Shown piece by piece: positions 1 through 34,019 of a stretch of DNA of 34,019 nt. The notes beneath the pieces are model-generated. The model saw only the letters and a list, made by a program, of their open reading frames with translations, was not told the origin of the DNA and searched no databases. Positions within the stretch are counted from its first letter, which is position 1, and every line of letters begins with the position of its first letter. The stretch covers positions 1-34,019 of the forward strand of contig JAICUC010000006.1 in NCBI GenBank assembly GCA_025936075.1. The letters run 5' to 3'. A program made the position numbers and the translations under genes. The DNA is from Nitrospira sp. (GTDB taxonomy: Bacteria > Nitrospirota > Nitrospiria > Nitrospirales > Nitrospiraceae).

Positions 1-4
1 GCTT

Positions 5-118
5 ATGAGTCAAATTGCCGAGAGCCGAGTGTTTTATAGAAGGAAGAACAAAGGGCTGTCGTTTGAAGATGTGTTTGGTGAACCTCTTACGCCAGTCAAG
101 AAGCGGCGCACCGCGTGA
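5..118 (+). CDS. Possible antitoxin C-terminus (partial) of a type II TA pair
   Basis: This is a short reading frame of 37 residues (MSQIAESRV...KKRRTA), read from the first in-frame ATG. It stays open to the window edge, so the true start may lie upstream. Its TGA overlaps the GTG start of the RelE/ParE-type gene that follows (GTGA), the tight coupling usual for antitoxin-toxin pairs. The basic tail and the phrase LSFEDVFGEPL look like the toxin-neutralising end of a small antitoxin, but no DNA-binding domain is visible here. The role is inferred from position; an uncharacterised small protein remains possible. Confidence 0.5.
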   Translation: MSQIAESRVFYRRKNKGLSFEDVFGEPLTPVKKRRTA

Positions 119-408
119 ACCTGTTCCGTCCAGACATCCCGCCGCATGTCGCGGAGATGATCCGATCACTCCATCCCGATCTGAAGCGATCGATCAAGTC
201 GGCTATTCGTGCAATTGCCGCTGACCCCGAATGTGGAGACCCGCTTCAGCGGGAACTCAACGGACTGCGCAAGTATCGCGTTCGCCGCTTTCGCATCGTC
301 TATGCCGTTGATCGGAAAGGGAAAGCCATTCGCTTGATGGCCGTCGGCCACCGACGGTATGTGTATGAGAATCTGACCGAGCAACTCAGACGAAAGAAAC
401 AAGAATAG
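115..408 (+). CDS. RelE/ParE-superfamily toxin
   Basis: A 97-residue basic protein with the typical course of the RelE/ParE fold: two N-terminal helices (HVAEMIRSLHPDLKRSIKSAIRAI), the phrase ELNGLRKYRVRRFRIVYAVD and a C-terminal AVGHRRYVYE strand. Members of this family cut mRNA on the ribosome (RelE) or poison gyrase (ParE); the sequence alone does not tell which. The GTG start overlaps the stop of the upstream putative antitoxin, which supports this start and one shared transcript. Length and motif order agree with the family, so the gene looks intact. Its cellular target is not predicted. Confidence 0.85.
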   Translation: MNLFRPDIPPHVAEMIRSLHPDLKRSIKSAIRAIAADPECGDPLQRELNGLRKYRVRRFRIVYAVDRKGKAIRLMAVGHRRYVYENLTEQLRRKKQE

Positions 409-492
409 GGAGTATTGCGGCTGTGATGCATCTGAGCGAAAATCGAGCTATTAGGTTTCATGCGGCAAGGCCCAAGTACGTCTCCCCTTCGC

Positions 493-522
493 TTGTTTTT
501 CCGCCGATCGGCCCGCTATACT
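493..522 (+). promoter_or_regulatory. Candidate sigma70 promoter of the PHD-like gene
   Basis: TTGTTT (493-498) and TATACT (517-522) are separated by 18 bases. Transcription would start near 529. That is just before an ATG at 531 and 38 bases before the ATG at 567, which has a GGGAG ribosome site. This favours the 567 start. Found by eye. Confidence 0.5.
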
Positions 523-566
523 TCTTCGCTATGAGTATTCGAAAAGGCGGTGGCGAGTGGGAGCCG

Positions 567-821
567 ATGACGCTTCCAGTTCAACCGCGCCTCTGCAGAG
601 TCTGCCAAGAAGACCTCTATCGGGACAAGACGATGCTCCGGGGAGGCTGGTCTCGTTGCACGGTGTGTGACGAGTTCGTCCATTACAGTTGTCTTGCCAG
701 CGGGAAGGTCTCCTTTCTGAAAGCGCGACCGCGGGTATGCAAAACCTGCCGTTCGGTTCAGGAGGGGATCGTCGCTCCTCCTCAAAAGAAGGATGGGACT
801 CCTGTCGCAGCCCTTCCCTGA
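567..821 (+). CDS. Small protein with PHD/RING-like C4HC3 zinc-finger pattern
   Basis: An 84-residue protein when read from ATG 567, which has GGGAG just upstream; ATG 531 in the same frame would add 12 residues. Nearly the whole chain is one putative zinc-binding module: CRVC, 17 residues, CTVC, 4 residues, H, 2 residues, C, 15 residues, CKTC. This spacing fits the eukaryotic PHD consensus (Cys4-His-Cys3), including the HYSCL phrase around the His. PHD fingers read histone tails in eukaryotes; a bacterial protein would need another partner, so only zinc binding and protein or nucleic-acid contact are inferred. A RING-like or generic treble-clef finger is equally possible. The next gene also carries CxxC pairs. 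Confidence 0.65.
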   Translation: MTLPVQPRLCRVCQEDLYRDKTMLRGGWSRCTVCDEFVHYSCLASGKVSFLKARPRVCKTCRSVQEGIVAPPQKKDGTPVAALP

Positions 822-905
822 TTTCCGGTTCTTCAATCTACCCTGCACTCAGGGCACCGGAGCGACATATGCGCTTTCAGAAGTCTCGGACATTTCACAG
901 GAGCC

Positions 906-1012
906 GCAGGCTGGTCAACAAGGCCGTCCAGCAAGGCGCACGGCGCTATGAGTAAGTGCCACACGTTGTGCGCGCCGGCGTGATGGGGAGCCGGGCCTTT
1001 TCAACAGCCTGC
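906..1012. repeat. Imperfect long inverted repeat, likely dispersed intergenic element
   Basis: The arms GCAGGCTGGTCAACAAGGCC (906-925) and GGCCTTTTCAACAGCCTGC (994-1012) are near reverse complements around a GC-rich centre. The arms resemble those of the element at 27085-27272 (TGTTGAAAA followed by a G/C-rich run). I recall such elements scattered between genes in Nitrospira; copy number cannot be judged from one window. It lies directly upstream of the gene at 1022. Confidence 0.6.
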
Positions 1013-1021
1013 TAGACGATC

Positions 1022-1393
1022 ATGGCGCAGGTCATCCGTAGCGGGGCGTTTCTGCAACAGTGCTGGTCGGTCCATCCCTTGTGTGTGACCGTCAGGCGAA
1101 TGACGGACGAGTGCGCGGTGGTGCTTTCTTGTAGTTCATGCAAGTCGGCCCATTATTTAACGGTTGCCGCGGTCAGTTCTAAAGAAGCCTTGGCGCCGCG
1201 AAGAGTGGAAGAAAACGAACTGAAGGATGAACAGCACGGTGAGGCGCTCCTTAAAACTTGCGTCTCGACGCATTCTCCTTCTCTGACGCTTCGTGAGATG
1301 GATGTGTTCCAGGATCTCGTGCGGTTGCGCTGTGCCGACTGCCGCCGACAGTACGAACTGACTGTCTCGGCGTTTGAAACCCGCCATAAGTAG
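1022..1393 (+). CDS. Duplicated CxxC-unit protein, unknown function
   Basis: I recognise no named family. The 123-residue chain is two copies of a unit of about 43 residues: an N-terminal copy (FLQQCWSVHP to LTVAAVS) and a C-terminal copy (LLKTCVSTHS to LTVSAFE). They share the skeleton L-x2-C-x-S-x-H, T-x-R-x-M, V-x-L-x-C-x2-C and Y-x-LTV-x-A. Each copy offers one CxxC pair (CSSC, CADC) plus an upstream Cys and His, so two half-sites could bind one zinc or each copy its own. The N-terminal copy begins right after Met1, which supports the ATG at 1022 although no good ribosome site is seen. The next gene starts 10 bases after the stop, so they probably share a transcript. Confidence 0.65.
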   Translation: MAQVIRSGAFLQQCWSVHPLCVTVRRMTDECAVVLSCSSCKSAHYLTVAAVSSKEALAPRRVEENELKDEQHGEALLKTCVSTHSPSLTLREMDVFQDLVRLRCADCRRQYELTVSAFETRHK

Positions 1394-1403
1394 CCCGGAG
1401 CCG

Positions 1404-2024
1404 ATGCCTCATCCCCTTGCGTTTACCGATGAAGAATCCACGCTCCTGGGCGACGGACAGTTCTTCCGGAAAAAGGCTGCGATCACGACAAAAATACGAG
1501 CCATGCTTGAGGCGACGCATGGCGCATTGCAGCATGAGCTTGCAGATCTGTCGCTCGTCGTGCCTCCCGATTTCGATCCCAACCTCCATCAGCTGGTAAA
1601 AGGCGAGCATCTGGAGGATTTCCCCTATCAATATCTTGATTGTCCCAAACACTTTTCCGGCGCAAACAAGTTCACGTTCCGGACGCTGATCTGGTGGGGA
1701 CATCATGTGGCCTGTGCACTCTTGCTGGAAGGTTCGGAAATCGGACGATACAAGCGCCAGCTTCTTGGCCGGTTTCACCAGCTCGCGGGGAGAAATCTGG
1801 AACTTTCTTTGGCGCCGTCGTTATGGGAGTGGAGGGAAGGAGAGGGCTATACGCTGCCGATTACCCATGACCGCAAGGCTCAGATCGCTGCCGTGGTGGC
1901 TGAACGATCATTCCTGAAGGTCGTTCGCTATGTGCCCTTAGGAGACCCACGAGTGCGGGAAGGACAGTTGCCCCAGATCGCATGCGGAACCTTTCGATCG
2001 CTGCATCCGCTCATCACCCCCTAG
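1404..2024 (+). CDS. Conserved-looking hypothetical protein
   Basis: A 206-residue soluble protein of no family I can name. ATG 1404 is chosen because GGAG (1397-1400) sits at short spacing; a TTG 30 bases earlier would add 10 residues. The chain has a helical N-terminal half and a stretch rich in aromatic residues around FPYQYLDCPKHFSGANKFTFRTLIWWGHH, including a Cys and paired His residues that could bind a ligand or metal. No signal peptide or membrane segment is visible. Codon use is like the neighbours. It follows the CxxC-unit gene by 10 bases and probably belongs to its operon. No function is proposed. Confidence 0.6.
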   Translation: MPHPLAFTDEESTLLGDGQFFRKKAAITTKIRAMLEATHGALQHELADLSLVVPPDFDPNLHQLVKGEHLEDFPYQYLDCPKHFSGANKFTFRTLIWWGHHVACALLLEGSEIGRYKRQLLGRFHQLAGRNLELSLAPSLWEWREGEGYTLPITHDRKAQIAAVVAERSFLKVVRYVPLGDPRVREGQLPQIACGTFRSLHPLITP

Positions 2025-2106
2025 CTTTTTTATCCTAATTGTCTCCGGCACCAAACTTGGGTAGACTGGGCCGCCACTCTTTTTGAACCTTGACCGGGAG
2101 GAGCCT

Positions 2107-2763
2107 GTGAAGCAATCGTCATTACGAGTTCTGGGCTGTGCCATCATGATGGCGACCGTGCTGGCCGGCTGTAGGGGAACGGGAGAAATGCGCTATCTGG
2201 ATTTGCGCGAGAAGCCTCCGATGGTGCAAGTGACCGACATCGAGCCGGTCAAGATCGCCATCGAACCGTTTGAGGATCGACGGACGGACAAGAACCGTGT
2301 GGGGACGCGTACGCATCTCTGGGGAGGGACCACGCATTTCGATGTGTCGGGAGATCGGCTTGCGGGCTTGATCACTCAGCGGCTCGCCGATCGTCTACGA
2401 ACTCGTGGGTGGCGAGATCGGGTCTGGAACGTGCGTGTGGCCTCGCCCGGATCTGCCGCGGATGCCGATATTATCATCAGCGGACAGGTGCAAGACTTTT
2501 CCGCCACTGCGAAGAGTCGCGTCTTTTCCACGGTGATCGACACCAGCAGCCGGTTTACCATCCAGGCCAGGAACCTCGTCGACCGGAGCACGACCATTCG
2601 CACCATTGAAGGGGGGCGAAGTCGAACCGTGTTTTGGTTCAATCAGGATGATGTGCGGGACCAATTGGCGGCGACCTTGAAAGACGGATTGGATCGGTTG
2701 ATCGTCGACACGGTGATTGACAATAAGGCGTTACGCCCGTCACGGCGCCTCCTGCAAGAGTGA
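2107..2763 (+). CDS. Putative lipoprotein (YajG-like)
   Basis: A 218-residue protein read from GTG 2107, chosen because a strong ribosome site GGGAGGAG lies at 2096-2103. A signal peptide with hydrophobic core (VLGCAIMMATV) ends in a lipobox LAGC, so the mature protein should be lipid-anchored, either in the inner membrane or moved to the outer membrane. The body (KIAIEPFEDRRTDKNRVGTRTHLWG, then ADIIISGQVQDFSA) resembles the YajG/ABC-auxiliary lipoprotein type, where the domain binds partners at the outer membrane. That match is by pattern only. The following gene starts 26 bases downstream and is likely co-transcribed. Confidence 0.7.
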   Translation: MKQSSLRVLGCAIMMATVLAGCRGTGEMRYLDLREKPPMVQVTDIEPVKIAIEPFEDRRTDKNRVGTRTHLWGGTTHFDVSGDRLAGLITQRLADRLRTRGWRDRVWNVRVASPGSAADADIIISGQVQDFSATAKSRVFSTVIDTSSRFTIQARNLVDRSTTIRTIEGGRSRTVFWFNQDDVRDQLAATLKDGLDRLIVDTVIDNKALRPSRRLLQE

Positions 2764-2789
2764 ACCGTTGCAACGAGTAGAGAGAGGCA

Positions 2790-3905
2790 TTGATTTTCCG
2801 AGCGTTGACGGCGACCTTAACCTGTCTTCAAGGATTCCTCACGGTGCGTGAGCGGCGGTGGGAAACGACGGCACCCTTGAGTTTCGGTCAGGCGCTTGCC
2901 GTGACCGACCGGCTTGCCGCACTCGGGTTAAAGCCCGTCTCCCCTGCCAGCGACGTGATTTGCTATGTGGAAGAATGGACGGTTGGGTCGCCAGACGACT
3001 TCGATGAACTCGACCCCTGGGCCACGGAAGACGTCACGCTCGTCCATGTACGAGAACGATGGCGCGGCGATTTCTTTCTTTTATCCGGAGCCTATCATAC
3101 GGTGTATCAGCGTCATCAGGATCTCGGCACGTATTGCTCCATCAGCCATCCCTGGCGCATTCGAGAAATACTGCAGCTCCATGATCAACGCGCCATGTTC
3201 TGGATTGGATTTCGGCATGCCCATTCGTTCATCAGGGTTCGCCTCCAGACTCAGGCAGTCATCACGCCCGGCGAAACGCGTGGCAATGCCGATCGAACAC
3301 GCTGGTTGGATGAGCGGCGAGCGGCCTTCCTCGAAGCGATTACCGTTTTGGACTTGCCGATCGAGACTCATGTGGAGAAACATGCGGTGGTCCTCCGGTC
3401 TTCCAATGCCTCCGTCCCGTTCTTTTGCTCATGGCCCGATGCGTTCGGCCCTTGCCAGTTCGAGTACAACACGTCCGATGCATTTGAGTTCCTCGTGCCG
3501 GCCAGCAAACTTGCGGAGACCTTCCACCCGGAACCGGTCGGAGTTCGCGCCTATCTCACAGGGTTTTCAGAAGCAGCCTTGGCAGAATTCCAAGAGGTTG
3601 AGCCGGAAGCGCGGCTTGCCTATCGCTGCTCCGTCCACTGCCCCCTGGATGATTTGCCTGAGGTGCAGAATGCGATTCGACCGCACGGTCTCCTGTACGC
3701 CACGCTGTGCGAATTTCAGACGCAGGCGGTGTTACCCGACGCCGAGGATGCCTCGGCGATCATCGGCATCGTCGGAATCAACGGACAGTTCAAGATCGAA
3801 ACGCGCCTCAATCACGCTCCGCTCCACGAAGAGGCAATGGCGCCATGGTTGGAGCGGCTGATCGGTCATCCGGTCGCATATGCCCCGTTACCGGCGTTTG
3901 TCTGA
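2790..3905 (+). CDS. Hypothetical protein
   Basis: A 371-residue protein without a family I recognise. The start used is TTG 2790 behind AGAGAGG; the spacing is short, and a GTG near 2845 is an alternative. No signal peptide or transmembrane helix is obvious; the chain is of mixed alpha/beta type with many aromatic and charged residues. An overlapping frame of 298 codons exists on the same strand, but it is unusually Ser/Arg-rich, so the frame given here is the coding one. It follows the lipoprotein gene by 26 bases, which hints at a shared transcript. No function can be given. Confidence 0.65.
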   Translation: MIFRALTATLTCLQGFLTVRERRWETTAPLSFGQALAVTDRLAALGLKPVSPASDVICYVEEWTVGSPDDFDELDPWATEDVTLVHVRERWRGDFFLLSGAYHTVYQRHQDLGTYCSISHPWRIREILQLHDQRAMFWIGFRHAHSFIRVRLQTQAVITPGETRGNADRTRWLDERRAAFLEAITVLDLPIETHVEKHAVVLRSSNASVPFFCSWPDAFGPCQFEYNTSDAFEFLVPASKLAETFHPEPVGVRAYLTGFSEAALAEFQEVEPEARLAYRCSVHCPLDDLPEVQNAIRPHGLLYATLCEFQTQAVLPDAEDASAIIGIVGINGQFKIETRLNHAPLHEEAMAPWLERLIGHPVAYAPLPAFV

Positions 3906-3917
3906 CACTTGCCCTTA

Positions 3918-3963
3918 AGGTCAAGGCTGAGCGTGTGGCGCTGTCTTAGCTCAACCTTGACCT
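3918..3963. repeat. Hairpin-forming inverted repeat after the 2790 gene
   Basis: AGGTCAAGGCTGAGC (3918-3932) and GCTCAACCTTGACCT (3949-3963) pair over 15 bases with one mismatch around a 16-base loop. No T-run follows, so it is a poor Rho-independent terminator. The right arm continues into CTCAACCTCAGCC, a partial direct repeat, so it may be a spacer repeat rather than a functional site. Confidence 0.5.
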
Positions 3964-4029
3964 CAACCTCAGCCTTCTTGAAACGAACTTTTCGTTGTAC
4001 ATTTTCCGACGATTCCGCACAGTGGTGGC

Positions 4030-5139
4030 ATGAGCCCGCTCACAAAGATCAAATCTGCGCTCGCGAAACCGTTCATGCCGGCCGTCTTCTTTCTCTTGGG
4101 AGTCACGTATGACACCGTGACCCTCACGCGAATCGATCGGCTGCAAGATAACCTGGTTCTGATGCTGTATCTCGCCCTCCTTGGCACCTTGATCATCTTG
4201 ACAGGGCGATTGGGGATCGAGCCTCCACCTGATCGCGAGCAGCTGACATCGCTTCCCGCATTCACTCGCTGGGTATTGGCGAGCCGTCCCTACTTCCCTA
4301 TGGCAAGTCAGTTCTTGCTCGGTGGTCTCTTCAGCGCCTATACGATTTTTTATTCACGGAGCACTTCGTTCACCGGCACGGCGGTTTTCTTTAGCCTGCT
4401 TATCGCGCTCTTGGTGATCAACGAGTTTTTACGTGACCGCCTGTCAAATCTTCGCCTGTTGGTCAGTCTATACGGGGTGGTGACGTTCGCCTTTCTCACG
4501 TTCTTTTTGCCCGTGATGACGGGCTACATGAACGCCATGGTCTTCTTGCTGGGAGCAGGTGTCAGCGTGGCGGTGACCTTGCGGGTCGTGCACCTCATCT
4601 ATCGCGATAATCCCGACCGATCAAGACATGAAGCGACTAAAGTGACTGTTCCGACGATTGCATGCGTCGCTCTCCTGGTGGGGTTCTACTTTATGAATTG
4701 GATCCCGCCGGTTCCGCTGTCGCTGAAGTTCGGCGGGATGTATCATGAGATCAAGCGAACCGGCGACCAGTTTGAGCTTTCCTTTGAGCGGCAGTGGTAT
4801 CAGGTCTGGAAACGTGCAGATACGACTTATCCCTCGAACCAGCCGATCTATTGCTTCACCGCCGTCTTTGCGCCGGTCGATCTCAACACGACAATTTATC
4901 ATCATTGGTACTTCCGTCCGACCAGCGAGCGGCCGTTCATGCATGCGGATAGAATTCCCATCAAGATCTCGGGTGGCCGCGAGGGCGGCTATCGGGCGTA
5001 TAGCTTCAAGCAACGTCTTGACCCAGGCGATTGGCGGGTCGATGTCGAATCCCAAGACGGGCGCATTATCGGGCGAGTCTCAGTACAGGTAGAGGGACCA
5101 GGTGAGACAGTACCGACGCTGGCGAGTATTTCCTATTGA
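4030..5139 (+). CDS. Polytopic membrane protein with C-terminal DUF2914 domain
   Basis: A 369-residue protein. About seven hydrophobic segments fill residues 15-223, including FMPAVFFLLGV, LVLMLYLALLGTLIIL, FFSLLIALLVI and VPTIACVALLVGFYF. The last 110-120 residues form a soluble domain with the phrase CFTAVFAPVDLNTTIYHHWYF and a terminal beta-rich part (GDWRVDVESQDGRIIGRVSV), which matches my memory of DUF2914. The biochemical role of that domain is not known to me; it probably faces the periplasm. The ATG at 4030 follows GTGGTGG, a weak ribosome site. Neighbouring genes give no functional hint, and the gene is set apart by intergenic spacers on both sides. Confidence 0.75.
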   Translation: MSPLTKIKSALAKPFMPAVFFLLGVTYDTVTLTRIDRLQDNLVLMLYLALLGTLIILTGRLGIEPPPDREQLTSLPAFTRWVLASRPYFPMASQFLLGGLFSAYTIFYSRSTSFTGTAVFFSLLIALLVINEFLRDRLSNLRLLVSLYGVVTFAFLTFFLPVMTGYMNAMVFLLGAGVSVAVTLRVVHLIYRDNPDRSRHEATKVTVPTIACVALLVGFYFMNWIPPVPLSLKFGGMYHEIKRTGDQFELSFERQWYQVWKRADTTYPSNQPIYCFTAVFAPVDLNTTIYHHWYFRPTSERPFMHADRIPIKISGGREGGYRAYSFKQRLDPGDWRVDVESQDGRIIGRVSVQVEGPGETVPTLASISY

Positions 5140-5382
5140 TCATCAGTGTATGAGCGACTCAGTGACCTCCCATTGATTGACGAGGGAAGGAAAGGGATGA
5201 GAGAGCAGGAAAAGTAACCGTGTTGTCTTTAATAGATGACTGCTTCTCAATTGGGAGGCAAAGCGCTTCTCGCAAACGTATGGAACAGGTGCGAATCCCC
5301 ATTGGCGGAAGCTTTAAGCATTTCTGTAATTGTTTCGGCATGATCCATCCTCTTGTTATGATGCGGAATAGGAGGATTGGTC

Positions 5383-5706
5383 ATGGGTTTCAAGCGTAAG
5401 CACGCGCGTGTGGATGTCGGCTGTGTCGGTCGGTTGCAGCGCGGCTCGCTCTCGGCGCCGTGCAAAGTGCTCGACGTGAGCGAGTCCGGCGTTCGTTTGG
5501 AAAGCCGTCTGTTCGTGAAGAACGGTGATGTGCTCCGGCTTGGGATAGAGCTTGAGCGTGGAAGGTCCTTGAGCTGCGAATTGAAAGTCATTCACGTACG
5601 TACCCCTAAATTGGGCGCAAAAATAGTTTCAATCAGTCCTGATGATCGAGAGCGATTGACCCATATTCTCGACGATCATGTTCAGAGCAGCTTCTCACGT
5701 GGCTAG
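5383..5706 (+). CDS. Single-domain PilZ protein (c-di-GMP receptor)
   Basis: A 107-residue protein consisting of one PilZ domain. Both c-di-GMP contact motifs are present: R5-K-H-A-R9 (RxxxR) and D31-V-S-E-S-G36 (DxSxxG). PilZ proteins bind cyclic di-GMP and change partner behaviour, for instance in motility, exopolysaccharide synthesis or secretion; no partner is encoded next to this gene. ATG 5383 is supported by GGAGG at 5371-5375, seven bases upstream. A TATGAT at 5357-5362 may be its -10 element, but the -35 is poor. It is the first of five PilZ genes in the window. Confidence 0.88.
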   Translation: MGFKRKHARVDVGCVGRLQRGSLSAPCKVLDVSESGVRLESRLFVKNGDVLRLGIELERGRSLSCELKVIHVRTPKLGAKIVSISPDDRERLTHILDDHVQSSFSRG

Positions 5707-5935
5707 GCCTTGCCGGCAACCGGTACTACAGGCCGCCCTCGGTCGCAGTCCTTATATCTAAACAATGGCTCCTTTCCGATCCTGTGTGGTCGACGCCAGC
5801 GTCGACTCGACGTAGCCGTCACAAATCCTAAAAGGTTGGAGAGCCGGACCCAAGCTGTGGAAGGCGGCTCTTCAACGCTGACTGTTTACGGTAGAGTGAT
5901 GGCGATAGGTAATCGGAGCAGGAGATGAGGCGGTA

Positions 5936-6640
5936 ATGGAAACCTTTCAGGCTACGGTGAGTCGGATCAGGGACTTGACGCATGACGTACGAGAGCTGGA
6001 GCTCATGCTCCGTGAACCTATGAAAATAGCGTTCAAGGCCGGTCAGTTCATCTCGTTTGACGTGCCTAAAGAAGACTACCCACACTCGATCACACGCCCC
6101 TATTCCATTGCCTCGCCTCCATCCATCTCGGATCGGGTGCTGCTGCTCTTTAATTTGGTTCCGCGGGGGCTAGGGTCGACGTACCTCTTTAGCCTTCGCG
6201 AAGGCGATACAGTAAGTTTTAAAGGGCCGGCCGGATCGTTTTATTTACGAGAGGATCCGACCAAACGGATCTTATTGGTGGCGACCGGGACGGGAATTGC
6301 CCCGTTTCGGTCCATGCTATTGACGCAGCTCGAAGGGAGCAGCGCTCAGTCGGTAACGCTAGTTTGGGGTTTGAGGTATGAGCACGATCTGTATTACCAG
6401 GATGAACTCCAAGCCCTGGCGGAGCGTCACAGGGAGTTTTCCTTTGTGATTACCCTGTCTCGGCCCGGACCTTCCTGGACGGGAGCCACAGGTCGAGTGA
6501 ACGGTCTCATCCAGGAACAGGTCACATCAGTTCGCGATTTAGCAGTCTATCTCTGCGGCAACAACGACATGATCAAGGAAGTAACGGCAACCATCCAGGC
6601 CAAGGGGCTATGCCCGATCTATAGAGAAAAATATTATTAG
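5936..6640 (+). CDS. FAD-dependent ferredoxin/flavodoxin reductase (FNR family)
   Basis: A 234-residue reductase of the FNR superfamily. The FAD-binding barrel is at about 1-105, with RPYS at 54-57 (isoalloxazine/phosphate contact). The NAD(P)-binding half follows with GTGIAPF at 118-124 and CGNNDMI at 207-213, and the chain ends in the aromatic YREKYY. Such enzymes move electrons between NAD(P)H and ferredoxin, flavodoxin or a fused partner. No iron-sulfur Cys cluster is present, so the partner is a separate protein not found here. The length is usual for the stand-alone form. Which nicotinamide it prefers is not determined. Confidence 0.85.
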   Translation: METFQATVSRIRDLTHDVRELELMLREPMKIAFKAGQFISFDVPKEDYPHSITRPYSIASPPSISDRVLLLFNLVPRGLGSTYLFSLREGDTVSFKGPAGSFYLREDPTKRILLVATGTGIAPFRSMLLTQLEGSSAQSVTLVWGLRYEHDLYYQDELQALAERHREFSFVITLSRPGPSWTGATGRVNGLIQEQVTSVRDLAVYLCGNNDMIKEVTATIQAKGLCPIYREKYY

Positions 6641-6669
6641 CAGTGTAATTTGGGGCCACCCTTCGAGGG

Positions 6670-6849
6670 CTATCGGGCTGGTGTCTGAAGCTTCAGACCC
6701 AGCCGGGTGGTGTGCTGAAAGATGCATTTTGGACAGGTGTAATGGATGAACTGGTTGCCGCCCACCAGCCGCTTCCTCATCACAACTTTGCACCATGTAC
6801 AAAGGCGATCGGGTAACTCGGTCCGGGGCATGTTAGGAGCGGATGACAT
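6670..6849 (-). CDS. Small zinc-ribbon protein
   Basis: A 59-residue protein on the minus strand with a two-pair metal site: CTWC, 18 residues, CPKC. The spacing is that of a zinc ribbon, and the middle carries basic residues (KVVMRKRLVGGNQ), which would allow nucleic-acid or protein contact. Start ATG 6849 is chosen over a longer frame because the upstream residues look non-conserved; ATG 6831 is also possible. No clear ribosome site is seen. It converges on the FNR gene with 29 bases between stops and is divergent from the decarboxylase gene. The function is unknown. Confidence 0.6.
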   Translation of the reverse strand: MSSAPNMPRTELPDRLCTWCKVVMRKRLVGGNQFIHYTCPKCIFQHTTRLGLKLQTPAR

Positions 6850-6960
6850 GAGGCATATTGTTCCCGAGCTCCATGGCCTTGTCAACCGATTGCTGACGGC
6901 GTGCCCACTCTCAAAAGGTAAAATATTCCTTACGGCTCTTACTCGCAACAAGAGAATTTA

Positions 6961-6969
6961 TGGTATAGT
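6961..6969 (+). promoter_or_regulatory. Extended -10 promoter of the decarboxylase gene
   Basis: TGGTATAGT fits an extended -10 element (TGn plus TATAGT at 6964-6969). TTACTC at 6939-6944 could act as a weak -35 at 19 bases. Transcription would begin near 6976, about 50 bases before the ATG at 7025. Found by eye. Confidence 0.45.
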
Positions 6970-7024
6970 TCACGCGTGATGGTTCACGTCAGCACAACCT
7001 TTTACAGAAAGGGATCAACCCCCT

Positions 7025-7465
7025 ATGAGTATCTCGGCCAGTTCCGAGTCCGCAATCTTACCATCCGACGCCCCTGCGGCTGCTGTCCTACCTGTGCAAG
7101 ACATGGTGGGAAGCGGCAAGGCATGGGGACTCTGCACCGCTGTTGATCTCCACGATTGCAACCCCGCTCTTATACGTGATGCGAATTATATCAAGCGCTA
7201 TGTGGTTGAGCTCTGTGAGCTCATCGGCATGAAGCGCTACGGTGAATGCCAGGTCGTCAATTTCGGCGAAGGCCGTGTTGCCGGTTACTCGATGGTGCAG
7301 CTGATTTCAACCTCATTGATCAGCGGCCATTTTGCCAATGAAACCAATCACGCTTACCTCGACATTTTCAGCTGCAAGGGGTATGATCCGGCGGTCGTCG
7401 AGTCGTTTTCAAAGGAGTTCTTCGGCGCCCGTCGTAGTGTTGCGACCGCCACACTCCGGTACTAG
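7025..7465 (+). CDS. S-adenosylmethionine decarboxylase-family proenzyme (divergent SpeD/SpeH)
   Basis: A 146-residue protein matching the small prokaryotic AdoMet decarboxylases, pyruvoyl enzymes that cut themselves and supply decarboxylated SAM for spermidine. The core reads GRVAGYSMVQLISTSLISGHF, then ETNHAYLDIFSCKGYDP. Aligned by hand with the Thermotoga type, S97 matches the cleavage Ser63, H102 matches His68 and C117 matches Cys83, with exact spacing. The usual Glu before the Ser and the HTWPE phrase are replaced (T96; FANET). About 30 extra N-terminal residues precede the domain. No spermidine synthase is nearby. SpeD relatives are known to have changed substrate to amino acids, so ornithine or arginine decarboxylation is an alternative. 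Confidence 0.75.
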   Translation: MSISASSESAILPSDAPAAAVLPVQDMVGSGKAWGLCTAVDLHDCNPALIRDANYIKRYVVELCELIGMKRYGECQVVNFGEGRVAGYSMVQLISTSLISGHFANETNHAYLDIFSCKGYDPAVVESFSKEFFGARRSVATATLRY

Positions 7466-7490
7466 AGTTTTTTGTTCACAGTGACCTTGC

Positions 7491-7524
7491 TTCGGGGGCG
7501 TTAGGTGAGTAGAGCGCCCCCGAA
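7491..7524 (+). terminator. GC-rich hairpin between decarboxylase and SCP2 genes
   Basis: TTCGGGGGCG (7491-7500) pairs perfectly with CGCCCCCGAA (7515-7524) around a 14-base loop; TACTTT follows. The stem is strong but the T-run is weak, so it may be a leaky terminator or attenuator. It covers a GTG at 7505 and argues against that codon as the start of the next gene. Confidence 0.5.
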
Positions 7525-7561
7525 TACTTTAACCATCCAATGCCATAGGTATCGTCTAGAC

Positions 7562-7900
7562 ATGAAAGCCACGACTGTCAAGGAAGTGTTCGACTCACTC
7601 CCGTCAAAGCTGGATAAAGATGCAGCTGAAGATCTTGATGCCGTGTACCAGTTCGACCTTCGAGGTAACCAAGGCGGTCAGTACCATCTCCTGGTGCAAA
7701 ACGGCACCTGCGTTGTGAAGGATGGGACCCATGCCGATCCGCATGTAATTCTATCGATGACCGGAGAAGACTGTATCGGCATTCTTAATGGTCAAGTCAG
7801 CGGGATGACGATGGCGATATCAGGGCGACTGCAAGTCACCGGGGATATCGGGTTGGCCATGCAGCTGAAATCCTTGTTTCCGAACATTGTTGAGGGGTAA
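7562..7900 (+). CDS. SCP2 sterol-binding-domain protein
   Basis: A 112-residue protein read from ATG 7562. The sequence follows the SCP2 fold: an N-terminal amphipathic helix (VKEVFDSLPSKL), strands YQFDLRG and GQYHLLVQNGTCVVKDG, then DPHVILSMTGEDCIGILNGQ and the C-terminal GRLQVTGDIGLAMQLKSLFP. The domain forms a hydrophobic tunnel that binds lipids or acts as a helper domain in lipid-modifying systems; the ligand here is unknown. A longer frame begins at GTG 7505 but would lie inside the hairpin at 7491-7524, so the shorter form is preferred. It follows the decarboxylase gene, possibly with partial read-through. Confidence 0.82.
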   Translation: MKATTVKEVFDSLPSKLDKDAAEDLDAVYQFDLRGNQGGQYHLLVQNGTCVVKDGTHADPHVILSMTGEDCIGILNGQVSGMTMAISGRLQVTGDIGLAMQLKSLFPNIVEG

Positions 7901-7951
7901 CGTAACGGGCGTTACTCCCGGTCGGGAACACCACCAGCGAACTTGGTTCTC

Positions 7952-10900
7952 TCACATTTCCACGTCAAGTCTTCTCGGAAACCGTTCTTCTAAAATTACG
8001 TACATCGTTGGGACGAGAAATAACGTGAGGAGGGTGGAGACGCTCAACCCTCCGACGACCGCTCGTGCCAGGGGAGCATTGGTTTCGCCGCCTGTTCCAA
8101 GGCCGATCGCCATGGGAAGAAGGCCGAAGACCGTCGCGAGTGAGGTCATGAGAATTGGGCGCAGTCTGGTTCGTGCGGCGGTCACGACGGCCCGATGAAG
8201 TGGTTCGCCTCTGCGGCGTAGAACGTTAGTGTAATCGACCAGCAAGACTCCGTTTGAGACGACAATCCCAAACATCATGATGATGCCCATCATCGATGTG
8301 GTGGACAGCGTCGTATTCGTCAGAAACAGTATCAAAATGACCCCCGGGAAGCCCATTGGCACTGAAAACATGATGATGAAAGGGTCGATGAGCGACTTAA
8401 ATTGTGCGGCCATGACCATGTAGACCAATACGAGCGCGAGGATGATTGCAAACTGCAATCCTTGGAAGGTTTCGCGCTGCTGCTGAATCTGCCCTGCCAA
8501 CTTGATGCTGAAGCCTGCCGGCAACTGGAGTGTGGCTAATGCAGACTCAAGATCTTCGGCGATATCACCGAGGGGACGGGTGGTTGGATTGGCCGTAATG
8601 TGGACCACTCGCTGAAAATACTTCCGATCAACTTTGACGGGTCCCGCATTTAACTTGAGGGAAGCCACATTTTTCAGTAAGGCAGGCTCGCCGGCTTGGG
8701 TGGTGAGGAGAATATTCTCCACATCGCTGAGATTCTTTCGGTGTTCCTCCGCGAGCCAGGCGCTGATGAAGTATTCGTTGCCGCTTTCCGGATCTGTATA
8801 GATAATGGGGTCGGTTTGGCCGTTTCCGTTCAGAGAAAACAGGACGGCGTTGGCCACATCGGTCTCGCTGATGCCGAGTAGAGCCGCCTTCTCTCGATCG
8901 ACTGTGACATTGATCTCCGGATAGTTTTCTTCCCGACTCGGTTCAATATCCGCCAGGCCGGGAATTTGTTCCATAATTTCCTTGACACGGGCGATGACAT
9001 CTCTGGCTTTGTCGAAGTCATAGCCATAAATTTCCACATCAACGGCCTTTTGAGAACCGAAGCTCGTCACGCGTTTGACGAGACCGCCGGGATCGAAATA
9101 CATCGAGACGCCCGGAAACAGTTTGAGGATCTTAGGGCGCACATCGTTCATGATCTCCACTTGAGTTCTGTTTCGCTTGTCCGGTGAGATCAGGTAAACT
9201 TGGATTGAAGACGTATGGGGTCCTGTGTTGGGATTGAAGAGGGACGAGCGACCTTGAGACAGGATACCTGTACTGGAGACGATCGTCTCCAATTCAGTCG
9301 CGGGAATATTGGCTCGGAGCACCCGTTCGACTTCTGAGACCTGCTGTTCGGTCTTTTCGACCCGTTGACCGACCGGAGCCCGTAGGACGATGCGAAACTG
9401 GCTCTCATCGGAAACCGGCAGGAATTCCGTTCCGATCAGCGGAACCAAAGTGAGTGATCCGACAAAGAGCAGCAGCACCAAGGCGATAAAGATCCGGTGA
9501 TGTCCCAAGACCCACCGTAAAGAGTCTTCGTAGCTTCTATCGAGAGATTCATAGCGGCGACGGCTCCACTCCATGAATTTGGTAAACCAATCCGGCATTA
9601 CCCGCCGAACTTCTTCCTCAGGTTTGAGGAATTTGTAGCAGAGCGCCGGCGTCACCGTGCGAGAGACTAAGAAAGAAGTGAAGAGCGCAATTGCGATCGT
9701 AACAGTCAACGGTATCAGCAACAGACGCGCGACGCCGACGACGAAGAACATCGGAAGGAAGACCACCACCGTCGTGACCGTCGACGCAAAGATCGGCATC
9801 GCCACTTCACGGGCGGCGTCCAGAATGCCGGTCCATCGATCGGCATTGGCATTGAGATGGCGTTGGATGTTCTCCAGCTCCACGATTGAGTCATCAACCA
9901 GCCGTCCAATTCCGAGTGCGAGTCCGCCAAGCGTGAAGACGTTAAGGGTTTGATCGGTAAAATAGAGAACGATAAACGTCACGAGCATGGAAAGCGGAAT
10001 AGCCACGGAAATGATCATAGTACTCGTGAGATTGCGCAAGAAGATAAGAATCACGGCTGCGGCCAATAGCGAGCCGTGAAGGGCCTGCTCAATCAGATTA
10101 TGGATGGATTGCCGGATATAGAGGGACTGATCGAACGAAATGCCGAGTTTTACTCCTTCAGGGATACCAAACATCTTAGGAAGGGCTGCGCGCAGGGCAT
10201 CTACGACTTCGACCGTGTTGGCGATCGGTTGCTTATTCACGCGAAGGAACACTGACCTGGCCCCATCGGCGTGAACTATGTTCGTTTGAATATCGGAAGA
10301 GTCTGTTACGGTCCCTATGTCGCGAACGCGAACTGGGTTGCCTTGCGGATTCACCTTCACGATCACATCCTGGATCGGATCTACTGCTCGAAACTGATTG
10401 TTTGTAAATACATTGTAGTCAAGGTTGCCGGCTTTGATATTGCCCGAAGGCAGAATCAAATTTGAGGCTTTGACGGATTTCACGACGTCGAGAATGGAGA
10501 GTCCACGGGCACTGAGGAGTGCCGGATCGAGATTGATATTGATTTGGCGGATTTTGCCTCCCTCGACAGTGGCCGCCGCAACATTGGCAAGCTGCTCAAT
10601 CTGAGGGGCGATGGTGTTGTAGGCAAGATCATAAAGAGCCCTCTCGTCCAACTTATCGCTCGATACCGAAACGATCGAAACGGGTATGTTGGAGACGTCG
10701 AACTTGACGATAAAGGGCTGCAGAATGCCTGGTGGGAGGCTATTCAAAATCTGCGTGATGCGCTGCATCACCTCCATTTGACCGACATTAATGTCGGCTC
10801 CCCAGTTGAACCAGATTTGCACGGCCCCGAGGCCTTGTTTACTGAACGATTCGACATGTTCCACATTGGAAGCGGAACTGACGGCCTTTTCGATCGGATA

Positions 10901-11092
10901 TACGACGCTTTGCTCGATGTCGAGAGGAGGCGCTCCTTTGTAAATGACACCAACGAAGGCGACAGGAACCTGGATGTGCGGGAAAAGATCAACCGGCAAG
11001 CGCTGGAGAGATGTCAGTCCCAATACCACCATCGCGAGTGATAGCATCAGAATGCCGATGCGATTGCGCAATGCGAGTAAAGTCAGCCACAT
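7952..11092 (-). CDS. RND efflux pump, inner-membrane permease (HAE1 type)
   Basis: A 1046-residue permease of the AcrB/MexB type, the usual length. The N-terminus has the first membrane helix (GILMLSLAMVVLGL) and the phrase RLPVDLFPHIQVP. Membrane domains at about 340-540 and 870-1030 flank two large periplasmic domains. The proton-relay pair is kept as D400-D401 in GRLVDDSIVELEN. The Lys940 of AcrB is replaced by Ser946 in GIVVSNGVLLVDY, as in some hydrophobe-pump subfamilies. It would export hydrophobic compounds with the adaptor encoded upstream. It is the last gene of the tetR operon; no outer-membrane TolC-like gene follows. No clear ribosome site is seen at ATG 11092. Confidence 0.93.
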   Translation of the reverse strand: MWLTLLALRNRIGILMLSLAMVVLGLTSLQRLPVDLFPHIQVPVAFVGVIYKGAPPLDIEQSVVYPIEKAVSSASNVEHVESFSKQGLGAVQIWFNWGADINVGQMEVMQRITQILNSLPPGILQPFIVKFDVSNIPVSIVSVSSDKLDERALYDLAYNTIAPQIEQLANVAAATVEGGKIRQININLDPALLSARGLSILDVVKSVKASNLILPSGNIKAGNLDYNVFTNNQFRAVDPIQDVIVKVNPQGNPVRVRDIGTVTDSSDIQTNIVHADGARSVFLRVNKQPIANTVEVVDALRAALPKMFGIPEGVKLGISFDQSLYIRQSIHNLIEQALHGSLLAAAVILIFLRNLTSTMIISVAIPLSMLVTFIVLYFTDQTLNVFTLGGLALGIGRLVDDSIVELENIQRHLNANADRWTGILDAAREVAMPIFASTVTTVVVFLPMFFVVGVARLLLIPLTVTIAIALFTSFLVSRTVTPALCYKFLKPEEEVRRVMPDWFTKFMEWSRRRYESLDRSYEDSLRWVLGHHRIFIALVLLLFVGSLTLVPLIGTEFLPVSDESQFRIVLRAPVGQRVEKTEQQVSEVERVLRANIPATELETIVSSTGILSQGRSSLFNPNTGPHTSSIQVYLISPDKRNRTQVEIMNDVRPKILKLFPGVSMYFDPGGLVKRVTSFGSQKAVDVEIYGYDFDKARDVIARVKEIMEQIPGLADIEPSREENYPEINVTVDREKAALLGISETDVANAVLFSLNGNGQTDPIIYTDPESGNEYFISAWLAEEHRKNLSDVENILLTTQAGEPALLKNVASLKLNAGPVKVDRKYFQRVVHITANPTTRPLGDIAEDLESALATLQLPAGFSIKLAGQIQQQRETFQGLQFAIILALVLVYMVMAAQFKSLIDPFIIMFSVPMGFPGVILILFLTNTTLSTTSMMGIIMMFGIVVSNGVLLVDYTNVLRRRGEPLHRAVVTAARTRLRPILMTSLATVFGLLPMAIGLGTGGETNAPLARAVVGGLSVSTLLTLFLVPTMYVILEERFPRRLDVEM

Positions 11093-11198
11093 AAAAGTAG
11101 TGCCGAGTCGTGAGTGGTGAGTGCTGAGTGGAGGATCATCTAAAGACCGATCACGTTACGATTTTCCATAGTTCGACTTAGAGCTCAGGATTCTGCAC

Positions 11199-12374
11199 TC
11201 ATGACTCCTGAAGTGGTTGGGTTTGTACGAGCGTCCCATCCTGTACGAGATCTTTGCCGGAGACGACGACCTGCTCATCTCCGCTTAAGCCCTTGAGAAT
11301 TTCGACGAGGTTGTTGTTACGGGCACCGATCTCGACATCCACTCGCTGAGTTTTCCCCTCTCGGACGACATAGATATATTGCGTATTTTCTAGTCGACTG
11401 ACGGCATCGATGGGAATCTGCAACGCGTGGCGGTGGGTTCCCACCGTGACTTCGACTCGGGCAAACATCCCGCCTTTTAATCGTCGATCTTTATTGGGCA
11501 AGTCGATTTCTACCGTCATGGTACGTGTTGCGCGATTCAAGCTCTGGACGATACGCGTGACGGTTCCTTCGAACACTTGGTCTGGGTAGGCTTCGGCACG
11601 GAGCTCAGCCTTTTGGCCAATCTTCACCAACGGAATGTCTCGCTCGACGACTTCTATCAGCACACGAACCGTATTGATGTCGTGCAGGCTCATGATGCCC
11701 CGTGACATTGTCGAGGTGCTTGCGGTTGCGCTGGTCACATAGGATCCCGTATCTAAATTTCGTTCTGCGATATAACCCGGAAATGGGGCTCGGATGTAAG
11801 AATAGGCGAGGTTGGTTTCCGTCTGGGCCAGAGCAACCTCCATTTGGTTGACCTGTGCTTGTAGGGATTCGTGTGCTGCCCAGGCGGCCTCCAAGTTGAC
11901 CTGCGCATTATCCAGATCTTGCTGCGAGACAAATCGATCTTTGACGAGGGACTGTATGCGGTCGAACGTCAGCTTGGCATTGCGAACCACCGCATCCTGT
12001 TGTGAGACCTTTGCCTTGGCGGATGAAAGATTGGCTTTTGCCTGATTGACGGCATGTTGATAGTCGGTATGATCGATTTCTAGGAGTAATTGGTTCGCCC
12101 TGACAAAATCACCCTTATCGACATGCAGTTTTGCGATGTATCCGTCGACACGCGAGAAAATATTGACGACTTGATTGGGTGAGATGTCCGCTGTGTAGGT
12201 CAGGCGAATATCGAGGTCCTGCCGTAGCGGCGACACAACGCCCACCGTAATGAGTCGTGCCCTCTTCGTGTCGGCTTTGGCACCTGTGCTCAGACGAAAG
12301 ATTACGAGAACCGTGATGACACAAAATATCAAGATCCCAAGGGCTAGAAATGGATGTCGGACGAGTCGACTCAT
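11199..12374 (-). CDS. RND periplasmic adaptor (membrane fusion protein)
   Basis: A 391-residue HlyD/AcrA-type adaptor. One N-terminal membrane anchor (FLALGILIFCVITVLVIF, about 9-26) precedes a periplasmic body: the first half of the barrel-sandwich domain (VFS-type strand NIFSRVDGYIAKLHVDKGDFV), an alpha-helical coiled coil (about 105-195, rich in Ala, Gln and Lys), the second half (YSYIRAPFPGYIAERNLDTGSYV), then beta-barrel and membrane-proximal domains. It bridges the RND pump and an outer-membrane channel. It starts 15 bases after the tetR stop and ends 106 bases before the pump gene, all on one strand. No lipobox is present, so it is anchored by the helix. Confidence 0.92.
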   Translation of the reverse strand: MSRLVRHPFLALGILIFCVITVLVIFRLSTGAKADTKRARLITVGVVSPLRQDLDIRLTYTADISPNQVVNIFSRVDGYIAKLHVDKGDFVRANQLLLEIDHTDYQHAVNQAKANLSSAKAKVSQQDAVVRNAKLTFDRIQSLVKDRFVSQQDLDNAQVNLEAAWAAHESLQAQVNQMEVALAQTETNLAYSYIRAPFPGYIAERNLDTGSYVTSATASTSTMSRGIMSLHDINTVRVLIEVVERDIPLVKIGQKAELRAEAYPDQVFEGTVTRIVQSLNRATRTMTVEIDLPNKDRRLKGGMFARVEVTVGTHRHALQIPIDAVSRLENTQYIYVVREGKTQRVDVEIGARNNNLVEILKGLSGDEQVVVSGKDLVQDGTLVQTQPLQES

Positions 12375-12389
12375 GGCGATGCGCCTCAG

Positions 12390-13034
12390 TTAGGAGCCCG
12401 GTGACTGCCGGACGAGGCCCTCGAGGAAAAGAGAAACATATTCAACCACCGATGCTTCATGGGACAGGTGCATGGGTAACCCGAAGATATCGTGCAGTAG
12501 CCGATGGTGGAGGATGATACCGAAAAAAGCTTTGGCGGCAAGCACTGGATCGACCGGACGGAACGCACCGTCCTTGATGCGTCGCCGAATGTAGTCGGCG
12601 AGGAGATCGTGAAAGACCCTATATTGTTGCTGAAAAAACATGTTGGACAGCTCATGTCTTTCCAAGGCACTGAAAAGGAGTAGGCGAAGCATCGTCGGAT
12701 CTGCGCCCTTTCTGATCCGATAGCTGGCAAGCAACGTAAAGAACCGTTCATCATCTCGCTTCTTGGTTGCTTCTTTGAAGGCTTCTTGCAACTCGGAGTA
12801 TTGCGCCTTTTCCGCCAGAATTGCGGTGTACAATGCGTGTTTGGTCGGAAAGTGTTTGAAGAGCAGTGCTTCACTGACACCGGCAGCCCTGGCGATTTGT
12901 TTAGTGGTCGTTCCAGTAAAGCCGTTTGCGGCAAACAACGACGTCGCAGCGCTGATGAGGCTGGCCTGTCGCTCATGACATGAGGTTCGTGAGGATTGAT
13001 GCCGCTGACGAAAGGATGTCCTTGCTCTACTCAT
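12390..13034 (-). CDS. TetR-family repressor of the RND operon
   Basis: A 214-residue regulator. The N-terminal DNA-binding domain has the classic order: ISAATSLFAANGF, then the helix-turn-helix TTKQIARAAGVSEALLFKHF at about 43-62, then TKHALYTAIL. The rest is the variable ligand-binding and dimer domain. Such proteins repress efflux genes until a substrate binds. The only usable start, ATG 13034, lies inside a 44-bp palindrome that should be its operator, so autorepression and control of the adaptor and pump genes is a direct prediction. No ribosome site precedes the ATG. The inducer is unknown. Confidence 0.9.
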   Translation of the reverse strand: MSRARTSFRQRHQSSRTSCHERQASLISAATSLFAANGFTGTTTKQIARAAGVSEALLFKHFPTKHALYTAILAEKAQYSELQEAFKEATKKRDDERFFTLLASYRIRKGADPTMLRLLLFSALERHELSNMFFQQQYRVFHDLLADYIRRRIKDGAFRPVDPVLAAKAFFGIILHHRLLHDIFGLPMHLSHEASVVEYVSLFLEGLVRQSPGS

Positions 13035-13067
13035 GGTGAGTAATCACTTACTCACCATGAGTAGAGC
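13024..13067. promoter_or_regulatory. Nested palindromic operator at the tetR start
   Basis: Two perfect 20-base arms (13024-13043 and 13048-13067) flank the spacer TCAC. Each arm holds a smaller palindrome: ACTCATGGTGAGT (13029-13041) and ACTCACCATGAGT (13050-13062), centres 21 bases apart, two helical turns. This is the layout expected for two TetR-family dimers on the same DNA face. TATAAG (minus strand, 13074-13079) beside it could be the -10 element, placing the start of transcription at the operator edge. Confidence 0.8.
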
Positions 13068-13216
13068 ATAACGCTTATATGGAAGACAAGGTGAAATTGA
13101 TCATAGAGTTAAAGGTATGGAGGTAAACAGCGGGGCATGTGTGCGTCTGGGCGACATGATCATCAATGGCTAGGTTCCATCCCCGGACAGTTACGATTGT
13201 ACGGCCATCAAACCGG

Positions 13217-13600
13217 CTAGGCTTGGCCCACCGCTTGATCGCGGAGAAATGACAATATCCGATCGCCATCATGCAGGCTTACTTCCTTCACCTCCACGCC
13301 GAATAGAGATCCCGACGTCCATGCGACCATCGCTTCTGAAACGAACAGGGGTTCCTCTTCATCCAGGAGATATAAAAACAAGGTCAACTCCATACCGACC
13401 TCCACAGGACAATTTCCACGAATGCCCAATCCACCTTCGGATAGATCGACAGCGCTCCCGTCCCCAATGATAACGTTATCCCCATTGATTCCTGAATACA
13501 TAATGCCGAAGGAAGCACGACTTCTTCTCATCCTGCGGCGCTCAATCGAATGAGATGAGTAAGAAATTTCTGGATGTCTCAAGTGCTTCACCTGTTTCAT
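13217..13600 (-). CDS. PilZ-domain protein
   Basis: A 127-residue protein with one PilZ domain. The c-di-GMP motifs are R22-R-M-R-R26 (RxxxR, with overlapping Arg pairs) and D52-L-S-E-G-G57 (DxSxxG). The C-terminal part (AMVAWTSGSLFGVEV) follows the usual beta-barrel order. The N-terminal 20 residues precede the domain and have no recognised role. Start ATG 13600 is supported by an AGGAGG ribosome site about nine bases upstream on the minus strand. It lies on the same strand as the next PilZ gene but with 326 bases between them. Confidence 0.88.
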   Translation of the reverse strand: MKQVKHLRHPEISYSSHSIERRRMRRSRASFGIMYSGINGDNVIIGDGSAVDLSEGGLGIRGNCPVEVGMELTLFLYLLDEEEPLFVSEAMVAWTSGSLFGVEVKEVSLHDGDRILSFLRDQAVGQA

Positions 13601-13926
13601 CGGTACCCCTCCTGGTTGTAAGCCTATTTTCTAATCGATTGATCTTTTCAGCTCTGACCAACCACGCATTCGAACCCAAATAGCTTTTCCTGCCTTGCTT
13701 CGCGCCAGTCTGCAAAAGCGTTTCATTTGAAATTTTGCATGGGTGAAGGCTATCGCTGAGTGTCTACCTTGCCTTCCCACTAGATGGGGGGTAGCGCTCA
13801 ATCCAGAAGGGGGGCGAAGAAATGAATTCATGCAGCTGTGGAAGAGGACACCGAACGCAATAGGCAAGGAGCATGTAAGCTTCTTGATGAAAATCTGGGC
13901 GGTAGAGGAAGAATTGGTGATCGGAC
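13601..13926. other. 326-base stretch without a convincing gene
   Basis: Both strands have short open frames of 60-78 codons here, but none shows a domain, signal peptide or good ribosome site. The first 20 bases hold the ribosome site of the PilZ gene at 13217-13600. I see no riboswitch core, terminator or repeat in the rest. Confidence 0.5.
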
Positions 13927-14334
13927 TTACATAAGCCGGAATCGAGTTCGGTGATCACTCACGGTGTGGTGAGAGATGCTTTTCAAAATGAAAGATTGCA
14001 GCCGTTTTCGATAGTCTCGGTTCAGATCCATAAATCGGACGGAAAACTGACAACCTGACACCCACACAACATGCGCCGATTTCAAAACAAGTTGAGGTAG
14101 TCCGTCGGGGAGCATAATGGTAAGGGTCAATAATGTTCCACGTGTCACCGGGCGGTCGCTGATGATGTGGCAACCAGAAACGGATAGGTTTTTTGTGAGT
14201 CCTTCGCCTTGGTGAGGCTGTGTCGGAACTTCACCGACATAGCGTATTCGACACGTAACGGCTACACGTTCGGCATAACGGCTATCTAAAGGCACATAGG
14301 ATTTTCGGCCACTCATCGTCAGTTTTGTCATCAT
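13927..14334 (-). CDS. PilZ-domain protein
   Basis: A 135-residue protein, mostly one PilZ domain. R19-Y-A-E-R23 supplies the RxxxR motif and N49-L-S-V-S-G54 the D/NxSxxG motif; the barrel continues through LLTLTIMLPDG and SAHVVWVSGCQFSVRFMDL, and a C-terminal helix (YRKRLQSFILKSI) closes the fold. It should bind c-di-GMP; its partner is unknown. Two ATG codons stand in tandem at the start (14334 and 14331) and cannot be told apart. It lies downstream of the PEP-mutase fusion gene on the same strand, separated by 123 bases. Confidence 0.88.
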   Translation of the reverse strand: MMTKLTMSGRKSYVPLDSRYAERVAVTCRIRYVGEVPTQPHQGEGLTKNLSVSGCHIISDRPVTRGTLLTLTIMLPDGLPQLVLKSAHVVWVSGCQFSVRFMDLNRDYRKRLQSFILKSISHHTVSDHRTRFRLM

Positions 14335-14457
14335 AGCTTCGTTTGGAATATTTTCCTAATTAATTCGGCAATGCATTTCAGCGATGAGAGCAATATGCTG
14401 CGCGCTATATAGGAATAGCCTGGTGACGAGGAATCAGCTATCGTACGATAAAGGATA

Positions 14458-16137
14458 TTACTGTCGAATCTTGGCCCAGGCTTTTTGGTACTCTTCGAAG
14501 GAATCGACTTCCATCCATCCCTTGAAAATCGGTACGGCTTGGATGCGGTAGCCTTGGTCGATCAGTTCCTGCAGCATGTCGGTGAAAGAAGCCTTGGCCA
14601 GGCTTGCAGACTCATGGAATGGGGAGGACTGATGCTGTTTGTAGGCCTTGTGGTAGTACTCGCGAAGGGCCTGCGTACCTTTCTCGGAGAACATGACCAT
14701 ACCGATGAATTCACCATGCGCCAGTTCACGGGCAAGTTGCTGACCGATCTTAACCACCTGATGCTCACCCTCCGGCATCACAAATCGGGACAAATAGCTT
14801 TTGCCGGGAGGAGCGGCCAGTGAGACGAGATCCGGATTAAGATGGGGCGGCTGGGCATTCAGTTGTTCCTGATCAAACCAGGCTAAGTCGACAACCAGAG
14901 CAATGTCGGCGGGACTTTTGAGCAACTTTTCAAGAATCGCGGTCTCAAAGATGATGTCGCCGTACAAAACGATGGTCCGCCCTCTTAACTCATTTTCGGC
15001 ACAGAAGAGCGAAACAAGCTCGCCGGTTTCCTCATAACGATCGTTGTCGTAGTAGCGAATATTGGGAAGCGTGATCGCTTCTTTTTTATACCCACGGACC
15101 AACGCAATTTCTTTGATGTCACATTCGTTGAGTGCGCTGATCTGGCGATCGAGAATCGTTTTCCCTTTAATGTCGAGCAGACACTTCGGCTTATCCTCAA
15201 TCAATGGCAAAAGCTGTTTTTCGAATCCGGCGGCGGCAATAATCGCGGTGATTCGTTCGCTACCCACCGGAAGGAACTGTTTCTCGTCTTGCTCCATTTG
15301 CGGGACACCGACAATGTCATAGACTTCGGGTAACGTGACGATTCGGTCGTTTGCCGCTCCCGGGCGCGTGTCTTTCTTGATGAGGCCCAGCGTGTCCGTC
15401 ATGGCACGAATGGCCGCCCGTACCGGTTGGTTGGCATAGATAATGATCTTTGCTCCGGCTTCTTCCATTTCCGTCGCGGTCGTCTGGTCGAAAATCGTGG
15501 GAACCACCACCAATGGGACGCGCCCGGACCACAATTTATACACACCCTTCAACTCGTCAAACTTTTTCGATTTCGAATGGATCAGAATGGCGTCGGCGCC
15601 AGCGTCCGCATAGGCTTCAGCCCGTTTCAACGCTTCTTCCTGACCCCACCCGGCGATGAGGGCCTCGGTTCTCGCAATGATCATGAATTCTGGAGAAACC
15701 TGAGCGGCTTTCGCCGCTCGAATCTTCCCGCAGTGCTCTTCAATGGGAATCAATTCTCGACGAACGCCCGCATAGAAACTGCAGCGTTTTGGGTAGACGT
15801 TATCTTCGATGCAAATAGCCGCCACGCCGGCCCGCTCGCGGTCGGTGACGGTCCGCATGACATTCAGCGCGTTGCCATATCCGGTGTCGCAATCAGCGAT
15901 CACTGGAATGTTCACAGCCTCAACGATATTTCGTTCAACGCCGAGTTGTTCGCTAGAGGTGATAAAACTGGCGTCGGGGATACATTTCAGAGAGGCTGAA
16001 ATGGCGAAGCCGCTCGCCCAGATACCGTCGAAACCGGCGCGTTCGATGAGACAGGCGCTGAGCGCATCGTGAGCGCCGACTATCTTCAAGGCACCGGGCC
16101 TTTTCAATGCAGCTCGGAGTTTTGCGGCGTTCGTCAT
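14458..16137 (-). CDS. PEP mutase-like / nucleotidyltransferase fusion protein
   Basis: A 559-residue two-domain protein. Residues 1-290 form an isocitrate-lyase-superfamily barrel closest to PEP mutase, with ADCDTGYGN at 81-89 (metal site) and ARTEALIAGWGQEEALKRAEAY. The mutase converts PEP to phosphonopyruvate, the entry to C-P compounds. The gating loop reads E111-D-N-V-Y-P-K-R-C-S120, whereas proven mutases have EDK-x5-NS; the Lys at the PK position is kept, but the catalytic Asn is Cys, as in isocitrate and methylisocitrate lyases. Residues 295-559 are a nucleotidyltransferase domain (AAAG at 301-304, DKPKCLLDI, YGDIIF) with a changed glycine-rich loop. Divergent phosphonate genes support the mutase reading. 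Confidence 0.8.
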   Translation of the reverse strand: MTNAAKLRAALKRPGALKIVGAHDALSACLIERAGFDGIWASGFAISASLKCIPDASFITSSEQLGVERNIVEAVNIPVIADCDTGYGNALNVMRTVTDRERAGVAAICIEDNVYPKRCSFYAGVRRELIPIEEHCGKIRAAKAAQVSPEFMIIARTEALIAGWGQEEALKRAEAYADAGADAILIHSKSKKFDELKGVYKLWSGRVPLVVVPTIFDQTTATEMEEAGAKIIIYANQPVRAAIRAMTDTLGLIKKDTRPGAANDRIVTLPEVYDIVGVPQMEQDEKQFLPVGSERITAIIAAAGFEKQLLPLIEDKPKCLLDIKGKTILDRQISALNECDIKEIALVRGYKKEAITLPNIRYYDNDRYEETGELVSLFCAENELRGRTIVLYGDIIFETAILEKLLKSPADIALVVDLAWFDQEQLNAQPPHLNPDLVSLAAPPGKSYLSRFVMPEGEHQVVKIGQQLARELAHGEFIGMVMFSEKGTQALREYYHKAYKQHQSSPFHESASLAKASFTDMLQELIDQGYRIQAVPIFKGWMEVDSFEEYQKAWAKIRQ

Positions 16138-16146
16138 AGGGTCAAC

Positions 16147-16175
16147 ATGATGCGAAAGCGTGCGGCGGTTGTCAA
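16147..16175 (-). promoter_or_regulatory. Candidate promoter of the PEP mutase-like gene
   Basis: On the minus strand, a perfect -35 TTGACA (16170-16175) and CATCAT (16147-16152) are separated by 17 bases. Transcription would start only a few bases before the ATG at 16137, and no ribosome site is seen, so the mRNA may be leaderless. Found by eye. Confidence 0.4.
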
Positions 16176-16390
16176 TGAAAACTTTTCTCGGATTCAGGTG
16201 ATAGAGGAGTTAAAATGCCGTGAGGCCAAGCTCCCTACTCATTATTGCAGTCGTATTGAATTAGCCGGGACTGTGCCTGCACAGGAGGTAGTCATCTATT
16301 CCGTTCATAAATCTGTAAGCGACCAACATTCCGGATTGGACCAGCATTTTAAGACAAGGCTGTCCTTCGGGAAACGTGTCCATCGAGCTA

Positions 16391-16918
16391 TTATGGGGAA
16401 CCGGTAATGTCGTCATTGAATCGGGGGGCCAGCGTGCGACTATCGATGAAGATATAGCCACGCTCCGTACCGGCCTGATATGTCAAATTGATTTCAGTTT
16501 CGGACCCACGCCAATTGTATTGCTGGCTGAGTCCTCGTGCCATTTGGCCGGGAATGTGTTCCAGCCGACCGAAGCGGCCTTCCAAGAATCCCAGCACCTG
16601 GCGATGCACGTGGTCTCCTTGATACCGAATGATGACACGCGCGAATTGGTCGTCCACCGAGACATAGAGAACACTAGTCATCTGGGTTCCCGCAAATGAT
16701 GATGGCTCTGTCTTGCGGAGATATTCGGCAATATGCGGATCTGTCTGTATGAGTTCCATGTCCTGTCGAGAAGATAAGGGGGTTCCCCAAGAAATATCGT
16801 GAAATCCTCCTGGGTCATTCGTCATGGGCACAGCCCATACTGAGTCGGCGCTGCTCATGATTGCGAACATCAGGACCAATGGCCAGAGATGGGATGCCGA
16901 TCGGATGGAATTTTTCAT
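16391..16918 (-). CDS. Exported hypothetical protein within the phosphonate region
   Basis: A 175-residue protein read from ATG 16918 (MKNSIRSASHLWPLVLMF...). A basic start, a hydrophobic core and a likely cleavage site after SVWA indicate a Sec signal peptide, so the protein should be periplasmic. The mature part begins GGFHDISWGTPLSS, a phrase type I know from small periplasmic proteins of unknown role in Nitrospira and delta-proteobacteria. A longer frame up to 16966 exists but would hide the signal peptide. It lies between the mutase gene and the decarboxylase operon. A link to the phosphonate product is only a matter of position. Confidence 0.65.
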   Translation of the reverse strand: MKNSIRSASHLWPLVLMFAIMSSADSVWAVPMTNDPGGFHDISWGTPLSSRQDMELIQTDPHIAEYLRKTEPSSFAGTQMTSVLYVSVDDQFARVIIRYQGDHVHRQVLGFLEGRFGRLEHIPGQMARGLSQQYNWRGSETEINLTYQAGTERGYIFIDSRTLAPRFNDDITGSP

Positions 16919-16998
16919 CTCTGTATGCGGAATAAGGCGACAGCCGTATTGGATCCACGCTAACATGCGAGGGGAGTCAACTCAACCGCGGATCTTTC

Positions 16999-17028
16999 TT
17001 GAGAACCCTGCAGGGCGTATCTTATAAT
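16999..17028 (+). promoter_or_regulatory. Sigma70-type promoter of the phosphonate operon
   Basis: TTGAGA (16999-17004) and a perfect TATAAT (17023-17028) are separated by 18 bases. Transcription would begin near 17035, leaving a leader of about 41 bases with AAGGGAA before the ATG at 17076. It should drive the decarboxylase subunit genes and perhaps everything to 22580. Confidence 0.7.
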
Positions 17029-17075
17029 GCGCCGGCTTTCTGTGGACGTCTATCAATATTCCAAGGGAATTCTCA

Positions 17076-17573
17076 ATGATTGAAAGCGACGTGTTCGTGC
17101 AAGCCATGCAGGATATGGGGGTCAATTTCTTCACCGGCGTGCCGGATTCGATCCTGGGCGGTATCATTGCAGAACTCATGAACCGTCGACTCTACACCCC
17201 TGCGGTTCGAGAGGATGAAGCGGTGGGCATGGCTGCGGGCGCGTATATGGCGGGAAAAACACCCGCCGTATTAATGCAGAATTCGGGACTCGGCACCTCA
17301 CTCAATACGCTTATTTCTCTGAATGTGATTTATAAGCAACCTTGCATATTGATTGTTTCATGGCGGGGGCAAGGAGGAAAAGATGCTCCCGAACATTTGG
17401 TGATGGGAGAAGTGATGCCGCAATTGCTCGATACCGTCAAAATTCCGCATCGTACCTTGACTGAAAAAACAGCCATTGAAGATTTTAGATGGGTGGCTCA
17501 GACATTCATGCAGCAACAGATTCCGGTCGCGTTGCTCATCACCAAGGGCGTGGTGAAAGGGTTGCATCCGTGA
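17076..17573 (+). CDS. Phosphonopyruvate decarboxylase, alpha (PYR-domain) subunit
   Basis: A 165-residue protein equal to the N-terminal half of thiamine-diphosphate decarboxylases. It carries FFTGVPDSIL at 19-27, the catalytic Glu (E48 in VREDEAVGMAAGA), MQNSGLGTSLN and SWRGQGGKDAPEHLVMG, all typical of phosphonopyruvate and sulfopyruvate decarboxylases. With the beta subunit it would turn phosphonopyruvate into phosphonoacetaldehyde, the step that pulls the mutase reaction forward. Most phosphonopyruvate decarboxylases are a single chain; the split form is like ComD/ComE of coenzyme M synthesis. The neighbouring AEP genes favour the phosphonate substrate. Its stop overlaps the next start (GTGA). 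Confidence 0.85.
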   Translation: MIESDVFVQAMQDMGVNFFTGVPDSILGGIIAELMNRRLYTPAVREDEAVGMAAGAYMAGKTPAVLMQNSGLGTSLNTLISLNVIYKQPCILIVSWRGQGGKDAPEHLVMGEVMPQLLDTVKIPHRTLTEKTAIEDFRWVAQTFMQQQIPVALLITKGVVKGLHP

Positions 17574-18148
17574 GACCCGAACAAGGCACATTGATCAGCC
17601 GAGCGCAGGCCATGGCGGCTTTGTTGGAGTTGCTGACCGATCAACCCGTCATTATCTGCAACGGGTTCCCCTCGCGCGAGGCTCACAAGATCGCGGATCG
17701 GTCCACCCATTTCTACATGATCGGCTCTATGGGGAATGCCCCGGCAATCGCGCTCGGTGTCGCCCTCGCAAAACCCAATAAACAGGTGATCACCTTCGAT
17801 GGCGATGGAAATGTGTTAATGGGAATGGGTACTGTCGCGACGGTCGGTGCGTTAAAACCGAAAAACTTTATCCACGTCGTTTTCGACAACGAAGTGTACG
17901 GGACGACCGGAAACCAGCCCACGATCTCCAACGTGGTGCCGCTGGAGAAAGTGGCGAAGTCGGCGGGCTACGTGAATGTGGAACGGGTCCTTGATCGCGA
18001 CGATCTCGTCTACGAGTTCAAAGATATGCTGAAGAAGGATGGACCCAGCATGTTGCTCATCAAGGTGAACGAATTTGTGGAAGATGCAGGCCGTGTCTTA
18101 CACGATCCGCCGGATATCACCCGCCGATTCATGAAGGCAATTGACTGA
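17570..18148 (+). CDS. Phosphonopyruvate decarboxylase, beta (PP-domain) subunit
   Basis: A 192-residue protein equal to the C-terminal half of the same enzyme family. It holds the thiamine-diphosphate/magnesium motif GDGN at 78-81 with the matching Asn N107 (FDNEVYGTTGNQPT) and the phrase FYMIGSMGNAPAIALGVALAKP. The start GTG 17570 overlaps the alpha stop by four bases, so translation of the two subunits is coupled and a 1:1 complex is likely. A longer frame from 17489 lies inside the alpha gene and is not the start. Sulfopyruvate decarboxylase is the alternative assignment, weakened by the absence of other coenzyme M genes. Confidence 0.85.
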   Translation: MRPEQGTLISRAQAMAALLELLTDQPVIICNGFPSREAHKIADRSTHFYMIGSMGNAPAIALGVALAKPNKQVITFDGDGNVLMGMGTVATVGALKPKNFIHVVFDNEVYGTTGNQPTISNVVPLEKVAKSAGYVNVERVLDRDDLVYEFKDMLKKDGPSMLLIKVNEFVEDAGRVLHDPPDITRRFMKAID

Positions 18149-18250
18149 CGTTACTCGTGAAACGTTATGCGTGAATCGCTATTCTATAGACGAAAGAGAA
18201 TCCGGATTTCACGATTAACGATTTACGGTTAACGAATAACGGAGAGAAGA

Positions 18251-19333
18251 GTGGTTCTCCTGAACCCAGGACCAGTCAACGTTTCCGAACGGGTGCGGCA
18301 GGCGCTGCTGAAACCCGATATCTGTCATCGAGAAGATGAATTTTACGAGCTGCTCCACCGTATCCAAGTCAAACTGCTCAAGGCCTTTGTCCCTGGGGCA
18401 GAATCGGAATACGTCGCCGTCGTGATGACCGGGTCAGGGACGGCTGTCGTCGAAGCTGCCTTGATGTCGTCGCTTCCTCACGGCCGCCGTATGCTCATCC
18501 TCAACAACGGCGTCTACGGTGAACGGATGTCTCACATCGTGGGGCTCCATCGCCTGGGGGTGAACGAGTTGAAATATGAATGGACGGTTCGGCCTGATCC
18601 GGAAAGATTGCTTCTTGCCTTGCGACAGCATCAGGAGGTGCATGCCGTCGGTATGGTACATCACGAGACCACCACCGGACTCCTCAATCCGGTCCACGAG
18701 ATCGCTGAGATCGTCGATAATCAGAATAGGGTGTTTGTGCTCGATGCCGTCAGCGCTCTGGCGGGCGAGACGATCGACATTGCGCGGTCACACATTTATA
18801 TGGTGATGGGGACGGCAGGAAAGTGTATTCAAGGGTTCCCAGGCGTCTCATTCGTTCTGGTGCGGAAGGGGTTCGTCGAAAAAATGCGTTCGTACCCGAA
18901 GCGCTCGTGGTATCTCCATCTGACCCATTACATCGACAACGAGGGGCGAGGCACGATCCCCTTCACGCCCGCCGTCCAGATCTACTATGCCTTCGACGAA
19001 GCACTCAACGAGCTACTCGAAGAAGGCGTGGCCAATCGCATCCAACGGTACAAGAAGATGGCGGCCTTCATCCGTGAGCGAATGGCCAAACTCGGGGTGA
19101 AGGCGCTCCTCCCGGCGGAGCGGCAATCGAATACCATCACGGCCTATCATCTGCCGGATGGTGTGTCCTATCACACGTTACATGACCGTCTGAGACAGCA
19201 GGGCTATGTCATTTATGCCGGTCAAGGCAACTTGGAAAACAAGATTTTCCGCGTGGCCAATATGGGGGCCTTGTCCGAGACGGAATTCGGCGGGTTTCTC
19301 GACGCCTTTGAGCACCTGTGCAAGTCGGCATGA
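18251..19333 (+). CDS. 2-Aminoethylphosphonate transaminase-like PLP enzyme
   Basis: A 360-residue fold-type I aminotransferase of the PhnW/AEP-transaminase type. Landmarks are LLNPGPVNVS at 3-12, GSGT at 61-64, HHETTTG at 137-143, the PLP-pairing Asp D165 in LDAVSA and the Schiff-base Lys K191 in MGTAGKCIQGFPG. It would convert phosphonoacetaldehyde to AEP with an amino donor, the reverse of the degradative PhnW direction. GTG 18251 follows GGAGAGAAGA directly. It sits 102 bases after the decarboxylase and overlaps the cytidylyltransferase by ATGA; in other bacteria these two activities are fused. No phosphonate-degrading hydrolase is nearby, which favours synthesis. Confidence 0.85.
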   Translation: MVLLNPGPVNVSERVRQALLKPDICHREDEFYELLHRIQVKLLKAFVPGAESEYVAVVMTGSGTAVVEAALMSSLPHGRRMLILNNGVYGERMSHIVGLHRLGVNELKYEWTVRPDPERLLLALRQHQEVHAVGMVHHETTTGLLNPVHEIAEIVDNQNRVFVLDAVSALAGETIDIARSHIYMVMGTAGKCIQGFPGVSFVLVRKGFVEKMRSYPKRSWYLHLTHYIDNEGRGTIPFTPAVQIYYAFDEALNELLEEGVANRIQRYKKMAAFIRERMAKLGVKALLPAERQSNTITAYHLPDGVSYHTLHDRLRQQGYVIYAGQGNLENKIFRVANMGALSETEFGGFLDAFEHLCKSA

Positions 19334-20049
19334 AGGCGGTTATTCTTGCAGCGGGAGTGGGAAAACGTCTGTGGGAAGTGACCCAGCATCATCCGAAATG
19401 CCTCATCGAGATCGGCGGACGGTCGCTCTTGCGTCGTTCCTTGGAGTCGCTGGTTTCTGTCGGGATTCGCCGGGCCGAGATCGTCGTCGGGTACAAGCAG
19501 GAACTGATTCGTACGGCGGTCGCCCAGGATGCATGCGGCGTCAACGTCACGTTTCTGGTCAACGAGCAGTTTCACAGAGGCAGTATTTCCTCGCTTTGGA
19601 TCGCACGAACCGCGTTCGATGATGATACCATCGTGATGGATGCCGATGTGCTGTTCCATCCGGAAATCCTACGGCGTCTGGTGTCGTCACCCTCTGAGAA
19701 TGCGCTATTGATGGATGAGACGGTGAAGCAGACCGGAGAAGAATGCATGGTGGTTGTCGCGGGAAGCCGAGTTGTCGCACTGACAAAGAACATGCCGGAA
19801 CAGTACGACTTCGCCGGTGAAGGGGTTGGATTCCTTCGCGTTCGGCATGCCGACACGCCTCATGTCGTGTCATCGCTGCGCGGCTACATCGACAGAGGTT
19901 CATGGGATATGGAGTATGAGGACGCGCTGCTGCAGTATTTTCAGGATGTGCGGGTCGGGTATGAGCGAATCGGCGGTCTGCCCTGGACCGAGATCGATTT
20001 CATCGAAGACATAAGAAAAGCCGAGTTGGAAGTTTCGCCAAGGTTATGA
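19330..20049 (+). CDS. Cytidylyltransferase for AEP (PntC/LicC-like)
   Basis: A 239-residue nucleotidyltransferase with an intact signature LAAGVGKRL at 6-14, PKCLIEI (Lys23), NEQFHRGSISSLW at 79-91 and the metal-binding MDAD at 103-106. This is the pattern of phosphocholine and AEP cytidylyltransferases. By context it would make CMP-AEP from CTP and AEP, activating the head group for transfer. ATG 19330 overlaps the transaminase stop (ATGA); a GTG 12 bases earlier is less likely. Other small phosphoamines could be the true substrate, but the neighbouring genes point to AEP. Confidence 0.82.
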   Translation: MKAVILAAGVGKRLWEVTQHHPKCLIEIGGRSLLRRSLESLVSVGIRRAEIVVGYKQELIRTAVAQDACGVNVTFLVNEQFHRGSISSLWIARTAFDDDTIVMDADVLFHPEILRRLVSSPSENALLMDETVKQTGEECMVVVAGSRVVALTKNMPEQYDFAGEGVGFLRVRHADTPHVVSSLRGYIDRGSWDMEYEDALLQYFQDVRVGYERIGGLPWTEIDFIEDIRKAELEVSPRL

Positions 20050-20107
20050 GAAAGTCTTTCCCATGGATTAGGATATCCAATGGAGCGGACCCTGCATAAG
20101 GGAAGCC

Positions 20108-21544
20108 ATGAGTAAGAGCACCCTTCAACGAAGAGCCGAAATCCAAGGATTGGCGACGGCGATTTTGCTGCCGTCTGTCGGGATATTCGGCGGTCCGATC
20201 GGGTCGCAGGCCGACGACGTGGGACCTCTGACGAGCGTCGTGGGGATCGGACTCTTCCAACGGGCCGTGCTCACCTTGCAACGGGCGGGGATTCGTCAAT
20301 TAATCGTCCTTTCCGGTTCCGAGGAGGAGCAGTTGAAACAGGCGCTAGGCAAAGGGCCGCGCGTCACGATTCCCGTCCGATGGATGCCAATCCGTGAGTT
20401 TCCTCTCGATGATCCTCGGACATGGGAAGCCTTGGCGGCGGAAGTGCATGGCTTTGCGCTGGTCGCGGGCATCAATGGCGTGTTCTCTCGAGGACTAATC
20501 GAACGGTTACGGCGTAATGTACAGGACGGTCAGGCCATCGTGGTCTCTCAAGCTCCACAGAGGCAGGTCGATCAGTTCACGGTGCTGGGTGTGCGATCGA
20601 AAGTTCCGTCCGGTCGCCCGGCGCTTTTTGCCCCTCCTCGTTTCGACGATCCGGCTCTGCGTGTCGCTGAGCTGGTGGTCGTGCCGGCAAGCCTGATGAG
20701 CACCGCCAATCAAGCGGCGAGTGAAAAGGGAAGCCCTCCGATCCGACAGTGGCTTGAGCGGGCTGAGGCGGATGGTCGAGTGCGCCTCGTCTCGGCTGAA
20801 GAGAGGCGGGGGGCTTGGTATCAACCCGTCCGAAACGTGTCCGACGTCCAAACAGCCGAAAAGAAATTGTTCAATTCGCTCAAGGGAGAATTTGAAGGGT
20901 TCATCGATCGCTATTTCAATCGCAAGGTCTCCCGCTGGTTCACGCGCCTCTTTCTCGCCATGGGGCTGTCGCCCAATTCCATCACTGTCCTTGCCGGATT
21001 TATCGGTTTGGTTGCTGCGGCAGGGTTTGGGATGGGCACGTACAGCGCGGGTATCATGGCAGCCCTCTTGTTTCAATTGGCGGCCGTCATTGATTGCTGC
21101 GACGGCGAAGTCGCGCGATTGACCTTTACCGAGTCCCCTTTTGGTGCCTGGCTTGATATTGTTTTGGACAACATTGTGCATATGGCGATTTTTGCCGGCA
21201 TCGCCGTGGGGCTCTACACGACTCACATGGGACAAGCGACCGCTTGGGTACCTCTCGCGTTAGGTGCCGCTGCTGTGTTCGGCAACGGCCTTTCATTCTT
21301 ACTTGTCGAAAAGGCTCAAAAGATTAAAACGGTGAGTGGCTGGAGAACCCCTACCCATGCGGCCTGGGCGGACGTCATGTTGAAAAATGTCGCCAGCCGT
21401 GATTTCTCAGCAGCCTTACTGGGGTTTGCGCTGTTCGATCAACTCTATTGGTTTCTACTCTTTGCGGCAGCCGGTTCCTTGCTGTTTGCCGGTGCCATGA
21501 TTTGGGTCATCCGCCCATCTGCAGTGTCATCTCCTCTGCCATAA
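20108..21544 (+). CDS. CDP-alcohol phosphatidyltransferase with degenerate nucleotidyltransferase domain
   Basis: A 478-residue membrane enzyme. The C-terminal half (about 265-475) holds the full CDP-alcohol phosphatidyltransferase signature: D329-C-C-D332-G-E-V-A-R337, eight residues, G346-A-W-L-D350-I-V-L-D354. About six helices surround it. The N-terminal 1-240 looks like a nucleotidyltransferase fold (LIVLSG, VAGINGVFS), but the glycine-rich loop is replaced by LPSVGIFGGP and the PK motif is missing, so it is probably inactive. The layout resembles the fused cytidylyltransferase/di-myo-inositol-phosphate synthases. Here it would transfer phosphonoethylamine from CMP-AEP to an alcohol such as diacylglycerol. 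The acceptor is inferred. Confidence 0.83.
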   Translation: MSKSTLQRRAEIQGLATAILLPSVGIFGGPIGSQADDVGPLTSVVGIGLFQRAVLTLQRAGIRQLIVLSGSEEEQLKQALGKGPRVTIPVRWMPIREFPLDDPRTWEALAAEVHGFALVAGINGVFSRGLIERLRRNVQDGQAIVVSQAPQRQVDQFTVLGVRSKVPSGRPALFAPPRFDDPALRVAELVVVPASLMSTANQAASEKGSPPIRQWLERAEADGRVRLVSAEERRGAWYQPVRNVSDVQTAEKKLFNSLKGEFEGFIDRYFNRKVSRWFTRLFLAMGLSPNSITVLAGFIGLVAAAGFGMGTYSAGIMAALLFQLAAVIDCCDGEVARLTFTESPFGAWLDIVLDNIVHMAIFAGIAVGLYTTHMGQATAWVPLALGAAAVFGNGLSFLLVEKAQKIKTVSGWRTPTHAAWADVMLKNVASRDFSAALLGFALFDQLYWFLLFAAAGSLLFAGAMIWVIRPSAVSSPLP

Positions 21545-21569
21545 ATGTCGAGCTTATCATCCGACTAAC

Positions 21570-22580
21570 GTGTTGCGTTATATCCTTCTAGCCCTTGGCC
21601 TCATCGTTCTGAGCCTTCTTGTCTGGCATATCGGTCCGACCAATATCTATGAGGCCGTTACCAGACTCGGTCCGATAGCTTTGTTGGCCATTCTGATCCC
21701 ATCGGTCCTCATGTATTCCGTTGAAGCCTATGGGTGGAAAGTAGTGTTGGGGCGAGCGGCACAAGGAGTTCCGTTTTGGCGACTGCTGACGATTCGGAGC
21801 GCCGGCGAAGTGGTGAATATGACTACACCGACGGCCTACCTGGGGGGCGAACCACTCAAGGTCTATCTGCTCAAACGGTACGATGTTCCCATGGCGGAGG
21901 GGGCCGCGTCAGTCGTGATTGCGAAGACGACCATGACGATCGCCGAAGTGTTCTATATCCTCACGGGAATCGCTATTGCCTTTTGGATTCTGGGTGTCGG
22001 TAGTTCAGCGGGGAAGACGATTACGGCAGCGCTGTTGAGTGTTGGACTCCTGGTGTGTTCAATTGCGGGATTTGTCTTCATTCAGCAGCGTGGGCTCTTT
22101 GCATCGATTCTGTCATTGGTCAAGAAATTGGGCTTGCGAATCCGGTCTCTGGAAGCGCAGGAAGAGCACCTGCGCTCGATCGACCAGACGATTCGGAATT
22201 TCTATCGTAACCATCAAAAGGCCTTTTATGCGTCGATGGGGGTGTACTTTTTGGGCTGGATGGCCGAATCGATGGAAGTCTTCGGGATTATCTATTTGCT
22301 CGGTGGTTCGGTGAGTCCATTATCCGCCCTCTCTATAGGGGCGCTTGCGGTGTTTATCAAGGGCGGCTCCTTCTTCATCCCCGGCAGTCTGGGTGCCCAA
22401 GATGCCGGCAATCTCCTGTTGCTCCAAACTTTCGGCTATAGTGACGTGACGGGGATCACCTTCGCCCTGTTGCGACGGTTCCGAGAGCTGGTGTGGATCG
22501 GTATCGGGCTGTTGTGCTTGGCAACGGTGGGGAAAGGCAGGATACCTCAGGATCAAGATGTGAAAGTCATTCCTGAGTGA
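21570..22580 (+). CDS. Flippase-like integral membrane protein (UPF0104/LPG-synthase TM family)
   Basis: A 336-residue protein with about eight membrane helices. The family phrases are seen: TIRSAGEVVNMTTPTAYLGGEPLKVYLLKR and GGSFFIPGSLGAQDAGNLLLL. The fold is that of the membrane half of lysylphosphatidylglycerol synthase, whose members move modified lipids across the membrane. It starts 25 bases after the CDP-alcohol transferase gene, so moving the finished AEP lipid to the outer leaflet is a plausible job but only an inference. GTG 21570 is used; TTG 21573 is possible. The last 14 bases overlap a convergent PilZ gene. Confidence 0.82.
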   Translation: MLRYILLALGLIVLSLLVWHIGPTNIYEAVTRLGPIALLAILIPSVLMYSVEAYGWKVVLGRAAQGVPFWRLLTIRSAGEVVNMTTPTAYLGGEPLKVYLLKRYDVPMAEGAASVVIAKTTMTIAEVFYILTGIAIAFWILGVGSSAGKTITAALLSVGLLVCSIAGFVFIQQRGLFASILSLVKKLGLRIRSLEAQEEHLRSIDQTIRNFYRNHQKAFYASMGVYFLGWMAESMEVFGIIYLLGGSVSPLSALSIGALAVFIKGGSFFIPGSLGAQDAGNLLLLQTFGYSDVTGITFALLRRFRELVWIGIGLLCLATVGKGRIPQDQDVKVIPE

Positions 22581-22923
22581 TCGTCCGGAGCCGTTCGATC
22601 ATCCGATCCCACACAAATCCGTGAAGCCGAAAATCCGCCGCCCGCTCCACCTTGTGAAACTGAAGGCCCATTCGATTCCCTTGGACCCATCGGACCTCCG
22701 CCTCTTCAACCGGGAGTGACTGTGCCTGATCCGGGAGGATCAGCCGTACGCGGAGGGTGGTCCGCTGGGGTGCGGCACCGGCACACTCGATCGCGCAGCC
22801 GAACACTGTGAGGTTCATCACCTTCCCTTCCGCGATCGTCTCCATATCGGAAAACATTACGGGGTATTGCACGGCAAGTGGGACTCGATAGTGATGCCGA
22901 AAATAGGGAGGTGTGGATTCCAC
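22567..22923 (-). CDS. PilZ-domain protein
   Basis: A 118-residue single-domain PilZ protein. R9-H-H-Y-R13 gives the RxxxR motif, and N37-L-T-V-F-G42 gives the second motif with Thr in place of Ser. The barrel runs through LRVRLILPDQ and EAEVRWVQGNRMGLQF, followed by a C-terminal helix. It should bind c-di-GMP, though the Thr could weaken binding. The gene converges on the flippase-like gene and overlaps its end by 14 bases. A second PilZ gene lies just upstream on the same strand, so both may share regulation. Confidence 0.87.
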   Translation of the reverse strand: MESTPPYFRHHYRVPLAVQYPVMFSDMETIAEGKVMNLTVFGCAIECAGAAPQRTTLRVRLILPDQAQSLPVEEAEVRWVQGNRMGLQFHKVERAADFRLHGFVWDRMIERLRTITQE

Positions 22924-23029
22924 GGTGGCCCAGGGTAGGAGGTCTGGCGTGGCGGAATGAACCCCCCATTGGCGGGGACGAAGCGTAATCCTCGGAATTG
23001 TCTTGGATCATTGTACGATGCGGATCGTA

Positions 23030-23428
23030 TCAGGCGGAGTAGTGTTTATTGAGGTGTTCTCGCTGGAACTGCATAATGTGCCTGATCAGCAGCTCTCGAT
23101 CCTGATTGGCCATCCTGACGAAGCGGCCATGGAGGCGATACGTGTTGTGTGGGTAGGGGATAGGGTCAACACGCAACACTTCGAGGTAGGACTTAAAGAG
23201 CACCTCGCCAGGAAGGAGCAGGGCGCAAGAGAGAGTCTCGTTGACCGCGAAGACTTGGTTGAGTGTGATGCCGATGCCGCCACCGCTGATATTGACGGAC
23301 CGCTGGATGAGCGTTGCTTCCGCCGTGTCGCTTTCAGGCTGAAGACAGATGGGCAAGGTGACGGTGATGCGATAATACTCGCGGCGATCTTTCGGAGACG
23401 GCTGTGGAGCCGTGGTATCCGATGGCAT
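23030..23428 (-). CDS. PilZ-domain protein
   Basis: A 132-residue protein with a PilZ domain over most of its length. R16-E-Y-Y-R20 is the RxxxR motif and N46-I-S-G-G-G51 the D/NxSxxG motif. The C-terminal helix (DRELLIRHIMQFQREHLNKHY) is the usual cap seen in YcgR-type domains, but the N-terminal YcgR domain is absent. It should bind c-di-GMP and act on an unknown partner. A TATACT element with extended TG lies just upstream. Its stop is 106 bases before the next PilZ gene on the same strand. Confidence 0.88.
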   Translation of the reverse strand: MPSDTTAPQPSPKDRREYYRITVTLPICLQPESDTAEATLIQRSVNISGGGIGITLNQVFAVNETLSCALLLPGEVLFKSYLEVLRVDPIPYPHNTYRLHGRFVRMANQDRELLIRHIMQFQREHLNKHYSA

Positions 23429-23438
23429 GGTGGAGAGG

Positions 23439-23447
23439 AGTATATCA
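23439..23447 (-). promoter_or_regulatory. Extended -10 element before the PilZ gene
   Basis: On the minus strand TGATATACT forms an extended -10 element (TATACT at 23439-23444). The predicted start of transcription is only a few bases before the ATG at 23428, with no ribosome site between. No good -35 is seen. Low certainty. Confidence 0.3.
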
Positions 23448-23571
23448 AAAGACGGACGTCACTCGCGCCGTCGGTCGGGTCGTTTTATCGAGCACGATAA
23501 TTTAGTCGCCATCCAAATGGTGCCTCCAATTCACATTTCACAACCTGATTCGAGAGCTCCGGGCTTCCTAC

Positions 23572-24951
23572 TTACGGCTGATGCCCGAGGCGGCGGCCGA
23601 TGACGTCCATCATGGGTTTGATGAGCGGCAGTTCTTGGAAGAGTTCGTGGTGAGAAATCGGTTCCACTTCCCGCACTTCTTTGAGCGGTTTGATAAACAT
23701 GATGGCCACGACTAACCGCAGCAGGGCCGAGATTAAAAAGATCACCAGTAGGTTCGACACAAAATGCACTTCGAACCATCCGATGGTAATCTCGGGCGCG
23801 AGCACGGTACTAAGCCATCCCCCCGCCATGGTTCCAAGAAACGCGCTCGTGGCGTTGACTCCATTGCTCATTGCGACGGCTCCGGCTCGTTCTTCGCTCG
23901 GCACCAGATCATAGACCGTGTTCTGCAATCCTAGATTGAATCCCGACCACACCACGCCACCCAGGCAATTGATTACCATCAACCACCAAATCTGGTCGGT
24001 TATTAGGTATAACGCCGGCAGAATCGGTACGCCGAGGCCGGTGGCCCACAGCAGTTTCTTGTTCCCGTAGCGGTCCCCAATGCGTCCCCACCCGTTCAAC
24101 GCTAAGAATCCACCGACGATGGCGGTGGCGGCCCAAGTAGAATACTCAAAGTACGTAAAATGCAAGTCTCGTAACAGGTAAACGGCAAAGTAGGGGCCGG
24201 CCAGCAACGCGGCAAAGTGCATGCAACCCGAAAACCAGAGAAATCTCACAAAATCGCCGTGTCGGCCGGCCATCACGCAATCACGGAGACGCAAATGCAA
24301 GTGAGCCGTTACAGGGACTGCCGATTCGTCCAATCGGCGCAGATCACGAGCAGCCATCCCGCGTGCAGCGGCCGCCATGAGAAACAGTGCCGTAAAGCCA
24401 GCCCACGCGACTCCTCGATGTTGAGCCCAAGTCAACACGAGACCTCCGGTCACTAAGGCAATAAAACTGGCGGCCGACATGATCCGAGCCCGCCGAGCGA
24501 AGTACACGCCGCGACGGTCCGGATCAATCAAGTCCGTGATCAAGCTATTCCATGCGGGGATAGAAAAATGACCGACGACCACGAAGGGAACGGCGCACAC
24601 AATGACCAGGATCGCACCGTATTCCGGAAACACCATGGGGAGAAAAAGAAGAGGCAACCACAACAGCGCCTGGGCGATCGCGCCCGCGACGACGACTGCA
24701 TGGCGATGGCCGAACCACCGCAGCCACATGACCGATCCAAATTGGGCAAAGGTCCCGATAAAGGCCGGAAGGGTATTGAGCATGCCGATCTGAGATGTGC
24801 TGGCCTGTAGGGTGAGTGCAAAAGCCGTGAGATAATTTTCCCCTGCTCCTTGCATGATCGCCGTGTAGGCGCCTTCACGGATACCATATTGCTCGTTGTG
24901 CGCGCGCCGGTCGGCAGCGGTATCAGCTTGCGAGTCATCCTGTGGGATCAT
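23572..24951 (-). CDS. MFS transporter
   Basis: A 459-residue major-facilitator protein read from ATG 24951; frames reaching to 25209 would overlap the divergent gene and add a stretch without membrane character. About 12 hydrophobic helices are visible, with cytoplasmic loops such as LIDPDRRGVYFARRARIM and GRIGDRYGNKKLLWATG, the second being the usual basic inter-helix loop. The opening part (EGAYTAIMQGAGENYLTAFALTLQAS) is typical of a subfamily of unassigned exporters. The substrate is not predicted. It is divergent from the CstA gene, with a shared intergenic region of about 120 bases that must hold both promoters. Confidence 0.85.
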   Translation of the reverse strand: MIPQDDSQADTAADRRAHNEQYGIREGAYTAIMQGAGENYLTAFALTLQASTSQIGMLNTLPAFIGTFAQFGSVMWLRWFGHRHAVVVAGAIAQALLWLPLLFLPMVFPEYGAILVIVCAVPFVVVGHFSIPAWNSLITDLIDPDRRGVYFARRARIMSAASFIALVTGGLVLTWAQHRGVAWAGFTALFLMAAAARGMAARDLRRLDESAVPVTAHLHLRLRDCVMAGRHGDFVRFLWFSGCMHFAALLAGPYFAVYLLRDLHFTYFEYSTWAATAIVGGFLALNGWGRIGDRYGNKKLLWATGLGVPILPALYLITDQIWWLMVINCLGGVVWSGFNLGLQNTVYDLVPSEERAGAVAMSNGVNATSAFLGTMAGGWLSTVLAPEITIGWFEVHFVSNLLVIFLISALLRLVVAIMFIKPLKEVREVEPISHHELFQELPLIKPMMDVIGRRLGHQP

Positions 24952-25075
24952 GAAGAAGATATCCGAATGATTACCAGAAGCAGAAGCTCTCGTCACCATA
25001 CCGAGTGGTGCCATTCTTCGCAACCACATGTGGGATAAGAGTACAGGCCCGGATGGTTGTGGTACTATGCCGCGC

Positions 25076-27082
25076 ATGAAAATCGCATTAGCTCTGCTCT
25101 GGATCGTCTTGTCGCTACTTGGCGCTTTGGCCATGGCGCAGGTCGCAGGGTTCGTCCATCCTGAAGAAAAGGTGAACGGCCTTTGGCTCGTCGTAGCGGC
25201 TGCCTGCATGTATGTGCTGGCCTATCGGTTCTATGGCCGCTGGATTGCCGGACAAATCCTCGGACTCAACAATCAGCATGTGACGCCGGCAGTGCGGCTG
25301 AATGACGGCGTGAATTTTCACCCCACCAACAAGGTCGTGCTCTTCGGTCACCACTTTGCGGCGATTGCGGGGGCGGGGCCCTTGCTTGGTCCGGTCTTGG
25401 CGGCACAGTTTGGTTTTCTCCCCGGCTTTCTCTGGCTGGTGATTGGAGCGGTGCTTGCCGGAGCAGTACAGGATTTCATCATTCTCGTGGCCTCCATGAG
25501 ACGCAACGGGCGCTCGTTACCCGAAATTGCACATGATGAACTGGGCTCGATTACCGGCACGGCAACGGCAATAGCAGTACTCTTTATTGTCGTGGTGGCA
25601 TTGGCGGGATTGGGGTTCGCCGTCGTGAATGCCCTCTATCATAATGCCTGGGGTACATTTACGATTGCGATGACGATACCAATCGGCTTCATCATGGGCC
25701 TGTATCTGCAAAAGTTTCGTCCCGGTGCGGTGGCGGAAGTGTCGGTGCTTGGCGTAGTTCTGTTGATTGCGGCGGTACTGTTCGGCCGTGTCGTCGCACA
25801 GTCTTCCTATGGGTGGCTCTTCGAATTCGACCAAGCGGCGCTGATCTGGCTCCTAGCCGGCTATGGCTTTCTCGCCTCGGTCTTGCCGGGGTGGATGTTG
25901 TTGGTGCCGCGTGGCTATCTCTCAACCTTCATGAAGCTTGGGGTCGTGTTTCTGCTCGGGTTCGGCGTCATCCTGATGGCGCCGACGATTGAGATGCCGC
26001 GCGTGACGATCTTTGCCGGCGGAGGGGGGCCGATTATTCCCGGCACACTTTTCCCATTTCTCTTCATTACGATTGCTTGCGGAGCGATCTCGGGCTTTCA
26101 TTCGCTCGTCTCATCAGGCACGACACCCAAGATGATCGAGCAGGAGTCTCAGGCGGTGGTGGGGTATGCAGCGATGCTGTTGGAAAGCTTTGTTGGCGTG
26201 ATGGCGTTGATTGCGGCCGCAGTGTTGATTCCCGGCGATTACCTGGCGATTAATACGACATTGGGTTCGGATGCGCTGGCGGCCATGGGTTTTGCACCGG
26301 CACGAATTGCCGAGCTGTCGCAATTGGTCGAGGTGGATGTGGCCGGGCGTCCGGGCGGCGCCGTATCTTTGGCGGTCGGGATGGCATCGATCTTCTCGGG
26401 GTTGCCTGGTATGTCGGGCTTGATGGCCTATTGGTATCAGTTCGCGCTGGTGTTCGAGGCATTATTCATCCTCACGACAATCGATACAGGAACGCGCGTG
26501 GCGCGGTATCTCATTCAAGAGATGGCTGGGCGAGCCTATGCACCCTTTCGTCGAATGAACTGGCTGCCTGGCGTTTTGTTGAGCAGTGGTCTAGTCGTGG
26601 GAGCCTGGGCCTATTTGATCGGGACAGGGAGCATTTCGACGATTTGGCCGATGTTCGGTGCGGCGAATCAGCTGCTGGGGATGCTGGCGCTCTGCATTGG
26701 GACGACGGTGTTGATCAAGATGTGGAAGTCGTCCTATCTCTGGGTGACGGCGCTGCCGATGCTTTTCGTGGGCATGATTACATTGACCGGATCGTATGAA
26801 ATGTTTTGGATGTTCTTGAAGAAAGCCGGAACATTGGCGGCAGGACAGGCCGTTGCCCTCTACCTGGACGCGGTATTAGTGGCACTGGTGGCGGTATTGG
26901 GCATGATTGTCTTGAGCGACAGTATCAGGCAGTGGTATGGCTACGTGGTCTTGAAGAAGCCGTTTACATCAAGTGAAGTCGTCGTGAGGGCAGGCGGCGG
27001 GGCTGCTGGGCGGATGCAAACTGCGATTCATCGTAATGAAGAGAAGGGGTTTAAATTGCCGCACGGAACGGGGTGCTGCTAA
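25076..27082 (+). CDS. cstA: CstA-family carbon starvation transporter
   Basis: A 668-residue polytopic protein with 16 or more helices. The family core is clear: NDGVNFHPTNKVVLFGHHFAAIAGAGPLLGPVLAAQFGFLPG followed by GAVLAGAVQDF, then SGFHSLVSSGTTPKMI and a late GAANQLLG segment. CstA proteins take up peptides or pyruvate during carbon limitation. ATG 25076 (MKIALALLWIV) starts just before the first helix; ATG 25067 and GTG 25028 are alternatives. It ends in a short soluble tail with two Cys. In an autotroph it may recover organic acids, which is an inference. An inverted repeat follows it. Confidence 0.88.
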   Translation: MKIALALLWIVLSLLGALAMAQVAGFVHPEEKVNGLWLVVAAACMYVLAYRFYGRWIAGQILGLNNQHVTPAVRLNDGVNFHPTNKVVLFGHHFAAIAGAGPLLGPVLAAQFGFLPGFLWLVIGAVLAGAVQDFIILVASMRRNGRSLPEIAHDELGSITGTATAIAVLFIVVVALAGLGFAVVNALYHNAWGTFTIAMTIPIGFIMGLYLQKFRPGAVAEVSVLGVVLLIAAVLFGRVVAQSSYGWLFEFDQAALIWLLAGYGFLASVLPGWMLLVPRGYLSTFMKLGVVFLLGFGVILMAPTIEMPRVTIFAGGGGPIIPGTLFPFLFITIACGAISGFHSLVSSGTTPKMIEQESQAVVGYAAMLLESFVGVMALIAAAVLIPGDYLAINTTLGSDALAAMGFAPARIAELSQLVEVDVAGRPGGAVSLAVGMASIFSGLPGMSGLMAYWYQFALVFEALFILTTIDTGTRVARYLIQEMAGRAYAPFRRMNWLPGVLLSSGLVVGAWAYLIGTGSISTIWPMFGAANQLLGMLALCIGTTVLIKMWKSSYLWVTALPMLFVGMITLTGSYEMFWMFLKKAGTLAAGQAVALYLDAVLVALVAVLGMIVLSDSIRQWYGYVVLKKPFTSSEVVVRAGGGAAGRMQTAIHRNEEKGFKLPHGTGCC

Positions 27083-27084
27083 CG

Positions 27085-27272
27085 GATGTTGAAAAAAGCT
27101 TCCAGCTGCGTTCTCGCATCGCTCAGAGGCTCAACATATCAAACGACGTATGCCTCGCCCTTTAAGACATTGGGTGCCCACCAACTCGCGCCCGTCCGCA
27201 AACTGGAGGTTCCTTATTCGTCGCCTCGCGAACCTCGTTGAGCCTTGCCGGAAGACCTTTTTGAACATTCGT
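27085..27272. repeat. Imperfect inverted repeat, second copy of an intergenic element
   Basis: The left end (GTTGAAAAAAGCTTCCAGC from 27088) is answered by the right end CCGGAAGACCTTTTTGAAC (27249-27267) in inverted form. Inner parts GAGGCTCAAC and GTTGAGCCTT also pair. The right arm lacks some of the left arm, so the copy is degenerate. Its ends match the element at 906-1012. Confidence 0.6.
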
Positions 27273-27299
27273 AAGACGCACAAGATGAGGGGTTGACAC

Positions 27300-27797
27300 A
27301 TGGCTGATCAGTTTTCATTCGACGTGGTGTCGGAAGTGAATATGCAGGAGCTGAAGAACGCACTTGATCAGGCGACGAAGGAGATCAAGCAGCGGTTTGA
27401 CTTCAAGGACACGAAGACGGAGATCAGGCTGAAGGAGAAAGAAAAAGAGTTGGTCGTTGTCTCTGACGACGAGTACAAGCTGAAGGCGGTGCAGGAGATC
27501 ATCAAAGCAAAGTGTGTGAAGCGTGGGGTTTCGTTGAAGGCTTTCGACTACGGTGCGGTGGAACCGGCGTTAAGCGGAACGGTGCGGCAGATGGCGAAGA
27601 TTCAGAGTGGTTTGGCATCGGACAAGGCTAAGGAGATCACGAAAGCGGTCAAGGATTCCAAGCTGAAAGTACAAGCACAGATTCAGGGCGAGCAAGTGCG
27701 GGTGCTGGGAAAGAGCAAGGATGAATTGCAGTCGGCGATCGCATTCTTGAAGGGTAAGGATTTCGGGGTCGACTTGCAGTTTACGAACTATCGATGA
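27300..27797 (+). CDS. YajQ-family nucleotide-binding protein (UPF0234)
   Basis: A 165-residue protein matching the YajQ family over its whole length: FDVVSEVNMQELKNALDQATKEIKQRFDFKDT at the start, KGVSL-type middle (KRGVSLKAFDYG) and the closing GKSKDELQSAIAFLKGKDFGVDLQFTNYR. The usual length is about 163. A Xanthomonas member binds c-di-GMP and acts with a transcription factor, and other members bind tRNA or rRNA nucleotides, so a c-di-GMP role is likely but not certain. ATG 27300 follows GATGAGGGG at good spacing. Five PilZ genes in the same window strengthen the c-di-GMP reading. Confidence 0.92.
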   Translation: MADQFSFDVVSEVNMQELKNALDQATKEIKQRFDFKDTKTEIRLKEKEKELVVVSDDEYKLKAVQEIIKAKCVKRGVSLKAFDYGAVEPALSGTVRQMAKIQSGLASDKAKEITKAVKDSKLKVQAQIQGEQVRVLGKSKDELQSAIAFLKGKDFGVDLQFTNYR

Positions 27798-27939
27798 GGA
27801 GTGCTCTAGCACGCTTGCTCGCGGAACGCACAAGTCCACTTATCGGATACTCTGGTTGGGAACGTTCCATGCGCGGACTTGAAGATCAACCAGGTTTCTC
27901 TCACGCAGCCAACTTTCCATGGCTGATCCCGCCCGTCTT

Positions 27940-28962
27940 ATGAAAAAAATCATCGGCCTTCTGCTTCTGCTGCTTGGAATTCCTCTTCTTGGCTGCAATC
28001 GCAGCGATCCGATCGTCGTCATTCAGCTCCATCCGAACAATCCGGATATCATGTATGTGGCGACGAACGACTATATCTATAAGACTCGTGACGGCGGGCA
28101 GACCTGGACGAATCTATCCAAAGGAATGAGTCACTCCCGTGTGATCGCTATGGCAATCGATCCTGTTTATCCCGCGACGGTCTATGCAGGGACGAAGGGC
28201 GATGCCGTCTACAAGAGCCATGATGGTGGACAGCGCTGGATCTCGATGCATTCCGGGCTTGATGATGCGACGATTACCTCCGTGGTGAATCAGTTCCTCT
28301 TCGATCCTGCCGACGCGCAGCACATCTTTCTTGCTACGACGATGGGCGTGTTTGAAACAAAAAACGGCGGCGAACAATGGACGAAGAAAATGGAGGGGAT
28401 GAAAGAGGTATTGATGGTCGTGACGCTGGGCATGGATCCAGCCAGGCCTTCCATTCTGTACGCAGGCACCAGCGGCGGCGTTTACAAGTCGATCAATCAA
28501 GCCGGCCATTGGGAAAAAGTGAACAACGGGCTGGTTCCGCCCAACATGCTGAAAACGTCGCGAGCGCTGAATGTCACCTCGATCCTGGTCGATCCATACG
28601 AGTCCAATACCGTTTACGCCGCCACGCTCGCGGGGTTGTATAAATCAATGGATGGGGGCAACGTTTGGAAGCGAATTGGAGAATCACTTGCCGATCAAAT
28701 GATTGTGGCCATGGTGCTCGATCGAACGCGTCGAGGCGTGATCTACGTCACGGGGCGTGATGGAGTGCATCGAAGCGAAGATGCCGGCGCAACATGGAAG
28801 TTGGTCAACAGTGGGTTTGTGACCACCAACATCAGAACAATCGCACAAAGTGCAATCCATCCGAAGGTCTTCTATGCAGGCACGAACGGCAGCGGTTTGT
28901 ATCGCAGCGAAGATGCTGGGGAGACTTGGGAACCGATACCGACGGTTAGGGATAACCTATAG
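27940..28962 (+). CDS. Seven-Asp-box beta-propeller lipoprotein
   Basis: A 340-residue protein read from ATG 27940 (MKKIIGLLLLLLGIPLLGC), a clean lipoprotein signal with the Cys of LLGC; ATG 27919 would add seven residues. The mature part is a chain of Asp-box units of S-x-D-x-G-x-x-W type: RDGGQTW, HDGGQRW, KNGGEQW, INQAGHW, MDGGNVW, EDAGATW and EDAGETW. Seven units imply a seven-bladed propeller, two of the boxes degenerate. Relatives are the BNR/sialidase-like and YCF48-type propellers. Sialidase catalytic residues are not evident, so a scaffold or assembly role outside the inner membrane is likely. No ribosome site is clear. Confidence 0.82.
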   Translation: MKKIIGLLLLLLGIPLLGCNRSDPIVVIQLHPNNPDIMYVATNDYIYKTRDGGQTWTNLSKGMSHSRVIAMAIDPVYPATVYAGTKGDAVYKSHDGGQRWISMHSGLDDATITSVVNQFLFDPADAQHIFLATTMGVFETKNGGEQWTKKMEGMKEVLMVVTLGMDPARPSILYAGTSGGVYKSINQAGHWEKVNNGLVPPNMLKTSRALNVTSILVDPYESNTVYAATLAGLYKSMDGGNVWKRIGESLADQMIVAMVLDRTRRGVIYVTGRDGVHRSEDAGATWKLVNSGFVTTNIRTIAQSAIHPKVFYAGTNGSGLYRSEDAGETWEPIPTVRDNL

Positions 28963-28970
28963 GGATTAGA

Positions 28971-30050
28971 CTACCGTCTCCGGCTGTTCAGGTCGGAATC
29001 CCCGATAGAAGCGCCGACGCCGCGTCGCGGAAGTGTGGAAGCTCCTTCACGATTTTGTGCGCTGTCGATTTCGAACCCCGTGCTGCTGGACATAGAGGTG
29101 TCCTGTACATCTGTTCCTGGTCGACGCGGGAGTAGGCTGTCGTGAACATCCTCTCCTCTGCGTGGGCGAAGTGACTCGCCCACATTGCTATAGGGAGATA
29201 CTGAGGCTCCGATGTCCGCACCGAAGTGGGAATTTAACTTGGTATCCTCAATATCTCCTCCAATTCGTGAGCGTAAGGTCGTGTCTTGAATCTCCATCCC
29301 GGTCGGTGCTGCTGATGGCGGCTTTTTGGCTTTGAACTCTTTTTTGATCGCCTCTTCATCCTCTTGGATCAGCGCTTTGGCCCGGCCGCTGGCTTCATAG
29401 CCGACGTCACTGAGACCTCGCTGTGCCTCGTTCAATTTATCCAGGCGTCCCTTGAGTCGAAACAGGTCTGCACGTGCATGTGCGACGGTTCCTACAATTT
29501 CGCTGAGCGTGAATTGTCTAGCAAAGGTGCCGAGCTTCGGGCCTTGTGCAGAGTTGCCGCCCAAACCACCCGGTCCGGACCCAATACCAAATCCAGCGGA
29601 ATTGAAAATGCCTTTTTGTTGTACGGCTTTTAGTATGTGGTTGGCTTCGTCGATTAAATCGACGATTTCTGCGGGTGCACTGTTGTCGGTCAAGCAACAT
29701 GAGACGAATGTCCGATAGCGATCTGAAAATATGGAGGCTGCATTCTGCAATTCCACGATCTTTATTGGATCGCGTTCAGGAAGATCAATTCCCTGTTGGC
29801 GCGCATTCTCCTTGAAAGATTCTGCCTCCTGTTGGTCGTAAAGTGGCTCACAACCCGAACTCCTTTTTGTTGAAATCTGTTGGTCGGATGTCTTGTTCGA
29901 GCACCAATAGACCGGTGCTGGTTGGTTAAGAGGGTTATCGGGATTGAAGTCCTTCGCACCGGCCTGTTCAAGACAAAGGAGTGAACTGATAAGGAGCAGA
30001 AGCGGTCTCGTGTATGAGCGGACCGAATGGCATGTACCCATGAAAAACAT
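28971..30050 (-). CDS. Exported protein with C-terminal short repeats
   Basis: A 359-residue protein with a Sec signal peptide (RPLLLLISSLLCLEQAGA, cut near residue 32). The middle has several Cys (YWCSNK, SSGCEPL, SCCL) that could form disulfides, a Gly-rich linker (FGIGSGPGGLGGN) and a helical stretch with coiled-coil character (LFRLKGRLDKLNEAQRG). The last 110 residues are built from units of 12-14 residues with the pattern G-x-D/E-I/V-x-D-T/S-x-L-x-S/P-R, for example GGDIEDTKLNSHF and GTDVQDTSMSSST. ATG 30050 or 30041 may be the start. I do not recognise a family; a surface role is a guess. It converges on the propeller gene. Confidence 0.7.
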   Translation of the reverse strand: MFFMGTCHSVRSYTRPLLLLISSLLCLEQAGAKDFNPDNPLNQPAPVYWCSNKTSDQQISTKRSSGCEPLYDQQEAESFKENARQQGIDLPERDPIKIVELQNAASIFSDRYRTFVSCCLTDNSAPAEIVDLIDEANHILKAVQQKGIFNSAGFGIGSGPGGLGGNSAQGPKLGTFARQFTLSEIVGTVAHARADLFRLKGRLDKLNEAQRGLSDVGYEASGRAKALIQEDEEAIKKEFKAKKPPSAAPTGMEIQDTTLRSRIGGDIEDTKLNSHFGADIGASVSPYSNVGESLRPRRGEDVHDSLLPRRPGTDVQDTSMSSSTGFEIDSAQNREGASTLPRRGVGASIGDSDLNSRRR

Positions 30051-30239
30051 TCTCTAATTGAAACCCCTTTGAAGTCAATAAAACTCTAAGAGTGTGATCG
30101 GCTAGGAATGTATCGGTATCGGTCATGGGTTCAAGTGGTGTAGCCTATTGTATTGAAAAGCAAATAGCTCAAAAACGAGGTCTGCTCCACACGGCATGTA
30201 GCCTCATCTCTTGCGCTGATAGCGATACGCTAAAGTCTG

Positions 30240-30267
30240 TTGACAACCAGAAATGCGAGAGTATACT
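30240..30267 (+). promoter_or_regulatory. Sigma70-type promoter of the division cluster
   Basis: A perfect -35 TTGACA (30240-30245) and TATACT (30262-30267) are separated by 16 bases. Transcription would begin near 30274, about 24 bases before the rsmH start. It likely drives rsmH-ftsL-ftsI-murE, since these overlap or nearly touch. Confidence 0.7.
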
Positions 30268-30297
30268 TCGTCCTGACGTGGGAAGAAGTGGAAGCGA

Positions 30298-31230
30298 GTG
30301 GGCGATAATATTGTTCACAAAAATTTGCATGTCCCAGTGCTTGGTCGTGAAGTAAGCTTTTGGCTTACTTCTAAGCGATCTACCATTATTTTGGATTGTA
30401 CAGTGGGGTATGGTGGGCATGCAGAAATGCTTCTTACATCAACATCAGCTGGAACAATGGTCATAGGGCTTGACAAGGATTTTCAAGCCATTGATTTCTG
30501 TAGGCGGCGTTTAAATCGATTTGGAGATCGTATTGTGTTGCGACAAGGGAACTATCGGGACTTGAAGTCGCATCTCGCGGAGGCAGGTATCGCGACGGTC
30601 GATGGTGTGCTTTTCGATTTTGGGGTTTCATCTCCACAGTTGGAAGATCCATCGCGAGGTTTCAGCTTTCAGCGAGAAGGTCCCCTTGATATGCGTATGG
30701 ATCAAACGATTGGGAAAACTGCGGCAGATCTGGTGAACCACAGTTCTGAACATGAGCTCGCGGACATAATCTTTCAGTATGGAGAAGAGCGATATGCCAG
30801 GCGAATTGCTCGAGCAATCGCGCAGGAAAGGCGATGTCGTCCGGTCGAGAGCACGGCAGCGCTCGTTTCCATCATCGCGCGGTCCGTGCCGGGATCATAT
30901 CGCCACCGACGGATTCACTGTGCAACGCGTACATTTCAGGCGCTTCGCATTGCGGTGAATCATGAACTGGATTTCTTGGAGTCGTCGCTTCGAGATGCAA
31001 CCGAAGTGCTGGCTTCGGGGGGAAGGATCTGTACGATCTCCTTTCATTCTCTCGAAGATCGTATCGTTAAACATACATTTCGGTCCCTCTCACAAGGTCC
31101 GGAAACGACCCTTTCGATACTTACCAAGAAACCGGTCTTTCCTTCTAAGGCAGAATGTGAAGCGAATCCTCGATCGCGAAGCGCTAAATTACGGGTCGCT
31201 GAGCGCCAACAAAAGACGAGTCTTTCATGA
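30298..31230 (+). CDS. rsmH: 16S rRNA (cytosine(1402)-N(4))-methyltransferase RsmH
   Basis: A 310-residue SAM-dependent methyltransferase of the MraW/RsmH type, the usual length. Motifs are HVPVLGREV, the SAM-binding DCTVGYGGHAEMLL, IGLDKD, FDFGVSSPQLEDPSRGFSF, GPLDMRMD and the later TFQALRIAVNHEL and ISFHSLEDRIVKHTF. It methylates C1402 of 16S rRNA in the ribosomal P site. Start GTG 30298 gives the family N-terminus. It is the first gene of the local dcw cluster; no mraZ gene lies directly upstream. Its stop overlaps the ftsL start by ATGA. Confidence 0.96.
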   Translation: MGDNIVHKNLHVPVLGREVSFWLTSKRSTIILDCTVGYGGHAEMLLTSTSAGTMVIGLDKDFQAIDFCRRRLNRFGDRIVLRQGNYRDLKSHLAEAGIATVDGVLFDFGVSSPQLEDPSRGFSFQREGPLDMRMDQTIGKTAADLVNHSSEHELADIIFQYGEERYARRIARAIAQERRCRPVESTAALVSIIARSVPGSYRHRRIHCATRTFQALRIAVNHELDFLESSLRDATEVLASGGRICTISFHSLEDRIVKHTFRSLSQGPETTLSILTKKPVFPSKAECEANPRSRSAKLRVAERQQKTSLS

Positions 31231-31559
31231 AGGCCTGCACTGTTTTTCTAGGACTCTGTCTCGTGTTCGTATTTGTGTGGGAGCGCGTAGATATGGTTCG
31301 GATGGGTTACCAAATCGAGCGGTTGAAGCGTGAGAAGACGGTACTTGAACGTCAACGGGATGAGCTCCGCGTTAAGGTTTCTGCACTGAGTGCCGCTGAT
31401 CGGATCGCGAAATTGGCGACCGACAAGCTCGGTATGAGTCTGCCTCAACAGGGACAGATCATCATGGTTCACTCCAGGCCAAGTTATACCCCTGCCCCAG
31501 ATATTGTGCAGGTTGAGCTGAAAATCGCCAAGAATTATCTTCCCCTCAGGAGGTTCTAG
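31227..31559 (+). CDS. ftsL: Cell division protein FtsL
   Basis: A 110-residue bitopic protein: one N-terminal membrane helix (ACTVFLGLCLVFVFVWERV) followed by a coiled coil with heptad-like spacing (IERLKREKTVLERQRDELRVKVSAL) and the phrase RIAKLATDKLGMSLP, typical of FtsL. It forms the FtsQLB subcomplex that activates the FtsW-FtsI synthase at the septum. Identification rests on the layout and on its place between rsmH and ftsI, since FtsL diverges strongly. ATG 31227 overlaps the rsmH stop; its own stop touches the ftsI start. Confidence 0.88.
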   Translation: MKACTVFLGLCLVFVFVWERVDMVRMGYQIERLKREKTVLERQRDELRVKVSALSAADRIAKLATDKLGMSLPQQGQIIMVHSRPSYTPAPDIVQVELKIAKNYLPLRRF

Positions 31560-33271
31560 TGACCGGTTCCTTTTCTCGCGGTCGTCGGTATGTCCTCTTG
31601 CTGCTGTTGTTATGTGGTTTTATAGTGGTTCTGTTCCGATTGGTCACATTGCAAGTGTGGCAAGCGGCGAAACTTTCGGCCAAAGCGGATCGACAACACC
31701 AAAAGACAGTATCGCTGGAAGGGGCGCGCGGCACGATTGCCGACCGACACGGCAAGATTCTGGCGATAAATGTAGAAGTACCGTCCGTATTCGGAATCCC
31801 AAACGCATTGGATAGCCCTCTTACGATCGCTCGGCAGTTATCGCCGATTCTGCATGTGAGGACCGATGAGTTGGAACGAAAACTTCGACAGAAGCGGAGT
31901 TTCGTATGGTTGGCTCGAAAGTTGGATCCTGAGCAGGGGCGGCAGCTTGATCGTTTGTCACTTGATGGAATCGGGGTAGTGATGGAAGGGAGACGGTTCT
32001 ACCCAAAGGGCACATTCCTGGCTCATGTGCTGGGTTTTTCAGGAATGGACGGTGAAGGTTTGGAAGGTGTGGAGCATCGATATGAATCGTACCTGCGTGG
32101 TGAGAAGCGAATGATGGTGCTGCAGTGCGATGCCTTAGGGCGTACGGTGTTTCCCAAGGGAATGATGGAACGGAGTCCGACACCCGGCCAAAACCTCACG
32201 CTTACGATCGATGAGGTGATTCAGTATATCGCCGAAAGAGAGCTGGAGGACGCAGTTGGCCGTGCGCAGGCAAAGTCAGGGACAATGATTGTGCTTGATC
32301 CAAAGACCGGAGCAGTGTTCGCTATGGCGGTTAGTCCACGATTTGATCCCAATGCCGTGTCGGCTCTCAACGCTGATCGTTGGCGAAACAGGGCGCTTAC
32401 GGATGCCTATGAGCCAGGATCCACCATGAAGGCGATGATGGCCGCGGCAGCCATTGAGGAAGGAGTGGTAAGGCCGAATACGATGGTATTCGGTGAGCAT
32501 GGCCATATGACGGTCGCGAACACCGTGATCCATGACCATGAGCGGCTGGGATGGGTGTCCTTTGCCCAGGTGATCCAGAAGTCCAGCAATATCGGGGCGG
32601 CGAAAACCGGTATGGCACTTGGAGAAGATCGGCTCTATCGATATCTTCTTGCATTCGGTTTCGGCCAGCGAACGGAGATCGATCTCCCTGGGGAGGGGGT
32701 CGGATTGGTGAGAAATCCAAGAGATTGGGGGCGTCGTTCGGTCGCGTCTATTTCCATGGGGCAAGAGATCGGTGTCACGCCGCTTCAAATGGTATCTGCA
32801 GTTGCAGCCATCGCAAACGGAGGTGTGTTGATGAAACCATACGTGGTTTCAGAAATACGAGATGCTGACGGCCACATCATTAGGCAGATACCTCCTCAAG
32901 CCAAGCGACGGGTCATTTCTTCGGAAACGGCCCGCAGTGTGACGAAGATTCTCGAAGGCGTCATCACGGACGGCACCGGGACCAAGGCGGCCATTAGGGG
33001 ATATCGAGTGGCTGGAAAAACCGGTACGGCCCAAAAGATCGACCCACGAACCGGTACCTATTCGGCCTCTCGATTCATTGCATCTTTCACAGGGTACGTG
33101 CCTGCAGACAACCCTCAGCTCGCAATGATTGTGATTATCGATGAACCTCAAGGTGAGGCGTGGGGCGGGGTTGTTGCCGCTCCCGTGTTTAGTCGTGTCG
33201 GGGAACAGGTATTAAGCTACTTAGGCGTGCCATCGAGTGAGCCCGTCACGTTGGCGATGGCTCGGAAATAG
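31559..33271 (+). CDS. ftsI: Septal peptidoglycan transpeptidase FtsI (PBP3)
   Basis: A 570-residue class B penicillin-binding protein. One N-terminal membrane helix (VLLLLLLCGFIVVLF, about 12-26) is followed by the non-catalytic pedestal (GTIADRHGKILAIN) and the transpeptidase domain with all three motifs: S288-T-M-K291 (active Ser), S342-S-N344 and K487-T-G-T490. It cross-links septal peptidoglycan with FtsW. GTG 31559 shares one base with the ftsL stop, so translation is coupled. No PASTA domain follows. The length is close to that of proteobacterial FtsI. The stop is 15 bases before murE. Confidence 0.95.
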   Translation: MTGSFSRGRRYVLLLLLLCGFIVVLFRLVTLQVWQAAKLSAKADRQHQKTVSLEGARGTIADRHGKILAINVEVPSVFGIPNALDSPLTIARQLSPILHVRTDELERKLRQKRSFVWLARKLDPEQGRQLDRLSLDGIGVVMEGRRFYPKGTFLAHVLGFSGMDGEGLEGVEHRYESYLRGEKRMMVLQCDALGRTVFPKGMMERSPTPGQNLTLTIDEVIQYIAERELEDAVGRAQAKSGTMIVLDPKTGAVFAMAVSPRFDPNAVSALNADRWRNRALTDAYEPGSTMKAMMAAAAIEEGVVRPNTMVFGEHGHMTVANTVIHDHERLGWVSFAQVIQKSSNIGAAKTGMALGEDRLYRYLLAFGFGQRTEIDLPGEGVGLVRNPRDWGRRSVASISMGQEIGVTPLQMVSAVAAIANGGVLMKPYVVSEIRDADGHIIRQIPPQAKRRVISSETARSVTKILEGVITDGTGTKAAIRGYRVAGKTGTAQKIDPRTGTYSASRFIASFTGYVPADNPQLAMIVIIDEPQGEAWGGVVAAPVFSRVGEQVLSYLGVPSSEPVTLAMARK

Positions 33272-33286
33272 TAATCATACTTGGAA

Positions 33287-34019
33287 ATGTCGAAAACCAT
33301 GGCAACCTTGCTTCAGGCACTGGAAGGACAGGTGAGGATTCTTGATCGTCATGGAAATTTGGACGTGTCCATAAAAGCGATCACCGACGATTCCCGAACC
33401 GTTTCGACCGACAGCCTCTTTGTAGCGGTAAAAGGCGAGCGGGTCGATGGGCACGACTTTATTCCGGCGGCAGTGAGGAAAGGCATGATCGCATTGGTGT
33501 CGCAACAGCCGGTGAGTGGGGTGTTGCTTCCATTGGTCTGCGTTGACGACTCCAGAAAGGCACTTGGATTGCTGGGGAGCCGCTTTTATGGGGACCCCTC
33601 GTCGCATATTCGGATGATCGGCGTGACCGGAACAAACGGGAAAACCACCACGACCTATGTCTGCAAAGCGCTTCTGGAAGCCCTGCGTCACCCAGTGGGT
33701 TTGATTGGAACAGTCGTCTATCAGTTCGGTGAACGCACGATGCCAGCAACACACACGACACCGGGCTCTCTTGAACTGCAACAACTGTTGGCCACGATGG
33801 TCGCCGGCGGATGCACCACTGCAGTAATGGAAGTATCCTCTCACGCACTGGCGCAGGATCGCACGAGCGGATGCGAATATGACGTGGCAGTCTTTTCGAA
33901 TCTAACTCAGGATCATCTCGATTTTCACAAAACCATGGAGGAGTACTTCCAGGCAAAACTGAGACTTTTTGCAGGATTGAAGAGAGGTCTCAAGGCGAAT
34001 AAGCGAGCGATCATCAATA
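33287..34019 (+). CDS. murE: UDP-MurNAc-tripeptide ligase MurE (partial, runs off the window)
   Basis: The first 244 codons of a Mur ligase, cut by the window end. The N-terminal UDP-MurNAc-dipeptide domain (ITDDSRTVSTDSLFVAVKG) precedes the ATP loop G115-T-N-G-K119-T-T, then THTTPGSLELQQLL, MEVSSHAL and FSNLTQDHLDFHKTMEEYF, which are MurE signatures. It adds the third stem residue, usually meso-diaminopimelate in Gram-negatives; the DNPR-type selectivity motif lies beyond the end. ATG 33287 is used; ATG 33299 is a possible later start. It follows ftsI by 15 bases. Confidence 0.94.
   Translation, partial: MSKTMATLLQALEGQVRILDRHGNLDVSIKAITDDSRTVSTDSLFVAVKGERVDGHDFIPAAVRKGMIALVSQQPVSGVLLPLVCVDDSRKALGLLGSRFYGDPSSHIRMIGVTGTNGKTTTTYVCKALLEALRHPVGLIGTVVYQFGERTMPATHTTPGSLELQQLLATMVAGGCTTAVMEVSSHALAQDRTSGCEYDVAVFSNLTQDHLDFHKTMEEYFQAKLRLFAGLKRGLKANKRAIIN

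Follow-up and report, generated by a model that had tools for sequence, protein, structure and literature searches.

The window, a 34,019-nucleotide stretch of a Nitrospira sp. contig, encodes a protein with the barrel of a PEP mutase and a loop in which the usual recognition residues are replaced. Which reaction does this barrel catalyse? The first-pass annotation had left two options side by side: either a variant mutase whose active loop differs, or an enzyme yielding another intermediate, so that the whole pathway differs from the textbook one. By motif, model cut-off and clade, the window protein is not a standard PEP mutase member. Our best reading of the comparative evidence is that it nevertheless works as a PEP mutase (probability about 0.87), and that it belongs to a group whose active loop is of another, perhaps ancestral, kind and which would feed an ordinary 2-aminoethylphosphonate (AEP) pathway, probably towards a phosphonolipid.

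The fused protein and its active loop

The 559-residue product of the mutase gene (Table 1) matches Pfam PEP_mutase with 193 bits and NTP_transf_3 with 37.6 bits. At the position of EDKx5NS in proven PEP mutases its loop reads EDNVYPKRCSFY, and residues 111-125 are EDNVYPKRCSFYAGV. Translation and alignment to solved enzymes bear out the original observation that EDNVYPKRCS, at residues 111-120, stands in place of EDKx5NS. The alignment is gap-free across the loop and equates N113, K117, R118, C119 and S120 with K116, K120, T121, N122 and S123 of the Mytilus enzyme, of which N122 is regarded as catalytic. The corresponding loops of solved enzymes are EDKLFPKTNSL (Mytilus PEP mutase), EDKRFPKVNSF (S. 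platensis PEP mutase), EDKTFPKDTSL (Variovorax phosphonopyruvate hydrolase) and EDQQLPKKCGH (B. anthracis lyase). On the NCBI PEP mutase model TIGR02320, whose cut-off is 319.55, the protein reaches 268.6 bits and thus falls short.

Outside the loop, the barrel resembles the mutases closely. The closest solved-structure sequences are those of the S. platensis PEP mutase, the Variovorax hydrolase and the Mytilus PEP mutase. An AlphaFold2 model of residues 1-290 (pLDDT 93) retrieves the PEP mutases 5unc and 1pym first from the PDB, then the hydrolase and then lyases, and its predicted fold would be shared with PEP mutase (PepM/Ppm; Mytilus edulis 1PYM/1M1B, S. platensis 5UNC) at a TM of about 0.92. 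All of the metal and substrate residues W44, S46, D58, D85, D87, E114, K120, S123, R159 and H190 (Mytilus numbering) are kept; in window numbering the unchanged site comprises W40, D55, D82, D84, E111, K117, S120, R156 and H187. The same PEP mutases also have in common with it the cytidylyltransferase fusion and a neighbourhood with Ppd and AEPT. They differ from it in EDK to EDN, NS to CS, and F44, R118, Y122, R127, H135 and T157, at 38-52% identity.

The K-R-C of the loop had been taken for the catalytic pattern of isocitrate and methylisocitrate lyases. These three residues do match, but Ser-Phe follows them, as in mutases, instead of Gly-His (KRCSF fails the lyase loop test K[KR]CGH); the protein lacks the lyase active-site Glu and retains the His, Trp and Ser of mutases. 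If the protein acted on a C-C bond, as a lyase or another enzyme of the methylisocitrate lyase type, C119 would be its general acid-base and the pathway would start from another intermediate. The Cys of 2-methylisocitrate lyase PrpB that corresponds to C119 is an acid-base catalyst. PrpB (1MUM) and its relatives share with the window protein the K-R-C loop, a Thr after the catalytic Arg (ART; Thr157) and an amide after ED (position 113). However, they carry Gly-His after the Cys, Glu rather than His at 187, Tyr or Phe rather than Trp at 40, and Asp rather than Glu at 158, and at these same places the alignment sets lyases apart from both forms of mutase. Furthermore, the prpB model TIGR02317 gives 199 against a cut-off of 354. 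We consider a lyase very unlikely.

Distribution, conservation and phylogeny of the Cys form

A scan of named prokaryote genomes together with a sample of 296 Nitrospirota genomes recovered proteins with the same loop, hereafter the Cys form, from Nitrospira (N. moscoviensis among them), other Nitrospirota, one Nitrospinota, one Chlamydiae, and several Planctomycetota and Acidobacteria bins. In the first alignment N and C occupied the two loop positions in 34/34 distinct Cys-form members, compared to K and N in 36/36 canonical sequences. The loop change is therefore neither a sequencing slip nor chance. Cys119 and Ser120 are invariant across the group, while position 113 is Asn, occasionally Ser in a later sample. 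Twelve positions separate the two sets (F44, T96, N113, R118, C119, Y122, V125, R127, H135, T157, Y273 and V276), and the metal and substrate residues are identical between them. His187 is found in all 34 Cys-form members and Glu, the lyase state, in none.

In a sample of 294 planctomycete genomes, the PEP mutase model matched at E <= 1e-50 in 33, once per genome; 21 of these matches were Cys forms and 12 carried EDKx5NS. None of the planctomycete Cys forms passed the TIGR02320 cut-off. It should also be noted that three ORFs of 317-407 aa encode more distant relatives with ED[N/S]xxPKRCS, which lie on long branches where placed and whose function may differ. Five planctomycete proteins (four of about 440 aa and one of 297 aa) read EDKxGLKxNS, have no Pro before the loop Lys and form a long branch of their own. 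Two hydrolase-like EDKx5TS proteins carry ARTEA instead of ARVEA, which shows that Thr157 also occurs outside the Cys form.

In two trees, built without the loop columns, the Cys form, the EDKx5NS proteins and the hydrolase make up one group (support 100/100), which a long, fully supported branch separates from the lyases. Within this group a fully supported branch (100/100) sets the EDK proteins apart, and the Cys form lies outside, a split seen again with more planctomycetes. The outcome that the first-pass annotation had named as counting against an unusual enzyme was a position within a clade of proven mutases that share EDNx5CS; the Cys group instead falls outside the EDK clade that holds the Mytilus mutase. 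Rooted on lyases, the set with more planctomycetes shows the Cys form as a basal grade, across a long outgroup branch of 1.3 changes per column, and this early branching is also what a lyase might show. In the 34-member set, monophyly of the Cys form was neither established nor rejected (AU p-value 0.487). A clade of both mutase forms without the hydrolase was rejected (p-value 1.6e-4). One possible but rather doubtful history is that the Cys loop belonged to the ancestral C-P bond-forming enzyme: PEP mutase would have arisen from a K-R-C lyase, first with Cys, and EDKx5NS would have been gained later, in which case C119 may act in catalysis by a mechanism other than the textbook one.

Since the EDK clade contains both a proven mutase and a proven hydrolase, function does change in this region of the tree. 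The Cys form could be read as a phosphonopyruvate hydrolase or another phosphonate-consuming enzyme, which we rate as even less probable than a lyase. The hydrolase model TIGR02321 gives 253.7 bits, nearly the TIGR02320 score, against a cut-off of 374.4, and the Variovorax enzyme (2HJP/2DUA) has the mutase-type site too, with R156, H187 and F44 in it, and likewise does without the loop Asn, having Thr there. However, this proven enzyme keeps EDK, is stand-alone and sits inside the EDK clade, away from the Cys group, and the window protein (EDNx5CS) fails the hydrolase loop test EDKx5TS. A hydrolase would also destroy the substrate of the neighbouring decarboxylase.

Pathway partners and exchange for canonical mutases

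The features of the cluster are collected in Table 1.

Table 1. Genes and features around the fused mutase, in positions of the whole window.
Position	Strand	Feature	Evidence
14458..16137	-	Cys-form PEP mutase (residues 1-~290) fused to LicC/PntC-like cytidylyltransferase domain (296-559)	Pfam, NCBIfam, AlphaFold2
15763..15807	-	Active loop EDNVYPKRCSFYAGV replacing EDKx5NS	Translation and alignments
16391..16966	-	Conserved protein of no known family, signal-peptide-like start, between mutase and decarboxylase genes	
17076..17573	+	Phosphonopyruvate decarboxylase, N-terminal half (PpdA)	TIGR03297 132.5 bits, positions 1-156
17489..18148	+	Phosphonopyruvate decarboxylase, C-terminal half (PpdB)	TIGR03297 171.5 bits, positions 166-358
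18251..19333	+	2-aminoethylphosphonate transaminase (AEPT)	TIGR03301 347 bits, cut-off 360.8
19318..20049	+	Stand-alone CTP:AEP cytidylyltransferase-like protein, PntC-like	Best PDB sequence match 6pd1, E 1.5e-16
20108..21544	+	CDP-alcohol phosphatidyltransferase with extra N-terminal region	PF01066 45 bits
21570..22580	+	Flippase-like membrane protein, LPG_synthase_TM / HpnL type	PF03706 114 bits, TIGR03476 169 bits

The PpdB ORF probably starts later than listed, near 17567. The cluster has two cytidylyltransferases, one fused (14461-15261) and one free. The best match of the free enzyme, 6pd1, is T. denticola PntC, whose MEYE motif (Glu196) is conserved in it; the authors of that structure placed Glu196 near the AEP amine. 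The presumed role of the CDP-alcohol transferase is to transfer the AEP of CMP-AEP onto a lipid or polyol. The small protein between mutase and decarboxylase matched neither a Pfam nor an NCBIfam family; in Nitrospirales its homologues always occupy the same interval, often two in a row.

The Cys form is coupled in the genome to phosphonopyruvate decarboxylase. The split decarboxylase adjoins it in Nitrospira, Chlamydiae and Planctomycetota, including 14 of 15 further Planctomycetota loci, and a decarboxylase match was found in 9/10 genomes reached through other Cys-form loci. The full set of neighbours recurs in other Nitrospira and in one Chlamydiae bin; planctomycetes have most of it. Where the Cys form stands apart from the decarboxylase, as in two examples that we examined, the decarboxylase-transaminase pair is encoded elsewhere in the genome. 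Two Desulfobacca-type loci combine the same genes with an EDKx5NS mutase of the canonical type. However, four near-complete genomes, three of genus g3 and one of g6, keep PpdA-PpdB-AEPT and have no PEP mutase-like gene, so these partners alone are no proof of phosphonopyruvate, and an argument from neighbours alone to the reaction is weakened. Four g3 and g6 loci have PpdA-PpdB-AEPT at the syntenic place, in near-complete genomes from which the PntC, CDP-alcohol and flippase genes are missing as well as any PEP mutase.

Stronger evidence comes from the genomes in which the Cys form is exchanged. We defined the pathway pair as AEPT of at least 384 bits plus PpdB of at least 160 bits, which is present in 100 of the 296 Nitrospirota genomes. 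The Cys form occurs in 25 of these and another fused mutase in 68; no genome has both, compared to 17 expected under independence (kinship ignored). The 68 are covered by 72 loci, some twice, and every one reads EDKx5NS. The remaining seven, with neither form, comprise two incomplete bins, four near-complete genomes that retain only PpdA-PpdB-AEPT, and one with a lyase-type protein only. Both states occur inside each of three genera. Canonical-type genomes have their decarboxylase-transaminase cluster at the same location, without the mutase gene in it. Remains of a Cys-form gene survive at the syntenic place in six such genomes, each from the same genus as the window; the better-aligned pieces are 62-90% identical, and frameshifts, in-frame stops and large internal deletions have broken up the gene. 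In all six the decarboxylase and transaminase are intact, and the split decarboxylase was the only Ppd match found. Mutual exclusion, together with six relics beside intact pathway genes, shows that a true PEP mutase substitutes for the Cys form. The decayed copies are the pattern that would be expected if an incoming canonical mutase had taken over the same job.

This exchange largely settles the pathway question. Within the window's genus and order a canonical mutase occurs with the same split decarboxylase and transaminase and never accompanies the Cys form, and the option of another intermediate and a different pathway is now unlikely, while that of a mutase variant has become well supported. 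Neither a lyase could be replaced by a canonical PEP mutase nor would one stand in for a hydrolase. The same holds for a sulfonate pathway, in which the barrel would act on a PEP-derived sulfonate and sulfopyruvate would lead to a taurine-like product. PpdA and PpdB match the sulfopyruvate decarboxylase subunits with 119 and 179 bits (the latter to the beta subunit, TIGR03846; all PpdB scores lie under the cut-offs), and PpdA-PpdB-AEPT is kept in some mutase-less genomes. However, both cytidylyltransferases, the barrel-fused one and the one that resembles AEP-specific PntC, need a phosphate or phosphonate, and the enzyme that takes the place of the Cys form next to these genes is a canonical PEP mutase; we put this reading on a level with the hydrolase. 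Least probable of all is a catalytically dead barrel with only the fused cytidylyltransferase at work, as the loss of the textbook motif might suggest, given that the whole active site, altered loop included, is strictly conserved across phyla and that Cys-form genomes have no other PEP mutase (a search of the window's genome, 84% complete, found no second, canonical one).

Proposed pathway and implications

We propose that the Cys form is a separate, early-branching subgroup of PEP mutases with the loop ED[N/S]-x-x-PK-x-CS, which would isomerise PEP to phosphonopyruvate. The split decarboxylase and transaminase next door would convert phosphonopyruvate to AEP, the fused and/or stand-alone cytidylyltransferase would make CMP-AEP, and the CDP-alcohol transferase and flippase would probably build and export an AEP lipid. 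As for how the loop works, K117, S120, R156 and H187 may keep the roles that they have in other mutases; C119 and N113 would take the places of N122 and K116 and, with the nearby changes R118, Y122, R127, H135 and T157, form a putative co-adapted set. This proposal draws on genomic evidence, namely the predicted fold, the retained mutase residues, the altered loop, the conserved partners, mutual exclusion and the decayed copies. Against it stand the position outside the proven-mutase clade, the TIGR02320 score below cut-off, the replacement of N122 and the mutase-less PpdA-PpdB-AEPT genomes. A literature search found no activity assay on any Cys-form member and no paper describing the group, most subscription literature being beyond that search.

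Surveys of phosphonate producers have taken EDKx5NS as a requirement (PMC6697681, PMC8931226, PMC12723261). The PepM-PntC fusions and AEP tailoring described in PMC6697681 have in common with the window the mutase-NTP transferase fusion, the CMP-AEP logic and the Ppd and AEPT neighbours, but that survey kept EDKx5NS proteins only and the Cys-form group fails its filter. Motif filters and the NCBI cut-off together leave such PEP mutases out. If this large group makes phosphonopyruvate, as we propose, producers in Nitrospira and Planctomycetota are undercounted. The Cys form seemingly gives a nitrite-oxidising bacterium, many of its relatives and planctomycetes C-P bond synthesis without the usual recognition residues. 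As a natural experiment, it can also inform which residues of the loop are needed for the mutase reaction, and how a C-P bond-forming enzyme evolved from a lyase.
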